Origin: Streptomyces sp. NBC_01471
GTDB lineage: Bacteria; Actinomycetota; Actinomycetes; Streptomycetales; Streptomycetaceae
Length of the DNA: 64,000 bases
NCBI RefSeq assembly: GCF_041438865.1
Contig: NZ_CP109450.1
Span: 2,335,001-2,399,000 of the forward strand
Reading direction: 5' to 3'
The notes under the pieces are model-generated. The model saw only the letters and a list, made by a program, of their open reading frames with translations, searched no databases and was not told where the DNA came from. The position numbers and the translations under genes are program-made. Within the stretch, counting starts at the first letter, position 1, and the number at the start of each line of letters is the position of its first letter. Below are positions 1-64,000 of the stretch, piece after piece.

Positions 1-312
1 TGGCACATGCACCTGGCCGATCACCCGTCCAACGTGACGTCCGGCTACGCGGCCATCGCCTCGATGGGGCTGGCGTTCCATCTCACCGAGTACGGGGTGG
101 ACCGGCTCGGCCTGTGCGAGGCAGCGCCGTGCCGCAACGCCTATCTCGACACATCGACAAACCGATCCCGCCGCTACTGCTCGGACCGCTGCGCGACCCG
201 CGCCAACGTGGCCGCCTACCGCGCGCGCAAGCGCCTGGAGACGTCACGGTCCGCCAGCACCGGCCGCACCGCCGACGCCAGCCAGGAGAGCACTACGGCA
301 GCCGACCGCTGA
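1..312 (+). CDS. CGNR-type zinc-finger protein, C-terminal part (5' end outside window)
   Basis: The frame is open from base 1 through the first ATG at 7 to a TGA at 310-312, so this is the tail of a gene that starts before the window. The visible part has a four-cysteine pattern (CEAAPC, then about 20 residues on, YCSDRC) followed by ATRANVAAYRARKR. That is the layout of the C-terminal CGNR zinc finger found in actinobacterial stress-response or regulatory proteins, with CATR in place of the CGNR signature. A Ser/Thr/Ala-rich tail follows. The last 97 bp overlap the 3' end of sodX on the other strand. The family assignment rests only on this C-terminal domain; a DNA-binding regulatory role is inference. 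Confidence 0.7.
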   Translation, partial: WHMHLADHPSNVTSGYAAIASMGLAFHLTEYGVDRLGLCEAAPCRNAYLDTSTNRSRRYCSDRCATRANVAAYRARKRLETSRSASTGRTADASQESTTAADR

Positions 313-641
313 CGCCCCCGCGTGATGGGCCGGTACCTGGCCCGCACCCTCCCGAGCAGCAGCTCCTCGGGAACGGTGCCGAACGCCCGGCTGTCCACGC
401 CTTCGGCGTGCGCGTTGTCCCCCAGCACCCACCAGCCGCCCGTACGCCGCTCGATCAGCCGCTTCACGATCAGCAGATCCTGTTGCAGCGGATGGCGCAG
501 CACGGCCACGTCACCGGGCCTGAACCCGGCGCCGTAGTGCACCAGCAGCTGGTCCCCGTGGAGCAGGGTGGGCACCATGGAGGGCCCCGTCACCTCCGCC
601 ACACCCAACGGAGCCCGCGTCTCCCGCCCCTGATCCGTCAT
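216..641 (-). CDS. sodX: Nickel-type superoxide dismutase maturation protease
   Basis: 141-aa S26-type signal-peptidase-like protein that is divergent from sodN. It removes the SodN N-terminal propeptide so that the nickel hook can form. The catalytic Ser lies in TGPSM (Ser21) and the general-base Lys in IVKRL (Lys60); the GDN box (GDNAHAEGVDSR) is present. It has no transmembrane anchor, as in the SodX family. The ATG at 641 was chosen because GGGAGG sits 6-7 bases upstream; an in-frame ATG at 677 would add 12 residues but has a poorer site. The C-terminus (RRLRAR) lies inside the oppositely oriented CGNR gene, a 97-bp tail-to-tail overlap. Confidence 0.9.
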   Translation of the reverse strand: MTDQGRETRAPLGVAEVTGPSMVPTLLHGDQLLVHYGAGFRPGDVAVLRHPLQQDLLIVKRLIERRTGGWWVLGDNAHAEGVDSRAFGTVPEELLLGRVRARYRPITRGRQRSAAVVLSWLASAVRPVLADRDVSRRLRAR

Positions 642-783
642 CCGGTACCTCCCGGTCCGATCGTCCACCAGTCCCATACTGACCCTGGACTTTTGTCCTA
701 AGCCCCAGGGGGCACTCGCGAAAACGGGCTTCTCACCGAGTAATGTCGCACCCGAGAAGACGATCACGAGGAAGGACAGCTCC

Positions 784-1179
784 ATGCTTTCCCGCCTGTT
801 TGCCCCCAAGGTGAAGGTCAGCGCACACTGCGACCTCCCCTGCGGCGTGTACGACCCGGCCCAGGCCCGTATCGAGGCCGAGTCGGTCAAGGCCGTCCAG
901 GAGAAGTACCAGGCCAACGAGGACCCGCACTTCCGGGCCCGCGTCACGGTCATCAAGGAAGAGCGCGCGGAGCTCGCCAAGCACCACGTCTCGGTGCTGT
1001 GGAGCGACTACTTCAAGCCGCCGCACTTCGAGAAGTACCCCGAGCTCCACCAGCTCGTCAACGACACCCTCAAGGCGCTGTCGGCAGCCAAGGGCTCGAC
1101 GGACCCGGCCACGGGCCAGAAGGCGCTGGACTACATCGCCCAGATCGACAAGATCTTCTGGGAGACCAAGAAGGCTTGA
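784..1179 (+). CDS. sodN: Nickel superoxide dismutase
   Basis: 131-aa precursor of the hexameric cytoplasmic Ni-SOD that dismutates superoxide to O2 and H2O2. Residues 1-14 are the propeptide removed by SodX. The mature protein starts at His15 and carries the nickel hook HCDLPCGVYD, whose ligands are mature His1, Cys2 and Cys6, with the conserved mature Tyr9. The length matches the family. AGGAAGGA lies 7-8 bases before the ATG. The last 20 bp, through the TGA and the next base, form the left copy of the att repeat of the inserted element. The stop is intact, but the native 3'UTR and terminator are now at 10726-10813. The transcript now runs convergently into the integrase remnant. Confidence 0.97.
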   Translation: MLSRLFAPKVKVSAHCDLPCGVYDPAQARIEAESVKAVQEKYQANEDPHFRARVTVIKEERAELAKHHVSVLWSDYFKPPHFEKYPELHQLVNDTLKALSAAKGSTDPATGQKALDYIAQIDKIFWETKKA

Positions 1180-1180
1180 T
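1161..1180. repeat. attL: left 20-bp direct repeat
   Basis: GGAGACCAAGAAGGCTTGAT, identical to 10706-10725. It encodes the last residues ETKKA and the stop of sodN plus one base. Flanking bases differ on both sides (g/a before, c/g after), so the exact repeat is 20 bp. Confidence 0.9.
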
Positions 1181-1186
1181 CTACGG

Positions 1187-2084
1187 CTAGGCGGTCTGAC
1201 CTGCGGTTTCGCTGGTCATGTCGCCTTCCGGTCCGCACCCGGTCCGCTGGCCGCCGAGTACGGCGTCCATCACGGACCGGGTGCGGTCCTCTTCGCCCGG
1301 CCACAGGTGCGCGTAGATCCGCAGCGTGATGACGGCGGACGCGTGGCCAAGAACCAACTGAACCTGCTTGACGCTCGCGCCGCCCGCGATGAGCGCGGAG
1401 GCGTAGAAGTGCCGCAGGTCGTGGGTCACCATGTGCGGCAGCTCGACGGGCTTGCGGCCCTCTTGCTCGGCCGCCTCGTTCTCCGCTGCCTGGAGCGCAC
1501 GGCGAGCGCAATTCCATTCGGTCTTCCAGCGGCGGTAGTTGAGGGGTTCACCCTCCTCAATCGTGAACAGCCATTCTTTCGAGGGCCGCGCGGCGAGATG
1601 CGCGAGGAGCGCATCGGTGACGACCTCTCCGACGGGGACCGTTCGCCGGGACTTGCCGGTCTTCGGTGGCCCGATGAGACCGGACTGCAGACGCTGCCGC
1701 TCGATACGGATGGTGCCGTTCTTGAAGTCGACGTCCGAGACCTTGAGGCCGAGCAACTCCCCTATGCGCAGACCGGATCCGGCCAGAACAACCATTGCTG
1801 AGCGGATGTACGGCGGCATTGCTCCGAGCATCGCCTCGACCTGCGCAACCGTGGGCGGCGTGATTTCCTCGTCGGGCACGGAGGGGAGCATGATCCGCTT
1901 GCAGGGACTCGCAGGTATGACCTTGTCCTCCACGGCAGCCGTCATGACGCGGACGAGGACGTCGTGCACGTTGCGCACACTGCCAGGCCCCAGCTGCTCG
2001 GACAGCTTCTTGTAAGAGGGCCTGGATGTAGGTCCGCCTCAGTGACGCCATCGCGTAGGAGCCAAGCGCGGGTATCAAGTGCAC
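1187..2084 (-). pseudogene. Tyrosine recombinase (phage-type integrase), truncated and frameshifted
   Basis: The catalytic domain is complete: Arg in SGLRIGELL, Lys in PPKTGKSRR, HDLRH (His-x-x-Arg), His in LGHAS and the Tyr in ITLRIYAHL. Upstream, a single extra base (the AA at 2014-2015) breaks the frame: HLIPALGSYAMASLRRTYIQAL continues into YKKLSEQLGPGSV only after a +1 shift. Nothing integrase-like lies 5' of HLIPALG, so most of the N-terminal arm/core-binding region, normally 100 or more residues, is missing. A GTG at 1978 could express a 263-aa catalytic fragment, but site recognition is probably lost. The 3' end is 7 bp from attL, which ties it to this element. Confidence 0.9.
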
Positions 2085-2161
2085 TCGCAGGCGGCAGCAA
2101 CAGCAAGCAGCACAATCGCTGCCAGGGCAAGCATGCCAGCGCCCATACCTATTGGCCCCAA
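2075..2161 (-). CDS. Possible 28-aa single-pass membrane peptide
   Basis: A TTG at 2161 has a strong GAGGGAGGAACT ribosome site 4 bases ahead. It opens 28 codons that are almost wholly hydrophobic (GMLALAAIVLLAVAAAC) and end in ECT. The reading frame overlaps the decayed 5' end of the integrase remnant by 10 bp, so it may be the scar of the gene that replaced the integrase N-terminus. It resembles the tiny hydrophobic Spd-type proteins of Streptomyces integrative elements only in being short and hydrophobic. Function unknown; it could also be a fortuitous frame. Confidence 0.25.
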   Translation of the reverse strand: MGPIGMGAGMLALAAIVLLAVAAACECT

Positions 2162-2266
2162 AGTTCCTCCCTCTCGTCGGCGTGGGCGATGATGCCTCGA
2201 CCAGGCGGACGAATTCTCGTCAAAGTGACATGCTGGATACTTCACTGAAGCAAGGGAGTTGGGCTC

Positions 2267-2806
2267 ATGCAGTGGACCGTCCATGGCGAGCGGCAGATCT
2301 ACAGCAACCCGTGGGTCAACCTGTGGCTCGTGGACGTCCAGCAGCCCGATGGGCGTCGGTGGGAACACCATGTGGTCCGGATGCGGCACCTGGCTGTGGC
2401 GGCCGTCGTCGACGATCAGAAGCGCGTGCTGATGATGTGGCGACACCGGTTCATCACCGACACCTGGGGCTGGGAACTCCCGATGGGCCTCATCGAGGCC
2501 GACGAGACCCCCGAGCAGGCTGCGGCCCGCGAGGTCGAGGAGGAGACCGGCTGGCGGGTGGAGGGCGTCAAACCGCTGGTGTACGCGCAGCCCGCGAACG
2601 GCATCACCGACTCCGAGCACTTCGTCTTCCGCGCGGAGGCCGTCTCGTATGCGGGCCCGCCGACCGAGGTGAACGAGTCCGACCGGATCGAGTGGATCCC
2701 GGTCTCGGAGATCCGGGGCATGATCGACCGCCGCGAGGTCGTCAGCAGTGGCAGCCTGGTCGGCCTGCTGTATCTGCTGCTGGACGAGGCGACCGGCAGC
2801 TCGTAG
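2267..2806 (+). CDS. NUDIX hydrolase, ADP-ribose-pyrophosphatase-like
   Basis: 179 aa with a canonical Nudix box at residues 74-96 (G-x5-E-x7-REVEEETGW) that binds the catalytic metals. The N-terminal strand region (SNPWVNLWLVDVQQPDGRRWEHHVV) and overall size resemble ADP-ribose pyrophosphatase / nucleoside-diphosphate-sugar hydrolases. AAGGGAG lies 8-10 bases before the ATG. It is convergent with the XRE/TPR regulator gene (4 bp between the stops). The substrate cannot be read from the sequence. Two NUDIX genes flank the radical-SAM locus, suggesting a nucleotide or nucleotide-sugar connection, which is inference. Confidence 0.85.
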   Translation: MQWTVHGERQIYSNPWVNLWLVDVQQPDGRRWEHHVVRMRHLAVAAVVDDQKRVLMMWRHRFITDTWGWELPMGLIEADETPEQAAAREVEEETGWRVEGVKPLVYAQPANGITDSEHFVFRAEAVSYAGPPTEVNESDRIEWIPVSEIRGMIDRREVVSSGSLVGLLYLLLDEATGSS

Positions 2807-2809
2807 GGG

Positions 2810-4120
2810 TCAGTCGAGGGTGTCGCGCATGCGTTGCTCGAAGGCGAGGACGGGGGCCTCGCGTGCGTAAGGCAGCATTCGGCGGTGAAGTTCCTGGACG
2901 TGGCCGCTCACTCGTGGCGAGTCGATGGCTGCAGTGAGGTCGAGAGCGAGGCCGGCGCTGGTGCACGCCTCGTCTAGTTTGCCCAGCTGGAGCTGGGTGC
3001 CGGCCAGCCAGTAGGCGTGGAAGGCGCGGCCTCGCTGCTGGTCGGCGTTTTCCCGGCGCAGGCCCTCCGTGATGAGGGGCTCGGCACGGGCTGGTTCACC
3101 AAGGCGCGCGTAGGCGATGCCGGTGTCGACGAGGAGCTTGGTCTCGTCGAAGTAATGGACCCAGGAGGGCGCTTCGACTTCGTTTCCGCGCGAGCGTTCG
3201 TACTCGTCACGGGAGCGGCCAACCGATTGGTGGCAAGCCTGGGCGTCGCGGAGGGTGGCGTGGGCGAATGCTTCGCGCAGATGCAGCATCGACATGACGA
3301 GCGGCTGTTCGCCTGTGGCGCGGGCCGCGTCCTGGGCACGGCAAGCAAGGGTGACGGCGTCGTTCGGGTTGCCGTCGTAGGTGGCCAGCAGGCTCATACA
3401 GGACAGTACGTTGGCCATGAAGAGGCGGTCACCGTGCGCGTGGGCGAGCTTGAGCGCCTGGGTGAAGTAAGTGCGAGCGGTGCTGTACTGGCGGGCGTCG
3501 AAGTAGGCCCAGCCGGAGAGCCGTGCCAGCTCGGCCGCGACCCCTTGAAGGTCGCGCCGTAAGCCACCCTCGGCAGAGTCGAGGAGGCGGCCGACATAGC
3601 GCAGGTGCCCCACGACGGCCGGCCGCAGGGTCGCGCCGCCGTGTGCGTTGTCTCGGCGCCAGTAGTCCTGGACCGAGGAACGCAGGGCAGTGAGGGTGGA
3701 GCGGGTGGCACGTCCGTCGACCAAGGCGAGCAGGTCGTCCAATTCCTCTGCCGGTTCTGTGCACTGAGGATCGTCCTGTACAGCAGCAAGCGACTCGGGC
3801 TGCCTCTCGTCGGTGCGGGCCGGGGCAGGGATCTCCCAGGGTCGGTGGGCCAGGCCGAGCAATGCACCGGGGATGCGCAGGCCGTCGGCGACGCGTTCGA
3901 TCACGTCGATGTGTGCCAAGCCGCGCCGTCCCGCCATGATCTCGCCGACTCGGCTCGGCGTCATGCCGCACAGTGCGGCGATCCGCGACGGGTAGATCCC
4001 GGCCTTGACTTTGACCAGCCTGAAGATACGGGCGAAGTTCCGACCGCGACAGGCTTCCTGCCATTCCGCACTGGCCAGCAGTTCGGTCGGCAGAGCCCGA
4101 TGAGCCTGTGAGCGTGCCAC
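2810..4120 (-). CDS. XRE-family regulator with TPR-like C-terminal domain
   Basis: 436 aa. A Cro/CI-type helix-turn-helix is visible near residues 40-85 (GIYPSRIAALCGMTPSRVGEIMAGRRG). A long alanine-rich helical region follows, of the TPR type common in Streptomyces XRE regulators (for example AYARLGEPARAEPLITEGL, LGKLDEACTSAGLAL). It is transcribed away from the ATPase / radical-SAM operon, and the shared 149-bp gap holds a perfect inverted repeat (4178-4194), its likely operator. TPR domains in such regulators often sense a peptide or partner protein, so the 45-aa peptide of this locus is a candidate ligand; that is inference. Confidence 0.8.
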   Translation of the reverse strand: MARSQAHRALPTELLASAEWQEACRGRNFARIFRLVKVKAGIYPSRIAALCGMTPSRVGEIMAGRRGLAHIDVIERVADGLRIPGALLGLAHRPWEIPAPARTDERQPESLAAVQDDPQCTEPAEELDDLLALVDGRATRSTLTALRSSVQDYWRRDNAHGGATLRPAVVGHLRYVGRLLDSAEGGLRRDLQGVAAELARLSGWAYFDARQYSTARTYFTQALKLAHAHGDRLFMANVLSCMSLLATYDGNPNDAVTLACRAQDAARATGEQPLVMSMLHLREAFAHATLRDAQACHQSVGRSRDEYERSRGNEVEAPSWVHYFDETKLLVDTGIAYARLGEPARAEPLITEGLRRENADQQRGRAFHAYWLAGTQLQLGKLDEACTSAGLALDLTAAIDSPRVSGHVQELHRRMLPYAREAPVLAFEQRMRDTLD

Positions 4121-4177
4121 TCATCCCCCTCACTCGCCCGTCTGGGCGGACTGGCGTGGGACCGACTGCCCATGAGG

Positions 4178-4194
4178 TTACCCACGTTGGGTAA
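4178..4194. promoter_or_regulatory. Perfect 17-bp inverted repeat (probable operator)
   Basis: TTACCCA-CGT-TGGGTAA, with 7-bp arms identical in inverse, lies between the divergent XRE/TPR gene (start 4120) and the ATPase-rSAM operon (start 4270). Position and symmetry fit a dimeric HTH regulator controlling both directions. Confidence 0.65.
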
Positions 4195-4269
4195 TCACCG
4201 TGGCCTGCTTCTGTGATCGCCACTGCGGTGCACTCGTATCCCACAGCCCGCCCGCGACGAGGGGACGCG

Positions 4270-4722
4270 ATGCACGCGATGACGACGCACGACCGACAGG
4301 CCACCCCGTTGCGGTGGCAGATGCAGTTCAGCCCGGTACGCAAGTGCGTTCCCTTGGCCCGCGGCCTCGCCTCCAAGACACTCGCGAGCTGGGGATATGG
4401 CGAGGAGGACATCGACCGGGTGGTCCTCGTCTGCGGAGAGCTCGCCGCCAATGCCGTCGAGCACGGCGGCAGACGAGGGCACCTCTTCGAAGTTCGGCTG
4501 ACTGTTGACGGCCCGCGCTGCCTGGTGGAGGTCTCCGATGCCAGCCGCACCCCGCCCCGCCCAATCAAAGCCGGAGAGGACGACGAAGGCGGCCGGGGCC
4601 TGCTTCTCGTCTATTCGCTCTCCGAGGAGACCGGCCACCACGATCGCCACCCGGTCGGCAAGACCGTCTGGGCCCGCCTGAACCTCGGCAGCCCGAGTGA
4701 GGAGTCCGTATGCACGAGCTGA
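4270..4722 (+). CDS. ATP-binding protein of the RsbW / anti-sigma kinase-like HATPase fold
   Basis: 150 aa from the ATG at 4270, chosen over a start at 4213 because GAGGGGA lies about 5 bases ahead. GHKL features are visible: N-box ELAANAVEHGG, a G1-like VSDASRTPP, and GGRGLLLV. This is the small stand-alone HATPase type that in Streptomyces often accompanies XRE regulators. It overlaps the radical SAM gene by 13 bp, so the two are translationally coupled. Whether it phosphorylates a protein, binds a sigma factor, or supplies energy to peptide modification is not evident. It is the first gene of the apparent RiPP operon. Confidence 0.8.
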   Translation: MHAMTTHDRQATPLRWQMQFSPVRKCVPLARGLASKTLASWGYGEEDIDRVVLVCGELAANAVEHGGRRGHLFEVRLTVDGPRCLVEVSDASRTPPRPIKAGEDDEGGRGLLLVYSLSEETGHHDRHPVGKTVWARLNLGSPSEESVCTS

Positions 4723-5819
4723 TCGCCGCCCCGTACCTCGACCACCACCTCCTCGTACGGCCCGGCAGTCCGAAGGCGGCACGCCTTCCTGCCCACCGGT
4801 ACGAGGAACTGCACACCGCGCCCACCTCAGCAGCGCCCACGTGGCTGGTCGACGTGGCCCGCCGCGCCTGGAAGACCGATCTAAGCGGCCGACGCCTTGG
4901 TGAGACTGTCCTGGCTCGCACCCGCTCCCCCTACGGCTACGGGCGCGCCTCCTATGAACTGAACCTCGGCTGCAACTACGACTGCGAGCACTGCTACCTC
5001 GGCCTGAAGCAATTCGCCGGCCTGGGCTGGCCGGAACGTGAACGCCTGCTTCACGCCATTCGGGACTCCGGGGTGCTCTGGCTCCAGCTCACGGGCGGCG
5101 AGCCGATGATCGACAAGCTGTTCGCCGAGACGTACCGACTGGCGTACGAGCTGGGGATGATGGTCGAGATCCTCACCAATGGCTCGCGCCTTGCCGCGCC
5201 GAAGAACCTCGCTCTGCTGACACGCCTGCGGCCGAACCGGATCACACTCAGCCTGTACGGGGCCACTGCGGAGTCCTACGACGGACTGACCCGGCATCGG
5301 GGCGCGTACCGCATGTTCGTCAGAGGACTGGACGCAGCCCACGAGGCCGGACTGCCCCTCGACCTGGCCTTGATCATCACGCGGCACAACGTCCACGAGG
5401 CCGACCTCATGCGCGCCTTCGCCGACCGCTACCGGCTGCCGTACCGCGAGTACACCCATATGTCGCCGACCATCTACGGCGGTGCGGAAACCCTCGCAAC
5501 CCAGGCCCCAGACCACCTCGCCGACCGCGAGCCCTTCCAGGGCTGCAACGCAGGTCACACATTCTTTCACGTCGATCCACACGGAATGGCTTCCATCTGC
5601 AAGGTCGGCCGCGATGATGCGATCCCCCTCATGACCACGGGAGTCGAAGGACTGAGCCGCCTCGGCGGCGTCGCCGACTCCCTGATGCTTCGTACCGGTG
5701 GCTGCACCGGCTGTCAGCTCTCCGGCACCTGCCGGGTATGCCGACCGCTGGCCAAGGTCTACCAGGAGGCGAAGGCACCACTGGACAGGTACTGCCAGCA
5801 CGCGACAACAAGGAGCTGA
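4710..5819 (+). CDS. Radical SAM enzyme with C-terminal SPASM-like cysteine region
   Basis: 369 aa. The SAM-cluster motif C88-NYD-C92-EH-C95 opens the catalytic barrel, and the glycine-rich LQLTGGEPM follows. The C-terminal third has an auxiliary-cluster pattern: CNAGHTFFHVDPHGMASIC (about 275-295), then C332-x2-C335-x5-C341-x2-C344 and C362, as in SPASM/twitch peptide-modifying enzymes. The N-terminal ~75 residues before the barrel could hold the peptide-recognition element. It overlaps the ATPase gene upstream and lies 3 bp before the 45-aa peptide gene. Together these fit maturation of that peptide. The bond formed (thioether, C-C crosslink or other) cannot be told. Confidence 0.88.
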   Translation: MHELIAAPYLDHHLLVRPGSPKAARLPAHRYEELHTAPTSAAPTWLVDVARRAWKTDLSGRRLGETVLARTRSPYGYGRASYELNLGCNYDCEHCYLGLKQFAGLGWPERERLLHAIRDSGVLWLQLTGGEPMIDKLFAETYRLAYELGMMVEILTNGSRLAAPKNLALLTRLRPNRITLSLYGATAESYDGLTRHRGAYRMFVRGLDAAHEAGLPLDLALIITRHNVHEADLMRAFADRYRLPYREYTHMSPTIYGGAETLATQAPDHLADREPFQGCNAGHTFFHVDPHGMASICKVGRDDAIPLMTTGVEGLSRLGGVADSLMLRTGGCTGCQLSGTCRVCRPLAKVYQEAKAPLDRYCQHATTRS

Positions 5820-5822
5820 ACC

Positions 5823-5960
5823 ATGACCGCCGTAGCAGTCGAAATCGCCCCCATCCGCCCGCCGTCAGAGCCCGATGAGGAGGTCATCCTCATCGAAGAC
5901 GTGGACGCCTTCGCCACAGCCACCGCGTCCGGCTGCGGGGACGACAACCCGTACAACTGA
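5823..5960 (+). CDS. 45-aa putative RiPP precursor peptide
   Basis: A 46-codon frame starts 3 bp after the radical SAM stop. AGGAG lies 7 bases before the ATG, and a strong terminator follows 10 bp after the stop. The first ~32 residues are acidic (PSEPDEEVILIEDVDAF), like a leader; the C-terminus ATASGCGDDNPYN holds the only Cys, two Asp, two Asn and the only Tyr, like a short core. Position, size and composition match radical-SAM-modified peptide precursors. I do not recognise the family. A Cys followed by Asp/Asn could support an alpha- or beta-thioether, and the Tyr could be crosslinked; both are speculation. Confidence 0.72.
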   Translation: MTAVAVEIAPIRPPSEPDEEVILIEDVDAFATATASGCGDDNPYN

Positions 5961-5970
5961 CCAACTAGCC

Positions 5971-6006
5971 AAGGGCTTCCGGCAGCACTTCGTGCCGGAA
6001 GCCCTT
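5971..6006 (+). terminator. Terminator after the peptide gene
   Basis: A 14-bp perfect stem (AAGGGCTTCCGGCA / TGCCGGAAGCCCTT) with an 8-base loop, extended by CCAAC/GTTGG outside a 5-base bulge. It closes the ATPase-rSAM-peptide unit. Confidence 0.8.
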
Positions 6007-6037
6007 GTTGGCACGCAAGTCTGGAAACCTGACGACC

Positions 6038-6847
6038 ATGCCCGCACCCCCCGTCGCCTTCGACGAACTCCCTTCCGGCGCCCGCACCGCCATCGAGGCC
6101 GAGACCGGACCGATCCTCAAGATCGAGAACATCACCACCGGCCTCAACAGCTCCCTCTCCGCACGTGCACACACCATCGGCGGAGCCGTCTTCCTCAAGG
6201 GCCTGCGCACCGACCATCGCTGGGTTTGGACCCAGCAGCGCGAGGCCGACATCAACCCGTACGTCACCCCCCTCGCCCCTGCCCTGCTCTTCCACGTCAT
6301 CGCCGACGGCTGGGACGTCCTCGGCTTTGAGACCATCGACGGCCACCACGCCGATTACTCCCCAGGCTCCCCCGACTTGCCCAAAGTCTCGGACGCACTC
6401 CGGGAACTGGCCTCCCTCCCCTGCCCGGACATCGAACTCCGTCACGCCGAACAACGCCTGGCCAGTTACGTCCCGCACCCCGCCGACGCAGACGTCTTCA
6501 AGGGCAACGCGCTACTCCACACGGACTGGAACAGCCACAACGTCCTCATCGCTGGCCACCGCGCCCACCTCGTCGACTGGGGCTGGGCCACCCGCGGAGC
6601 CGCCTGGCTCGATCCGGCCCACTGGATTATCTGGCTGATCGCGGCAGGTCACACACCAGTCAGCGCGGAAAAGTCGGTCGCGCTCCTGCCCGCCTGGACA
6701 TTGGCACCACCCCGGGCAGTGGACGTCTTCACCCACGCCAGCGCGAACCTCTGGGAAGAGATCGCGGGTTCCGCCCCAGATGATTGGACAACGAACTTGC
6801 TTGACGCCACGCGACTCTGGCAACAGCACCGAAACGATCGCTCCTGA
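6038..6847 (+). CDS. Phosphotransferase-family (aminoglycoside/choline-kinase-like) protein
   Basis: 269 aa with the kinase-like catalytic loop LLHTDWNSHNVLI (His-x-Asp-x4-Asn) and, about 10 residues on, the metal-binding VDWGW in place of the usual DFG/DxD. A lysine in AVFLKGL could be the ATP-binding Lys. The ATG at 6038 lies just after the terminator; the ribosome site (GGAAA) is weak, so the start is moderately uncertain. It could inactivate a small molecule, phosphorylate a peptide or act as a resistance/immunity factor for the upstream product; none can be chosen from sequence. It follows the peptide gene in the same direction. Confidence 0.75.
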   Translation: MPAPPVAFDELPSGARTAIEAETGPILKIENITTGLNSSLSARAHTIGGAVFLKGLRTDHRWVWTQQREADINPYVTPLAPALLFHVIADGWDVLGFETIDGHHADYSPGSPDLPKVSDALRELASLPCPDIELRHAEQRLASYVPHPADADVFKGNALLHTDWNSHNVLIAGHRAHLVDWGWATRGAAWLDPAHWIIWLIAAGHTPVSAEKSVALLPAWTLAPPRAVDVFTHASANLWEEIAGSAPDDWTTNLLDATRLWQQHRNDRS

Positions 6848-6892
6848 CGAAACCCACGGTTCGGCCCCAAGCAGCTTGCGGATAGGCCCGCC

Positions 6893-7354
6893 ATGGCGCC
6901 ACTCCCCCGCGTTGATCTTGTGCTCCCGATCACAGAAGGGTCGGCGAACCTCTCCGAACTGCTCTCTTCCGCGGAACTGTTGTGGCGGCGGCGCGCGTGC
7001 CACTCCAACGGCACCGCCGCCGGCACTGCGGCTCGCCACGCCGCCCGCGCCCTGAACGGCCTCTCCAACCACATCGGCACCGAACAGCAGCACCGCGGCG
7101 CCCTCGCCCGCTGGGCCCGAAGAAGTACAAGCGAGTCCACGCCCTCATCCACGGCGGTCTCGGAGACAACCTCGCCGCCCAGGCCCGCGCCGACGAAGCC
7201 GTTGCAGCCTGGATGACCCTCACGGAAGGCGTGACCTCCGACCACACCCCCAAGGCGAGCACCTCAAATCCGCTCCACCCTCGCGGTCTACCAGCGGCGC
7301 AAGGTACCCGGCGCCGCCGATCTCGCCCGCCGCGCACGCGAAGCCCTCGCCTAA
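6893..7354 (+). pseudogene. Decayed C-terminal part of a TPR-type regulator
   Basis: TPR-like pieces occur in successive frames: AELLWRRRACHSNGTAAGTAARHAARAL, then RVHALIHGGLGDNLAAQARADEAVAAW, then in a third frame IRSTLAVYQRRKVPGAADL...ARREALA-like text (ends REALA) to a TAA at 7352-7354. Joined, they read like the last ~150 residues of an XRE/TPR regulator, with at least two frameshifts. No HTH is left. It lies between the phosphotransferase and the second NUDIX gene and is probably a scar of an earlier module. Confidence 0.55.
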
Positions 7355-7389
7355 CATGCCCAACAGCCAGTCCGACGAAGGGACCGCCC

Positions 7390-7941
7390 ATGACCCAGCA
7401 GACCGACGACCAGCCGAAGGCCCTCAAGCCGGCGCTCGAATCGATGACCCTGCTGGTCGCCGCGGTCATCGTCCACGACCGGGCCACCAACCGCGTCGTA
7501 CTCCTCCAGCGCAGCGAGAACGCCAAGTTGGCCCAGGGCATGTGGGACCTGCCGGTCGGCAAGAACGAACCCGGCGATCCCATCACCGAGACCGCAGTCC
7601 GTGAGCTCTACGAAGAGACCGGCCTGACAGTAAAGCCGGAAGCCTTGAAGGTTGCCCACATCATTCACGGAGCCTGGGGCGTGGAGGCCCCCAATGGCTT
7701 CCTCACGGTCGTCTTTGCCGCGCACGAATGGACCGGCGAACCGGAAACCCGTGAACCCCGCAAGCACGCCCAGGTCCGCTGGGTGAACGCCGATGCCATC
7801 CCCGGGGACTTCGTGGAGACCACCGCCAGCGCCCTGCACCGCTATCTCGGAGGCGGACCGCAGGTCTCCCTGGACGGCTGGAAGCAAGCGAATGCCCCGC
7901 CTGCTACAAGCGGTTGCGGATCTACAGGGCGAGAAGGGTAG
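7390..7941 (+). CDS. NUDIX hydrolase with altered Nudix box and extra C-terminus
   Basis: 183 aa. The Nudix box reads G-KNEPG-D-PITETAV-RELYEETGL: the first conserved Glu is Asp, while the catalytic REL-x-EE-x-G part is intact. The fold resembles small MutT-like hydrolases (LVAAVIVHD...VLLLQR-type strand, then MWDLPVG). The last ~18 residues after QVSLDGW look foreign and overlap the 3' end of a truncated membrane-protein gene on the other strand by 20 bp, so a recombination join may lie at 7,890-7,940. GAAGGG lies upstream of the ATG at 7390. Substrate unknown. Confidence 0.8.
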   Translation: MTQQTDDQPKALKPALESMTLLVAAVIVHDRATNRVVLLQRSENAKLAQGMWDLPVGKNEPGDPITETAVRELYEETGLTVKPEALKVAHIIHGAWGVEAPNGFLTVVFAAHEWTGEPETREPRKHAQVRWVNADAIPGDFVETTASALHRYLGGGPQVSLDGWKQANAPPATSGCGSTGREG

Positions 7942-8320
7942 GTTCGAGAAGGCGGGAGGCCATCTCGATATAGATACCGCGGATGGTGAGGTTCTGTCCG
8001 GACGAACGGAAGACCACCGAGTTCACAGCGACACGGGTGGCCTTCCCCGCGCGTGCCCAGGTCATGCGCTGGGGCCATCTTCCATGCAGGGCGGGATCGG
8101 GTGCGCTGGTGGCGAGGATGATCTTGTGGCCGTGGAGGGTGCCTGGGGTGGCGGGATCGGGGTCGTGGTTGGTCAGGCCAAAGCCCATCAGGAGCAGCAC
8201 GGTGACGGTGATGGCGGCGAGCAGCACGCCGGTGGCGCGGAAGGCGCGCAGGCCGTAGCCGGAGAGTAGCCAGTACGCCCACAGGAGGAGCCGTTCGCTC
8301 TTCGGAGTGTCGCCGTCCAA
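7922..8320 (-). pseudogene. C-terminal fragment of a membrane protein
   Basis: The frame opens only at a TTG (8320), in what looks like mid-protein sequence. It shows ERLLLWAYWLLSGYGLRAFRA, a transmembrane helix (ATGVLLAAITVTVLLLMGFG), then a soluble tail ending at 7922. Streptomyces has longer membrane proteins with this WAYWL-x-SGYGLRA block near the C-terminus, so the N-terminal part seems lost. The 3' end overlaps the NUDIX gene by 20 bp. Confidence 0.5.
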
Positions 8321-8496
8321 GTTCCTTCAGCTGCGCATCAACACCGCCGCAACTCTGACGGCCATCGCGTACGTCGCCTTCGAGGAATGCTGAATCGAAC
8401 TCACCGCGCTACCAATAAAGCCTTCACGAATTCAGCATCGACGCCAGCGGGGGGGAACTATCCTGGGAGATTCATATCTCGGCCTACCGCACAGGC

Positions 8497-9210
8497 TTAT
8501 CGGTAATCAAGCTGCTCCGACTTCGAAGAACGAGTGCGCCGAGCGTGCCACCAACTCCATATTGTGTGGGCCACTAGAGCGAACGCAACAGCGACCGCGC
8601 CGAACCGCACCGATTTCCAGGTATCTATGACAACCAAACCTGGTCCACGCGACTCGTTAGTCAAACGCATAGAGGTCTCATAAAAGGCCACGACGGGAAT
8701 GAGCAGCCGAAAGAAGAGGCCACCAATGCCTGGCACTCGCGCGACGTTTCCCAAGAGCCCAAGAGGCGCACCGAATACAAACGCCAGCAGTCCCCATGCC
8801 GCAATTTTAGAGGCCGATCCATCGCCTGAGGCTTGCAATCCGTCCGAGACGGTGGCAGCAAGAATCGAATCCTTAAATAGGTAGTAAGTGACTACCCCGA
8901 TAGCCAGCCCAAAAGGTGCAAGAATAACTGATTCAATTTTTGACCAACGGGAATAACCCACCAGAAATGCGTAACAGGCCCACGGCCACCCGCCGGAAAA
9001 AATGACATCCACGACTACCCCGGCGGGATTGCCCCATTTTCCACCAAGAGGGCCCAGCAGGCCAAGCAGCAAGCCAACCCCGAGTGGCGCTGCCAGCGAT
9101 ATAGCGCGGACGCCCGGAAAGTTTCCGATTTCTCTTCCCCATTCATTCTTAGACCTAAGCCGAGAGCACTGGGGCCAAACGGTTGCCCGTGTGGCCCCAG
9201 ACTCGTACAC
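8497..9210 (-). CDS. Multi-pass membrane protein next to the lactococcin-972-like gene
   Basis: 237 aa. Four to six hydrophobic segments are visible: AISLAAPLGVGLLLGLLG, a WACYAFLVGY region, VILAPFGLAIGVVTYYLF, WGLLAFVFGAPLGLLG, FRLLIPVVAF and FGAVAVAFALVAHTIW. A GTG at 9210 with GGAGGAG 9 bases ahead is the start. It lies 49 bp after the secreted-protein gene in the same direction, so it could be its immunity or export partner. No family recognised with certainty. Base composition is clearly less GC-rich than the surrounding core, consistent with acquisition. Confidence 0.65.
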   Translation of the reverse strand: MYESGATRATVWPQCSRLRSKNEWGREIGNFPGVRAISLAAPLGVGLLLGLLGPLGGKWGNPAGVVVDVIFSGGWPWACYAFLVGYSRWSKIESVILAPFGLAIGVVTYYLFKDSILAATVSDGLQASGDGSASKIAAWGLLAFVFGAPLGLLGNVARVPGIGGLFFRLLIPVVAFYETSMRLTNESRGPGLVVIDTWKSVRFGAVAVAFALVAHTIWSWWHARRTRSSKSEQLDYR

Positions 9211-9259
9211 CAGTCCACTCCTCCTGCCAGGAATTCACCCGGCAATACGGGGGTCGCAT

Positions 9260-9733
9260 TTAGGCATTATCATAGTAGGCGTAGCAAGTATAGGCCCCGC
9301 CAATGGTTACGCCAGCATAGGATGTGTCGCCCTTCGCCGCCCAGCCACTTCCGTAGTCGACGTTTTGGACCCTCACCGTGGTCTTGTGCTTCACATCCGC
9401 GCTGTAATTCGAATAGCAGTGCTTCTTGCCCACCGGAGTCGTCGGGTCCCACCCGTAGCACCACGTGCCATGCGTGACATTCTTGCAGGTATTTCCTGCC
9501 AACGTCTGAACGGAGCCCGCCGCAGGGATTTCGATCTTTACCACACCCCACTCAGAGGGGTTGCCCAGCTCGGCGGGCGGCTGGGTGCCGTCCCCGCGGT
9601 GGTGGATGGTGACGGTGGCACTCGGGGTGACACCCGCCTGAGCACTGTCTGCGGCGGCCGGCGCAGCAAGGCCGATAGCGGCCAGGGCGGCGCCTGCGAT
9701 GGTGAGAACGATGGATCTACCGGTGAACCTCAT
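9260..9733 (-). CDS. Secreted lactococcin-972-like protein
   Basis: 157 aa. The start at 9733 was chosen because GGAGGGG lies 5 bases ahead. A Sec signal peptide (MRFTGRS, then IVLTIAGAALAAIGLAAPAAA) ends near residue 28. The C-terminal ~80 residues follow the lactococcin 972 layout: GTWCYGWD (family G-T-W-x-Y-G), YSNYSADVKHKTTV (SNYxHxxxxHxxTV-type), GSGWAAKGDTSYAGV, and a terminal AYTCYAYYDNA. Four Cys (two disulfides possible) are not typical of the Lactococcus protein. Lactococcin 972 blocks septum formation in relatives; whether this protein is bactericidal is unknown. The membrane protein downstream may be its partner. Confidence 0.6.
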   Translation of the reverse strand: MRFTGRSIVLTIAGAALAAIGLAAPAAADSAQAGVTPSATVTIHHRGDGTQPPAELGNPSEWGVVKIEIPAAGSVQTLAGNTCKNVTHGTWCYGWDPTTPVGKKHCYSNYSADVKHKTTVRVQNVDYGSGWAAKGDTSYAGVTIGGAYTCYAYYDNA

Positions 9734-10076
9734 GAAATCCCCTCCCATGATTCCCCCTGTTGGGAACGGGAGAAATCTTTCACAGGTCGGCACCAGCCTG
9801 TTAAGAGATTCCGAACCGAGTGGCTGGAAACCGACTTGCCGGGTCTGGTAGTCCCCATCCGGAAATTTCTCCACTTCACGACGCTCTCTTTAGGGTGATT
9901 GCGTCCCATATTTCGTTGAAGATCTCCCCCCCTCAAACTGCGACTGCTGGCTGAAATCTGATCTTCGGAATTTAGAATTCCGCCTTCGGCAGGCTAACGC
10001 TTTTCCAATCCACTGTCACCAGTAGGACGGTGAGGCATGGCCAGACTGGGACGCGGGCAGTCCGCAGCCGCGTACA

Positions 10077-10215
10077 TCACCACGAGCCCCGCGCCGGCAG
10101 CAGACGACTGCGCAGCTCAGCCCGGCCGGTCTCGGCAATCACCTCATCCACCAGACCCGGCGGAAACTCCTGCGTCAGCAACCCCGATCGCAATCCGGTC
10201 TGACAACCGCTCACC
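10077..10215 (-). mobile_element. IS4-family transposase N-terminal remnant
   Basis: GERLSDRIAIGV in one frame joins, by a frameshift near 10,196, to LTQEFPPGLVDEVIAETGR followed by AELRSRLLPARG in another. This is the conserved N-terminal domain of IS4-type transposases, and it breaks down after LPAR. No DDE domain or terminal repeats remain. Confidence 0.6.
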
Positions 10216-10295
10216 CGCAGGCGCCCTGACCTGCCCCACCCTCGCCACACAGAAGACAACGAGGCACAGCCACCTAAAGTCACCGGCATTGGCTC

Positions 10296-10400
10296 TAGTA
10301 CGGCTGAGCTCAGCGGTGCTGGTGGTAGCCAGTCCACGGACAGTCCCTGCATGATGTCGTGGGTGTGCAGCAGGGTTTCGGCGACGCCCACGTCCAGTCC
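10296..10400 (-). pseudogene. Fragment resembling a DinB/maleylpyruvate-isomerase-like protein
   Basis: About 35 codons (GLDVGVAETLLHTHDIMQGL, SVDWLPPAPLSSAVL) match the central metal-binding block of mycothiol-dependent maleylpyruvate-isomerase family proteins (H-x3-D motif). Frames before and after are broken. Confidence 0.4.
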
Positions 10401-10705
10401 TCGGCGGTGTGGCGGCTGAGCTGCTTCTGCCCGCAGGCATGAGCCTGGCGTTCGCGCAGGGTATGAGCGACCCCCTGACTGAGTAAGGCGTCGAACGGTC
10501 TTGGCGGCTCGAGCGGACTTCAGTGGGCGCGTGTCGCGGCTGGCTTTCTGGGGCTTGCCCACCCGGCTGACAGCGAGCCAGTCCGCACACAGTCCGCAGG
10601 ACACCCGATCATGACCGTCGGAAGCCATTGCCAACAATCACCAAAAGACCAGGTCAGCGACCTGCGGCAGTCATCGCTGCAGGTCGCCGACCCGGCCCAT
10701 TACTA
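10401..10705. other. Degenerate right end of the element, no intact gene
   Basis: No frame here has convincing coding character. It contains broken open frames on the minus strand and ends at attR. I see no second recombinase or excisionase gene. Confidence 0.5.
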
Positions 10706-10725
10706 GGAGACCAAGAAGGCTTGAT
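10706..10725. repeat. attR: right 20-bp direct repeat
   Basis: Exact second copy of 1161-1180 (last codons and stop of sodN). What follows it is the original sequence downstream of sodN. Confidence 0.9.
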
Positions 10726-10813
10726 GTCCTGACCGTTCGGCCTCCGGCCGGACCCAGGACAGAGTGGCGACGAGAGAGGCCCGACCGCTTCGAGCGGTCG
10801 GGTCTCTCTGTCG
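10726..10813 (+). other. Displaced native 3'UTR of sodN
   Basis: Directly after attR. It begins with a hairpin (TGTCCTG at 10725-10731 pairing CAGGACA at 10755-10761, with an inner GGCC/GGCC stem), then about 10 unpaired bases, then the terminator at 10773-10809. In S. coelicolor the sodN 3'UTR is processed to the small RNA s-SodF, which pairs with sodF mRNA. Without the sodF sequence from this genome I cannot verify the antisense segment. It is now 9.5 kb from its promoter. Confidence 0.6.
10773..10809 (+). terminator. Original sodN terminator (shared with the convergent phosphatase gene)
   Basis: A 17-bp stem (AGAGAGGCCCGACCGCT / AGCGGTCGGGTCTCTCT, one G-U) with a TCG loop. It is also positioned to end the minus-strand phosphatase gene whose stop is at 10828. 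Confidence 0.85.
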
Positions 10814-10827
10814 TGAAGCCCGGCGCG

Positions 10828-11583
10828 CTACGGCTGGGGCCCGGTGGCGGGAGCCGCTTCCAGCAGGTTCCGCCGCAGCGCCGCGACCACGTCGTCCTCG
10901 ATGTCCAGCCGGTCGGCGATGTAGCCGCGCACGGACCCGTACCGCTCGGTCAGGGCAGCCAGGAACAGGCGCATCACGTCCTCGGGCGCACGGCCGTAGC
11001 CGGGCCAGATCGGCCCCGCGCCCGGGTGTTCGGCCCGCCAGTCGGCGAGGAGGCGTTCGCTGGCCAGCCCGGTGAGGGCGAAGTCCGCGATGATGTCGGC
11101 CTCGGACACCCCCAGGAGCGTCAGCACGAGCGCCGCCAGCAGGCCCGTGCGGTCCTTGCCCGAGGTGCAGTGGAAGACAGCGGGGCGCTCCCCGGCGGCC
11201 GCGATCACTTCGACGGCCCGGCTCAGTTCCCCGACGCCGTCGTGGGCGACCTCCAGATACCGCTCGGCGAGGTACGGGCCGGCCGCGACGTCCGGGCCGA
11301 GACTGGGCTGGTCGTAGGGGCGGTGCTCGACGCTGAGGTGGTGGTAGGTGAACGACGGGTGCACGGGGACGCGGCCCTTGGCGTCGATCTCCCAGGAGTG
11401 GCGCAGGTCGATGACGGTACCGATGTCCAGGGCGAGGAACCGCTCCCAGTCCGCGCCGCCGAGCTTGGCCAGCGAGTCGGCTCGGAACAGCCGCCCCGTG
11501 CGCACCGTGCGGCCGTCATCGGCCGGACGGCCGCCCAGATCACGGAAGTTGTGCAGCCGCTGGAAAGGTATGCGTCCGTTCAT
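10828..11583 (-). CDS. Protein-tyrosine / dual-specificity phosphatase (PtpB-like family)
   Basis: 251 aa. The P-loop HCTSGKDRTG supplies the catalytic Cys and Arg of the C-x5-R motif; the Lys and Asp inside it (GKDRT) mark the bacterial PtpB/LipA-like subgroup that can act on phosphotyrosine and phosphoinositides. N-terminal NFRDLGG and RLFRADSLAKL are typical of the family. Cytoplasmic or secreted without a Sec signal. It stands alone and meets sodN's original terminator tail-to-tail. Substrate unknown. Confidence 0.88.
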   Translation of the reverse strand: MNGRIPFQRLHNFRDLGGRPADDGRTVRTGRLFRADSLAKLGGADWERFLALDIGTVIDLRHSWEIDAKGRVPVHPSFTYHHLSVEHRPYDQPSLGPDVAAGPYLAERYLEVAHDGVGELSRAVEVIAAAGERPAVFHCTSGKDRTGLLAALVLTLLGVSEADIIADFALTGLASERLLADWRAEHPGAGPIWPGYGRAPEDVMRLFLAALTERYGSVRGYIADRLDIEDDVVAALRRNLLEAAPATGPQP

Positions 11584-11704
11584 GACGCGGAAGCCTATGC
11601 CGCGGACCGGGGGCGCGCCCGAAGACCGCGGTACGGATCACTGGTCATGGCCGAGGCACCCGTCCCGCAGGCACGCGGGCGCGGACAGCGGTCGGCCGCC
11701 GCCG

Positions 11705-12622
11705 TCAGCCGTGCAGCTGCCGGTCGGCGGGGCCGACCGTGAACCGGGTGAAGCGGACCCGCAGTCCCGCACGCTGCGGTGAGCAGCAGAACGGTCCGGC
11801 CGACGCGGTCGCCTCCGGGTCCAGCGGCGTCAGCCGGATCATCCGCCACGGCTCGCCGTCGGCGCGCGCCCGTACCGTCACCGCGTCCCCCGAGCGGCTG
11901 GCCCGGACGGTGACCGGCCGGCCCGCCCACTCCGGGACCGGCGCCATGGACCAGTCCGAGACGCCGCGGGTCGCCACCGCGCCCACGTGCGGTGCGCCGT
12001 CCGTCATCTCGACACCCGCCTTGATCCAGTTCTGCTCGTCGGTGCGGACCAGGACGCCCGCCTGGTCGTAGAGCGTGTCGAAGTCGGCCAGGAACGTCAC
12101 TTCGACCGCCGATCCCGCACTCAGCCCGGTCAGCAGCGCGTGCCCGTCGTCGCGGACGAAGCCGTAACCGGTCGTACGCCAGAAGTCGGTCCTGTCGCGG
12201 GTGGTCACCACCAGCTCGGCGCCGTCCGTCCCCGCGTGCGCGGGCGGGTTGAGCCAGGTCCCGTCCGACCAGTCGAGCGCGTATCCGTCCTGCCAGGGAA
12301 CCACTTTGGTGACCGCGTCCACCGGGAGCGGCCCGTAGATGTGCGGGAACGCGTCGGCGCCGGGCGCGGGGACCTCGTAGCGCAGCGGTACGGAGAGCCG
12401 GTCGCTGTCGATGACGAGTACGACCAGCTCGCCGTGGCCGTCCGCGCTCTCCGTCCCGCTCCCGTAGAGGAAGCCGGCGACCGCGACGAGCTGGCCGCGC
12501 GTCGAACAGTGGATGAAGCCCTCCTCATGGAGGGTGCGGCCGCGGGTCGACATCTCGTACGTGCCGGCCGCGCGGGCCGCCTCCCACAGGGAGCGCTCGG
12601 TGATGTGCAGCAGTTCGGTCAT
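11705..12622 (-). CDS. DUF952-DUF1349 fusion protein
   Basis: 305 aa with two parts. Residues 1-~115 (LLHITERSLWEAARAAG, GFIHCSTRGQLVAVA, DAFPHIYGPLPVDAV) match DUF952. Residues ~125-305 (LVVTTRDRTDFWRTTGYGF, DQAGVLVRTDEQNWIKAGVE, WRMIRLTPL, GPFCCSPQ) match DUF1349, a concanavalin-like beta-sandwich of the YesU type. These are normally separate proteins. The linker (DWSDGTWLNPPAHAG) fits the natural start of DUF1349 proteins, so a gene fusion with loss of a stop is plausible. It lies 16 bp after the decarboxylase-family gene and is probably co-transcribed. Function unknown. Confidence 0.8.
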   Translation of the reverse strand: MTELLHITERSLWEAARAAGTYEMSTRGRTLHEEGFIHCSTRGQLVAVAGFLYGSGTESADGHGELVVLVIDSDRLSVPLRYEVPAPGADAFPHIYGPLPVDAVTKVVPWQDGYALDWSDGTWLNPPAHAGTDGAELVVTTRDRTDFWRTTGYGFVRDDGHALLTGLSAGSAVEVTFLADFDTLYDQAGVLVRTDEQNWIKAGVEMTDGAPHVGAVATRGVSDWSMAPVPEWAGRPVTVRASRSGDAVTVRARADGEPWRMIRLTPLDPEATASAGPFCCSPQRAGLRVRFTRFTVGPADRQLHG

Positions 12623-12638
12623 GGGCCCACGCTATGCG

Positions 12639-13223
12639 CTACCCGGGACCGGCCTGCCCCTGACGGGCCCGGCCCTGACCGGCCTGCTCCTGACCCGCCT
12701 GGGCCGCAGCGCCGTCCCCGCGGCGGCCCTGTTCCGGAACGCCGTGCGCGGAGCCGCCGGGCTTCTCCGGCTCGCTGAGCAAGCCGTGTTCGGCGAAGAC
12801 CTTCTTCGCCACGGCGGTGGCGTTGAGCGCCTTGGGCATGCCGCAGTAGACCGCCGAGTGCAGCAGCGCCTCGACGATCTCCTCCGCGCTGAGGCCGAGG
12901 TTGAGCGCGGCGTTGATGTGGACGTCGAGCTGCGGTTCGCAGCCGCCGAGGGCGGTGAGCATGCCCAGGGTGACCAACTGCCGGTCGCGCAGGGCCAGCT
13001 GGGGACGGCTGTAGATGTCGCCGAAGGCCCAGGCGACGATGTGATGCCCCAGCTCGGGCGAGATGTCGGCCAGTGAGTCGATGACCCGTCGGCCGCCCTC
13101 ACCGACGACGCGGTCGAGCATCCCCATTCCCCGCTGTAAACGGTCCTGCCGGGTCTCGGCGACGGTGTCGGACGAGAGTGCCGTGGCGGCCTCCGGGGTG
13201 ACCGGATCGCTCGGGGTGCTCAT
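12639..13223 (-). CDS. Carboxymuconolactone-decarboxylase / AhpD-like family protein
   Basis: 194 aa. The core domain (residues ~45-150) has LADISPELGHHIVAWAFGDIY, LALRDRQLVTLGMLTALGG and the C-terminal HSAVYCGMP motif. It belongs to the gamma-carboxymuconolactone decarboxylase side rather than the CxxC peroxidase side: only one Cys in the active-site region. The last ~25 residues are a low-complexity Gln/Gly/Ala/Arg tail built from a short DNA repeat, likely disordered. First gene of a two-gene unit with the DUF952-DUF1349 fusion. Confidence 0.8.
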   Translation of the reverse strand: MSTPSDPVTPEAATALSSDTVAETRQDRLQRGMGMLDRVVGEGGRRVIDSLADISPELGHHIVAWAFGDIYSRPQLALRDRQLVTLGMLTALGGCEPQLDVHINAALNLGLSAEEIVEALLHSAVYCGMPKALNATAVAKKVFAEHGLLSEPEKPGGSAHGVPEQGRRGDGAAAQAGQEQAGQGRARQGQAGPG

Positions 13224-13421
13224 GGCTGCTCCGTTCCCGGCCGCCCGTCGGGTATCGGGCAGCCGCGCAAAGTGACCGTACGAGGTGGATGTGCCGGGTG
13301 GCGGTACGGGGTGGCCCTACGGGTGGGCTGTACAAGGTGGTTGAACATTCGCCGTTCTCAGAGAGACGGTAAGTGCTGGGCCTCGTACGGGACCCGGCCG
13401 GGTCCGGGCAGACTGTGCGGG

Positions 13422-13577
13422 ATGAGCAGACGGATGCGCGCGTGCGGCGCGGCGGTGGTGGCGGTCGCCGCCGGTCCGCGCCCGGTGCTCGGCACCACGT
13501 TCAACGCGCCGGATCTGTTCTGGTACGCCGTGGGGGCGGCGCTCTGCCGGGCCACGGCCGCCCACAGGACCGGGTAG
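13422..13577 (+). pseudogene. 51-codon remnant of a DUF2809-like membrane protein (internal deletion)
   Basis: The small frame starts like a membrane protein N-terminus (MSRRMRACGAAVVAVAAG) and then jumps directly to VLGTTFNAPDLFWYAVGAALC. That matches what I remember of the C-terminal end of DUF2809 proteins, which are about 130 aa. The middle helices appear to have been removed in frame. A ribosome site is not obvious. It could be an expressed mini-protein, but decay is more likely. Confidence 0.45.
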
Positions 13578-13625
13578 CGGCCGCGCCACCGGGTGGCCGG
13601 TTCCCTCCCGGTGATGCCGTACGGG

Positions 13626-14777
13626 TCAGCCGGCCCGGTGGTGACCGGCGAACATCTCCAGCAGCCCCTTGGGGGCGTCGTCGCTGAAGCAGACAAGGAG
13701 ATTGGCGGCGGATTCGGCGGCGGCCGACTCGGCGCGGGGGAACATGCCCTGCTCGTACGCGGCCAGCGCGGCCTCGGTGTCGCCGTGGTGCGAGGCCAGG
13801 GCCAGTCCCAGGTCGGCCGCGTCGATCATGGCCAGGTTGGCGCCCTCTCCGGCCAGCGGGGACATCACATGGGCGGCGTCGCCCAGCAGCGTCACTCCCG
13901 GCACGCGGTCCCAGCGGTGACCCACCGGCAGGGCGTGCACGAGCCGCGGGACCAAGGGTCCGTCGGCGTCGGCCACCAGCGCGCGCAGACTGTCGTCCCA
14001 GCCGTCGAACTGCTCCAGCACCACTGCCCTGGCGCCCTCGGCGTCGGTGAAGTCGACGGTGGAGGTCCACTCCCGGGGGACGGTGAGGGTGGCGTAGACG
14101 TGCAGGCTGCCGTCGGACTCGCGGTGGGCCAGGAAACCCTTGCGGTCGCCGAGGGCGAAGAGCATGCCCCCTCCGACCACCACGGCGGAGGCCGGGTGGC
14201 GGGTGTCCGCGTCCTGCAGGTCGGCCTCCACGATGCTCACCCCGGTGTACGCGGGCACCTCGGCGGACAGCAGCGGTCGCACCCGGGACCAGGCCCCGTC
14301 GGCCCCGACCAGCAGGTCGGTGGTGAAGGCGGTGCCGTCGGCGAGGGTGACCTCGTGGCGGCCGTCGGCCAGGGCGCGGGCCCCGGTGGCCTTGGCGCCC
14401 CAGCGCACGGTGCCGGTGGGCAACGAGTCGAGCAGCAGGTCACGCAGATGGCCGCGGTCGACCTCGGGACGGGTGTTGCCCGAGCGCTCGTCCTCCTCGT
14501 CCAGGTGGACCACGGCGTGCTTGTCGAGGACGCGCAGGGCCTCGCCGCCGGGCATCACGAGAGCGCGGAAGTCCTCCAGCAGGCCCGCGGCGCGCAGCGC
14601 CACCTGGCCGGAATCCTCGTGGATGTCGAGCATGCCGCCCTGGCCGCGGACCTCGCGGGAGGCTTCCTGATCGTAGACGGCAGCCGACAGGCCGTTCACG
14701 TGCAGGACGCGGGCCAGAGTCAGGCCGCCGAGGCCGCCGCCGACGATCGCGACGGCGTGGTGGGGGGTGGGGGTCAT
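13626..14777 (-). CDS. FAD-dependent monooxygenase (TetX-like aromatic hydroxylase family)
   Basis: 383 aa with the Rossmann GGGLGGL near residue 13, the DG motif (LVGADGAWSRVR) and the FAD-ribityl GD motif (LLGDAAHVMSPLAGEGANLAM). The order and size match class A flavoprotein monooxygenases such as TetX and 6-hydroxynicotinate monooxygenase. It follows the TetR gene in the same direction (91-bp gap), so it is probably the regulated enzyme, perhaps acting on a drug or aromatic compound. Substrate not deducible. Confidence 0.88.
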   Translation of the reverse strand: MTPTPHHAVAIVGGGLGGLTLARVLHVNGLSAAVYDQEASREVRGQGGMLDIHEDSGQVALRAAGLLEDFRALVMPGGEALRVLDKHAVVHLDEEDERSGNTRPEVDRGHLRDLLLDSLPTGTVRWGAKATGARALADGRHEVTLADGTAFTTDLLVGADGAWSRVRPLLSAEVPAYTGVSIVEADLQDADTRHPASAVVVGGGMLFALGDRKGFLAHRESDGSLHVYATLTVPREWTSTVDFTDAEGARAVVLEQFDGWDDSLRALVADADGPLVPRLVHALPVGHRWDRVPGVTLLGDAAHVMSPLAGEGANLAMIDAADLGLALASHHGDTEAALAAYEQGMFPRAESAAAESAANLLVCFSDDAPKGLLEMFAGHHRAG

Positions 14778-14868
14778 GGCGCTTCTCCTTGTGTCGGAAC
14801 GGGGGCGGGAGCGGGCCGAGAAGTAGGGGTGGGCGCACGTGTGCCTGTGGGGTCAGGTGCGTGTGGGC

Positions 14869-15546
14869 TCAGGAGGGCGTGGGTGTGTGGACGACGCCGT
14901 TGATCAGGGCCTGGAAGCCCCAGGACAGGCGTTCGTCCGGCGCACCGGACACCAGCCGGGGGGCCAGGGCCGCGATCCGCGGATGGGTTCGCTCGTCGGC
15001 GGTGTGCACGGCGTGGGTCAGCGCGTCCCACTCGTCCTGAGCGTCGACGGCGTGCTCACGGGTCGAATGCTCGGCGGCGGTCGCGGTGGCGTACTGCATC
15101 AGCACGTCCACCCCCCAGGCGGCGCGGCCGTCGGGCACGTCTCCCTCGTCCAGGAAACGCAGGAGCGACTCGATCAGGGTCAGGTAGTGGGGTCCGCTGG
15201 GCCGGGCCACGAGCGCGGAGCGCGCCAGGCCGGGGTGGGCGAAGAGGACCAGTGTGTACGCGGTGAGCAGCTCTTCCAGGCGCTCGCGCCACGGGCCGTC
15301 CGCCGGCTCCGGCAGGGTGCCCAGGAGTTCGTCGAGGATCGCCGCGTGCAGCTCGGCGGTGTTGCTGACGTAGACGTACAGCGAGGCCGGACCGGTGTCC
15401 AGGTCCTGTGCCAGGCGGCGCATGGTGACCTTTTCCAGGCCGTCGGCCCGCATGATGCCCAGCGCGGCGGCCACGATCCCGTCCCTGGTCAGAGCCGGTT
15501 TGGCGGGCCGCTCACGGCGACTGCGAGGTTCGGAGCGAGGATGCAT
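14869..15546 (-). CDS. TetR-family regulator (TetR_C-like)
   Basis: 225 aa from the ATG at 15546 (MHPRSEPRSRRERPAKPALT). The HTH spans IVAAALGIMRADGLEKVTMRRLAQDLDTGPASLYVYVSN, cut here for position: residues ~20-60, with recognition helix DTGPASLYVY. The C-terminal region resembles drug-sensing TetR proteins. Two palindromes lie just upstream (15558-15607), so autoregulation is likely and the downstream monooxygenase is its probable target. Confidence 0.85.
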   Translation of the reverse strand: MHPRSEPRSRRERPAKPALTRDGIVAAALGIMRADGLEKVTMRRLAQDLDTGPASLYVYVSNTAELHAAILDELLGTLPEPADGPWRERLEELLTAYTLVLFAHPGLARSALVARPSGPHYLTLIESLLRFLDEGDVPDGRAAWGVDVLMQYATATAAEHSTREHAVDAQDEWDALTHAVHTADERTHPRIAALAPRLVSGAPDERLSWGFQALINGVVHTPTPS

Positions 15547-15557
15547 GACTCCACCGT

Positions 15558-15607
15558 AACGAACGCATTCGTTCAGAACAAGTCCGTCACGAACATGTTC
15601 GTGACGG
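15558..15607. promoter_or_regulatory. Two palindromic operators upstream of the TetR gene
   Basis: 15558-15573 is AACGAA-CGCA-TTCGTT (6-bp arms). 15584-15607 is a perfect 24-bp palindrome with half-site CCGTCACGAACA. Both share a GAAC-x-GTTC-like centre. They lie 12-60 bp before the TetR start. Confidence 0.75.
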
Positions 15608-15805
15608 CGGGGCCGCAGGTCGGCCCCTCCGGATACGGCGGGGCGCGCATCACGGCCGTGACGTTCCTCCACCCGGGGTCACGCGGTACGCCCGGGGCAG
15701 CCAGAGGGCGCCACGGGGGCCAAGGGGCGCCACGGGATCAGGGCGAAGAATCCGCCCCATCGGGCCGCCCAACGCGTCGCGCAAGCGCGCGCGCAGCAGC
15801 CGCCA

Positions 15806-16183
15806 TCACGCCTGTCCCGAGCTGTGCGGGGACAGCCGCAGCGTGATCCGGTCGAAGAGCTCCGTCAGCGGCTCGCCGACGTCCCGGCCGAACCCGGTCA
15901 GCCCGTAGGTGACCTGGGGCGGCGTCGTCGGCTCGACCTCCCGCCAGATCAGGCCGTCCTGAACCAGCGCGCGCAGGGTCTGGGCGAGCATCTTCTCGCT
16001 GATGCCCTGGATGCTCTCGCGCAGCTCGTAGAACCGGAGGTCGTTGCTCCGCAAGGAGATCAGCACCCAGATGCCCCATCTGCTGGTCACATGGTCGACC
16101 ACATCACGCGCGGGGCAGTCGGTGTGAAACACGTCATACCGCTCCCCCGCCTCGACCTGCCTGCGCTGCACGCCTTCCACCAT
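15806..16183 (-). CDS. HxlR-family regulator with N-terminal cysteine (redox-sensing type)
   Basis: 125 aa winged-helix HxlR protein. DVVDHVTSRWGIWVLISL and LRFYELRESIQGISEKMLAQTLRALVQDGL form the core HTH and wing. Cys23 in TDCPAR sits just before the first helix, where YodB/QorR-type members carry their thiol sensor. The gene is divergent from an NAD(P)H-binding oxidoreductase, the same arrangement as QorR and its quinone reductase. Sensing of quinones or electrophiles is therefore a good inference. Confidence 0.85.
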   Translation of the reverse strand: MVEGVQRRQVEAGERYDVFHTDCPARDVVDHVTSRWGIWVLISLRSNDLRFYELRESIQGISEKMLAQTLRALVQDGLIWREVEPTTPPQVTYGLTGFGRDVGEPLTELFDRITLRLSPHSSGQA

Positions 16184-16282
16184 GTCAGGAGCTTACGTCG
16201 AGGTATGTCCTTACCAAAAGTTAGCCCGCGCTCCTAGCGTGACGGCCACAGCCCACCGAGGGCATCCGACAAGGAGCTGATC
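16184..16282. promoter_or_regulatory. Divergent promoter region for the HxlR and oxidoreductase genes
   Basis: 99 bp between divergent starts. It contains a TATGTCCTTACCAAAAGTTAGC stretch (one base over the quoted limit is avoided by noting 16203-16223) whose ACTTA/TTACC half-sites resemble HxlR operators. Operator not proven. Confidence 0.45.
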
Positions 16283-17122
16283 ATGATCGTAGTGACCGGG
16301 GCCACTGGGAACATCGGCCGACCGCTGACGCAGGCACTGGCCGAGACGGGCCGGGAGGTGACGGCGGTGTCACGGCACACGGCGGCGGTGCCGGAGGGGG
16401 TCCGCCACGTGACGGCAGACCTGGCCGAGCCGGGCAGCCTCAAGCCCGCACTGGCCGGGGCGAAGGCGCTGTTCCTGCTGCTGTCCGGCGATTTGCACGC
16501 CACTGGGGCCAACCCTGCCGACATCATCGGCGAGGCCGCGGACAGCGGGGTCCGCCGGGTCGTCCTGCTCTCCACTCTCGGCGTGGTGACCAGGCCCTCC
16601 GGCCGAACGCGAATCGCGATGCGCGCACTGGAGGACACGCTGCGGGAGTCCGGCCTGGAGTGGGCCGTCCTGCGGCCGGGCGGCTTCGCCTCCAACGCCC
16701 TGTGGTGGGCCGATTCCATCCGCGCGCAACAAGTCGTCGCCGCGCCCTTCGGCGACATCGGGGTGCCGGTCATCGATCCGGCGGACATCGCCGCGGTCGC
16801 GGCAGCCTGCCTGCTGGACGACCGGTACACCGGCGGCGCCTACGAGCTGACCGGCCCGGAGGTGATCACTCCACGCCAGCAGACGGAGGCCATCGCCGCC
16901 GCGCTGGGCTCGCCGCTGAGGTTTCACGAACTCACCCGCGACGAGGCCAGGGCCGCCATGGCCCAGAGCATGCCGGCGGAACTCGCCGACGACACTCTGG
17001 ACATCCTCGGCTCCCCGAGCCCGGCCGAGCTGCGCGTCAGCCCGGACGTCCAGCGGGTCCTCGGCCGCGCCCCGCGCCCCTTCGCCGACTGGGCCACCCG
17101 CAACGTCGCCGCTTTCCGCTGA
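16283..17122 (+). CDS. NmrA/QorB-like NAD(P)H-binding oxidoreductase
   Basis: 279 aa. The N-terminal Rossmann motif VTGATGNIG (Gly-x-x-Gly-x-x-Gly) is of the atypical SDR/NmrA class, followed by LRPGGFASNALWW and a C-terminal region seen in NAD(P)H:quinone oxidoreductases of the QorB/YtfG type. AAGGAG lies 5-8 bases before the ATG. Regulation by the divergent HxlR protein is likely. A role in reducing quinones is inference. Confidence 0.85.
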   Translation: MIVVTGATGNIGRPLTQALAETGREVTAVSRHTAAVPEGVRHVTADLAEPGSLKPALAGAKALFLLLSGDLHATGANPADIIGEAADSGVRRVVLLSTLGVVTRPSGRTRIAMRALEDTLRESGLEWAVLRPGGFASNALWWADSIRAQQVVAAPFGDIGVPVIDPADIAAVAAACLLDDRYTGGAYELTGPEVITPRQQTEAIAAALGSPLRFHELTRDEARAAMAQSMPAELADDTLDILGSPSPAELRVSPDVQRVLGRAPRPFADWATRNVAAFR

Positions 17123-17405
17123 GATTCCCGAGGGCCGGCGGACCGGGCTCAGGCCGCCATGAAGCGGCCCAGCTCACGTGACTTCGGCTGAAGGGCGGCG
17201 GCCCGAGCGTCCTCGGAGGCATCCAGGCCCCCGGGACCTGAACATCCTTGAGACCGCCGCCCTCTGCCGGGCCTGCGGGCTGCCGGTACGCCTCGGTACG
17301 TGCCCTCTCCGCCAGGACCAGCACCTCATGAACAACCGGGAGGCCCCGTTCGACGGGTTCCACAGAGTCTGACCACTTATGTCACAGTACTGGCCCAACG
17401 CGGCC
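17123..17405. other. Gap with no supported gene
   Basis: A 64-codon frame (17178-17372) exists but has no ribosome site and no recognisable domain. I see nothing else here. Confidence 0.4.
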
Positions 17406-17756
17406 TCAGAGCGCCTCGCGTACGAGCGCCAGCACGGCCTCGTCCGTGAGGCCCAGCTCCCGTGCCTCCGCCGTGAATTCCCGCACCCGTACGAGCAGTC
17501 GCGCCCGCGCCCGCGAGGGGCCCCCGACGACCATCGCCCCCCTCCCCCGGCGCAGTTCGATCAGGCCCTCCTCGCGCAGCCGCTGGTAACCCCGCAGCAC
17601 CGTATGGACATTGACCCCCAGCGAGTCCGCGAGGACACGGGCGGCGGGCAGCCGCTCACCCGCTTCCACCCGGCCGTCCGCGACGGCGCCCCGGACACAG
17701 GCGGCGATCTGGTCCCCGAGCGGGATCGCGGACGACGGGTCGATCCGGAAGAGCAT
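17406..17756 (-). CDS. GntR-family regulator, YtrA subfamily
   Basis: 116 aa. The short wHTH is typical of YtrA-like members: IPLGDQIAACVRGAVADGRV, LADSLGVNVHTVLRGYQRLREEGLI and RGRGAMVV, followed by ~40 helical residues and no large effector domain. The ATG overlaps the stop of the upstream membrane-protein gene (ATGA), so both come from one mRNA. YtrA regulators usually repress their own operon; an imperfect inverted repeat precedes the operon (18714-18736). Confidence 0.85.
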   Translation of the reverse strand: MLFRIDPSSAIPLGDQIAACVRGAVADGRVEAGERLPAARVLADSLGVNVHTVLRGYQRLREEGLIELRRGRGAMVVGGPSRARARLLVRVREFTAEARELGLTDEAVLALVREAL

Positions 17757-18706
17757 CAGCCGTTCGCCCGCCGCTCGGCCAGGGTGTTGAGCAGGGCGGC
17801 GGCATCGGCCGAGCCGTCGATGGTGACGGCGAAGTCGCGGCCGTTCCTGCGCCGGACCACGATGGCCTCGCCCGAGCGGAGGATGAGCCCGGAGCGGCCC
17901 GCGCGGAAGCGGTAGCCCCACCCGCCGAAGTCCTTGAGGGCGTTGATGTCGCGGCTGGTCGCCTGCTCGACCTCGTCCAGCGGCACCCGGATACGCGGCC
18001 AGGGCAGCCGGCCGGTGGAGACGGTCAGGCCCCTGCGGTCCACGGTGACGTACGGCCTGGCGAAGACCATCAGCACCAGGCCGATCACGACAGGCGCCAC
18101 GGCGTCCTGCCAGCCGGACAAGGTCAGCACGACGACGCCGGTGACGACGACGCCCGCCGCGAGCACCAGCAGCGGGCGTGCGCCCGCATGGCGTGCCCAG
18201 CCGGCCGTCTCACCGGCCGCGAGGTCGATCCGCTCGACGGGCCCCTCGGCGGGCAGCGGCAGCACGGACGGCACGAAGCGGGCCAGCCACCACCCGGCCC
18301 CGCCCGCCAGTGCCGCCACCCCGACAGCGACGGCGACCCTCCAGAACGGGAACTCGACCGGGGTGCGGAGATTGGCGTACAGGACCGCGGCCATCACCGC
18401 ACCGACGAAGCCGGCGAGCGCCCAGCCCGTGGCGATCAGACCGCGCACGCCGCGGGCGATCAGCATCCAGATCAGCCCCATGCCGATCAGGAGCCCGGTG
18501 GTGACCAGCACGTACTCCGTCTGCCCCGCCGTGTCGTCCGGCCGGCCGCCGCTCCCGAAATGGCTGGCCAGGCGGTGCGGCAGCCGGTCCCGCAGCTGGA
18601 AGAAGACCACCAGATCGACGGCGTGGGCAAGCAGGAAGGGCAGGCCGGCAACTGTCGCGCGCCGGATGCGTCCGTGCCTCATCGGAACCCCCGTGGTGTC
18701 CCTCAT
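17756..18706 (-). CDS. DUF1648-type membrane protein
   Basis: 316 aa from the ATG at 18706, which has GGGGGA just upstream; ATGs at 18727 and 18682 are alternatives. The N-terminal DUF1648 segment (LLAHAVDLVVFFQLRDRLPHRLASHFGSGGRPDD) is followed by about six transmembrane helices (LIGMGLIWMLIARG, ALAGFVGAVMAAVLYANL, VAVAVGVAALAGGAGWWLA, LLVLAAGVVVTGVVVLTL, VAPVVIGLVLMVFA) and a soluble C-terminal PH-like region. Such proteins pair with YtrA-type GntR regulators and respond to cell-envelope stress in related loci. Exact role unknown. Confidence 0.75.
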   Translation of the reverse strand: MRDTTGVPMRHGRIRRATVAGLPFLLAHAVDLVVFFQLRDRLPHRLASHFGSGGRPDDTAGQTEYVLVTTGLLIGMGLIWMLIARGVRGLIATGWALAGFVGAVMAAVLYANLRTPVEFPFWRVAVAVGVAALAGGAGWWLARFVPSVLPLPAEGPVERIDLAAGETAGWARHAGARPLLVLAAGVVVTGVVVLTLSGWQDAVAPVVIGLVLMVFARPYVTVDRRGLTVSTGRLPWPRIRVPLDEVEQATSRDINALKDFGGWGYRFRAGRSGLILRSGEAIVVRRRNGRDFAVTIDGSADAAALLNTLAERRANG

Positions 18707-18713
18707 CGTTCCC

Positions 18714-18736
18714 CCTATTGTTTGCATTCAAATAGA
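18714..18736. promoter_or_regulatory. AT-rich inverted repeat before the DUF1648-GntR operon
   Basis: CTATTGTTTG and CATTCAAATAG face each other (imperfect arms) in an otherwise GC-rich context, directly upstream of the operon start. Likely the -10 region and GntR operator. Confidence 0.5.
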
Positions 18737-18909
18737 ACAACGAATGGCTGGGGCCGTCAAGAGAACGGGGGCGGCCGGGGGCGCGGGGGGGCAGGCAAAG
18801 AGCAGCGGCCCCTCACCGGCATTCGTGCGCGCGTGCTCACGTGCCGTCGAGGGGCCGCCCGGTGGAGCCGGCGAACCTTGCTTTCGTGCCGCCGTCGCGC
18901 GACGGCGGG

Positions 18910-19335
18910 CTACACGGCCGCGGAGAAGGGGGACTGGAGGGTGGAGCCGGAGGGCAGTTGTTCCTGGATCAGGGCGACCGCGGCGCCGAAGTCGCCCTGG
19001 TCGTTGCCCGATACGTAACTCGTGCCGCCGTAGTGCAGGGTGACGCCGAGATCGGTGGCCGGACGGCGCAGGGCCAACAGGCAGCTCAGCGTGGCCTGCT
19101 GGGCCGTGCTGTCACCGGCGACGACGGGGAGCGGCATGTCCCACTCCAGGACACAGTCGCTCAATGGCTCGGCCCCCTCCGGTACGTCTCCGACCGGCGC
19201 GAACGAGTCGAACGAAGCTCCGGCATAGTCGACTCCCCTGATCCGGGTGCGGAGTTGACGCTCTACTGCGCTGATCACTAGGGCATCTGATCCATGGCTG
19301 TCCCGGTACCAGCCGGCCCATGACTGTGGTGTCAT
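18910..19335 (-). CDS. Conserved hypothetical protein (DUF6304-like)
   Basis: 141 aa, acidic, no membrane segment. WAGWYRD near the start, RQLRTRIRGVDYAGASFD and CVLEWDMPLPVV resemble a Streptomyces family I recall as DUF6304. Its ATG overlaps the stop of the small Cys protein gene upstream (ATGA). Last gene of the GNAT operon. Function unknown. Confidence 0.6.
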   Translation of the reverse strand: MTPQSWAGWYRDSHGSDALVISAVERQLRTRIRGVDYAGASFDSFAPVGDVPEGAEPLSDCVLEWDMPLPVVAGDSTAQQATLSCLLALRRPATDLGVTLHYGGTSYVSGNDQGDFGAAVALIQEQLPSGSTLQSPFSAAV

Positions 19336-19553
19336 GAGCGCGACTGTAGCGCTGCCACCAGCTCGGCGTCACCAAGAGTGATCAAGTCCGGAATTACTGG
19401 TTCCTGGGCCACTTCGCTCCACGCATCCCATTCCTGATGGCCCGAAAGGTCTCGGACGCACTCCGCGCACACCACCCGACGAGCGCACGTACGGGTGACC
19501 GGCCGGGCCACCGAACGGGTGAGTTGCCCGCGTCCGGGTCCCGCCCGCCTCAC
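19332..19553 (-). CDS. Small cysteine-containing protein (coupled ORF)
   Basis: 73 codons or fewer. The frame begins 3 bp after the GNAT stop and its TGA overlaps the next gene's ATG, so tight coupling on both sides supports expression. CARRVVCAEC gives a possible metal site; the tail EPVIPDLITLGDAELVAALQS looks like a real protein end. The true start is unclear because no good ribosome site or ATG is seen. Function unknown. Confidence 0.45.
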   Translation of the reverse strand: MRRAGPGRGQLTRSVARPVTRTCARRVVCAECVRDLSGHQEWDAWSEVAQEPVIPDLITLGDAELVAALQSRS

Positions 19554-19556
19554 GGA

Positions 19557-20147
19557 TCAGCCGCGCGGCTCCCGCCACATCGGCCACATCTGCGGACCGC
19601 CGGGCAGTTGGACCGCGGTGCCCATGAACACGAACCCGAGCCGCTCGTACAGCTCGCGGCTGCGCGCACTGCTCGCCTCCAGATACGCCGGAACCCCTTC
19701 CCGGTCGCAGCGCTCCAGCACGGGGGCCATCAACGCGGTGCCCAGGCCCTCGCCCTGCCGCTCCGGTGTCACACCGATCATCAGCAGGTAGGCGTGCGCC
19801 CGGTCGTGCGGATGGACCTTCCCCGTCAACCGGCCCACCAGCTCGGCCCGTTCGTTCTCCGGGTCGGCGGTCTCCCGCATCCTGGCCGGAGTGTCGTCCT
19901 CCTCCGGCACACCGGCGGGGATGTCGAGCCAGAGAGCCATCGCCGTATGGTCCTCGGCGAGATCGACCCGGCCCTCGGCCAGGGCCACGTCGATGAAGAC
20001 CCCGAGGAACCTGCCGTGCACGTTCCTGCGGTGCGCCACGTCGGGGAACACCCACGTACTCACCGGGTCCTGCATGAAGGACTCGTCAAGAAGCCGTACG
20101 AGCACCTCGCGGTCGGCCTTGCCCGCCTGTCGTATCGCCACGCCCAT
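19557..20147 (-). CDS. GNAT-family N-acetyltransferase
   Basis: 196 aa from the ATG at 20147 with GAGGGA 6 bases ahead. Acetyl-CoA-binding motif A is clear: YLLMIGVTPERQGEGLGTAL (R/Q-x-x-G-x-G/A). Motif B follows as AYLEASSARSRELYERLGF. The N-terminus MGVAIRQAGKADREVLVRLL is typical. First gene of a three-gene unit with two small uncharacterised proteins, so the substrate may be a protein or small metabolite of that unit. No more can be said. Confidence 0.88.
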   Translation of the reverse strand: MGVAIRQAGKADREVLVRLLDESFMQDPVSTWVFPDVAHRRNVHGRFLGVFIDVALAEGRVDLAEDHTAMALWLDIPAGVPEEDDTPARMRETADPENERAELVGRLTGKVHPHDRAHAYLLMIGVTPERQGEGLGTALMAPVLERCDREGVPAYLEASSARSRELYERLGFVFMGTAVQLPGGPQMWPMWREPRG

Positions 20148-20261
20148 GGTCCGGTCCCTCTTCTCTCGGCGTTCACGTCGTTCAGTCGCTCGATGAGCGC
20201 ACCATCGGCAACTCGCAGACGCGATACTAGAGTTGAGCGGCCCGACCATGGGCGGTACGGC

Positions 20262-21302
20262 TCAGCGGCTGCGCCGCGTCACATACTCCGCGAGGGAGAG
20301 CAGACCTCCCGCCGCCGCGAGGTCGGGGACGGCGCGGGAGAGATGGCCCACCGCTCTGGCCATCCGGTCGGCCGCCTCGGCCTGTGCCCAGTCACGGCCA
20401 CCGGCCCGGTCGACCGCGTCGGCGGCCCGCCTGATGCCGTCCCCTTCGAGAGGTCCGCGGTACAGCTCCGCCAGCTCGGCCGCCGCCCGGGTGCCCGAGC
20501 CCAGCGCCGCCACCACCGGCAGCGACTTCTTGTGGGCGGCCAGATCCGCACCGGCCGGCTTGCCGGTGTGGGACGGCTCGCCCCAGATGCCGATCAGGTC
20601 GTCGATCAGCTGAAAGGCGAGCCCGGCCTCCCGGCCGAACGCGTCCATCGCCGCCGCCTCTTCGGGTCCGGCGCCCGAGTAGAGGGCGCCCATCGCGCAG
20701 GCGCAGCCGAGCAGTGCCCCGGTCTTGGCCTCGGCCATGGTCAGGCATTCGTCCAGCGAGACATCCGCACGGGCCTCGAAGGCGCAGTCGGCCTGCTGTC
20801 CGGCGCAGAGCTCGATGACGCACGCCGCGAGCCGCCCGGCGGCCGCCTTCGCCGCGGGGTGCGGGTCCTCCGCGAGCAGCCGCAGGGCCAGGGCCTGCAT
20901 CGCGTCCCCGGCTATGACCGCGTCGGGTATACCGAAGACGGCCCAGGCGGTCGCCCGGTGCCTCCGGGTGGCGTCCCGGTCGATGACGTCGTCGTGCAGC
21001 AGCGTGAAGTTGTGCACCAGCTCCACCGCCGCGGCAGCCCGTACCGCCTGCCGCATGTCTCCGTTCAGTGCCTGGACCGCGGCGAGGACGAGCGCGGGTC
21101 TGATCGCCTTGCCCGCCTGTCCCGCGGCCGGCGAGCCGTCCGACTGCTCCCAGCCGAAGTGGTACATCCCGATGTTCCGCATCGGCCCTGGCAGGGACTC
21201 CAGCGCGGAGCGGAGCTCCGGGTCGACGACGGTGCGGGTGCGTTCCAGGAGCGCTGCGGCCTCGTGCCCCTCGGTCGCGGCGTCCGTTCTGGTCATGGTC
21301 AT
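20262..21302 (-). CDS. Polyprenyl diphosphate synthase, probable encapsulin cargo
   Basis: 346 aa from the ATG at 21302 (GAGGAAG 5 bases ahead). The first Asp-rich motif is LLHDDVIDRD; the second is LIDDLIG, where the last Asp of DDxxD is replaced by Gly. The GKAIRPALV region binds the substrate. It would condense isopentenyl diphosphate with an allylic diphosphate. The gene lies 112 bp after the encapsulin shell gene in the same direction, and family 2B encapsulins are known to sit beside polyprenyl transferases as cargo. The ~30 N-terminal residues before the fold (TDAATEGHEAAALLERTRT) are the candidate loading segment. Product chain length unknown. Confidence 0.82.
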   Translation of the reverse strand: MTMTRTDAATEGHEAAALLERTRTVVDPELRSALESLPGPMRNIGMYHFGWEQSDGSPAAGQAGKAIRPALVLAAVQALNGDMRQAVRAAAAVELVHNFTLLHDDVIDRDATRRHRATAWAVFGIPDAVIAGDAMQALALRLLAEDPHPAAKAAAGRLAACVIELCAGQQADCAFEARADVSLDECLTMAEAKTGALLGCACAMGALYSGAGPEEAAAMDAFGREAGLAFQLIDDLIGIWGEPSHTGKPAGADLAAHKKSLPVVAALGSGTRAAAELAELYRGPLEGDGIRRAADAVDRAGGRDWAQAEAADRMARAVGHLSRAVPDLAAAGGLLSLAEYVTRRSR

Positions 21303-21414
21303 GGTCGCTTCCTCTGTGGCGTGCGTACGGCGTGATCGCCACGGGCCCCCCGGACGCGCCGGTCCCCGCGGCGGCCTGACCGCCGTCCGGGCCGGCCCCG
21401 TCCGGGGCGGCACC

Positions 21415-22821
21415 TCACCCCCAGCGGCTGACTTCGACGTTCTCCAGCACGCCGAGTGCGTCCGGGACCAGCACGGCCGCGGAGTAGTAGGCCGTCACCA
21501 GGTACGAGATGATCGCCTTCTCGTCGATTCCCATGAAACGGACCGACAGGCTCGGCTCGATCTCGTCGGGGATGCCGCTCTGCTGGAGCCCGATGACGCC
21601 CTGTTCGGCCTCGCCGGTCCTCATGCAGATGATCGACGTGGTGCGGGCGTCACTGACCGGGATCTTGTTGCACGGGTAGATCGGCACCCCGCGCCAGGCG
21701 GGCACGTGGTGGCCGCCGACGTCGACGCTCTCCGGGACGAGCCCGCGCCTGTTGCACTCGCGGCCGAACGCGGCGATGGCCTTCGGATGTGCGAGGAAGA
21801 GCTTCGATCCGCGCCGGCGCGAGAGGAGTTCGTCCATGTCGTCCGGGCTGGGCACCCCGTCGTGCGGCTGGAGCCGCTGGCCGTAGTCACAGTTGTGGAG
21901 CAGGCCGAACTCGCGGTTGTTGACCAGCTCGTGTTCCTGGCGCTCCCGCAGCGCCTCGACCGTGAGCCGCAACTGGTGCTCGGTCTGGTTCATCGGCTGG
22001 TTGTAGAGGTCGGCGACCCTGCTGTGGACCTTCAGCACGGTCTGGGCGACGCTCAGTTCGTACTCGCGGGGCGCACCCTCGTAGTCGACGTACGTGTGCG
22101 GGACGAGGGCTTCACCGACGTGACCCGCGGAGAGGTCGATCGCCGCTTCGCCGTAGCTGTTGGTGCGCTGTGCGGGCAGCGAGGCCACCCCCGCCAGATG
22201 CTCACGCAGCGAGTCGGCGCGCTCCGCGAGGTTCAGCACGTCCGACCTGGTCAGCTCAAGTGCGACGCACGCGGTGTCGGCACGGGCCGTGTACTCCCAG
22301 GTGGCCCCCTCCTCCAGCAGCGCCTGGTCGCCGAAGTACGCCCCGTCGGCCAGCGAACCGAGCACGGTCTCGTCCCCGTAGGGCCCCGTGCCGATCTTCT
22401 GGACCCGGCCGTGCGCCAGCAGGAACACCCGGTCCGCCGTATCGCCCTCGGCTGCCAGCACATCGCCCTCGGCGAACTCCCGCTGGGTGCAGCGCTGGGC
22501 CAGCTCGGCCAGAGCCGCCTCGTCCGCGTAGTCCCGGAGGGCGGGCAGCTCACCGAGCTCGGCCGGGATGACCTCCACACGGCCGCCGGTCTGCACAAAC
22601 GTCACGCGGCCGTCGCCGACCGAGTAGCTCAGCCGCCGGTTCACCCGGTACGTACCACCCTGCACCTGAACCCACGGCAGCGTCTTCAGCAGCCACCGTG
22701 AAGTGATCTCCTGCATCTGCGGTGCGGACTTGGTGGTCGTTGCGAGGTTCCGCGCAGCTGCCGTGCCCAGACTCTGCTGCGGCGGTGCCTGCGTGTCGCG
22801 AACCTCTTCACCAACGGACAT
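21415..22821 (-). CDS. Family 2B encapsulin nanocompartment shell protein (cNMP-binding domain inserted)
   Basis: 468 aa. The N-terminal arm ([40 protein letters not shown]) and C-terminal HK97-like part ([71 protein letters not shown]) are those of encapsulin family 2. A cyclic-nucleotide-binding domain occupies about residues 95-215 ([35 protein letters not shown]), which marks subfamily 2B. It self-assembles into a protein shell around cargo. The neighbouring polyprenyl synthase is the likely cargo. It is divergent from the ACC-deaminase-like gene with a 269-bp promoter region. Confidence 0.9.
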
Positions 22822-23090
22822 CTGACGTCCTCTCGATCATCGACTGACGTGCCTGAAGAGCCTTTCAGCGGAGACCGGCGGCGCGCCATTACACAAAAGA
22901 GTGTGACTAATAGGGCGTTGGAGTGGGCACGCTGTCGTTCGTTGTCCGGGACGGTCATAACTTGGATCTTTATGCACGTTATCCAGCGTGCCGCTCTGCG
23001 GAGTCGAGGCCGGCGACCGTATGCCCGCCGACCACGCCCAGCGCGCGGGCCGCTCGACCGGGGCGGACGACCGGGGCGGACAATGAGCCC

Positions 23091-24002
23091 ATGTCCCCTG
23101 GAGTCCCCGATCCCGGTCCCGGCGCCGGTCACCACCGGCTGCGGCCGCTGCTGCCGTCGCCGCTGGAGCCGCTCGACGACGAGCGCTTCACCCGGAACGG
23201 CGTACGGCTGCTGCTCAAACGTGACGACCTGATCCATCCGGATCTGCCGGGCAACAAATGGCGCAAACTCGTGCCCAATCTGACGGCAGCCGCCGGGCGG
23301 ACCGTGCTGACGTTCGGCGGCGCGTACTCCAACCATCTGCGGGCCACCGCAGCGGCGGGCCGGCTGCTCGGCTTCCCGACGGTCGGTGTCGTACGCGGCG
23401 ACGAGCTGGCCCACCGCCCGCTCAACCCCTCCCTCGCGCAGTGCGCCGCCGACGGTATGCGGCTGTACTTCGTGGACCGCGGGGCCTACCGCGCCAAGGC
23501 GGTCCCGGCCGGTCTCGACACCGCCGGGATGTACGTCGTCCCCGAGGGCGGCAGCAACGCCGCGGCCGTGCGCGGCTGCCGCGCGCTCGGCCGGGAACTG
23601 CACGGGCTCGCCGACACCGTGGCGGTGGCCGTCGGCACCGGCGGCACGCTCGCGGGCCTGGCGGCCGGCCTCACGGCGGACCAGCGCGCCATCGGGTTCC
23701 CCGTCCTGAAGGGCGGCTTCCTCGCCACCGAGGTCGCGGCGCTCCAGCAGGCCGCCTTCGGAGCCCGCACCGGTGACTGGCGCCTCGACGACCGGTTCCA
23801 CTGCGGCGGGTACGCCCGCACGACCCCTGAGCTCGAATCCTTCGCCGCCGGATTCGAGGAGCGGCACGGAGTCCCCGTCGAGCGGGTCTATGTCGCCAAA
23901 ATGCTGTACGGGCTGACGGAGCTGGCCGCCGATGGCGCGTTCCCGGCGGGCACCCGGATCGCCGCCGTCATCACCGGTCAGCCCGACTCCTCCTCGCGGT
24001 AG
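23091..24002 (+). CDS. ACC deaminase / D-cysteine desulfhydrase-family PLP enzyme
   Basis: 303 aa of the tryptophan-synthase-beta-like fold type II. The PLP-Lys lies in DLPGNKWRKL; FGGAYSNHLRATAAAG binds the carboxylate; the glycine loop is GTGGTLAGL. It could deaminate 1-aminocyclopropane-1-carboxylate (lowering ethylene in plants) or split D-cysteine; sequence alone does not decide. The ATG at 23091 is preferred on family alignment although its ribosome site is weak. Its 3' end overlaps the convergent antiporter gene by 25 bp. Confidence 0.82.
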   Translation: MSPGVPDPGPGAGHHRLRPLLPSPLEPLDDERFTRNGVRLLLKRDDLIHPDLPGNKWRKLVPNLTAAAGRTVLTFGGAYSNHLRATAAAGRLLGFPTVGVVRGDELAHRPLNPSLAQCAADGMRLYFVDRGAYRAKAVPAGLDTAGMYVVPEGGSNAAAVRGCRALGRELHGLADTVAVAVGTGGTLAGLAAGLTADQRAIGFPVLKGGFLATEVAALQQAAFGARTGDWRLDDRFHCGGYARTTPELESFAAGFEERHGVPVERVYVAKMLYGLTELAADGAFPAGTRIAAVITGQPDSSSR

Positions 24003-25576
24003 GCCGCCGCCTCCTCCAGATCGAGCCTGCGCAGCAGCGTCCGGAGGAGCTCGTCGTCGATGCGCCGCCGGTCGCGCAGCTCGACGAAGACCGCGCGCTC
24101 GGCGCCGATCATCGCCCGTGCGAGCCGCCGGTAGGTCTCGTCGGCGCTCTCCCCGGTGTGCTCGTTCACCGTGCCGAGCCGCTCCCAGACCGCGTTCCTG
24201 CGCCGCGCCATCACGGTGCGCAACCGGTCGGCGAGTGGTTCCGGGAGTCCGTTGTCCTCGTCGGCCAGCATCGAGTTCAGCAGGTCCTCCGCCGCCTGGG
24301 ACGCCTCGTTCTGCGCCTGGGCCTCGGCGAGCGTCTCGGCGTGCGTGTCACGGCCCGGGATCCTGAGCAGCCGGATCAGCGGCGGCAGGGAGAGCCCCTG
24401 GACGACCAGCGTGGCGATCACCGTCGTAAAGGTCAGGAACAGCACCAGATTCCGGGCCGGGAACGGTGCGCCGTGCGCGGTCAGCGGGATCGAGAAGGCG
24501 ATGGCGAGCGAGACCACGCCGCGCATTCCGGCCCAGCCGACGACGACCGGCGCGGTCCAGTCCGTATCGGGTTCGCGTTCCCGGATCCTGCTGGAGATCA
24601 CCCGCGGCAGGAAAGTGGCGGGAAACACCCAGACGAAGCGCACCACCACGACCACCACGAAAACGGCCGCCGCATACCAGGCGGCCTCTGCTCCGCCGTA
24701 AGCCCCAAGCCCCCGGAGCACAAAGGGCAATTGCAGTCCGATCAGCGCGAAGACCGTCGATTCGAGAATGAAGGAGACCATTTTCCAGACGGCCTCCTCC
24801 TGAAGCCGGGTGGCGAAGTCGACCTGCCAGGAACGGTGTCCCAGATAGAGCGCGACAACCACCACGGCGAGCACCCCCGAAGCGTGCACCCGCTCCGCCG
24901 CCGCATAGGCGACGAAGGGAATCAGCAGCGAGAGGGTGTTCTGCAGCAGCGCCTCCTTGAGATGCGTACGCAGCCAGTGCAGCGGAACCATCAGGACCAG
25001 ACCGACGCCGATTCCGCCGACCGACGCCAGTGCGAATTCCCGGAGCCCCTCCGCCCAGGAGACCCCGGCGCCCACCGCGGCCGCCAGTGCCACCTTGTAG
25101 GCGGTGATCGCGGTCGCGTCGTTGACGAGCGATTCACCCTGCAGGACCGTCGTGAGCCGGGAGGGCAGCCCGAGGCGCCGGGCGATGGCCGTGGCCGCCA
25201 CCGCGTCGGGCGGTGCGATCACCGCGCCGAGCACCAGGGCAGGGATGAGCGGGAGATCCGGCACGATCAGATGGGCGAGCCAGCCCACCGCGAGGGTCGC
25301 GAAGAGCACATAGCCGACCGAGAGCAGCGCGACGGGCCGCAGATTGGCACGGAGGTCCAGGTACGAGGAGTCGACGGCCGCCGTGTAGAGCAGCGGCGGC
25401 AGCACCAGCGGCAGGACGACGCCCGGATCCAGGGTGTACTCGGGCACCCCCGGCAGATACGCGGCGCCCAGCCCGACGGCGACCAGCAGCAGCGGGGCGG
25501 CCACCGGTGTCCGGCGTGCCGCGCCCGCCACCGCCGCGCTGCCCGCCACCAGTGCCACCAGCGGCAATGCGTCCAT
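23978..25576 (-). CDS. Na+/H+ antiporter, CPA1 family
   Basis: 532 aa with about 12 transmembrane segments. The ion-binding region GESLVNDATAI and the LGAVIAPPDAVAA helix (the Asp pair of CPA1 exchangers) are present, as are WAGMRGVVSLAIAFSIPL and a soluble C-terminal ~120-residue tail (SQAAEDLLNSMLADE ... REEESG) typical of the Streptomyces/NhaP-type members. The ATG at 25576 places the first helix (LPLVALVAGSAAVAG) correctly. Exports Na+ (or K+) for pH and salt homeostasis. Confidence 0.9.
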   Translation of the reverse strand: MDALPLVALVAGSAAVAGAARRTPVAAPLLLVAVGLGAAYLPGVPEYTLDPGVVLPLVLPPLLYTAAVDSSYLDLRANLRPVALLSVGYVLFATLAVGWLAHLIVPDLPLIPALVLGAVIAPPDAVAATAIARRLGLPSRLTTVLQGESLVNDATAITAYKVALAAAVGAGVSWAEGLREFALASVGGIGVGLVLMVPLHWLRTHLKEALLQNTLSLLIPFVAYAAAERVHASGVLAVVVVALYLGHRSWQVDFATRLQEEAVWKMVSFILESTVFALIGLQLPFVLRGLGAYGGAEAAWYAAAVFVVVVVVRFVWVFPATFLPRVISSRIREREPDTDWTAPVVVGWAGMRGVVSLAIAFSIPLTAHGAPFPARNLVLFLTFTTVIATLVVQGLSLPPLIRLLRIPGRDTHAETLAEAQAQNEASQAAEDLLNSMLADEDNGLPEPLADRLRTVMARRRNAVWERLGTVNEHTGESADETYRRLARAMIGAERAVFVELRDRRRIDDELLRTLLRRLDLEEAAAYREEESG

Positions 25577-25620
25577 GGGTCTCCCCGCCCTCGGTCCCGG
25601 TCCGTCGTAACCTGGCAATC

Positions 25621-25881
25621 ATGAGCGAGTGCCAGCATGTTGCAGAACTGCCGCGCCCCGAGCCGGCCCCGTTGAGCGACACCTGTCCCGAGTGCCTGGC
25701 CATCGGGAGCCATCCCGTACAGCTGCGCCTGTGCCTGGTGTGCGGGCATGTGGGCTGCTGCGACTCGTCCCCGCACCAGCACGCCACCGGGCACTTCAAG
25801 GAGACCGGGCACGCGGTGATGCGGAGTTTCGAGCCGGGAGAGAGCTGGCGGTGGTGCTTTGTCGACGGTTCGATCGTCTGA
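25621..25881 (+). CDS. UBP-type zinc-finger protein
   Basis: 86 aa. Cys/His ligands of the UBP (ubiquitin-hydrolase-type) zinc finger: CQHV, CPEC, CLVCGHVGCCD, HQHATGHFKETGH. The domain fills the whole protein, as in other small actinobacterial UBP proteins. No good ribosome site is seen and the leader is 44 bp from the divergent antiporter start, so leaderless or weak translation is possible. Ubiquitin is absent from the host; the real ligand is unknown, possibly a C-terminal peptide. Confidence 0.85.
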   Translation: MSECQHVAELPRPEPAPLSDTCPECLAIGSHPVQLRLCLVCGHVGCCDSSPHQHATGHFKETGHAVMRSFEPGESWRWCFVDGSIV

Positions 25882-26181
25882 GCTCTGGGTACGTCAACCG
25901 TTCGCTGCGTCTTTCCAGTTGGCCGAAGCACCCGGGGGGAACCCCACGGAGCCGCCGGACATTCCGGAGAATCACAGCGCCACAATCGGATGTGCACACC
26001 CCTGGCGACCGTATGTACTCATGGGCTTACCATGAGTGACAGTCGTGGGGTGGGGGTCCTGGCGACAGGGAACCTTGGATCGCGATAGCGTCACGGCGTC
26101 AGGAAGCGACCATGTCACGCACGGTTGCGGGAGCAGTATTTCCCCGACCATGAACGAGCTTGTGCCACCTTGGAGGTGAGG
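25882..26181. promoter_or_regulatory. Upstream region of the anti-sigma / sigH operon
   Basis: 300 bp with no gene. In S. coelicolor the sigH operon has several stress- and development-controlled promoters. I see an ATGAGTGACAGTC element near 26,030 but cannot fix promoter boxes. Confidence 0.4.
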
Positions 26182-26595
26182 GTGTCCCAGATCGCAGGCG
26201 AGCCCGGGACCCAGGACTTCGTGGAAGTCCGGCTGCCCGCTGCGGGTGCCTACCTGTCTGTGCTGCGCACGGCCACGGCCGGCCTCGCAGCACGCTTGGA
26301 CTTCACCCTCGACGAGATCGAGGACCTGCGCATCGCGGTCGATGAGGCCTGCGCGATCCTGCTTCAGCAGGCCGTGCCGGGCTCCGTGCTGAGCTGCGTG
26401 TTCCGCCTCGTCGAGGACTCCCTCGAAGTGACGGTGTCCGCGCCCACCACGGACGGCCGCGCACCGGAGCGCGACACCTTCGCCTGGACGGTGCTCTCGG
26501 CACTGGCGGGCAAGGTCGAGTCGACGGTGGCCGACGACCGTACGGTCAGCATCAGTCTGTACAAACAGCGCGGCGCTGGACCTGGACCGGCGTGA
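26182..26595 (+). CDS. prsH: Anti-sigma factor (RsbW-like), partner of SigH
   Basis: 137 aa from the GTG at 26182, chosen over an upstream TTG because GGAGG lies 5 bases ahead. It has a GHKL N-box-like DLRIAVDEACAILL and a short C-terminal region; the later G boxes are eroded, as in UshX/PrsH. It binds the SigB-type sigma factor encoded next and holds it inactive until stress or development. Its TGA overlaps the GTG of the sigma gene (GTGA). The symbol is based on synteny with S. coelicolor SCO5244, from memory. Confidence 0.82.
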   Translation: MSQIAGEPGTQDFVEVRLPAAGAYLSVLRTATAGLAARLDFTLDEIEDLRIAVDEACAILLQQAVPGSVLSCVFRLVEDSLEVTVSAPTTDGRAPERDTFAWTVLSALAGKVESTVADDRTVSISLYKQRGAGPGPA

Positions 26596-27515
26596 ACGGG
26601 GACGGACCGGTGCGGGACGACGAGCGCGGCGGGCGGGCGCTGGGCACGGGGGACATCCCGGAGCAACAGGCCCGGCCGCATCCGGTGGACGGCCTTTTGG
26701 AGTCGGCGGATCAGGCGGGCCTCATGAGCGAGCAACACGAGCACCACGAGCAGCACAACCCGCGGGACCGCAGCGGGGCGCGGGCGCTCTTCATCGAGCT
26801 GCGCGAGCTCCCGGACGGTTCCCCCGAGAAGGCCGAACTGCGCAACAGGCTGGTGCGGATGCATCTGCCGCTGGTCGAGCATCTGGCCCGCCGTTTCCGC
26901 AACCGCGGGGAGCCGCTGGACGACCTGACCCAGGTCGCCACAATCGGTCTGATCAAGTCGGTGGACCGGTTCGACCCGGACCGCGGGGTGGAGTTCTCCA
27001 CGTACGCGACACCGACGGTGGTCGGCGAGATCAAGCGGCACTTCCGGGACAAGGGCTGGGCGGTCCGCGTGCCGCGCCGCCTCCAGGAGCTGCGGCTGTC
27101 GCTGACCACGGCCACCGCGGAGCTCTCCCAGCAGCACGGCCGGGCGCCCACGGTCCATGAGCTGGCGGAGCGTCTTGGCATCTCGGAGGAAGAGGTCCTG
27201 GAGGGCCTGGAATCCGCGAACGCGTACTCGACCCTCTCGCTGGACGTGCCCGACACGGACGACGAGTCGCCGGCGGTGGCGGACACCCTGGGCTCGGAGG
27301 ACGAGGCGCTCGAAGGTGTCGAGTACCGCGAGTCCCTCAAGCCGCTGCTGGAGGATCTGCCCCCGCGAGAGAAGCGGATTCTGCTGCTCCGGTTCTTCGG
27401 GAACATGACGCAGTCGCAGATCGCCCAGGAAGTGGGGATCTCGCAGATGCATGTCTCGCGGCTGCTGGCCAGGACACTGGCCCAGCTGCGGGAGCGTTTG
27501 CTGGTCGAGGAGTAA
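26592..27515 (+). CDS. sigH: SigB/SigF-type sigma factor SigH
   Basis: 307 aa. The N-terminal ~65 residues are charged and His-rich (SEQHEHHEQHNPRD). They may correspond to the extension processed or skipped in the shorter SigH forms of S. coelicolor; an internal ATG lies at residue 45. Region 2 is LVEHLARRFRNRGEPLDDLTQVATIG and FSTYATPTVVGEIKRHFRD; region 3 is LSLTTATAELSQQHGRAPTVHELAERLGI; region 4 is ILLLRFFGNMTQSQIAQEVGISQMHVSRLL. It directs general/osmotic stress and developmental transcription and is controlled by the coupled anti-sigma factor. Confidence 0.88.
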   Translation: MNGDGPVRDDERGGRALGTGDIPEQQARPHPVDGLLESADQAGLMSEQHEHHEQHNPRDRSGARALFIELRELPDGSPEKAELRNRLVRMHLPLVEHLARRFRNRGEPLDDLTQVATIGLIKSVDRFDPDRGVEFSTYATPTVVGEIKRHFRDKGWAVRVPRRLQELRLSLTTATAELSQQHGRAPTVHELAERLGISEEEVLEGLESANAYSTLSLDVPDTDDESPAVADTLGSEDEALEGVEYRESLKPLLEDLPPREKRILLLRFFGNMTQSQIAQEVGISQMHVSRLLARTLAQLRERLLVEE

Positions 27516-27545
27516 CCGGCAGCCGGGGGGCACGGGCGGTACGGC

Positions 27546-27974
27546 TCAGGCCCCCCGTGCGCCCCTGATCCCCAGCGCCCTGGCCGTCGTCGGGTTCACC
27601 AGCAGGACGAGCGCCGCCAGGGCCACCACCGCGAGCACCGCCCCCGCGGGAATCAGCACGCCCTGCGCCGAGAGCAGCGTCCACGCCACGGGCAGCGCGA
27701 TGATCTGCGTGACGATCGCCGGGCCCCGGCTCCAGCTGCGGCGGAGCAGCAGTCCGCGGGCCGCGAGCAGCGGGATGAGGGCGAGCACGATCAGCGTCAG
27801 ACCGGCCAGTACGGACTGCTCGGGGCTGTCGCCGTCGGCGAACACGCCCTTCCCGATCACGTACAGCCCCCCGGCGGCCATCGCCGCCCCTTCCAGCGCG
27901 GCCAGCGCCGCGGCGGCGGTCAGACGGGTGGGGCGGGGTCCGCTGGGCTGCTCTGCGGTCTGGTCGGTACTCAC
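27546..27974 (-). CDS. Four-helix membrane protein, conserved hypothetical
   Basis: 142 aa from a GTG at 27974. Four transmembrane helices: LTAAAALAALEGAAMAAGGL, SVLAGLTLIVLALIPLLAA, IVTQIIALPVAWTLLSAQG and LIPAGAVLAVVALAALVLLV. The C-terminus NPTTARALGIRGARGA is cytosolic. Seen beside sigH in other Streptomyces; function unknown. Convergent with sigH (30 bp) and divergent from the diacylglycerol kinase gene. Confidence 0.78.
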   Translation of the reverse strand: MSTDQTAEQPSGPRPTRLTAAAALAALEGAAMAAGGLYVIGKGVFADGDSPEQSVLAGLTLIVLALIPLLAARGLLLRRSWSRGPAIVTQIIALPVAWTLLSAQGVLIPAGAVLAVVALAALVLLVNPTTARALGIRGARGA

Positions 27975-28056
27975 CCCTGCAGGGTAGCGGGCACCGCGGG
28001 GGCCCGATCGAGGCCGGGGCTGGGCCCGGTACCAAGCGGTAGGTAATCTTCTGGTC

Positions 28057-29025
28057 ATGCGCGCACTCCTCGTGGTCAATCCGGCAGCAACCACCACCAG
28101 TGCCCGCACTCGTGACGTACTGCTCCACGCACTGGCCAGCGAGATGAAGCTGGAGGCCGTCACGACCGAGTACCGGGGGCACGCCCGCGACCTGGGCCGA
28201 CGGGCCGCGGAGAGCGACGACATCGACCTCGTCGTCGCTCTCGGCGGTGACGGCACGGTCAACGAGGTGGTCAACGGGCTCCTGCACCACGGACCCGACC
28301 TCGACGGGCTGCCGGGCCTGGCGGTCGTCCCCGGCGGCTCCACCAACGTCTTCGCCCGCGCGCTCGGCCTGCCCAACGACGCGGTGGAGGCGACCGGCGC
28401 ACTCCTGGACGCGCTGCGTGAGCGCCGCGAGCGGACGGTCGGCCTGGGCCTGGCGGCCGGCACCCCGGGCACGGCGGACGAGGGGGTTCCCTCGCGCTGG
28501 TTCACGTTCTGTGCCGGACTCGGGTTCGACGCGGGCGTCGTCGGCCGGGTCGAACAGCAACGGGAACGCGGAAAGCGGTCCACCCACGCCCTCTATGTGC
28601 GTCAGGTGGTCCGCCAGTTCCTCGACGAGCCGAGCCGCAGGCACGGCGCGATCACCCTGGAACGCCCCGGCGAGGACCCGGTCACGGACCTCGTGATGTC
28701 CATAATCTGCAACACGTCTCCCTATACCTACCTGGGCAATCGCCCGATGTACGCCTCCCCCGAAGCGTCCTTCGACACCGCGCTCGATGTGCTGGGGCTG
28801 TCGAAAATGTCACCCGCTCATGTGGCACGTTTCGCTACTCAATTGCTCACCTCGACGCCCGAACGAGGTCCCCACGGAAAGCACGCAGTTTCGCTGCATG
28901 ACCTGACCGACTTCTCCTTGCATTCCAAGGTTCGACTCCCCTTCCAGATGGACGGCGACCACCTGGGGCTCCGCACGAGCGTGACGTTCACAGGCGTACG
29001 CCGTGCACTGCGTGTGATTGTGTGA
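28057..29025 (+). CDS. Diacylglycerol / lipid kinase (DagK family)
   Basis: 322 aa. Nucleotide-binding GGDGTVNEVVNG and substrate-side PGGSTNVFARAL are the signature blocks of the DAGK catalytic domain. The C-terminal beta-sandwich follows (FCAGLGFDAGVV, ICNTSPYTYLGNRPM). It phosphorylates diacylglycerol or a related lipid at the inner membrane face. ATG at 28057. Conserved neighbour of wblE. Confidence 0.9.
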   Translation: MRALLVVNPAATTTSARTRDVLLHALASEMKLEAVTTEYRGHARDLGRRAAESDDIDLVVALGGDGTVNEVVNGLLHHGPDLDGLPGLAVVPGGSTNVFARALGLPNDAVEATGALLDALRERRERTVGLGLAAGTPGTADEGVPSRWFTFCAGLGFDAGVVGRVEQQRERGKRSTHALYVRQVVRQFLDEPSRRHGAITLERPGEDPVTDLVMSIICNTSPYTYLGNRPMYASPEASFDTALDVLGLSKMSPAHVARFATQLLTSTPERGPHGKHAVSLHDLTDFSLHSKVRLPFQMDGDHLGLRTSVTFTGVRRALRVIV

Positions 29026-29345
29026 GTGGAAGAGCCCAAAGTCCTTTAACTCGAACGTTTGGGCTGGGATCCACCCCATGGAAGTACGGCTGTGACCTAG
29101 CCGACACCGAGGAATCAAAAAAAACTTTCCAGAAGGGGTTGTATCCGCAGCCGAGGTTTGCGAATCTCTACATGGCGCTCGGGACGGCCCGCAACACCGG
29201 CCTCCCTGAAAGCCAGAACCCCTCCTCAACACACAGGACCACAACCAGGTCATCTGGAAGTCGGCCCTTCACTTGTCGGGGGATTCGTGAAAGCGTTCAC
29301 ATTCACAAGCAACCTGCACGTAACACCCTAAGAGAGGTAGCAGCC
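29026..29345. promoter_or_regulatory. 320-bp upstream region of the WhiB-like gene
   Basis: No gene. AT-richer patches (a run of A at about 29,115-29,124) are present. GGAAT at 29111 is not followed by GTT at the SigR spacing. Promoter position not determined. Confidence 0.4.
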
Positions 29346-29603
29346 ATGGACTGGCGTCACAACGCCGTTTGTCGTGAGGAAGACCCGGAGCTGTTCTTCC
29401 CCATCGGCAACACCGGTCCCGCGCTGCTGCAGATCGAGGAAGCCAAGGCCGTCTGCCGCCGCTGCCCCGTCATGGAGCAGTGCCTGCAGTGGGCGCTTGA
29501 GTCCGGCCAGGACTCCGGCGTCTGGGGTGGCCTCAGTGAGGACGAGCGCCGCGCAATGAAGCGCCGTGCCGCTCGCAACCGGGCGCGTAACGCGACCGCC
29601 TGA
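29346..29603 (+). CDS. wblE: WhiB-like iron-sulfur regulator WblE
   Basis: 85 aa. Four [4Fe-4S] cysteines: one in NAVCREEDPE and three in VCRRCPVMEQC (C-x2-C-x5-C). The GVWGGLSEDERR turn and a basic tail (MKRRAARNRARNATA) for DNA contact follow. GAGAGG lies 9-13 bases upstream of the ATG. Size and neighbourhood match WblE of S. coelicolor, the near-ubiquitous paralogue (WhiB1-like) that binds the major sigma factor. Confidence 0.92.
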   Translation: MDWRHNAVCREEDPELFFPIGNTGPALLQIEEAKAVCRRCPVMEQCLQWALESGQDSGVWGGLSEDERRAMKRRAARNRARNATA

Positions 29604-29756
29604 CCACCCTGTTCACGAGCTTGAGCCAGGCGGCGCGCGTACAGCGAGTACGCACCACCGTCGCCCCCGAAACGCAGCGCGCAGTACCCCCGATGCGCAC
29701 GCAGTAGGACAACGCCGGGAGAGTTCCTCTCCCCCAGCACACAGTGAGCAGCACAG

Positions 29757-29787
29757 TGAGCCCCGGACCACTTCGGTCCGGGGCTCA
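29757..29787 (+). terminator. Bidirectional terminator between wblE and the kinase gene
   Basis: A 13-bp perfect stem (TGAGCCCCGGACC / GGTCCGGGGCTCA) with a 5-base loop, between convergent genes. Confidence 0.85.
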
Positions 29788-29843
29788 TTGCTGCGCCCGG
29801 GGGCCGCGCCCGCCCGTGGACCGCAGTCCGCCGGGCGGACCGG

Positions 29844-31310
29844 CTACGCGTCGCCCGGGACCGGTATGTCGAGCACCACCTGGGTGCCACGCTCCGGAGC
29901 CCGGACCATGTCGAAGGAGCCGCCCAGCTCCCCCTCCACCAGCGTCCTCACGATCTGCAGCCCCAGGTTCCCCGCTGTCTTCGCGTCAAAGCCGTCGGGC
30001 AGTCCGCGCCCGTCGTCCTGCACCGTGATGAGCAGCCTGGCGTCCTCGCGCATCCCGCCCCGGACGGCGGAGACCTCGACGGTGCCCAGCTCGCCCGGCC
30101 CGAAGGCGTGCTCCAGCGCGTTCTGCAGGACTTCGGTCAGCACCATGGAGAGCGGGGTGGCGACCTCGGCGTCCAGGATGCCGAAGCGGCCCGTGCGGCG
30201 GCACTCGATCTTGCCCGGCGAGATCTCGGCCACCATCGCGATGACACGGTCGGCGATCTCGTCGAACTCGACGCGTTCGTCCAGATTCTGCGAGAGCGTC
30301 TCGTGGACGATCGCGATGGAACCGACGCGCCGCACCGCCTCGTTGAGCGCTTCCCTGCCGCGGTCCGAGTCCATCCGCCTGGCCTGGAGGCGCAGAAGTG
30401 CCGCCACCGTCTGGAGGTTGTTCTTCACCCGGTGGTGGATCTCCCGGATGGTGGCGTCCTTGGTGATCAACTCACGCTCGCGGCGACGCAGTTCCGTGAC
30501 GTCCCGCAGCAGCACCAGCGAGCCGATCCGGGTGCCCTTCGGGGAGAGCGGGATGGCACGGAGCTGGATCACCCCGTCGTTCCCCTCGACCTCCGTCTCC
30601 CTCGGCGCGTAGCCGCTGGCCAGTTTGACCATGGCCTCGTCCACCGGGCCGCGGGCCGGTGCGAGGTCGGTGGTCAGCTGGCCGAGGTGCTGGCCGACCA
30701 GGTCGGACGCGAGCCCGAGGCGGTGGTAGGCGGAGAGTCCGTTGGGGCTCGCGTACAGGACCACCCCGTCCGCGTCGAGACGGATCATCCCGTCCCCCAC
30801 CCGCGGGGACGCGTCCATGTCGACCTGCTGGCCGGGGAAGGGGAACGACCCCGCGGCGATCATCTGGGCCAGGTCCGACGCCGACTGGAGATAGGTGAGT
30901 TCGAGGCGCGACGGCGTACGGACGGTGAGCAGATTGGTGTTGCGGGCGATCACCCCGAGCACCCGGCCCTCCCGGCGCACCGGAATGGACTCGACCCGCA
31001 CCGGCACCTCCTCGCGCCACTCCGGGTCGCCCTCGCGCACGATCCGCCCCTCGTCGAGGGCGGCGTCGAGCAGCGGACGCCGGCCGCGTGGAACGAGATG
31101 GCCGACCATGTCGTCCTGGTAGGAGGTGGGGCCGGTGTTCGGCCGCATCTGCGCCACGGAGACATAGCGGGTGCCGTCGCGGGTGGGCACCCACAGCACG
31201 AGGTCGGCGAAGGACAGGTCGGAGAGCAGCTGCCACTCCGAGACCAGCAGGTGCAGCCACTCGAGGTCGGTGTCACTCAGAGCGGTGTGCTGGCGTACGA
31301 GATCGTTCAT
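29844..31310 (-). CDS. PdtaS-like sensor histidine kinase (GAF/PAS, HisKA_2)
   Basis: 488 aa from the ATG at 31310. The N-terminal GAF-like part (~1-150, LHLLVSEWQLLSDLSFADLVLWVPT) is followed by a PAS domain (~175-275, DGMIRLDADGVVLYASPN). The phospho-acceptor is in REIHHRVKNNLQTVAALLRLQ, the HisKA_2 type. The HATPase has EVLQNALEHAFG and QDDGRGLPDG, ending GTQVVLDIPV. Soluble, no membrane helix. In mycobacteria PdtaS signals to the RNA-binding ANTAR protein PdtaR; the partner here is not in the window. A dre-like site lies 62 bp upstream of the start. Confidence 0.88.
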   Translation of the reverse strand: MNDLVRQHTALSDTDLEWLHLLVSEWQLLSDLSFADLVLWVPTRDGTRYVSVAQMRPNTGPTSYQDDMVGHLVPRGRRPLLDAALDEGRIVREGDPEWREEVPVRVESIPVRREGRVLGVIARNTNLLTVRTPSRLELTYLQSASDLAQMIAAGSFPFPGQQVDMDASPRVGDGMIRLDADGVVLYASPNGLSAYHRLGLASDLVGQHLGQLTTDLAPARGPVDEAMVKLASGYAPRETEVEGNDGVIQLRAIPLSPKGTRIGSLVLLRDVTELRRRERELITKDATIREIHHRVKNNLQTVAALLRLQARRMDSDRGREALNEAVRRVGSIAIVHETLSQNLDERVEFDEIADRVIAMVAEISPGKIECRRTGRFGILDAEVATPLSMVLTEVLQNALEHAFGPGELGTVEVSAVRGGMREDARLLITVQDDGRGLPDGFDAKTAGNLGLQIVRTLVEGELGGSFDMVRAPERGTQVVLDIPVPGDA

Positions 31311-31371
31311 GGAGGGCACGTGGGTGAGCGTACCCGCCGGATTCTTTCTGTCGTACGCATGGACAGAGGCG

Positions 31372-31387
31372 AATGGTCTAGTCCACA
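31372..31387. promoter_or_regulatory. dre-like DasR site upstream of the kinase gene
   Basis: AATGGTCTAGTCCACA matches the dre consensus ANTGGTCTAGACCANT at 14 of 16 positions. It lies 62 bp before the kinase start (31310) in otherwise unannotated sequence. Confidence 0.6.
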
Positions 31388-31616
31388 ATGTGCGTGCAAA
31401 GACTTCCGCTCTCCCCGCACAGGAGAGTGGAGACGAGGTACGCGGCGCTCTCTGCCCTGACTGCGCCAAGACCTCCCACGGCCGCCGGGCACCGCACACC
31501 TGACGGCCGAAGCAGCTGAGGGCTGCGGTGCCGTACGGCCGGGCCGAGGGTCCCGACCGCACCGGCGCCGCGGCCCGCAGTCGTTTCCGGGGCGATGCCG
31601 CGGACTCACTCCTCCC

Positions 31617-31859
31617 CGGCGCCCGCGCGTCCGCGCCGGCCGGCAGCTCGCCGGTCTTCACATCGGCCCTGATCCGGCGCTCGAACTCCGCGATGTTCGC
31701 GTTCCGCCGGTCACGGAGGTCCTGTTCCACCTCTGCCGTCGAGCAGTTGGCAGCGGCGCTGATCACGAGGCAGCCGCGCGGATGGGCCGGCTCCGTGAGC
31801 GCGGCGGCGGACTCGTGGAGCAGCCGCGCGATCCCGGCGGCCCCCCGTCGACCGGTGAC
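31617..31859 (-). pseudogene. C-terminal fragment of a TetR-family regulator
   Basis: About 80 codons (LLHESAAALTEPAHPRGCLV, SAAANCSTAEVEQDLRDRRN, ANIAEFERRIRADVKTGELP) match the ligand domain of AcrR/TetR proteins of the TetR_C_11-like group. No HTH is found on either side, and the frame runs on into unrelated sequence. It lies in the 680-bp gap between the kinase and nagB. The rest of that gap (31,388-31,616 and 31,860-31,942) shows no gene. Confidence 0.6.
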
Positions 31860-31942
31860 TCCGGGCCCGCATGCGATCCCCGCGTCACCGGTCGAACATG
31901 AGATGAGGGGGAACTCCTGGCGGGAGAGGGGCACTCTGCTAG

Positions 31943-31958
31943 ATTGGTCTATACCACA
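31943..31958. promoter_or_regulatory. dre site (DasR operator) of nagB
   Basis: ATTGGTCTATACCACA, 14 of 16 to ANTGGTCTAGACCANT, 32-47 bp before the nagB start. DasR control of nagB through such a site is established in S. coelicolor. Confidence 0.85.
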
Positions 31959-31989
31959 TGTTTGCACTCTCCAGATCGGCAGGCCCAGC

Positions 31990-32775
31990 GTGGAAGTTGT
32001 CATCGTCCCGGACGCCAAGGCAGGCGGCGAGGTCATCGCGGAGGCCATGGCCGAACTGCTGCGCCGCAAGCCCGACGCCCTGCTCGGTGTCGCCACCGGG
32101 TCGACCCCGCTGCCCGTCTACGAGGCGCTGGCCGCCAAGGTGGGCGCACGGGCCGTCGACGCCGCGCGGGCCCGGATCTGCCAGCTCGACGAGTACGTGG
32201 GGCTGCCGGCCGGGCATCCCGAGTCGTACCGCTCGGTGGTGCTGCGCGAGGTCGTGGAACCGCTCGGGCTGACCGAGACCTCCTTCATGGGACCCGACGG
32301 ATCGGCCGAGGACATCCCGGCGGCCTGCACGGCGTACGACAGGGCGCTCGCCGAGGCCGGCGGGGTCGACCTCCAGCTCCTGGGCATCGGCACCGACGGG
32401 CACATAGGTTTCAACGAGCCCTGCTCCTCGCTCGCCTCCCGCACCCGGATCAAGACGCTCACCGAGCAGACCCGGGTCGACAACGCCCGGTTCTTCGACG
32501 GTGACATCGACCAGGTGCCGCACCACGTCATCACCCAGGGCATCGGGACGATCCTGGAGGCCCGCCATGTGGTGCTGCTGGCCACCGGGGAGGGCAAGGC
32601 CGAGGCCGTGGCGCAGACCGTGGAGGGTCCCGTGGCAGCCGTCGTGCCCGCCTCCGCGCTCCAGCTGCACCCGCACGCGACGGTCGTCGTGGACGAGGCG
32701 GCCGCGTCCAGGCTGAAGCTGGCCGACTACTTCCGCGCGACGTTCGCCTCGAAGCCGGAGTGGCAGGGCCTGTAG
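31990..32775 (+). CDS. nagB: Glucosamine-6-phosphate deaminase
   Basis: 261 aa from a GTG at 31990. It converts glucosamine-6-P to fructose-6-P and ammonia, linking N-acetylglucosamine uptake to glycolysis. Active-site blocks: VATGSTPLPVYEAL, CQLDEYVGL and GIGTDGHIGFNEP. Standard length. The dre site just upstream puts it under DasR, whose inducer is glucosamine-6-P, the substrate of this enzyme. The GTG lies in AGCGTGGAAG; no strong ribosome site is seen. Confidence 0.93.
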   Translation: MEVVIVPDAKAGGEVIAEAMAELLRRKPDALLGVATGSTPLPVYEALAAKVGARAVDAARARICQLDEYVGLPAGHPESYRSVVLREVVEPLGLTETSFMGPDGSAEDIPAACTAYDRALAEAGGVDLQLLGIGTDGHIGFNEPCSSLASRTRIKTLTEQTRVDNARFFDGDIDQVPHHVITQGIGTILEARHVVLLATGEGKAEAVAQTVEGPVAAVVPASALQLHPHATVVVDEAAASRLKLADYFRATFASKPEWQGL

Positions 32776-32802
32776 CGCAGCGGCACAGCGAAGAACGGCG
32801 AA

Positions 32803-32831
32803 GGGCCGGGCACCCGCGGGGTGCCCGGCCC
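32803..32831. terminator. Bidirectional terminator between nagB and the GH3 gene
   Basis: A 13-bp perfect stem (GGGCCGGGCACCC / GGGTGCCCGGCCC) with a 3-base loop between the convergent genes. Confidence 0.85.
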
Positions 32832-32854
32832 ACTCGTTCCGCTCCGCCTCGGTG

Positions 32855-34369
32855 CTACCGACCGGTGGCGCCCGTGATGAACTCGGCCGCCGCCCGGCCG
32901 CAGACCCGGGCGGCGCCGTGCGTCGCCAGATACAGAGCGCCGCGCGGCTCCGCCCGCGGGACCCCCATCTCGACCACGACCGTGCCGGGGCGGGCCGCGA
33001 GCAGCGCGTCCAGCGCGGCCGTCATCCACGGGTGGCGGTGGGCGTCACGGACGACCGCGACGATCGTGCGCTCCCCCGCGGCCGAGAGCACGTCGGCCGG
33101 TGCGCTGTCCGCCCCGTATGTGCCGGTCCCGGTGCCGGGCAGCAGTGCGGCCAGCTCGGCTGCGATGCCCCACGGGGTCTCGTCGCCGACGGCGATGTTC
33201 GCCCCCGGGGCGAAGACGGCTACGTACGGGGCGGTGGTCAGCGGCCGGTGGTCCGACGGGGTGGCCCGCAGCGCCCTGCGGGCAGCGACGAGCCCGATAT
33301 CGGTACCGGGCGCGGTCCCCTCCTGCGACGCCGCGCCCGGCTCCGATGCCCCCCTGGCCCGGCGGGTCCACCCCGCGAGCGCGTGTACGCGCCCGGCGGC
33401 GTCCGCCAGCCGTTCCTCGGGCAGTTCGCCCGCCCGTACCGCCGCCACCAGCGCGTCGCGCAGCCGCAGTACGGTGCCCTCGTCCGAGAGGCCGCCGCCC
33501 ACACAGATGGCGTCGGCGCCCGCCGCGATGGCGAGGACGGTGCCGCGTTCGATGCCGTACGCCGATGCGATGGCGCGCATCTCGATACCGTCGGTGACGA
33601 TCAGCCCCTCGTAACCGAGTTCGCGGCGCAGCAGCCCGGTGAGGATCTGCGGGCTCAGCGTCGCCGGGCGCTCGCGATCGAGTGCGGGAAGCAGGATATG
33701 CGCACTCATGACCGACTTGGAACCCGCCGCGATGGCGGCTCTGAAGGGGACGAGTTCGCGGGCGTGCAGCGTCGCCAGGTCCACGTCGATCCGGGGCATC
33801 GCGTGGTGCGAGTCGACGGCGGTGTCGCCGTGGCCGGGGAAGTGTTTGGTGCAGACCGCGACTCCGGCGGCCTGCATTCCCTCGACGTACGCGGCGGTGT
33901 GCCGGGCGACCAGTGCGGTGTCGGCGCCGAAGGACCGTACGCCGATGACCGGGTTGTCCGGATTGGAGTTGACGTCGGCGGACGGGGCCCAGTTGTGGTT
34001 GACCCCGCACTCGGCGAGGCGCCGGCCCAGCTCGCGGGCGACGGCCCGGGTCAGCTCCGGGTCGTCGACCGCCCCGAGCGCGAGATTGCCGGGGAAGGAG
34101 GACCCGGTGCGCACTTCGAGGCGGGTGACGTCGCCGCCCTCCTCGTCGATCGCGACGAGGACGTCGTCCCGCTCGGCCCGCAGCCGGGCGGTGAGCGCGG
34201 CGACCTGGGAGGCGCTGGTGACGTTGCGGCCGAACAGGGCGACGGACGCGAGCCCTTCGCCGATCCTGCGCAGCAGCCAGTCGGGGGCCGTGGTGCCGGC
34301 GAAGCCGGGCTGGAGGACGGCGAGGGCATCGCGGGTGAGCTTGTCCGTGCCCGTGGTGATGGTGGTCAT
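32855..34369 (-). CDS. dasD: Family 3 glycoside hydrolase, beta-N-acetylglucosaminidase (DasD-like)
   Basis: 504 aa. The GH3/NagZ signature KHFPGHGDTAVDSHHAMP (His/Asp acid-base dyad) and the nucleophile Asp in LIVTDGIEM are present, with the LVAIDEEGGDVTRL active-site strand. A second ~170-residue C-terminal domain follows the barrel. No signal peptide, so it hydrolyses imported chitobiose in the cytoplasm. It lies 9 bp after dasC in the same direction, so it is part of the das operon and yields N-acetylglucosamine from the chitobiose brought in by DasABC. Confidence 0.88.
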   Translation of the reverse strand: MTTITTGTDKLTRDALAVLQPGFAGTTAPDWLLRRIGEGLASVALFGRNVTSASQVAALTARLRAERDDVLVAIDEEGGDVTRLEVRTGSSFPGNLALGAVDDPELTRAVARELGRRLAECGVNHNWAPSADVNSNPDNPVIGVRSFGADTALVARHTAAYVEGMQAAGVAVCTKHFPGHGDTAVDSHHAMPRIDVDLATLHARELVPFRAAIAAGSKSVMSAHILLPALDRERPATLSPQILTGLLRRELGYEGLIVTDGIEMRAIASAYGIERGTVLAIAAGADAICVGGGLSDEGTVLRLRDALVAAVRAGELPEERLADAAGRVHALAGWTRRARGASEPGAASQEGTAPGTDIGLVAARRALRATPSDHRPLTTAPYVAVFAPGANIAVGDETPWGIAAELAALLPGTGTGTYGADSAPADVLSAAGERTIVAVVRDAHRHPWMTAALDALLAARPGTVVVEMGVPRAEPRGALYLATHGAARVCGRAAAEFITGATGR

Positions 34370-34378
34370 GGAGCGCCG

Positions 34379-35209
34379 TTATCCCTTCACTGCACCGGAG
34401 GTGAGACCGCTGACCGCCTTGCGCTGCAAGTAGACGAAGAGGATCAGGATCGGGATGGCGAAGAGCGAGGAGGCCGCCATGGTCGCGCCCCAGTCGTCGC
34501 CGAACGCCGTCTGGAACTGGGAGAGCCACAGCGGGAGCGTCTGCGACCCGATGTCCTTGTTGAGGATGAGCACCAGCGGGAACTCGTTCCACGCGGTGAT
34601 GAAGCCGAAGAGCGAGGTGGCCATCAGCCCGGGGCCGAGCAGCGGGAGGATCACCTTCACGAACGCCTGGGGCCGGGTACAGCCGTCGACCATGGCGGAT
34701 TCCTCCAGCTCCTTGGGCACCGCGGCCACATAGCCCCGCAGCGTCAGGATCGTGAAGGGCAGCACCATCATCATGTAGAAAACCGTCAGCGGGACCAGGC
34801 TGTCCAGCATGTCGGCGTCGCGGACCAGCATGTAGACCGCGATGACCATGACCTCCCAGGGGGCCATCTGCGCGATCATGAACGTCAGGAGCACCCCGCG
34901 CTTGCCCTTGAAGCGCATCCGCGCCATGGCGAACGACGCGAGAAGCGCGATCACCAGTGACGAGAGCACCGAAATGACGGTGACCAGCACGGAGTTGCGC
35001 ACCAGCGTCCAGAAGTGGTCCGCGCTGACGACCTTGCTGAAGTGCGAGAAGGTGAAGTCCGTCGGGAACCACACGGGGGTGTCGGTGATGATGTCGCCGG
35101 TCGGCTTGAAGGCCGTGCTGAACATCCAGTAGACGGGGAAGGCGAAGCCCAGGAAGAGGATGATCGCCGTTGCGTTGGGCCAGAACCGGCCGAACAGTGA
35201 GCGCCTCAC
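34379..35209 (-). CDS. dasC: Chitobiose ABC transporter permease DasC
   Basis: 276 aa from a GTG at 35209 that overlaps the dasB stop (GTGA). Six transmembrane helices and the MalG-type permease signature EESAMVDGCTRPQAFVKVILP (the EAA loop that contacts the ATPase). It works with DasB and the DasA binding protein; as in S. coelicolor no ATPase is encoded here, so the shared MsiK ATPase encoded elsewhere is presumed to power it. Confidence 0.92.
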   Translation of the reverse strand: MRRSLFGRFWPNATAIILFLGFAFPVYWMFSTAFKPTGDIITDTPVWFPTDFTFSHFSKVVSADHFWTLVRNSVLVTVISVLSSLVIALLASFAMARMRFKGKRGVLLTFMIAQMAPWEVMVIAVYMLVRDADMLDSLVPLTVFYMMMVLPFTILTLRGYVAAVPKELEESAMVDGCTRPQAFVKVILPLLGPGLMATSLFGFITAWNEFPLVLILNKDIGSQTLPLWLSQFQTAFGDDWGATMAASSLFAIPILILFVYLQRKAVSGLTSGAVKG

Positions 35210-36192
35210 AGCTCGTCCTCCTCTTGCTTCAGTACGGTGCGAAGGTAGTAGCCGGTCAGCACGAGCAGCACGATGATCGTCAGGAACGAGATCGCCGCGC
35301 CCATGCCGAAGTGCTGGTTGCCGACGCCCTCGACGAAGGCGTACACGGGCAGGGTCTCGGTGAGCCGGTCCGGGCCGCCGCCGTTGATCGCGAAGAGCTG
35401 GGCGAAGGACTTGAAGACCCAGATGACTTCGAGGAACGTCGTGGCCAGCAGGAACGGCTTGAGGAAGGGGAACGTCACCGAGGTGAAGCTCTTCCAGCTC
35501 CCGGCGCCGTCGAGCGACGCGGCCTCGTACAGCTCCTTGGGGATGGTCGTCGAGGCGGCATAGAGGTTGATCGCCACGAAGGGGACCGACTGCCAGACGA
35601 TCAGCAGTGTCACCACCGAGAAGGTGGAGAACTGGCTGCCGGTCCAGTTGTAGTCGGCCATCGAGTGCCAGCCGAGGCTGTCGAGTACGTAGTTCACGAC
35701 ACCGAAGCGCTGGGCGAACAGCCACTGGTAGACGGTGGTGGCGGCGATGACCGGCATGGCCCAGGCGAGCACCAGGCCGAGCATGAGGAGCAGCCGCATC
35801 TTCTTGCCGAGGCGGGCGAGCAGCAGGCCGGTGAGCGTGCCGAGGAGCATGATCAGCACGACGTTAGCCGCGGTGAAGAAGACCGACCGCTCGACGACCT
35901 TCCAGAAGTCCGAGCCGCCCAGGACGTCCTGGTAGTTGGAGAAGCCGTTCCACTCGGTCAGGTGGAGGATCAGCTGGCGCGGGTTGAGGTTCTGGAACGA
36001 CAGCATGCCGTTCTTGACCAGCGGGTACCCCAGCAGCACCACGGTGGCGAGCAGTGCGGGCAGCAGGAGCAGATAGGGCCCCGCGCTCCCGGCTCTCCTC
36101 CGGGTCGCCGCCGCCGGGCCGCCGGGGGGCACGTCTTCCTTGCGGGGGCCGGCCTTGGGGACCGAGTCCGCTTGTTCGGTCTGCACTGACAT
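35206..36192 (-). CDS. dasB: Chitobiose ABC transporter permease DasB
   Basis: 328 aa from the ATG at 36192 (AAGAAGAG about 9 bases ahead); ATGs at 36201 and 36231 are alternatives. A cytoplasmic N-terminal ~45 residues precede six helices (YLLLLPALLATVVLLGYPL first). The EAA loop is ELYEAASLDGAGSWKSFTSV. MalF-like partner of DasC, translationally coupled to it. Confidence 0.92.
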   Translation of the reverse strand: MSVQTEQADSVPKAGPRKEDVPPGGPAAATRRRAGSAGPYLLLLPALLATVVLLGYPLVKNGMLSFQNLNPRQLILHLTEWNGFSNYQDVLGGSDFWKVVERSVFFTAANVVLIMLLGTLTGLLLARLGKKMRLLLMLGLVLAWAMPVIAATTVYQWLFAQRFGVVNYVLDSLGWHSMADYNWTGSQFSTFSVVTLLIVWQSVPFVAINLYAASTTIPKELYEAASLDGAGSWKSFTSVTFPFLKPFLLATTFLEVIWVFKSFAQLFAINGGGPDRLTETLPVYAFVEGVGNQHFGMGAAISFLTIIVLLVLTGYYLRTVLKQEEDEL

Positions 36193-36275
36193 GCTCGCCA
36201 TCTCTTCTTGAGCCGTACGGTCGAGATCCATGCGGGGACGCCGGGGGGCGGTGGCCCGCCCCCCGGCGCCTGCGG

Positions 36276-37556
36276 TCAGCTCTTCTGCGCCAGGCGCTTG
36301 TTGATCTCACCCTCGACGGCGGCCGCGGCGGCGGCCGGCGACTTCCCGGAGAGGACCGAGGTCATGTAGCTCTTGATCGGGTTGGGCTCGTTCTCGACGG
36401 AGGCCCACTCGGGGATGAGCGGGGTCGTGCCGCCCGACACAGCCGCGGCGGGTGCGGCGGCCTCGCCAGCGGCGTTGCCCTTGAGGTTGGAGTCGAGCGA
36501 CGCCTTGTTCGGGACGACGCCGCTCTCCTTGGCGAGCGCGCCCTCGAACTTGTCGCCGAGCGCCATCTTCAGGAACTCCTTGGCCAGGTCCTGCTTCTTG
36601 CTGGCCGCGGCCACCGCGAAGTTCGAACCGCCGAGGAAGACGCCCTCGGGCTTGGCGGCCGTCTCACCGGGGATGGTGAAGTAGCCGATGTCCTTCGCGA
36701 TCTTCTTGTTGGCCGCGACGGCGGTGGCGGCCTCCCAGCCCATGCCGACGAAGGCGCCGACGTTGCCCTTGGCGAAGACCTCGGCCTGCTGCGGGGTGGC
36801 CTCGTCCTTGTCCTTGGGCGCCTTGGAGTACGACTGGTACTTCTTGTAGAGCTCCATGGCGGCGGTGACCTTGGGGTCGCCGAGGTTGGAGACGTACTTG
36901 TCGCCGTCCTTCTTGACGAGGTCCGCGCCCTGGCCGATGGTGAGGCCGTCGAAGAAGTACCAGTTCTGGCCGGGCAGGTAGATCGGCTCGGCCTGGCCCT
37001 TCTTCTTGATCGCGTCGAGGTCCTTGAAGAACTCGGCGCGGGTCTTCGGGGTGCCGGTGATGCCGGCGTCCGCCCAGACCTTCTTGTTGTAGATGACGAC
37101 GCGGTCGGCGAAGTACCAGGGCGCGGCGTACGACTTGCCCTGGTAGACCGAGGACTTGCTGAGCGACGGCGTCCAGTCGGCGCCGATCTCGCTCTTCAGG
37201 TCGCTGAGGTCGGCGAGGCCGCCGGTCGCCGCGTACGCCGGGGTCTGCGTGTTGCCGACCTCGATGACGTCCGGCGGGGTCGACTCGGAGAGAGCGGTGG
37301 TGATCTTCTGCTGGATCCCGTCCCACTTCTGCGTCTCGAACTTGACCGTGGCGCCGGTCTTCTTCTTGAAGGCGGCCTTGAGGTCCTTCGTCCAGCCGGG
37401 AGGCGTGGACCCGTCCATCGCCCAGACGGTCAGGGTCTGCCCCTTGTAGCCGTCGGCCCCCGCCTTCTTGCTGTCCTTGCTGTCGTCCGAGCCACAGGCC
37501 GCGACGCTTGCCAGCATTGCCGCCACACCGATCGCCGCGATGAGTCCGCGCTTCAC
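36276..37556 (-). CDS. dasA: Chitobiose-binding lipoprotein DasA
   Basis: 426 aa from a GTG at 37556 (GAGGAGGG 6 bases ahead). Lipoprotein signal: KRGLIAAIGVAAMLASVAAC with the lipobox Cys, then a Lys/Asp/Ser-rich linker. Solute-binding fold of the sugar type (LTVWAMDGSTPPGWTKDL ... WYFADRVVIYNKKVW). Binds N,N'-diacetylchitobiose outside the membrane and delivers it to DasBC; also needed for normal sporulation in other Streptomyces. Divergent from dasR, with a dre site in between (37663-37678). Confidence 0.93.
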   Translation of the reverse strand: MKRGLIAAIGVAAMLASVAACGSDDSKDSKKAGADGYKGQTLTVWAMDGSTPPGWTKDLKAAFKKKTGATVKFETQKWDGIQQKITTALSESTPPDVIEVGNTQTPAYAATGGLADLSDLKSEIGADWTPSLSKSSVYQGKSYAAPWYFADRVVIYNKKVWADAGITGTPKTRAEFFKDLDAIKKKGQAEPIYLPGQNWYFFDGLTIGQGADLVKKDGDKYVSNLGDPKVTAAMELYKKYQSYSKAPKDKDEATPQQAEVFAKGNVGAFVGMGWEAATAVAANKKIAKDIGYFTIPGETAAKPEGVFLGGSNFAVAAASKKQDLAKEFLKMALGDKFEGALAKESGVVPNKASLDSNLKGNAAGEAAAPAAAVSGGTTPLIPEWASVENEPNPIKSYMTSVLSGKSPAAAAAAVEGEINKRLAQKS

Positions 37557-37662
37557 GACACCCTCCTCAGGGATGCAAAATCTTCCCCCCACCACCCGAG
37601 AACGCCGTTTCTGCCACAACAAGTGCGACCGGTACTGCCCGTGGGGCTGGGACCTGGTCTTT

Positions 37663-37678
37663 AATGGTTTAGACCAGT
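37663..37678. promoter_or_regulatory. dre site (DasR operator) in the dasA-dasR intergenic region
   Basis: AATGGTTTAGACCAGT, 15 of 16 to ANTGGTCTAGACCANT, 107 bp before the dasA start. A weaker second copy (CTTGGCCTAGACCTAT, 37687-37702, three mismatches) follows 8 bp away. Confidence 0.88.
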
Positions 37679-37859
37679 ACCGGGAGCTTGGCCTAGACCT
37701 ATTGGGGTGTCAAGGGTGTATAAGAAAGGCTGTCGTGTCCGTTATCGGACCGACACCTGAGGGAGGGCGACGACCCGTGACCGGACCGTGCCACCATGTG
37801 AGCCGCGACAGACGGAGGAGCCGGTGACGGCAGCAGCGCAGCACTCGGGAAGGCAGGCC

Positions 37860-38624
37860 ATGAGCACCAGCGGGGGGACCACCGGGCCGGAAAGCGCGGC
37901 ACCCGGACGCACCGCGCGGGTGCCCAAGTACTACCGGCTCAAGCGTCACTTGCTCGACATGACGGAGACGCTGCCGCCGGGCACCCCGGTGCCGCCGGAG
38001 CGGACCCTGGCAGCCGAGTTCGACACCTCACGCACCACCGTGCGCCAGGCGCTCCAGGAACTGGTCGTGGAGGGCCGGCTGGAACGCATCCAGGGCAAGG
38101 GCACCTTCGTGGCCAAGCCCAAGGTCTCGCAGGCCCTGCAGCTCACCTCGTACACCGAGGACATGCGGGCGCAGGGCCTCGAACCCACCTCCCAGCTGCT
38201 GGACATCGGCTACGTCACCGCGGACGACACCCTCGCGGGGCTGCTCGACATCACGGCCGGCGGGCGCGTGCTGCGTATCGAGCGGCTGCGGCTGGCGAGC
38301 GGTGAGCCGATGGCCATCGAGACGACGCACCTGTCGGCCAAGCGCTTCCCCGCGCTGCGCCGCTCACTCGTGAAGTACACCTCGCTGTACACCGCACTGT
38401 CCGAGGTGTACGACGTCCGGCTGGCCGAGGCCGAGGAGACGATCGAGACCTCACTGGCCACCCCGCGGGAGGCCGGGCTGCTCGGTACGGACGTGGGGCT
38501 GCCGATGCTGATGCTCTCGCGCCACTCGATCGACGAGCGGGGCGAGCCGGTGGAGTGGGTGCGCTCGGTCTACCGCGGCGACCGCTACAAGTTCGTGGCA
38601 CGGCTGCGGCGGCCGACGGACTGA
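37860..38624 (+). CDS. dasR: GntR/HutC-family regulator DasR
   Basis: 254 aa from the ATG at 37860 (GGGAAGG 5-7 bases ahead). w[61 protein letters not shown]. The C-terminal UTRA ligand domain binds glucosamine-6-P and releases DNA. Global repressor of amino-sugar uptake and, in S. coelicolor, of development and antibiotic genes. The last ten codons (VARLRRPTD and stop) are the start of a 69-bp unit repeated downstream, so the coding end is intact but lies in a young duplication. Confidence 0.95.
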
Positions 38625-38776
38625 GGCCGGGGGTCCGGGGGTCGCCCCCCGGGCAAGCACAGCGTGGCACGGCTGCGGCGGCCGACGGACTGAGGCCGGG
38701 GGTCCGGGGGTCGCCCCCCGGGCAAGCACAGCGTGGCACGGCTGCGGCGGCCGACGGACTGAGGCCGGGGTCCGGG
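38594..38776. repeat. 69-bp tandem repeat made from the dasR 3' end (2.6 copies)
   Basis: Units begin at 38594, 38663 and 38732 (CGTGGCACGGCTGCGGCGGC each). Each holds the last ~10 dasR codons with stop, then a hairpin (CCGGGGG-TCG-CCCCCGG type). Copies 1 and 2 are identical; copy 3 loses one G and ends near 38776. The repeated hairpins likely act as a multiple terminator. Confidence 0.9.
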
Positions 38777-38963
38777 CGGCGGACCGCCGCCCGCCGGGAC
38801 GACCTGCGTCAACACCCCGCAGAAGGGGCACTCTTCACCGAAATCCCCCAGGATGACCGGCGTTGCCGTTCCGGTATGCGGATAGGGGTTCCGCCGAATG
38901 AGCATCCTCGCCTAGATTTCTGGCGCGTTGTACCAGGTGCTCAGTGAGGGGACGGACCGCACC

Positions 38964-39206
38964 ATGCCCGAGAAAAGACCGGTGATCACGCCGGTGCGCG
39001 TGATCATCGCGGTATGCCTGATCGCACCCTTTGTCGCCATGCTCTGGGTGAGTTCGTACGCGAAGGTGGACCCGGCCTTCATCGGTATCCCGTTCTTCTA
39101 CTGGTACCAGATGCTCTGGGTGCTCATCTCGACGGCGCTCACGATGACCGCGTACAAGCTGTGGCAGCGTGACCAGCGCGCCCGCAAGGGGGGTGCGTCC
39201 GCATGA
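38964..39206 (+). CDS. DUF3311 small membrane protein
   Basis: 80 aa with two transmembrane helices (VRVIIAVCLIAPFVAMLWVS and FYWYQMLWVLISTALTMTAY). DUF3311 proteins are the standing partner of MctP-like symporters. Its TGA overlaps the ATG of the symporter gene (ATGA). Probably a small accessory subunit. Confidence 0.88.
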   Translation: MPEKRPVITPVRVIIAVCLIAPFVAMLWVSSYAKVDPAFIGIPFFYWYQMLWVLISTALTMTAYKLWQRDQRARKGGASA

Positions 39207-40834
39207 AGGACGGAGTGAACGGAGTCGCTCTCGGCGTCTTCATCTTCTTCTTCGTGGCCGTCACGGTCGTCGGCTTCATGGCCGCCCGCTGGCGCCGCGC
39301 CGACAACGCGGCCACCCTCGACGAATGGGGCCTGGGCGGGCGCTCGTTCGGCACCTGGGTCACCTGGTTCCTGCTCGGCGGCGACCTCTACACGGCGTAC
39401 ACCTTCGTCGCCGTCCCCGCGGCCATCTACGCGGCGGGCGCGGCCGGGTTCTTCGCCGTGCCGTACACGATCCTGGTCTACCCGCTGATCTTCACCTTCC
39501 TGCCGCGGCTCTGGTCGGTCTCGCACAAGCACGGGTACGTCACCACGTCGGACTTCGTCCGGGGGCGGTTCGGCTCGAAGGGACTCTCGCTGGCCGTCGC
39601 GGTCACCGGCATCCTCGCCACGATGCCGTACATCGCCCTCCAGCTGGTCGGCATCCAGGCGGTGCTCGACGTCATGGGCGTCGGCGGCGAGGGCAGCAAC
39701 TGGTTCGTCAAGGACCTCCCGCTGCTGATCGCCTTCGCGGTGCTCGCCGCGTACACGTACTCCTCGGGGCTGCGGGCCCCCGCGCTGATCGCCTTCGTCA
39801 AGGACGGGCTGATCTACATCGTCATCCTGGTGGCGATCATCTACATCCCGGTCAAGCTCGGCGGCTTCGACGACATCTTCGCCAAGGCCGGCCACGCGTT
39901 CTCGCAGACCAGCCCGGCGACGGGCAAGCCGCGCGGAGCGCTCGCGCCGGGCGCCGCCGGCCAGTGGGGCTACGCGACGCTGGCGCTCGGATCGGCGCTC
40001 GCGCTGTTCATGTACCCGCACTCGATCACGGCGACGCTCTCCTCGCGCAGCCGCAACGTGATCCGCCGCAACACCGCGATCCTGCCGCTCTACTCGCTGA
40101 TGCTGGGGCTGCTCGCGCTGCTCGGCTTCATGGCGATCGCCGCGGGCATCAAGGTGAAGAACGGCCAGCTGGCGATCCCGCAGCTGTTCGAGAACATGTT
40201 CCCCGACTGGTTCGCGGGCGTGGCCTTCGCCGCCATCGGCATCGGCGCGCTGGTACCGGCCGCGATCATGTCCATCGCGGCGGCGAACCTGTTCACCCGC
40301 AACATCTACAAGGACTTCATCAAACCGGGCGCGACACCCGCCCAGGAGGCCAAGGTCTCCAAGCTGGTCTCGCTCGTGGTGAAGGTCGGCGCACTCCTCT
40401 TCGTGCTCGCCATGGACCCGACGGTGGCGATCAACTTCCAGCTCCTCGGCGGCATCTGGATCCTCCAGACGATGCCGGCGCTGGTCGGCGGGCTCTTCAC
40501 CCGGTGGTTCCACCGCTGGGCACTGCTCGCGGGCTGGGCGGTCGGCATGGTGTACGGCACACTCGCCGCGTACGGCGTGGCGAGCCCGACGCAGGCGCAC
40601 TTCGGCGGCTCCTCCAAGGAGATCCCGGGCATCGGCCAGATCGGCTACATCGGTCTGACCGCGTTCGTGCTGAACGTCGTCGTGACGCTGGTGCTCACCG
40701 TCGTGCTCAACGCGGTGAAGGCGCCCGCCGGAATCGACGAGACCTCCCCGGAGGACTACACGGCCGACGCCGGTGACGAGGGCGTCGAGGTGGAGCTCCC
40801 GTCGGCCACGGCAGGCGCCCCCGCCGGCCACTGA
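39203..40834 (+). CDS. Sodium:solute symporter (SSS family, MctP-like)
   Basis: 543 aa, about 13 transmembrane segments. SSS features: WGLGGRSFGTWVTWFLLGGD near the start, GFFAVPYTILVYPL, and the signature region with YTYSSGLRAPALIAFVKDGL. MctP members carry monocarboxylates such as lactate, pyruvate and alanine. The C-terminal ~35 residues are acidic and soluble. Translationally coupled to the DUF3311 gene. Substrate is inference from the pairing. Confidence 0.88.
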   Translation: MKDGVNGVALGVFIFFFVAVTVVGFMAARWRRADNAATLDEWGLGGRSFGTWVTWFLLGGDLYTAYTFVAVPAAIYAAGAAGFFAVPYTILVYPLIFTFLPRLWSVSHKHGYVTTSDFVRGRFGSKGLSLAVAVTGILATMPYIALQLVGIQAVLDVMGVGGEGSNWFVKDLPLLIAFAVLAAYTYSSGLRAPALIAFVKDGLIYIVILVAIIYIPVKLGGFDDIFAKAGHAFSQTSPATGKPRGALAPGAAGQWGYATLALGSALALFMYPHSITATLSSRSRNVIRRNTAILPLYSLMLGLLALLGFMAIAAGIKVKNGQLAIPQLFENMFPDWFAGVAFAAIGIGALVPAAIMSIAAANLFTRNIYKDFIKPGATPAQEAKVSKLVSLVVKVGALLFVLAMDPTVAINFQLLGGIWILQTMPALVGGLFTRWFHRWALLAGWAVGMVYGTLAAYGVASPTQAHFGGSSKEIPGIGQIGYIGLTAFVLNVVVTLVLTVVLNAVKAPAGIDETSPEDYTADAGDEGVEVELPSATAGAPAGH

Positions 40835-40851
40835 GCCCACCCGCTCCACCA

Positions 40852-40890
40852 GGGCCGCCGCGTCTCCGTTCCCGGGAGACGCGGCGGCCC
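40852..40890 (+). terminator. Terminator after the symporter gene
   Basis: A 16-bp stem (GGGCCGCCGCGTCTCC / GGAGACGCGGCGGCCC) with a 7-base loop, 18 bp after the stop. From 40,891 to 41,094 I see no gene. Confidence 0.8.
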
Positions 40891-41094
40891 TCGCCGTGCG
40901 CGCGGTCCTGTGACGTCGTCTCGCGGCCCGCCCCGGCCACCCCGCCCGCACGGGCCGGGGCCCGCGCGATCTGCTCCCGGCCGGGCTTCGCAGGGACGCC
41001 TGAGAGGGCCTGGGAGCCACTCCCGGGGCGGCGTACGCCGACGTACGGGCTGCCCCTCCGGCGATCCATTTCGCCCGCACGACACAACATATGG

Positions 41095-41285
41095 GGGGTG
41101 CTTTCCGACGGGCACCCCACATGTATGCTCATGCTCGCTGTCGCCGCAGGGGAATCCGGTGCGAATCCGGAACTGTCCCGCAACGGTGTGATCAGTGCGC
41201 TTTCGCGCACCGTGGAGTCCGAGGACCTGCCGACGGCGCATCCGGCTCGACCGAACCGGATGGGAAACGTCCGGGCCTCGCGGTT
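41095..41285 (+). promoter_or_regulatory. Adenosylcobalamin riboswitch of nrdAB
   Basis: Core signature: GGGGAATCCGGTGCGAATCC, GGAACTGTCCCGCAACGGTG, and the B12-box-side GAGTCCGAGGACCTGCC. The 5' flank (GGGGGGTGC / GCACCCC, 41093-41117) forms a hairpin. It lies 92 bp before nrdA. In S. coelicolor the matching riboswitch shuts off class Ia reductase when coenzyme B12 is present, so that the B12-dependent class II enzyme takes over. Confidence 0.92.
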
Positions 41286-41376
41286 GGGCCTGCGGATGCT
41301 GTGCGGTGTGCTGCTCTGCTGTGCCCGTACGCACCCGTGCCCCCGCCGGCCCCAGCCGAGCGAGGGAGAGCGCACC

Positions 41377-43734
41377 GTGACCATCGCGCCCACCGCACCT
41401 GTCTCCGAGCAGGTGGCGGATGCCCCGGGAACCGTACTGCTGCGGACCCTGACCGACCTCACCGCCGATCTCACCGACACCGACCCGGGCCGGGTCGCCG
41501 CTGCCGCCCTGCGCGGACGCAACGCCGCGTCGGACGAGGCCGAGCTGCGGGAGCTGGCCACCGAGGCGGCCGCGGGTCTCATCTCCGAGGACCCCGCGTA
41601 CTCGCGGCTGGCCGCCAGGCTGCTCACCCGCACCATCGCGGACGAGGCGGCGGGACAGGGCGCGGTGTCGTTCTCCTCGTCGGTCGCCGTCGGACACCGC
41701 GAGGGCCTGATCGCCGACCGCACGGCCGCGTTCGTGAAGCTCCACTCGGCCCGGCTCGACGCGACCATCGACACCGAAGCCGACGACCGCTTCGGATACT
41801 TCGGGCTGCGCACCCTCTACAGCCGCTACCTGCTGCGCCACCCGATCACCCGCCAGGTGATCGAGACCCCCCAGCACTTCATGCTCCGGGTCGCCTGCGG
41901 CCTGGCCGCCGACGAATCGGCCGGCGCCCTGGCGGAGGTCGGCTCGCTGTACGGGCTGATGAGCCGCCTCGACTATCTGCCCTCGTCCCCCACTCTCTTC
42001 AACTCGGGCACCCGGCACCCGCAGATGTCCTCCTGCTATCTGCTGGACTCGCCGCTCGACCAGCTGGACTCGATCTACGGGCGCTACCACGAGGTGGCGC
42101 GCCTGTCGAAGCACGCGGGCGGCATCGGTCTCTCGTACTCCCGCATCCGCTCCCGCGGTTCGCTGATCCGCGGCACCAACGGGCACTCCAACGGCATCGT
42201 CCCCTTCCTCAAGACCCTCGACGCCTCGGTCGCGGCGGTGAACCAGGGCGGCCGGCGCAAGGGCGCCGCAGCCGTCTACCTGGAGACCTGGCACTCGGAC
42301 ATCGAGGAGTTCCTGGAGCTGCGCGACAACACCGGTGAGGACGCCCGGCGTACGCACAACCTCAACCTGGCCCACTGGGTGCCCGACGAGTTCATGCGCC
42401 GGGTCGACACGGACGGCACCTGGTCGCTGTTCTCGCCCGCCGATGTACCGGAGCTGACCGATCTGTGGGGCGACGCCTTCGACGCCGCGTACCGCAAGGC
42501 GGAGGCCGACGGGCTGGCCAGGAAGACCATCCCGGCGCGGGAGCTGTACGGGCGGATGATGCGCACCCTCGCACAGACCGGCCAGGGCTGGATGACCTTC
42601 AAGGACGCGTCGAACCGTACGGCCAACCAGACCGCCGAGCCCGGCTCCGTCGTCCACTCGTCGAACCTGTGCACCGAGATCCTGGAGGTGACGGACGACG
42701 GCGAGACCGCCGTCTGCAACCTGGGCTCGGTCAACGTCGGCGCGTTCGTCTCCGGCGGCTCGCTCGACTGGGAGCGCCTCGACGCGACCGTCCGCACCGC
42801 GGTCACCTTCCTCGACCGGGTCGTGGACATCAACTTCTACCCGACCGAGCAGGCGGGCCGCTCCAACGCCAAGTGGCGCCCGGTGGGCCTGGGCCTGATG
42901 GGGCTCCAGGACGTCTTCTTCCAGCTGCGGCTGCCCTTCGACTCCCCGCAGGCGAAGGCGCTCTCCACGCGGATCTCCGAGCGGATCATGCTCGCCGCGT
43001 ACGAGGCGTCCTGCGACCTCGCCGAGAGGAGCGGACCGCTCCCCGCCTGGGAGAAGACCCGTGCGGCGCGTGGTGTGCTGCACCCCGACCACTACGCGAC
43101 CGAGCTCACCTGGCCGGAGCGCTGGGACGCGCTGCGCGCCCGGATCGCGAAGACCGGGATGCGCAACTCGCTGCTCCTCGCCATCGCTCCGACCGCCACC
43201 ATCGCCTCGATCGCCGGGGTGTACGAGTGCATCGAGCCGCAGGTCTCCAACCTCTTCAAGCGCGAGACGCTCTCCGGTGAATTCCTCCAGGTCAACGCGT
43301 ACTTGGTGAACGAGCTGAAGGAACTGGGCGTCTGGGACGCGCAGTCCCGCGAGGCGCTGCGCGAGGCCAGCGGGTCGGTGCAGGGCTTCAGCTGGATCCC
43401 CGAGGAGGTCCGGGCGCTGTACCGCACGGCGTGGGAGATCCCGCAGCGCGGTCTGATCGACATGGCCGCGGCCCGTACCCCGTACATCGACCAGAGCCAG
43501 TCGCTGAACCTCTTCCTGGAGACGCCCACCATCGGGAAGCTCTCCTCGATGTACGCGTACGCGTGGAAGCAGGGCATCAAGACCACGTACTACCTGCGCT
43601 CGCGTCCGGCGACGCGCATCGCGCGGGCGGCGCGCTCCGCCACCGTCCCCGCCCAGCAGGCACCGGCCGCCGCCGACGCGGACGCCATCGCCTGCTCCCT
43701 TGAGAACCCCGAGTCCTGCGAGGCCTGCCAGTAA
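41377..43734 (+). CDS. nrdA: Class Ia ribonucleotide reductase alpha subunit
   Basis: 785 aa from a GTG at 41377 (GAGGGAGA ahead). Reduces NDPs to dNDPs. Active-site cysteines: SSCYLLDSP (first redox Cys), SSNLCTEILEV (thiyl radical Cys) and AVCNLGSVNV (second redox Cys). The C-terminal tail ends CSLENPESCEACQ, the thioredoxin-accessible pair. The N-terminal ~95 residues look like a degenerate ATP-cone. Stop and nrdB start overlap by one base (TAATG). Repressed by B12 through the upstream riboswitch. Confidence 0.94.
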   Translation: MTIAPTAPVSEQVADAPGTVLLRTLTDLTADLTDTDPGRVAAAALRGRNAASDEAELRELATEAAAGLISEDPAYSRLAARLLTRTIADEAAGQGAVSFSSSVAVGHREGLIADRTAAFVKLHSARLDATIDTEADDRFGYFGLRTLYSRYLLRHPITRQVIETPQHFMLRVACGLAADESAGALAEVGSLYGLMSRLDYLPSSPTLFNSGTRHPQMSSCYLLDSPLDQLDSIYGRYHEVARLSKHAGGIGLSYSRIRSRGSLIRGTNGHSNGIVPFLKTLDASVAAVNQGGRRKGAAAVYLETWHSDIEEFLELRDNTGEDARRTHNLNLAHWVPDEFMRRVDTDGTWSLFSPADVPELTDLWGDAFDAAYRKAEADGLARKTIPARELYGRMMRTLAQTGQGWMTFKDASNRTANQTAEPGSVVHSSNLCTEILEVTDDGETAVCNLGSVNVGAFVSGGSLDWERLDATVRTAVTFLDRVVDINFYPTEQAGRSNAKWRPVGLGLMGLQDVFFQLRLPFDSPQAKALSTRISERIMLAAYEASCDLAERSGPLPAWEKTRAARGVLHPDHYATELTWPERWDALRARIAKTGMRNSLLLAIAPTATIASIAGVYECIEPQVSNLFKRETLSGEFLQVNAYLVNELKELGVWDAQSREALREASGSVQGFSWIPEEVRALYRTAWEIPQRGLIDMAAARTPYIDQSQSLNLFLETPTIGKLSSMYAYAWKQGIKTTYYLRSRPATRIARAARSATVPAQQAPAAADADAIACSLENPESCEACQ

Positions 43735-44759
43735 TGAGTGACGAACCCCAGAAGACCGCGAAGAACCTGCTCGACCCGGGCTTCGAACTGACCCTGCGTC
43801 CGATGCGCTACCCGGACTTCTACGAGCGCTACCGCGACGCGATCAAGAACACCTGGACGGTCGAGGAGGTCGACCTCCACTCGGACGTGACCGACCTGGG
43901 CAAGCTCTCGCCGGGTGAGCAGCACATGATCGGCCGGCTGGTCGCGTTCTTCGCGACGGGCGACTCGATCGTTTCCAACAACCTGGTGCTGACGCTCTAC
44001 AAGCACATCAACTCCCCCGAGGCGCGGCTGTACCTCTCGCGCCAGCTGTTCGAGGAGGCCGTGCACGTCCAGTTCTATCTGACGCTGCTCGACACCTATC
44101 TCCCCGACCCGGAGGACCGTGCGGCGGCCTTCGACGCGGTCGAGGAGATCCCCTCCATCCGTGAGAAGGCGCAGTTCTGCTTCCGGTGGATGGACTCGGT
44201 CGAGAAGATCGACCAGCTGGAGACGCAGGCGGACCGCCGCCGCTTCCTGCTGAACCTGATCTGCTTCGCCGCGTGCATCGAGGGGCTGTTCTTCTACGGG
44301 GCCTTCGCGTACGTGTACTGGTTCCGCTCGCGGGGGCTGTTGCACGGTCTCGCGACCGGCACCAACTGGGTGTTCCGCGACGAGACCATGCACATGAACT
44401 TCGCGTTCGAGGTGGTCGACACGGTCCGCAAGGAGGAGCCCGAGCTCTTCGACGACGCGCTGCGCCAGCAGGTCACCGACATGATGCGCGAAGCGGTCGA
44501 GGCTGAGCTGCAGTTCGGCCGGGACCTGTGCGGCGACGGGCTGCCGGGGATGAACACCGAGTCGATGCGCGAGTACCTCCAGTGCGTGGCCGACCAGCGG
44601 CTGACCCGGCTGGGCTTCGCCCCGGTGTACGGCTCGGAGAACCCGTTCTCCTTCATGGAGCTGCAGGGTGTGCAGGAGCTGACGAACTTCTTCGAACGGC
44701 GCCCTTCGGCGTACCAGGTCGCGGTCGAGGGTTCGGTCTCCTTCGACGACGACTTCTGA
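43734..44759 (+). CDS. nrdB: Class Ia ribonucleotide reductase beta subunit
   Basis: 341 aa. Carries the di-iron/tyrosyl radical cofactor. Metal ligands and Tyr are in LFEEAVHVQFY (E-x2-H-x3-Y); the second half is CIEGLFFYGAF (Glu) and FRDETMHMNFAF (E-x2-H). C-terminal SFDDDF is the peptide that docks on NrdA. A perfect terminator follows at 44810. In S. coelicolor an AraC-like gene, nrdS, follows nrdB; it is not found here. Confidence 0.94.
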   Translation: MSDEPQKTAKNLLDPGFELTLRPMRYPDFYERYRDAIKNTWTVEEVDLHSDVTDLGKLSPGEQHMIGRLVAFFATGDSIVSNNLVLTLYKHINSPEARLYLSRQLFEEAVHVQFYLTLLDTYLPDPEDRAAAFDAVEEIPSIREKAQFCFRWMDSVEKIDQLETQADRRRFLLNLICFAACIEGLFFYGAFAYVYWFRSRGLLHGLATGTNWVFRDETMHMNFAFEVVDTVRKEEPELFDDALRQQVTDMMREAVEAELQFGRDLCGDGLPGMNTESMREYLQCVADQRLTRLGFAPVYGSENPFSFMELQGVQELTNFFERRPSAYQVAVEGSVSFDDDF

Positions 44760-44809
44760 TCCGTTCGGGGACGGCAGGAGTCAGGGAAAGCAGGGGAACG
44801 ACCACGGCT

Positions 44810-44847
44810 GCGGGGCTGTCCCGGGATACGTCCCGGGACAGCCCCGC
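44810..44847 (+). terminator. Terminator of nrdAB
   Basis: A 17-bp perfect stem (left arm 44810-44826, right arm 44831-44847) around a TACG loop. Confidence 0.9.
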
Positions 44848-44892
44848 GGTCTTCGGTCGGCGATCGGCGAACTCCGCACCCGAACGCCCTGG

Positions 44893-45369
44893 GTGAGCAA
44901 GGGGGCCGTCCACCATCACTTCCCCGACAAGCGGTCGATCTTCGACGAGGTCTTCCGCGAGAGTCAGCGGGCCGTGATGGCGCAGGTCGCGGAGGCCGCA
45001 TCGGCCGAAGGGGCGTCTCCGTGGGCGCTCGCGGAGTCCTCGGCCCGGGCCTTCCTGCGCAGCTTCGAGACCGACGCGGACAAGAGGCCCCTGCTGCGGC
45101 AGTCGGCCGGGGTCCTCGGCGCCGAACGCTGCCGCAGGATCGACGAAGAGCTGGCGCTGCCGCAGATGCGCTTCCTGCTGGAACTGCTGGACGAGCGCGG
45201 TGAACCGCAGCCCGCCGACCTGGACGCCGCGGCAACCGTGATCTTCCGCATGCTCTGCGAGGCAGCGACATCGGTGGCCTTCGCCCGTGCCCCCGGGAAG
45301 GCGGCTCGCGAGGCCGGGCAGGTCGTCATCCACCTGCTCTCGGGGCTGCGCAGGCCTGCGGGGTCATGA
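44893..45369 (+). pseudogene. TetR-family regulator lacking its first HTH helix
   Basis: 158 codons from a GTG at 44893. It begins exactly at the recognition helix (VSKGAVHHHFPDKRSIFDEV) and continues with a full TetR ligand domain. The upstream frame (IGELRTRTPW) does not resemble the missing ~35 residues, and the nrdAB terminator sits there, so the 5' end has been deleted. It occupies the place of nrdS. Confidence 0.7.
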
Positions 45370-45372
45370 AAA

Positions 45373-45416
45373 CGGTCCTGTGACCGCGGCCGTCGGCGGC
45401 CGGGGTCACAGGACCG
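45373..45416. terminator. Bidirectional terminator between convergent genes
   Basis: A 13-bp perfect stem (CGGTCCTGTGACC / GGTCACAGGACCG) with an 18-base loop, between the TetR remnant and the secreted protein gene. Confidence 0.75.
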
Positions 45417-45447
45417 GATGACTCTTCAGCTGTTGCCGGCAGCGGAA

Positions 45448-46224
45448 CTAGCGCAGTTTCACCGCGTCACCGGCGGAAGTGATCGCCATGGTCGTGTGCG
45501 TACCGGAGAAGTTCCAGCGCCAGGTGCCCGACGCGGTCGCCGTGACCGTGGTGCTCAGGGTGCCCGTGGAGCTGGTCTGCACCGTCTTGACCGTCGAGTA
45601 GCCCGCCGCACCCGTCTTCTTGAACTGAAGCCTCACGTTCTGCTTCGAGTAACCGTGGTACTTGAGGTCGTTCCAGTTGGCCCGTGCGAGCTTGCCCCTG
45701 ACGGTGAGCTTGGCCCCCTTGGCGACGGGCTCGGGGGTGGCGTCGGTGGTGAGCGTCGACGCGCGCTTGAAGTCGAAGTGCGCGAGGCTGTCGTGGATCC
45801 AGTAGTCACCGTCCTTCGCCTGGACGGTGGCGTTGACCTGCCAGGTGCCGGCGAGTTCGTTGGGGTCGATGTCCACGGACGACTTGAACGAGCCAGGACG
45901 CACCTGGAAGGTCTCGGTGCAGACCGATGTCGTGCTGTTCGACTTGTGACAGCTGTTCCCGGTCCAGTCCCCGACGCCGTAGCCGTTCTTCGAGTTGAAG
46001 ATGCTGACCCGGCTGAGGCCCTTCACCCCTGAGTTGTCCTTGACCGTGAAGGTGACCGGAAACGTCTTGACGTCATGCACCCCCACAATGACGTTGCCCC
46101 CGTTGTTCACCACGGTCTTCGTGACCCTGATGTCCCCCTTGCCCTCGGCGTGAGCCGCCGGAGCCCCCAGTACCACCAGAGCCGCGACACCGGATGCCGC
46201 GGCCAACAGCGCAGTTCTGCGCAT
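45448..46224 (-). CDS. Secreted beta-rich protein (DUF5707-like)
   Basis: 258 aa. Sec signal peptide MRRTALLAAASGVAALVVLG and APAAHA cleavage. The mature part is rich in Thr/Val/Lys with two Cys (NSCHKSNSTTSVC) and two Ig-like beta repeats, the second being LTVRGKLARANWNDLKYHGY, then VRLQFKKTGAAGYSTVKTVQ. Resembles Streptomyces secreted proteins that I recall as DUF5707 or 'calcium-binding'; no Ca-binding loop is evident. AGGAGGG precedes the ATG. Function unknown. Confidence 0.75.
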   Translation of the reverse strand: MRRTALLAAASGVAALVVLGAPAAHAEGKGDIRVTKTVVNNGGNVIVGVHDVKTFPVTFTVKDNSGVKGLSRVSIFNSKNGYGVGDWTGNSCHKSNSTTSVCTETFQVRPGSFKSSVDIDPNELAGTWQVNATVQAKDGDYWIHDSLAHFDFKRASTLTTDATPEPVAKGAKLTVRGKLARANWNDLKYHGYSKQNVRLQFKKTGAAGYSTVKTVQTSSTGTLSTTVTATASGTWRWNFSGTHTTMAITSAGDAVKLR

Positions 46225-46486
46225 GTCCCCTCCTTGATACTTCAACTGACGAAGCACAGAGTAAGGCCGGCCGGTCAGCCGCGCGGGCCGAGGCGGCGGC
46301 CGGTGCACCGCCCGTGCGCGGCCCGCCGCCCTCCCGGACGCGGGCTGACACCTCTCCGTACGGACGGCCAGCCGTCCGACGTCACACGTCAGCTTTGTCC
46401 AAGAGCACGCACCTCTCGTCCATGGACATGTCATCCGGTCCCCGTGAAGGTCGGGGCACCAGCCCTACGGAAGGACGTGGACGATC

Positions 46487-48397
46487 ATGCGGATGGCAAG
46501 CCGACATTCCGCGGCCGTGGCCCTGGCGGCAGTTGCCGCGCTGTGTGCGGCGGTGCTGCCGGTGCGGAGCGCGGCGGCCGGGGAGACAGCCGGCGGCGCA
46601 CCGCCCGAGGTGCTGCCCGCGCTGAGTGAATGGCACGGTGAGGCGGGCCGGTTCACGCTGACCGGGCGCGCCCGCATCGTGCTGCGGGGCACGGACCACC
46701 GTACGGACACCGACGCCGGACGCTTCGCCGGCGAGCTGACAGGACACCACCGGGTCACCCACGGCGCGGCCCGGGACGGCGATGTCGTACTGGCCCGACA
46801 GCCTTCCCTCCAGGACCGGCTGGGCAAGGAGGGCTACCGCATCTCGGTGGGCGACCGGGTGACCGTGACCGCGGCCACCTCCACCGGTGTCTTCTACGGC
46901 ACTCGCACCGTGCTCCAGCTCCTGAACGACGACAGCCGGGCGGCCCGCGGCTCCGCCACCGACATCCCCGCGTACCGCGAGCGCGGTGTCGGCGTGTGCG
47001 CCTGCTACATCCACGTCTCCGTCCCGTGGTTCGAGCGGCTCATGAAGGACATGGCGTCCCAGAAGCTCAACCAGCTCTGGATCGAGGCCAAGGTCAGGAG
47101 CGACGTCGACCCGGAGACCGCCTTCTGGGGCTACTACACCAAGACGGAGGTCCGGCAGCTGGCCGCGCTGGCGGCGAAGTACCACATCGAGCTGGTCCCC
47201 GAGATCAACTCCCCAGGCCACATGGACCCGTATCTGAAGAACCACCCCGAGCTCCAGCTCAAGGACAAGAACGGGGTGCCGTCACCGACCCGGCTGGACA
47301 TCTCCGGGCCGGCGGCGCTGACCTACTACACCTCGCTGGTCGACGAGGCGCTGAAGGCCTGGGGCGCCAAGCAGTGGCACATGGGCGCGGACGAGTACAT
47401 GATCGGCTCCGCGTACCCCGACTACCCGCAGCTGCGGGCCGAGGCGGTGAAGCGGTTCGGCGCCGGAGCGACCCCGGACGATCTCTTCACCGACTTCATC
47501 AACCGGGTCAACTCCCATGTGAAGGCCGCCGGACACCCGCTGCGCATCTGGAACGACGGGCTGACCGGCAAGAACTCGGCCGTCCCGCTCGACCGTGACG
47601 TCACCGTCGAGCACTGGACCAGCGGCGGCACCATGGAGACGCCGTCCCAGCTCATCGCCGAGGGCCGTCCCGTGATGAACTCCGCGTACTCGCTCTATCT
47701 CGTACGCGGCGGCTACACGACGCAGACCCAGCGGCTGTACGACAGCGACTGGTCCCCGCTGGAGTTCGAAGGCCAGACCCTGGCGTCGAAGCCCGCCAAT
47801 CTGACGGGCGCGAAGATCTCCCTCTGGCCGGACAGCGCGGCGGCCGAGACCGAGAACGAGGTCGAGGCCAAGACCTTCATGCCGCTGCGGTTCATCGCGC
47901 AGGCGACCTGGGGCGGGCCGAAGCCGAGCCCGACGTACGCCGGTTTCGAGGCGCTCGCGAAGAAGATCGGGCACGCCCCGGGCTGGTCGGACACCGACCG
48001 TACGCCGGTCGCCGACGGCACCTACAAGCTGACGGCCGAGGACCACAAGACCCTTGCCCCGGCGGCCGGTTCTGACGTGGTGTTCGGAACGGACCCGTCC
48101 GCGGCCTGGACGCTGAAGGCCACCGACGACGGCTACTACACCCTGACGTCGGCCACCGGCCAGTGCCTGGAGGACAACCGGGGCGAGCTGCACACCGGGG
48201 CTCCGCTCGATGTGGGCTCGGAGCTCTCGGTGAACACCTGCTCGGCGGACTCACGCACCCAGCGCTGGCAGCTGGAGCGCTCGGCCGGCGGCCTGCTGAT
48301 CCGCAACGCCGTCTCCCAGCTCGCCGTCGGCGAACGGGCTCCGGACGGCGCCGCGGTCCAGTCGCTGCGCGGTCAGACGTTCGGAACGGTCTCGTAG
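46487..48397 (+). CDS. Secreted GH20 beta-N-acetylhexosaminidase with C-terminal carbohydrate-binding domain
   Basis: 636 aa. Signal peptide to about residue 31 ([18 protein letters not shown]). GH20b-like domain, then the catalytic barrel: [34 protein letters not shown] and the catalytic Asp-Glu pair in WHMGADEYM. The last ~130 residues form a ricin-like trefoil ([26 protein letters not shown]). Releases GlcNAc from chitin oligomers outside the cell, feeding the Das system. Its 3' end overlaps def by 25 bp tail-to-tail. No clear dre was found upstream. Confidence 0.88.
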
Positions 48398-49002
48398 CGC
48401 GGCGTGCCCTCTTCCATCTGCCGGAGCGCGTCCTTGCGGTCGCGCTTCGACAGGCGGTCGATGTACAGGTAGCCGTGCAGGTGGTCCGTCTCGTGCTGGA
48501 GGCAGCGGGCGAAGTAGCCGGTGCCGCGCAGCTTCACCGGGTTGCCCTCGGCGTCCTGGCCGGTGACCTCGGCGTAGTCGGGGCGGGCCAGCTCGGCGTA
48601 CGCGGTCGGGACGGAGAGGCAGCCCTCGTTGGACTCGTCGAGGTGGCGGCGCTCGGCCGGGGTCTCGGTGAGTACCGGGTTGCAGACGGCTCCGACGTGG
48701 CGCTGCCCGTCGTCGTCGAGGCAGTCGTAGACGAAGACCTTGAGGTCGACACCGATCTGGTTCGCGGCCAGGCCCACGCCCTCGGCGGCCTTCTGGCTGG
48801 CGAACATGTCGTCGATCAGCTGGGCGAGCTCGGCGTCGAACGACGTGACGTCCTTGCACTCCCGGTGGAGGACGGGGTTGCCCACGACGGTGATGGGACG
48901 GGCGGTGCCACGGGCGCGGTGGGCCTCCTCGCGCTCCTCGCAGTCCTCGGTGTCCACGACGAAACCGTCATTGACCTGCTGGTCCGTCTGCTGCTGCGAC
49001 AT
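48373..49002 (-). CDS. def: Peptide deformylase
   Basis: 209 aa. The three motifs are [17 protein letters not shown] and QHETDHLHG (metal His-x3-His with catalytic Glu). An N-terminal ~30-residue acidic extension ([17 protein letters not shown]) precedes the usual [10 protein letters not shown] start. Removes formyl from nascent chains. AGGAAGG lies upstream of the ATG. Extended paralogues exist in Streptomyces, so it need not be the only deformylase. Confidence 0.92.
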
Positions 49003-49079
49003 GTCCGCCGTACGCCTTCCTCAAAAACCCGGATCGATCCCGTACAGCCTAACGGGCCGTCCAGCAATAGGGAGCGGGC

Positions 49080-50063
49080 TCAGCAGACCTCTTCGAGGTC
49101 CCGCCACTCGCGGCTGTCCGGACTGTCCGCGACCCAGCCGTCGAGCAGTCCGCGCACCAGTCCCGCCGGGGCGGCTATGCCGCACTCGCGCTCGGCGACC
49201 CAGAGGCCGCCGGCCGTGCGGTGGCCGAGCGGGCCGGGGTGGCCGGGCTCACTGTGGTCGTGCGGGTCGGGGCGCTGCTCCCCGTCGCCCTCGTCGCTCT
49301 CCATCTCCGACTCGGAGCAGGCGCGGCAGAGCAGCCGGACGGAGGACGACCAGTCCTCGGCGGCGAAGCCCGCGTCGGCGGCCAGCTGTTCCAGGGCGTC
49401 CCGGTCCTCCTCGGTCGCCGCTTCGAGCAGCACCACCCAGGTCGGCACCGGCGAGGGCGCCCACAGCTCGATCTCGTCGAACACGGGGTAGGAGGGGCCC
49501 GCTGCGGTGACGCGCTCGCCGTGCGGGACGCCGTCGTGCAGGACGACCTCGCCCCAGCGCCTGCCGGAGGACGGCAGCGGGATGGAGAGCACCTCGATCC
49601 GGGCGGGGTCGAGCCTGCGGCCCCAGACCACCTCGGCCTCCCCTTCCGGGGAGAGCCGCACGGCGGCCGAGCCGAGGTCCATACCGAGCGGCTCGCCGCT
49701 GGCCGCGGGCTCGCCCGGGACCCGCAGCCCGTACGCCTGCCAGGCCCGGCGGGCCAGCGGCCAGTCCTGCAGCGCGGTGGCCGCGATCCCGACGTTCCAC
49801 CAGTCCGGGGCGCCCGCCTCGCGGTCCAGCAGCGCCACGGCGCGCAGCCCCGCGGTCCGTGCCCGGTCCCAGTCGTGCCGGAACTTGTGCAGCAGGGCCA
49901 GATTGAACCAGGACTCGGAGAGCCACGGTTCCAGATCGGCCGCGCGGGTGAGGAGCGCTCCCGCGTCCTCGTACCGACCGTCGCCGATCAGCGTGAACGC
50001 GCGGTCCGTGGCCTGCCGCCAGGATGCGGAGGGCCGATGCCGTACCTTCCCGAAGATCCTCAC
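49080..50063 (-). CDS. Tetratricopeptide-repeat protein
   Basis: 327 aa from a GTG at 50063 (GGCGGGA ahead). N-terminal TPR pairs at about 15-120 (AFTLIGDGRYEDAGALLTRA, LSESWFNLALLHKFRHDWDR, WWNVGIAATALQDWPLARRA) precede a beta region and an acidic Cys/His segment (CRACSESEMESDEGDGEQRP). Cytoplasmic. Conserved in Streptomyces at this place; role unknown. Confidence 0.8.
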   Translation of the reverse strand: MRIFGKVRHRPSASWRQATDRAFTLIGDGRYEDAGALLTRAADLEPWLSESWFNLALLHKFRHDWDRARTAGLRAVALLDREAGAPDWWNVGIAATALQDWPLARRAWQAYGLRVPGEPAASGEPLGMDLGSAAVRLSPEGEAEVVWGRRLDPARIEVLSIPLPSSGRRWGEVVLHDGVPHGERVTAAGPSYPVFDEIELWAPSPVPTWVVLLEAATEEDRDALEQLAADAGFAAEDWSSSVRLLCRACSESEMESDEGDGEQRPDPHDHSEPGHPGPLGHRTAGGLWVAERECGIAAPAGLVRGLLDGWVADSPDSREWRDLEEVC

Positions 50064-50216
50064 GATTCCCGCCTGCCGGTCGCTGAAAGGACTCTGCTTC
50101 CGGGCTCCGATTCCCCCGGACACCCTCTCTTCGCATCCAACCATGCCCAGTCGGAGCGGCGCTCATTACCCATCGGTTACCCGCTCCGGGGCCCGGATTC
50201 CGCTCCCGGGACACCG

Positions 50217-51506
50217 TCAGGCGACACCGCCCCGGGAGAGCACACGGGCGAGGGATTCCACGACTTCCGGCTGGTAGTCGTGGCCGGTGCCCAGGCGCAG
50301 CCGCTCCAGCACACCCAGCGGACCGCCCGCACCTCTCACTTCTTCATTTTCCCCGGCCAGGTCCTCGTACGCATTGACGGCCCGCACAATCCGGGCGGTG
50401 AGCGGCTGCTCGCGGTACGGATCCGCCTGCCGCTCCACGATCACGGCGACCCGGGAGTCGACCCCGGTCTGGCGGACCACGGCGCCGCCGAGCAGCGCGA
50501 TCCTGCGCTGTTCGCCCGGTGGCAGCGGTGCGGTGGCGCCGCCCGGGACCGGGTCGACGAGGGAGAGCTGGCCGATGTCGTGCATCAGGGCCGCGTACTC
50601 CAGGACGGTCAGCGCCGGTTCGGAGAGCCCCAGCTCCCGGCCGACGGCGCGGCTGAGCTCGGCGACCCTGCGGGCGTGGCCGTGCGGGGTGTATCCGGCG
50701 ATCTCGGTGGCGCGGGCGAGCGAGGTGATGGTCTGGCGGTAGGTCGTGCGGACCAGGGCTTGGCGGCGGAGCGAGAGCTGGGTGAGCAGGAGCGGCACGG
50801 AGACGACGGGCAGCGCCCACAGCCCCGCCACCGCGACGCCCAGCGCCATCACCACACCGGTGGCGCAGACGGCCGAGCCGATGCCCGCGAGTGCGCGCAG
50901 TTCACCGCCGAGCAGCGGCCCGATGGGGACTCCCCTGTCCGGGCGGGGCCGAGGGCCCGGGGAGGGGCAGCGGGTGCGGGCGTGTGCCAGCGCGGCGGCC
51001 AGGACGGCGTCGCAGAGGGCGGTGAGGCCGAGCAGAAGGATCAGCACGACGGCGTACGAGGGGCCGCGGACCACCCAGGCCGCTGTCCGCCCCGCGCCGC
51101 ACAGGGGCTGGAAGCAGGTGGCGGCGAAGGCGACCGTGAGCACCCGGCGGGCCATGTGGTCCGCGGTGGGGCCGCGGCCGCGCGCGACGTGCGGTGCGGT
51201 GCCCGCGAGCGCGCCGGCCACGACGACGGCGACGACCTGGGGCACACCGTGCACGGTGGGGTGGCCGGCGTTCTGGCCGAGCAGGGCGTAGGCGAGGGCA
51301 CCGGCCGCGCCGAGCGGGGCGGGTTCGCGCTCGCTGCCGGGGCCGGTACGGCGGGTGAGCTCGCCCGCCGCGACGAGTATCCCGAAGGCGAGCGCGGTGG
51401 CCGCGTCGCCGACGCCGTGCCAGAGGGTCCAGCCGAGACCGGCCGCGGCGACCAGGGCGGCGGCGCCGTGGACGAGGCGCACGGCGCAGGGCGTGCGGGC
51501 GCTCAC
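50217..51506 (-). CDS. Membrane protein with HD domain
   Basis: 429 aa. About seven transmembrane helices in the first ~240 residues, then a cytosolic HD hydrolase domain: GHARRVAELS, ALMHDIGQLSL (the HD pair) and a later EQPLTARIVRAVNAYEDL. The GYP motif is absent, unlike its upstream neighbour. Starts at a GTG overlapping the HD-GYP gene stop (GTGA). Perhaps a paired signalling protein; nucleotide substrate unknown. Confidence 0.8.
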   Translation of the reverse strand: MSARTPCAVRLVHGAAALVAAAGLGWTLWHGVGDAATALAFGILVAAGELTRRTGPGSEREPAPLGAAGALAYALLGQNAGHPTVHGVPQVVAVVVAGALAGTAPHVARGRGPTADHMARRVLTVAFAATCFQPLCGAGRTAAWVVRGPSYAVVLILLLGLTALCDAVLAAALAHARTRCPSPGPRPRPDRGVPIGPLLGGELRALAGIGSAVCATGVVMALGVAVAGLWALPVVSVPLLLTQLSLRRQALVRTTYRQTITSLARATEIAGYTPHGHARRVAELSRAVGRELGLSEPALTVLEYAALMHDIGQLSLVDPVPGGATAPLPPGEQRRIALLGGAVVRQTGVDSRVAVIVERQADPYREQPLTARIVRAVNAYEDLAGENEEVRGAGGPLGVLERLRLGTGHDYQPEVVESLARVLSRGGVA

Positions 51507-52837
51507 GCGGGGTGCTCCAGGTCGGCGGGCGGGCCGGGCGCCGCGGCCCGGGCGCGGGCGGGCGGGACGGCGCCGTGCGGGTGGGCGTCCGGTTCGTCGG
51601 CGGTGACGGCGGGGTGCCAGCCGTGCCGGGCGAGCGCCCGTACGAACGCCTCGACCATCAGCGGGTCGAACTGCGTCCCCGCACAGCGCAGCAGCTCCCG
51701 CAGGGCCGCGTCGACGGGTCTGGCCCGGCGGTAGGAGCGGGTGGACGTCATGGCGTCGAAGGCGTCGGCGATGGCGACGACCCGGGCGAACTCGGGGATC
51801 TGCTGCCCGGAGAGCCCGTACGGGTAGCCGGAGCCGTCGAGCCGCTCGTGGTGGTGGAGGATGGCGGCCCTGGCCTCGCCGAGGAAGCCGATGCCACGGA
51901 CCATCTCGTGCCCGTACTCGGGGTGCAGCTCGATGACGCGGCGCTCGTCGGGCGTCAGCGGCCCGTCCTTCCTGAGCAGTCTGGTGGGCACCCCGAGCTT
52001 CCCCACGTCGTGCAGGATCCCGGCGAAGCGGAGCGCCTCCAGGCGGTCACCGGCCATCCCCAGCTCCCCGGCGATCATCGCCGACGCCCGGCCGACGCGT
52101 TCGCTGTGGCCGCGGGTGTACTGGTCCTTGATGTCGACGGCCTGGACCAGCGCCCGGATCGTGGCCCGGTGGGCGGCGCGCTCGCGGTGGTACTGCGCGA
52201 AGACCCAGCTGGAGATGTACATGGGCAGCAGCACGACGAGGGCGGCGGGCGGTCCGAAGGGGCTGCGCCACAGGACCGCCATCATGAGCCCGGCAAGACC
52301 GTGCACGGTGTGCGGGGCGAGTGAGCGCACCAGCGCGTCGCGCACGGTGCGGGCGGGCAGGCGCTCGGCGGCGGCCCGGACGGCGCCGTCCAGTGCGGTC
52401 AGCGCCAGGCAGAGGCCCAGGGCGGCCGCGAGGGCCGGCAGCAGGGCGTACGGGAAGTCCGGGGGCCTGCGCACCCCGCCGAAGAGCGCCGGGACCTCGG
52501 CGGCGGCCCGCACGGCGAGCACGAGCTGCGCGGCGTGCCAGACCCGCCGGACGCCGTACGGAGGGTGCTCGGCGGCGCCGAGCAGCGCCCCGGGCACGGC
52601 GGTCAGCGCGGCGGCCGCGGGTGGCAGGAGCAGGGCGGCGGCGAGGAGCACCGCGAAGAACGACCCCGTCCCCGGCGATCTGCGGGCGAGCAGCTCGCAC
52701 CCGGCGTACACCGCGGCGAGCAGGGCCACGGCCGCCCAGGGCGTCGCGGGGTCGGTGAGGGCGGGCAGCACACAGCCGACGGCGCACAGGACCGCGCACA
52801 GGACGCAGGCACGCGCCGTCGGCGGCAGTGCCCGCAT
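51503..52837 (-). CDS. Membrane-bound HD-GYP protein (putative c-di-GMP phosphodiesterase)
   Basis: 444 aa from the ATG at 52837 (GAGGAGG 5 bases ahead). Six to eight N-terminal helices precede a cytosolic HD-GYP domain: QYTRGHSERVGRASAMIAGE, AGILHDVGKLGVPTRLL, HHERLDGSGYPYGLSGQQIP (HHE...GYP) and ADAFDAMTSTRSYR. All key residues of c-di-GMP hydrolysing HD-GYP enzymes are there. It is coupled to the HD gene. c-di-GMP controls development in Streptomyces through BldD; this enzyme's share is unknown. Confidence 0.86.
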   Translation of the reverse strand: MRALPPTARACVLCAVLCAVGCVLPALTDPATPWAAVALLAAVYAGCELLARRSPGTGSFFAVLLAAALLLPPAAAALTAVPGALLGAAEHPPYGVRRVWHAAQLVLAVRAAAEVPALFGGVRRPPDFPYALLPALAAALGLCLALTALDGAVRAAAERLPARTVRDALVRSLAPHTVHGLAGLMMAVLWRSPFGPPAALVVLLPMYISSWVFAQYHRERAAHRATIRALVQAVDIKDQYTRGHSERVGRASAMIAGELGMAGDRLEALRFAGILHDVGKLGVPTRLLRKDGPLTPDERRVIELHPEYGHEMVRGIGFLGEARAAILHHHERLDGSGYPYGLSGQQIPEFARVVAIADAFDAMTSTRSYRRARPVDAALRELLRCAGTQFDPLMVEAFVRALARHGWHPAVTADEPDAHPHGAVPPARARAAAPGPPADLEHPA

Positions 52838-52979
52838 GGCGGCCTCCTCGTCCGGGCCCGCACGGCTCCGGCGTCCGTACAGGGTGGGGACAATAGGCGC
52901 GGGCGGGGTTCCGGGGGGCCGCATCGGCGGATCAGCAGCCCATCGGGTGACGGTCCGGGGCGAAAACCGGGACATGGCA

Positions 52980-53068
52980 CACAGCGGGACCACGGCGTGC
53001 GCGCCGTGGTCCCGCTGTGACGTGGTCCCGCTGTGTTCCGTGCTGGGGGCCGGGTGCCCGGCCCCCAG
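52980..53068 (-). terminator. Double terminator after rsrA
   Basis: Two strong hairpins: 53043-53068 (CTGGGGGCCGG / CCGGCCCCCAG), 8 bp from the rsrA stop, and 52980-53019 (18-bp perfect stem with a TGCG loop). Confidence 0.85.
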
Positions 53069-53075
53069 GGGGCGG

Positions 53076-53390
53076 TTACTCCTGAGCGGCCGCCGACCGG
53101 TCGGTGACGGTGATGTCCTGGTCGGGCACCGCCTGTCCCGAGCGGATCAGGTCGATGCGTCCCATGACCTTGGACCGGAGGTCCGCCGGTACGTCGTCAC
53201 TGCCGCAGCAGCGCTTCACCAGCTTCTTCACGGCCTGCTCCAGGCCGTACTTCTCCAGGCACGGGGAGCACTCCTCGAAGTGCACCTCGAACTTGGTGCA
53301 GTCGTTGTCCGGCATCTCGTGGTCGAGGAACTCGTAGAGATGGTCCAGGACCTCGGAGCAGTCCGTTTCGTGCGGCTCTCCGCAGCTCAT
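53076..53390 (-). CDS. rsrA: Zinc-containing redox-sensitive anti-sigma factor RsrA
   Basis: 104 aa ZAS-family protein. The Zn/redox residues are in register with S. coelicolor RsrA: Cys11, His37, Cys41 and Cys44 (HFEECSPC); extra Cys at 3, 31, 61 and 62. Reduced RsrA binds SigR; thiol oxidation forms disulfides (Cys11-Cys44), expels zinc and frees SigR. Its ATG overlaps the sigR stop (ATGA). Confidence 0.95.
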
Positions 53391-54043
53391 GAGCCCGAAC
53401 CTTTCGCTTCGTTCGACTCTCCGGCGCCCGCCGGGACCAGCCCGCGGTCGCGTGCGTAGTCCTCCAGCATGCCGCGCAGCTGACGGCGGCCCCGGTGCAG
53501 CCGGGACATGACCGTCCCGATGGGTGTCCCCATGATGTCTGCGATCTCCTTGTACGCAAAGCCCTCGACATCGGCGAGATACACCGCGATGCGGAACTCT
53601 TCGGGGATCGCCTGCAGTGCGGACTTCACGTCCGAGTCGGGCAGGTGGTCGAGCGCCTGCGACTCGGCGGAGCGCAGACCGGTGGACATGTGCGACTCGG
53701 CGCGGGCGAGCTGCCAGTCCTCGATCTCCTCGGCGGCACTGCGCTGAGGCTCACGCTGCTTCTTGCGGTACGAGTTGATGAACGTGTTCGTGAGGATGCG
53801 GTACATCCACGCCTTGAGGTTGGTCCCCTCGCGGAACTGGTGGAACGAGCCGTACGCCTTCGCGTAGGTCTCCTGCACCAGGTCCTCGGCATCGGCCGGA
53901 TTGCGCGTCATGCGCAGCGCGGCCGAGTACATCTGGTCGAGGTAGCCGAGGGCATCCCGCTCGAAGCGCGCATTGCGCTCCGCGGCCGTCTCTTCCGCAT
54001 GGCCGTCTTCGGTCCCTGTGTCGGTCCCAGTGACCGGACCCAC
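53387..54043 (-). CDS. sigR: ECF sigma factor SigR (thiol-oxidative stress)
   Basis: 218 aa from the GTG at 54043 ([18 protein letters not shown]). Region 2: [55 protein letters not shown]. Region 4: [40 protein letters not shown]. Directs thioredoxin, mycothiol and proteolysis genes during disulfide stress. Translation from an upstream ATG (54208) gives the SigR' form with 55 more residues. The operon includes rsrA. Confidence 0.95.
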
Positions 54044-54208
54044 CTCCTCCAACGCCGTGGCGGATCCGAATGCGGACCCACTCGAATCGGAGGATAGACG
54101 ACGATCCGGTCCGCCCGCCGCCCGGGAAGAAGCGCTCCGGTCCGCCGAAAGCACCGTCCACTCCAGGTCAGCGGCGTGCGGGCGGCGCGGGCAGATGGTC
54201 GAACCCAT
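54044..54208 (-). other. In-frame 55-codon extension coding for the SigR' N-terminus
   Basis: From the ATG at 54208 (GGAGAGGGAG at 8-17 bases) the frame runs without stop into sigR and adds exactly 55 residues, the length of the unstable SigR' extension known in S. coelicolor. Residues include [20 protein letters not shown]. This form would be made from the autoregulated promoter at 54273-54299. Confidence 0.8.
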
Positions 54209-54272
54209 GCGACGGACTCCCTCTCCACGAACAAGCTTCTGTGTGCCGGTGTCGAGCACCGACGTTCCCCAC

Positions 54273-54299
54273 AACAGCGCTCCGCGACTCGGCATTCCC
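54273..54299 (-). promoter_or_regulatory. SigR-dependent promoter of sigR-rsrA (P2)
   Basis: On the minus strand GGGAAT-N18-GTT, a perfect match to the SigR consensus GGAAT-N18-GTT, 65 bp before the SigR' start. A second GGGAAT lies 15 bp further up without a matching GTT. Confidence 0.9.
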
Positions 54300-54303
54300 G
54301 GAC

Positions 54304-54969
54304 TCAGCATTCCCGCAGCCGCACGGCCCACCCGCCCACGGCGTCCGTGATGATCTTCAGTGCCTGCTCCTGGCCGGTCGGCGCCCGCTTCGGCACGGCG
54401 AAGCCGTGGTCGGCGTCCGCCACCTCCACCAGCTCGAAGTCCCCCGCAGTGAACGCGGCTGCGTCCGGGAATTCGGCCGGCCTGCCGAACGGGTCCTTCA
54501 CGCCCTGTACGACCAGAGTGCTGACCCCGGCAGCGGTCAGCTCCCTCTGCCGGGACTTCTCCGGCTTCCCCGGCGGGTGCAGCGGAAAGCTCAGCGCCAG
54601 GACCCCGCGGGCACCCAGCTCCCCGGCGGTCCGGCAGGCCACCCGCGCCCCGGCGCTCCGCCCGCCCGCGACCACCGGCAGTCCGGGGCGGCGCAGTGCG
54701 GGCCAGACCGCGCGCCACCCGGTGTCCAGGGTCTTCGGCGCGGGCGCGACCTTCCGGCCGGCCACCCGCCAGGGCTGTTCCACGAGCGCGACACCCACCC
54801 CGAGCGGCGGCAGCGCGGCGGCCAGCGCCTGGAGGTCGCGCGCCTCGATGCCGCCGCCGGCGCCATGGCCCAGCGCGATCACGAGATGCGGGCGGGCAGC
54901 GGGATGCCAGGTGATGCGGGCTTCACCGGCGGGGGTGTCGACACTCTCCACGATCATGCTCTGAGTCAC
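54304..54969 (-). CDS. Alpha/beta hydrolase (dienelactone-hydrolase-like)
   Basis: 221 aa from a GTG at 54969. Oxyanion region [16 protein letters not shown]; nucleophile elbow [10 protein letters not shown] (G-x-S-x-G-like); Asp in VKDPFG; His in DADHGF. Of the KANL3/Tex30-type short hydrolases. Its stop is 5 bp from the SigR promoter. Starts 1 bp after the SRAP gene stop, so co-transcribed with it. Confidence 0.85.
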
Positions 54970-54970
54970 A

Positions 54971-55840
54971 TCAGAAGAGTGTGCCCTCCTCGGGGCCCTC
55001 CAGTGCGGTCAGCAGCTCCGGGCCGTTGTTGCGAACATTGCTGACCGCCGTGGACACCGGGTACGCCCGTACGAGTCCGGCGGGCGGCGGATCGAGCAGC
55101 GGGGCCAGCCGCGCCGGGTCCGTGTGGGCCGGGTCCAGCCAGTCGTCCCAGCGGTCCGGGGTCAGCACCAGCGGCATCCGGGGATGTATCGCGGCCAGCG
55201 ACCGCGGGCCGTCCTCCTCCCCCTCGTCCTGTCCGGCTCCCGCTCCCGCTCCCGCTCCCAAAGCCTGTCCGGCGAGCGGGGTGGTCTCCGCCTCGGTCGT
55301 GACGATCGTGCAGGTCGCCCACCACGCGTGCGGGTGGTCGGCGGGCAGCGTCGGGTCCCGCCAGAACTCGTACAGACCGGCGAAGGCCATCACCGACCCG
55401 TCGGCGGGCGTCACGAAGTAGGGCTGCTTGCGTGCCCGCTTCTTCTTGCCCTCCACTTCGAGCCGCCGCTCGTCCGGCTCGGTCATCCACTCGTAGTAGC
55501 CGTCGGCGGGGACGATGCAGCGGCGCGCGGCGAAGGCCCGCCGGAACGACGGCTTCTCCTGGACCGTCTCGGCCCGTGCGTTGATCATCCGGGCGGCGCC
55601 CTCGGGCGACTTCGACCAGGAGGGCACGAGTCCCCACCTCAGATTCCGCAGCTGCCGAACCGGACGGCGTGATGCCGCGTCTTTCAGTGGACGCTCCAGT
55701 ACGACCTGGACCGTCTTCGTCGGTGCCACATTCCAGTCGGGGACCACCGTCTCCGACCGGGACGGGGCATCCCCCTTCTCCACCCCGAAGATCCCTGCGA
55801 GATCCTCGGGTCCACGACTCGCCGCAAACCGTCCGCACAT
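54971..55840 (-). CDS. SRAP-domain protein (HMCES/YedK family)
   Basis: 289 aa. Begins MCGRFA: the Met is removed and Cys2 crosslinks to abasic sites in single-stranded DNA. Other active-site parts are WNVAPT (Asn), INARAET (Glu-bearing block), RRCIVPADGYYEW and the His in HPRMPLVL. A low-complexity insert (GAGAGAGQDEGEEDG) of ~20 residues is unusual and lies in a loop. Role in DNA repair. Confidence 0.92.
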   Translation of the reverse strand: MCGRFAASRGPEDLAGIFGVEKGDAPSRSETVVPDWNVAPTKTVQVVLERPLKDAASRRPVRQLRNLRWGLVPSWSKSPEGAARMINARAETVQEKPSFRRAFAARRCIVPADGYYEWMTEPDERRLEVEGKKKRARKQPYFVTPADGSVMAFAGLYEFWRDPTLPADHPHAWWATCTIVTTEAETTPLAGQALGAGAGAGAGQDEGEEDGPRSLAAIHPRMPLVLTPDRWDDWLDPAHTDPARLAPLLDPPPAGLVRAYPVSTAVSNVRNNGPELLTALEGPEEGTLF

Positions 55841-55889
55841 ATTTGCCAGACTGCCACGACCGCCATCTGCTGAGGAGCCCCTTCCCACC

Positions 55890-56576
55890 ATGGACCGCGT
55901 CTTCGCCACCCAGTCCGACCCCGACCAGTGGCTGGTGATCGTCACCGGCGTCGTCGCACTGCTCGCGGTCTTCCCGCACCGCATATGGCGGCTCACCCGC
56001 AACGCCGTCACCATCGCCCACGAGGGCGGCCACGGTCTGATCGCGCTGCTCACCGGTCGCCGTCTGGACGGCATCCGGCTGCACTCCGACACCAGCGGCC
56101 TCACCGTCAGCCGCGGCAAACCGTCCGGCCTCGGCATGATCCTCACGGCGGGCGCCGGATACACCGCGCCGCCGCTGCTGGGGCTCGGCGGTGCCTGGCT
56201 GCTCGCCGCCGACCACATCACTCTCTTCCTCTGGGCCGCCTGCGTCCTGCTCCTCGCGATGCTCGTGATGATCCGCAACGCGTACGGGGCGCTCACCGTG
56301 ATCGTCACGGGCGCCGCGTTCGTCCTGATCTCCTGGCTGACCAGCGCCGAGGTGCAGGCGGCGTTCGCGTACACGGCTGTCTGGTTCCTGCTCATCGGCG
56401 GTGTGCGCCCGGCCTTCGAGCTCCAGCGCAAGCGGGTGCGCGGCCATGCGGGCGATTCGGACGCCGACCAGCTCGGCCGGCTCACCCATCTCCCTCCGAC
56501 GGTGTGGCTGCTGGTCTTCCACCTCGTCTCGCTCTGCGCGCTCATCGGCGGCGGGCGCTGGCTGCTGGGCCTGTGA
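55890..56576 (+). CDS. M50-family-like membrane metalloprotease
   Basis: 228 aa. The zinc motif HEGGH lies in NAVTIAHEGGHGLIAL near residue 45, with six or so transmembrane helices (WLVIVTGVVALLAVF, GLGMILTAGAGYTAPPLLGL, ITLFLWAACVLLLAMLVMI, LTVIVTGAAFVLISWLT, AFAYTAVWFLLIGGVR, VWLLVFHLVSLCALIGGG). This fits M50B-like actinobacterial proteins. No PDZ domain, so not a classic site-2 protease. Divergent from the SRAP gene. Substrate unknown. Confidence 0.82.
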   Translation: MDRVFATQSDPDQWLVIVTGVVALLAVFPHRIWRLTRNAVTIAHEGGHGLIALLTGRRLDGIRLHSDTSGLTVSRGKPSGLGMILTAGAGYTAPPLLGLGGAWLLAADHITLFLWAACVLLLAMLVMIRNAYGALTVIVTGAAFVLISWLTSAEVQAAFAYTAVWFLLIGGVRPAFELQRKRVRGHAGDSDADQLGRLTHLPPTVWLLVFHLVSLCALIGGGRWLLGL

Positions 56577-56621
56577 GACGGGCGGCGCCCCGGCCCCCCG
56601 GCCATCAGTAAAGTGAGGGCC

Positions 56622-57962
56622 ATGACCGAAAGTTCCGCGCACACTCCTCACTGGCCCGCCCCGTACGCGTCAGGAGCCGTCGACGCGACGGTGACCGTGC
56701 CCGGATCGAAGTCGGTCACCAACCGCGGACTCGTGCTGGCCGCCCTGGCCGCCGAGCCGGGCTGGCTCCGCCGCCCGCTGCGCTCCCGCGACACCCTGCT
56801 GATGGCCGACGCCCTGCGGGCGCTGGGCGTCCGCATCGAGGAGACCGTCTCGTCCAGCTCCGCGGCCGTGGGGGCGACGGGCGGCACGGGTGAGGCCTGG
56901 CGGGTGATTCCGGCGGGGCTGCACGGGCCGGCCACCATCGACGTCGGCAACGCCGGCACGGTCATGCGCTTCCTGCCCCCGGTCGCCGCACTCGCCGACG
57001 GGCCCGTCCGCTTCGACGGCGACCCCCGGTCGTACGAGCGTCCGCTGCACGGCGTCGTGGACGCGCTGCGCGCGCTCGGCACCCGGATCGACGACGACGG
57101 GCGGGGGGCGCTGCCGCTGACGGTGCACGGCGGCGGGGCGCTCGACGGCGGCCGCGTCGAGATCGACGCGTCGTCCTCGTCCCAGTTCATCTCGGCGCTG
57201 CTGCTCTCCGCGCCGCGTTTCAACCAGGGCGTCGAGGTACGGCACACCGGGGCCACACTGCCCTCGCTGCCGCACATCCGGATGACCGTGGACATGCTGC
57301 GCGCGGTCGGCGCCCAGGTCGACGAGCCGGAGACGGGCGGCGAGCCGAATGTCTGGCGGGTCTCCCCCAGCGCCGTGCTCGGCCGGGACCTGACCGTCGA
57401 GCCCGACCTGTCGAACGCCCAGCCGTTCCTGGCGGCCGCCCTGGTCACCGGCGGCCGGGTCACCGTCCCCGACTGGCCCGCGCGGACCACCCAGCCGGGG
57501 GACGCGCTGCGGGAGATCTTCACCGCGATGGGAGGCGGCTGCGAGCTGACCGAGCGCGGCCTGGAGTTCACCGGATCAGGCCGGATCCACGGCATCGACG
57601 TGGATCTGAGCGAGGTCGGCGAGCTGACCCCGGGCATCGCCGCCGTCGCGGCACTCGCCGACGGACCGTCCACGCTGCGCGGTGTCGCCCACCTGCGGCT
57701 GCACGAGACCGACCGGCTGGCGGCGCTGACCGCGGAGATCAACGGACTCGGGGGCGATGTCAGCGAGACCGCCGACGGGCTCCGGATCCGCCCGCGCCCG
57801 CTGCACGGCGGCGTCTTCCACACGTACGACGACCACCGCATGGCCACGGCCGGTGCGGTGATCGGGCTCGCCGTCGACGGCGTACAGATCGAGAATGTGG
57901 CGACAACCGCCAAAACACTCCCCGACTTCACTGAGATGTGGACCGAAATGCTCAAGGCCTGA
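56622..57962 (+). CDS. aroA: 3-phosphoshikimate 1-carboxyvinyltransferase (EPSP synthase)
   Basis: 446 aa from the ATG at 56622 (GTGAGGG 3-9 bases ahead; a GTG at 56613 is an alternative). Transfers enolpyruvyl from PEP to shikimate-3-P. Motifs: [55 protein letters not shown] and [10 protein letters not shown]. Class I-like length. Followed 4 bp later by rsgA. Confidence 0.94.
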
Positions 57963-57966
57963 CGCG

Positions 57967-58977
57967 ATGCGCCGATACGGCAAGAACCCCGACGAGGACG
58001 ACATCCGCGTCCGCCCCAACCCCAAGGGCAACCGCCCCCGTACGAACATCCGCCCCAAGCACGAGGAAGCCGCCGAGGGCATGGTCCTCACGGTCGACCG
58101 GGGCCGGCTCACCTGTCTGGTCGACGGGCGCGCGGTGACCGCCATGAAGGCCCGTGAGCTGGGCCGCAAGGCCGCCGTGGTCGGCGACCAGGTCATGATC
58201 GTCGGGGACCTCTCCGGCGCCAAGGACACCCTGGCCCGCATCGTGCGCATCCAGCCCCGGAAGTCGGTGCTGCGCCGCACGGCCGACGACGACGACCCGT
58301 TCGAGCGAGTCGTGGTCGCCAACGCCGACCAGCTGGCGATCGTCACCGCCCTGGCCGACCCCGAGCCGCGCCCGCGCATGATCGACCGCTGCCTGGTGGC
58401 CGCGTACGACGGCGGCCTCACCCCGCTGCTGGTGCTCACCAAGTCCGACCTGGCCCCGCCCGACGAACTGCTCGCCTCCTACGGGGCGCTCGACATCCCG
58501 TACGTGGTGACCAGCCGCGACGAGCTGGCGAAGGGCGAGGCGGCCGACCGGGTCAGGGACTTCCTGAACGACAAGGTCACCGCGTTCGTCGGCCACTCGG
58601 GCGTCGGGAAGACGACCCTGGTCAACGCACTGGTGCCGGAAGACCGACGGCGCAGCACCGGCCACGTCAACGCGGTCACCGGCCGCGGCCGGCACACCAC
58701 GACCTCGGCCCTGGCGCTCCCCCTGCCGGACGACCGCGGCTGGGTCGTCGACACCCCGGGCGTGCGGTCCTTCGGGCTCCACCATGTGGACCCCTCACGC
58801 GTCATCCTCGCCTTCCCCGATCTGGTGCCGGGTACGGAGGAGTGCCCGCGCGGCTGCAGCCACGACGAGCCGGAGTGCGCCCTGGACGCCTGGGTGGCCG
58901 GGGGGCACGCCGACCCGGCGCGGCTGGATTCACTGCGCAGGCTGCTGGCCACCCGGGAGCGGCGCGAGGGCGACTGA
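57967..58977 (+). CDS. rsgA: Ribosome small-subunit-dependent GTPase A
   Basis: 336 aa. N-terminal OB-fold (~40-110), circularly permuted GTPase (G4 LLVLTKSDL, G1 GHSGVGKTTL, G3 VDTPGV) and a C-terminal zinc knuckle (CPRGCSHDEPEC). Assists late 30S maturation. Four bases after aroA; same operon, as is usual in Streptomyces. Confidence 0.92.
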   Translation: MRRYGKNPDEDDIRVRPNPKGNRPRTNIRPKHEEAAEGMVLTVDRGRLTCLVDGRAVTAMKARELGRKAAVVGDQVMIVGDLSGAKDTLARIVRIQPRKSVLRRTADDDDPFERVVVANADQLAIVTALADPEPRPRMIDRCLVAAYDGGLTPLLVLTKSDLAPPDELLASYGALDIPYVVTSRDELAKGEAADRVRDFLNDKVTAFVGHSGVGKTTLVNALVPEDRRRSTGHVNAVTGRGRHTTTSALALPLPDDRGWVVDTPGVRSFGLHHVDPSRVILAFPDLVPGTEECPRGCSHDEPECALDAWVAGGHADPARLDSLRRLLATRERREGD

Positions 58978-59057
58978 TCCACCGGTTTGCCGCCCGGCCG
59001 AGCTGGCTGAATGCATAATCGCTCCCAGTAACGACAGGCCCCAAGGGGAGGCACTGA

Positions 59058-59381
59058 ATGGCGTGGCTGCTGGTCGTGGTCGCGGGACTCCTGGAGACCG
59101 GCTTCGCCGTGTGTCTCAAGCTCTCGCACGGATTCACCCGGCTCTGGCCGACGATCGCCTTCGCCTCGTTCGCGCTGGGCAGCTTCGGGCTGCTGACGCT
59201 CTCGCTGCGGAAGCTGGATGTCGGGCCCGCCTACGCCGTGTGGACCGGCATCGGCGCGGCGGGCACCGCGATCTACGGGATGGTCTTCCTCGGTGACATC
59301 GTCTCCACCCTCAAACTCGTCTCGATCGGGCTCGTGATCGTGGGCGTGATCGGGCTCCAGATCTCCGGTTCGGCGCACTGA
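59058..59381 (+). CDS. Small multidrug-resistance family transporter (SugE/Gdx type)
   Basis: 107 aa, four helices. The Glu in GLLETGFAVCLKLSHGF (helix 1) is the coupling residue; W and G residues (YAVWTGIGAAGTAIYG) are those of the SugE/Gdx subgroup, whose members export guanidinium. AAGGGGAGG lies ahead of the ATG. No guanidine riboswitch was found in the 80-bp leader. Confidence 0.88.
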   Translation: MAWLLVVVAGLLETGFAVCLKLSHGFTRLWPTIAFASFALGSFGLLTLSLRKLDVGPAYAVWTGIGAAGTAIYGMVFLGDIVSTLKLVSIGLVIVGVIGLQISGSAH

Positions 59382-59418
59382 CGCGGCCGCGGGCCGGGCG
59401 GTCGCGGGCCGGGGATCG

Positions 59419-61494
59419 TCACACCACCTCGCGCACCGCGGGGAAGTGACAGGCCGCCACATGGTCGGCCGCGTGCCGCTGGTCCACCGGCACCTCGCTC
59501 TCGCAGCGCTTCCGCTCGTCCGCGCCGAGCCGCGCGAAGACGGGGCAGCGGGCCCGGAAGCGGCAGCCCTCGTACCGGTGGGTGGGGCTGGGCGGGTCAC
59601 CGGGCAGCAGGATCCTGGTGCGCTGCCGCTCGCGTTCGCGCACCGGGTCCGGCAGCGGGACGGCGGAGAGCAGCGCCTGCGTGTACGGGTGCCTGGGCCG
59701 CTCGAAGACCTCACCGACCGCCCCCGACTCGACGGTGCGCCCGAGGTAGACGACGCTCACCCGGTCCGCGATGTGCCGCACCACGGACAGGTCGTGCGAG
59801 ACGAACAGATAGGCCAGACCCAGCTCGGACTTGAGCCGCCGCAGCAGGTTGAGGACGCCCGCCTGCACGGACACGTCGAGCGCGGAGACCGGTTCGTCGA
59901 GGACCAGCAGTTTCGGGCCGACGGACAGGGCGCGGGCGATGCCGATGCGCTGGCGCTGGCCGCCGGAGAACTCGTGCGGGAAGCGGGTGGCGTGCGCCGG
60001 GTCGAGGCCGACCTGTCCGAGCAGTCCGGGGACGCGTCCCGCCGCGGTCCTGCGGTCCGTGCCCTGGGCACGCAGCGGCTCGGCGACGATGTCACCGACC
60101 GTCATCCGCGGGTCGAGGCTGGCCATCGGGTCCTGGAAGACGATCTGCACCTGTCCGCGCAGCGCCCGGCGGGCAGCCGCGCCGAGACCGTCGAGCGACT
60201 GTCCGAAGAGCTCGATCTCGCCGCCCTCGGGGCGCACCAGGTTGAGCAGCTCGAAGAGCGTGGTGGACTTGCCGGAACCGGATTCCCCGACGAGTGCGAG
60301 GGTCTCGCCGCGGCGGATCCGCAGATCGACCCCGTCCACGGCGTGCACGGTGCCGACCCGCCGCTTGAAGGCGCTGCCCTTCAGAACGGGGAACGTCCTG
60401 ACGAGTCCGCGCACGTCCAGCACGGCGCCGGCGCCGGTCCCTCCGGCGGGGGCACCAGGTGCGGCTCCGGTGGCAGGTGCGGCTTCGGCAGCGGGCGGGA
60501 TGTCCGGTACCGGGAACACATCGAGCGGGCCGAGCCGCTTCTCCGCGATCTCGTCGGCGCGTACGCACGCGACCGCGTGCCCGTCCACGGTCCGCAGGGC
60601 GGGCTCAGCCGTCAGGCAGGGCTCCCCGGCGAGCGGGCAGCGCGGTGCGAACGGGCAGCCGGGCCCGGTGCTCCCGGCCGTGGGCGGTGACCCGGGGATC
60701 GGCACCAGCACCTCACCGGCGGTGTCCAGCCGGGGCACCGCGCCGATCAGGCCCAGTGTGTACGGCATCCGGGGCCGCTCGAAGAGCTCTTCGGCGGGGG
60801 CGCTCTCCACGATCCGTCCCGCGTACATCACCGCCACCCGGTCCGCCGCGCCCGCTATCACCCCGAGGTCGTGGCTGACGAGGACCAGCGCGGCGCCGGT
60901 CTCGCGCTGCGCGGTGCGCAGCACATCGAGCACCTGCGCCTGGATGGTGACGTCCAGGGCGGTCGTCGGCTCGTCGGCGAGGATGACGTCCGGGTTGTTC
61001 GCCATGGCCATCGCGATCATGGCGCGCTGGCGCATCCCGCCGGAGAACTCGTGCGGATAGGACTGCGCCCTGAGTCCGGGCTCCGGGATCCCGACGAGGT
61101 CGAGGAGTTCGACGGCGCGCGCACGGGCCGCCGCACGCGGGATGTCCTGGTGGGCCCGGACCGCCTCGGCGATCTGGTCGCCGATCCGGTAGACGGGGGT
61201 GAAGGCGGAGAGCGGGTCCTGGAAGACCATGCCGATCCGGCTGCCGCGCACCGCGGACAGCTCGCGGTCGGAGGCGCCGACGAGTTCCGTACCGTCGAGC
61301 CTGACCGATCCGCGTACGGCCGCGTTCCCGGGCAGCAGCCCGAGGACGGCGAGCGCGGTCGCGGACTTGCCGGACCCCGACTCCCCCACCAGGCCGAGCA
61401 CTTCGCCGCGCCGCAGCGAGAAGCTCACGCCGCGGACCGCGGGTGCGCCGTCGAAGTCGACCTCCAGACCACTCACTTCGAGTACCGCGGTCAT
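59419..61494 (-). CDS. Tandem ABC ATPase, oligopeptide/dipeptide (DppD-DppF fusion) type
   Basis: 691 aa with two ATPase halves. The first has Walker A GESGSGKSATAL, signature FSGGMRQRAMI and Walker B VILADEPTTA. The second has GESGSGKSTTLF, FSGGQRQRIGI and LLVLDEPVSA. Each half ends in an oligopeptide-type Cys cluster (CPFAPRCPLAGEPC and CRFRARCPVF) that may bind an Fe-S cluster. An Ala/Pro/Gly-rich linker joins them. Its ATG overlaps the permease stop (ATGA). Confidence 0.92.
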   Translation of the reverse strand: MTAVLEVSGLEVDFDGAPAVRGVSFSLRRGEVLGLVGESGSGKSATALAVLGLLPGNAAVRGSVRLDGTELVGASDRELSAVRGSRIGMVFQDPLSAFTPVYRIGDQIAEAVRAHQDIPRAAARARAVELLDLVGIPEPGLRAQSYPHEFSGGMRQRAMIAMAMANNPDVILADEPTTALDVTIQAQVLDVLRTAQRETGAALVLVSHDLGVIAGAADRVAVMYAGRIVESAPAEELFERPRMPYTLGLIGAVPRLDTAGEVLVPIPGSPPTAGSTGPGCPFAPRCPLAGEPCLTAEPALRTVDGHAVACVRADEIAEKRLGPLDVFPVPDIPPAAEAAPATGAAPGAPAGGTGAGAVLDVRGLVRTFPVLKGSAFKRRVGTVHAVDGVDLRIRRGETLALVGESGSGKSTTLFELLNLVRPEGGEIELFGQSLDGLGAAARRALRGQVQIVFQDPMASLDPRMTVGDIVAEPLRAQGTDRRTAAGRVPGLLGQVGLDPAHATRFPHEFSGGQRQRIGIARALSVGPKLLVLDEPVSALDVSVQAGVLNLLRRLKSELGLAYLFVSHDLSVVRHIADRVSVVYLGRTVESGAVGEVFERPRHPYTQALLSAVPLPDPVRERERQRTRILLPGDPPSPTHRYEGCRFRARCPVFARLGADERKRCESEVPVDQRHAADHVAACHFPAVREVV

Positions 61495-62426
61495 CGCTTT
61501 GCCCCCTTGCGGCTGCGGCGCCGGCGGGAGGTCGGGTCCAGCGCGTCGCGCAGCCCGTCTCCCACCAGATTCACCGCGAGTACGAAAATGATCAGAAGCC
61601 CCGCTGCGAAGAAGAACATCCAGGGATACGTGACGGCAGCCCCCGTCGAGGAGGCGATGAGCGTGCCCAGCGAGACGTCGGGCGACTGGACGCCGAACCC
61701 GAAGTACGAGAGCGCTGTCTCGCTCATCACCGCGCCGCCGACCGCGATGGTGGCGTCGATGATGAGGAACGAGGCGATGTTGGGCACCACATGACGCCAG
61801 ATGATCCGGAAGGGTCCGACGCCCATGTACCGGGCCGCACGCACGAACTCGCGTTCCTTCAGCGACAGCGTCATCGACCTGACCACGCGTGCGGTGATCA
61901 TCCAGCCGAAGACGGCGAGCAGCCCGACGAAGGCGAACCAGCCGCCGTTCTGCAGCCGCGGCGAGATGATCGCGATGATCAGGAAGGACGGGAAGACCAG
62001 CAGCAGGTCGACGAAGAACATCAGGATCCGGTCGGTCCAGCCGCCGAAGTACCCGGCGCAGGCGCCGGTCAGCGAGGCCAGGACCGTGGAGAACAGCGCC
62101 ACGAGCAGACCGATCAGCAGGGACTTCTGGAGTCCCCGGATGGTCTGGGCGAAGACGTCCTGGCCGATGCGGTTGGTGCCCCACCAGTGCTGGGCGCTCG
62201 GGGCTTCCCGCAGTGCGGTGTAGTCGATGTGGCTGTAGTCCCAGCGGCTGATCAGCGGGCCGGCGAAGGCCAGCAGGAAGAGCAGCAGCAGCAGGACGGC
62301 TCCGGTGAGCGCGCCCCGGTTGTGTACGAAACGGCGCAGCACCACCGAGGCGCGCCCCGCGGGGCGTATCGGCTCCGCACCCTGGCCGGCCGCGTCGGCG
62401 GCGGCGGTCTCTATGACAGCGGTCAT
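61491..62426 (-). CDS. Peptide ABC transporter permease, DppC-like
   Basis: 311 aa from the ATG at 62426. N-terminal helix ALTGAVLLLLLFLLAFAGPL, then the long periplasmic loop with HWWGTNRIGQDVFAQTIRGL, and the EAA loop REFVRAARYMGVGPFRIIWR. Basic tail (SRRRRSRKGAKR). Second permease of the importer. Confidence 0.92.
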   Translation of the reverse strand: MTAVIETAAADAAGQGAEPIRPAGRASVVLRRFVHNRGALTGAVLLLLLFLLAFAGPLISRWDYSHIDYTALREAPSAQHWWGTNRIGQDVFAQTIRGLQKSLLIGLLVALFSTVLASLTGACAGYFGGWTDRILMFFVDLLLVFPSFLIIAIISPRLQNGGWFAFVGLLAVFGWMITARVVRSMTLSLKEREFVRAARYMGVGPFRIIWRHVVPNIASFLIIDATIAVGGAVMSETALSYFGFGVQSPDVSLGTLIASSTGAAVTYPWMFFFAAGLLIIFVLAVNLVGDGLRDALDPTSRRRRSRKGAKR

Positions 62427-62440
62427 GGTGTCCGTACTCC

Positions 62441-63424
62441 TCAGGCGTTCCGGATGCGCGGGTCGAGCGCGGCGTGCAGGACGTCCGCGAGGAAGCCGGA
62501 GAGCAGCACCAGCACGGCGGCGAACACGTTGACGGCGACGACCGAGTTGACGTCGTTCTTGCCGATGGAGGAGACGAACCACTCGCCCATCCCGTGCCAG
62601 CCGAAGATCGTCTCGGTGAAGGTGGCGCCGGTGAAGAGCGCCAGGAACCCGTAGCTGAAGTACGTCGACATGGGGATCAGCGCGGTCCGCAGCCCGTGTC
62701 TGATCAGCGCGGTGCGCCGCGTGAGGCCCTTGGCCTGTGCGGTGCGCAGATAGTCCGAGCCGAGGACGTCGAGCATGGTGGAGCGCTGGTAACGGCTGTA
62801 GCTGGCGATGGTGCCCAGCGCGATGGAGACGGTCGGCAGCAGCAGGTGCACCGAACGGTCCTTCAGCACGGCGAAGAAGCCGGAGTCCACTCCGGGGGTC
62901 TTCTCACCGGTGAACTCGATGAAGTCGGTGCCGGTCTTCTGGTTGAACCAGATCGCACCGATCTTCAGCAGCACCGCGAGCAGGAACACCGGCGTGGAGA
63001 GCAGCACGAAGGAGATCAGGGTCACCGTGCGGTCGGAGAGCCGGTACTGGCGTACGGCGGTCCAGGCCCCGGCGAGGACGCCGATGACCGTGCCGAGGAT
63101 GCTGCCCAGGAGCAGCAGCCGCAGGCTGACCCCGATCCGGCGGCCGAACTCCGCGCCCACCGAGGTCCCGTCGATGGTCTGCCCGAGGTCACCGCGCAGG
63201 GCGTGTCCGGCCCAGTGGGCGAAGCGGGTGAGCAGCGGCGTGTGGTCGTTGACGCCGAGCGCGGTGAGGTGGTGGTCGACGGAGCTGGGCGAGAGGGGTG
63301 GCTGGCGCCCCTCGTAGTACGCGCGCGGATCGAGCGCGAGTGACGCCAGCAGGTACGACAGACAGATGGCGACAAGCAACAGGACGGCGTAGTAGCCGAG
63401 TCGCTTGGCCAGGAAGGCGGCCAC
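62441..63424 (-). CDS. Peptide ABC transporter permease, DppB-like
   Basis: 327 aa from a GTG at 63424. Helix 1 LGYYAVLLLVAICLSYLLAS, GDLGQTIDGTSV and the EAA loop SDYLRTAQAKGLTRRTALIR are typical. First gene of the three-gene importer unit; the binding protein is divergent at 63715. The 290-bp gap between them holds both promoters and no gene. Confidence 0.92.
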   Translation of the reverse strand: MAAFLAKRLGYYAVLLLVAICLSYLLASLALDPRAYYEGRQPPLSPSSVDHHLTALGVNDHTPLLTRFAHWAGHALRGDLGQTIDGTSVGAEFGRRIGVSLRLLLLGSILGTVIGVLAGAWTAVRQYRLSDRTVTLISFVLLSTPVFLLAVLLKIGAIWFNQKTGTDFIEFTGEKTPGVDSGFFAVLKDRSVHLLLPTVSIALGTIASYSRYQRSTMLDVLGSDYLRTAQAKGLTRRTALIRHGLRTALIPMSTYFSYGFLALFTGATFTETIFGWHGMGEWFVSSIGKNDVNSVVAVNVFAAVLVLLSGFLADVLHAALDPRIRNA

Positions 63425-63714
63425 GGGTGTTGGTCCTCCGCTGGGGTTCGGGCGCTGGGGATCGTGGTGGGATCACGGCCGCGGCAGGCCCCATCGGTGC
63501 CTTTGTCCGGTGCTGATCGAGTATCGATCGTCCGGCGTCATTCATCGGGTGCTTTTCGTCGGCTTGTTGATCCAGTTTGACCAGTGTTTGTTGCGCGCAT
63601 GCAAAGAATGGATAACAGCATCACCGGAGCCCTCCCGTTGTGCAAGGAGATCGACTTACCTTCTCGGGGACTGTGACCTCGATCAGGTCACCTTGAACCG
63701 GAGGAAGAACACCG

Positions 63715-64000
63715 ATGCGCAGAACCACCGTTGTCGCCATCGCCGCAGCACTGTCGGCCACCCTGGCGGTGGCGGGCTGCAGCTCCTCCGACGGTGACGG
63801 CGACTCGGCCAAGAAGCAGGCGGCTCCGCAGGCGGACGGCCAGAGCATCAACGCGCATCCGGTGAGCGACCTGAAGCAGGGCGGCTCGCTGCGGTTCGGG
63901 ATCGATCAGTGGATCACGCAGTACAACATCAACCAGGTGGACGGCCAGCAGGGGGACGGCGCGGACCTCGCCGGAGCGGTCCTGCCCGATCTCTTCGACG
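63715..64000 (+). CDS. ABC-transporter substrate-binding lipoprotein, 5' part (runs off window)
   Basis: 95 codons to the window end, still open. Lipoprotein signal RRTTVVAIAAALSATLAVAG with lipobox Cys (LAVAGC at residue ~21), Ser/Asp-rich linker, then LKQGGSLRFGIDQWITQYNI, the start of a family 5 peptide-binding domain. GGAGGA lies 8 bases before the ATG. Divergent partner of the DppBC-type permeases and tandem ATPase. Confidence 0.88.
   Translation, partial: MRRTTVVAIAAALSATLAVAGCSSSDGDGDSAKKQAAPQADGQSINAHPVSDLKQGGSLRFGIDQWITQYNINQVDGQQGDGADLAGAVLPDLFD

Follow-up and report, generated by a model that had tools for sequence, protein, structure and literature searches.

A candidate undescribed RiPP cassette of Streptomyces and other actinobacteria, with a radical SAM/SPASM enzyme, a short Cys/Asp peptide and a kinase or GNAT gene, carried also on phages and plasmids

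Known radical SAM peptide systems and the window cassette

Among described systems, those nearest to the cassette reported here are the ranthipeptides and sactipeptides (CteB, PapB/freyrasin, SkfB), which likewise combine a radical SAM (rSAM) and SPASM-type maturase with a short, Cys-containing precursor encoded alongside; their RRE domain may have a counterpart in a predicted RRE-like domain of the cassette enzyme. Spacing in the freyrasin core is CX3D, as it is in one of the two core types of the cassette (type B, below). The links of freyrasin join Cys to Asp (PMC8326336). The cassette departs from these families in its C-terminal core of 7-11 residues, which has one or two Cys and an NPx ending, and in its third gene, a kinase or GNAT gene without a conserved exporter or protease; its rSAM enzyme lies below the cut-off of every named family among the matches listed, and its linkage is a candidate one. 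The mycofactocin maturase MftC (TIGR03962), which modifies a short precursor C-terminally, as is proposed here, is the best NCBIfam match over the rSAM core, but its score of 65.6 bits is far from the 265 required; the core is not Val-Tyr, and no mycofactocin partner genes occur among the recurrent neighbours of the cassette. A parallel for the third gene is ComG, also an APH-fold kinase whose gene adjoins those for a peptide product, and which inactivates the antibiotic peptide corramycin by phosphorylating it (PMC10996006); corramycin, however, comes from an NRPS/PKS, whereas the cassette peptide is ribosomal and its putative kinase tracks a Tyr. Anti-phage lanthipeptides acting inside the cell have been reported in Streptomyces (review PMC12360287), and these too are ribosomal, modified peptides of actinomycetes, although they are made by lanthionine enzymes, whereas the cassette has a radical SAM enzyme and an anti-phage role that is hypothetical. 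No description of the core motif, or of RiPPs that combine rSAM with a kinase, was found in open-access full text.

The window is a 64,000-nucleotide stretch of the 8.49 Mb genome of Streptomyces sp. NBC_01471 (NZ_CP109450.1, positions 2,335,001 to 2,399,000). A first-pass annotation had picked out in it three tightly coupled ORFs, encoding a HATPase, an rSAM enzyme and a 45-aa peptide and closed by a terminator, and had proposed an undescribed RiPP locus with the HATPase as a defining gene. The three ORFs are present as claimed, overlapping or 3 nt apart and preceded by plausible ribosome-binding sites (Table 1), and the proposal of an rSAM/SPASM RiPP locus with a conserved peptide stands. 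The HATPase does not stand as a defining gene, and the unit, rather than closing at the peptide, should run on to 6847 so that the kinase is included. Similarly, the supposed terminator is indeed a strong hairpin, but it lacks a T-run and, sitting between peptide and kinase, does not close the unit. The block from ~2.1 to 7.0 kb of the window matches relatives, while the flanks differ.

Table 1. Features of the cassette and its neighbours, in window positions.
Feature	Position	Strand	Evidence
Nudix gene, not core	2267-2806		found without the cassette in G043
Divergent NsdA-family HTH/TPR regulator, linked not core	2810..4120	-	NF053720 E 5.1e-95, above cut-off
Stand-alone HATPase_c_2 protein, probable regulator, linked not core	4270..4722 (or GTG start 4213)	+	PF13581 E 4.8e-17; same type at -1 or -2 in 22 of 80 loci
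rSAM/SPASM peptide maturase, 369 aa	4710..5819	+	PF04055 E 3.6e-15; invariant Cys; AlphaFold model
Precursor peptide, 45 aa, core GCGDDNPYN	5823..5960	+	kept 3' of rSAM in every homologue examined
Strong hairpin, no T-run	5965..6011	+	MFE -34.1, 60 nt after peptide stop
APH-type kinase, 269 aa, proposed Tyr-capping	6038..6847	+	after peptide in most homologous loci; catalytic residues; AlphaFold

A HATPase-type gene occurs at offset -1 or -2 in 22 of 80 loci, and this minority presence, together with its membership of a recurrent divergent NsdA/HATPase regulatory pair, rules it out as a biosynthetic core gene. The window genome has about 59 HATPase_c_2-type genes and about 19 NsdA-type regulators above cut-off, with several divergent NsdA/HATPase pairs; near cassettes both are commoner than genome density suggests, yet variable, and such variable regulators would probably set transcription. 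The Nudix gene was rejected as a cassette part because a Nudix gene paired with an NsdA-type regulator is found as well (L258) in a genome that has neither the cassette nor the rSAM gene. An integrase fragment at 1187-1978 (263 aa, its N-terminal part short) was rejected as part of the unit because two relatives (L054 and L056) have no such stretch between matching blocks, which gives it the look of an independent insertion.

The 60 nt after the peptide stop have a mean MFE of -33.7 against -19.7 in a control stretch, and fall below -25 in 90% of 156 loci against 11% of rSAM-internal control stretches, although these controls are coding DNA and intergenic context may explain part of the difference. 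The hairpin is a probable attenuator or 3' mRNA stabiliser, and would separate peptide output from kinase output.

The maturase and its precursor peptide

The window enzyme combines an rSAM fold with the CX3CX2C motif (C88/C92/C95) and a seven-Cys auxiliary pattern (C279, C297, C332, C335, C341, C344 and C362), spaced C279-x12-G-x4-C297, C332-x2-C335-x5-C341-x2-C344, C362. The canonical SPASM pattern has CX3C where this enzyme has CX2C, its one deviation. Nine of these ten Cys are invariant in 47 homologues, and C332 is kept in at least 90% of them; the motif and auxiliary cluster called in the first pass are confirmed. No SPASM model of Pfam or NCBIfam matched the C-terminal part. SkfB, BlsE, SuiB and CteB head the PDB fold matches of the AlphaFold model (pLDDT 85.6, weak at residues 252-264 and 328-330 and in the 60s-70s across the SPASM region); of these, SkfB, SuiB and CteB are RiPP maturases. 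The N-terminal domain (~residues 1-60) is confidently modelled as strand-strand-strand-helix-helix (strands 4-9, 12-16 and 23-26; helices 28-36 and 44-54), an arrangement that suggests a predicted RRE-like domain; Pfam and NCBIfam gave no match to this part. The enzyme reached no NCBIfam cut-off among the best 25 matches listed, and it is claimed by no named family with a known non-peptide substrate, membership of which had been put forward as contrary to a RiPP reading.

The window peptide (MTAVAVEIAPIRPPSEPDEEVILIEDVDAFATATASGCGDDNPYN) has an acidic leader with an EhhhhDDhD-like motif, followed by the core GCGDDNPYN. Far beyond chance expectation, the rSAM gene is immediately followed by a peptide ORF with this C-terminal motif in 30 of 30 Streptomyces loci and 80 of 80 named loci, and all 195 distinct rSAM homologues with readable downstream DNA, from many actinobacterial genera, are directly followed by a short acidic peptide (about 38-81 aa). 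Conservation of the peptide beside homologues of the enzyme had been set as the proposal's own test, and it held across the 195 distinct enzymes; in all homologues examined an encoded precursor, with a leader and a conserved C-terminal core, adjoins the putative modifying enzyme, as in RiPP loci generally.

The cores are of two types: type A, C[GNS][DNE]DNPY with usually one residue after the Tyr, and type B, C-x-C-x3-D-[DNS]-[NQ]-P-[YHFN], with rare exceptions. The acidic leader and DDNPY motif described earlier are upheld, while the single Cys applies to only one of the two precursor subtypes. Cys and Asp(-2) are kept in 58 of 58 type A cores; in type B, with its CX3D spacing, the second Cys is kept in 98 of 98 and Asp(-3) in 95 of 98. 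The peptide of one viral contig has QVY instead of QPY, and three precursors (L160, L166 and L168, around 4110-4300 in these loci) end in CSCAAGDDNPN, with Asn replacing the aromatic residue, a GNAT gene present and no kinase. A conserved protease or exporter that would account for processing and export of the peptide was not found with the cassette.

The third gene and the last core residue

The phosphotransferase, previously regarded as an odd extra, is instead a conserved third component that alternates or combines with a GNAT acetyltransferase: the third gene encodes an APH-like kinase, a GNAT or both in all but two of the 195 cases, and of 80 neighbourhoods that were clustered, 58 have an APH-like protein behind the peptide and 19 have a GNAT there. 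The AlphaFold model of the window kinase (pLDDT 96.6) has APH(2''), LicA and also the corramycin phosphotransferase as its nearest folds. Residues K54, E69, H161, N168 and D180 are invariant among 41 sequences, with D or E at residue 163, and the protein has the fold, catalytic loop and metal-binding Asp of the APH family; PF01636 scores above cut-off for the kinase of another locus (L103), while the window kinase itself is unmatched by it. The best match of the GNAT profile is tabtoxin resistance protein (E 3.9e-4).

Presence of the kinase follows the last conserved core residue. Across the 195 distinct enzymes, 134 Tyr cores go with an APH (7 of them with a GNAT as well) and five Tyr cores do not, four of these having a GNAT; among non-Tyr cores an APH is found in 0 of 56 and a GNAT in 55 of 56. 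Fisher's test gives p 1.6e-43 for kinase against Tyr, a value that ignores relatedness and, as the pattern was spotted before counting, is not a test of a prior hypothesis. When relatedness is considered, the 159-sequence tree yields 5 independent pairs, 5 of 5 concordant in most pairings (p 0.0625). The 195-enzyme set was gathered to strengthen this, and its tree yields 5 pairs on supported branches, mostly 4 concordant and 1 showing no difference (p 0.125), so that the tree sign test stayed above 0.05; no change in the opposite direction occurs on the 195-sequence tree, and among sequences added after the 159-set count the kinase side of the Tyr rule held without exception. The rule is strong in counts, but represents only about 4-6 independent events. 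At L024/L152, where a type A core ends in Phe, no recognisable kinase or GNAT gene lies within about 8 kb downstream. In one small clade the GNAT stays constant while Tyr/Phe and the kinase vary, from which we read that the kinase may require the Tyr and that the GNAT may act elsewhere.

Mobility, proposed function and competing readings

About 60 strong rSAM homologues occur in the 296 same-genus genomes searched, and others are found in further families and orders, the named genera including Frankia, Amycolatopsis, Actinomadura, Nocardiopsis, Lentzea, Glycomyces and Pseudonocardia. One genome (G375:C1) holds three rSAM copies (L040, L174 and L182), and several others hold two. The cassette is complete on an isolated actinophage, Streptomyces phage Success (L246, 12001-14115), as gp03 (the rSAM enzyme, annotated as an oxidoreductase), gp02 (the peptide, ending GCGDDNPYN, annotated as a hypothetical protein) and gp01 (annotated as a kinase). 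It is present as well on 14 related IMG/VR viral contigs, which may include host sequence and in 4 of which it was seen to lie beside tape-measure, tail-fibre, RecE-like or primase/helicase genes, and on plasmids, both linear ones and the phage-like phiDSM40276. Most copies are chromosomal, many of these not obviously prophage. The cassette moves among chromosomes, linear plasmids and phages.

From the conservation of the genes, the Cys motifs, the predicted folds, the kinase-Tyr association and carriage on phage we infer both chemistry and function, and consider it fairly probable that this is a minimal RiPP cassette in which the rSAM enzyme modifies the core and the third-gene enzyme acts on the product. 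The RRE-like N-domain would bind the acidic leader of the 45-aa peptide, and the SAM cluster, together with the SPASM auxiliary clusters, would then modify the short C-terminal core. The product would most likely be a Cys-to-Asp thioether, a call that we regard as evenly balanced and base on the conservation of the core, where no reactive pair is kept better than Cys and an Asp close by. The APH-type kinase probably phosphorylates the Tyr of NPY cores, to judge from its co-occurrence with that residue, and the GNAT may acetylate another site of the peptide. Through these reactions the third-gene enzyme could cap or neutralise the peptide in the producer. Such self-protection is a reasonable, though unproved, reading because ComG phosphorylates and inactivates corramycin (PMC10996006); we hold it with slightly less than even confidence, the remainder going to obligatory tailoring or some other role.

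A core modification other than a thioether might instead be a carbon-carbon bond, a crosslink that involves the final aromatic residue, or a mycofactocin-like oxidation, perhaps giving a cofactor-like small molecule. Such chemistry would suit a last conserved core residue that is mostly Tyr, Phe or His, short cores, the lack of an exporter, and the sub-threshold match to the mycofactocin maturase, but we think it rather unlikely: Asn at the last position in three loci implies that an aromatic residue is not required, the residue that follows Tyr in most type A cores implies that a C-terminal Tyr is not required either, and the absence of mycofactocin partner genes among the recurrent neighbours speaks against the mycofactocin-like form. 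A cyclophane on the last aromatic residue as the general reaction is weakened by the same Asn-ending cores. Another reading takes the rSAM protein for an antiviral enzyme like viperin that has a kinase associated with it, and regards the small ORF as incidental. PADLOC pVip models ('viperins associated with kinases') do match the rSAM core (E 3.5e-15), and viperins are among the fold matches of the model. This match, however, spans only residues 82-231, the shared rSAM core, while the window enzyme carries in addition a SPASM-type Cys domain and the predicted RRE-like N-domain; with viperin_w_prok of NCBIfam at 41.5 bits against a cut-off of 180, the peptide kept in every locus and a kinase of APH type, a viperin is very improbable.

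The RiPP cassette is, by contrast, compatible with an intracellular anti-phage or superinfection-exclusion peptide that phages and plasmids would carry as an accessory module, and for which the kinase or GNAT would be an off-switch or self-protection. Its presence in full on phage Success, on viral contigs in part beside tail, recombination and replication genes, and on linear and phage-like plasmids points this way, as do the lack of an exporter and the intracellular anti-phage lanthipeptides of Streptomyces (PMC12360287); that most copies are chromosomal and often not obviously prophage, and that PADLOC models match neither kinase, GNAT nor regulators, makes the role doubtful. In its widest form the proposal would be of a widespread undescribed RiPP class on actinophages, plasmids and chromosomes, in which rSAM crosslinks a Cys/Asp core and a core-matched enzyme of antibiotic-resistance type (kinase for Tyr, GNAT otherwise) controls the peptide, which would act intracellularly in phage-phage or phage-host conflict, a speculation that we consider unlikely to hold in full.

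In three plasmid records the rSAM enzyme is annotated just as a 'radical SAM protein', the peptide a 'hypothetical protein' and the third gene an 'aminoglycoside phosphotransferase' (two records) or a 'GNAT family N-acetyltransferase' (one). If the RiPP reading is true, about one in five of the sampled Streptomyces genomes, and many other actinobacteria as well, would carry this RiPP family. The kinase-Tyr rule would connect one residue of the core with an enzyme of tailoring or self-protection in a way that can be tested directly, and finding the cassette on an isolated phage prompts one to ask how a phage might benefit from a modified peptide.
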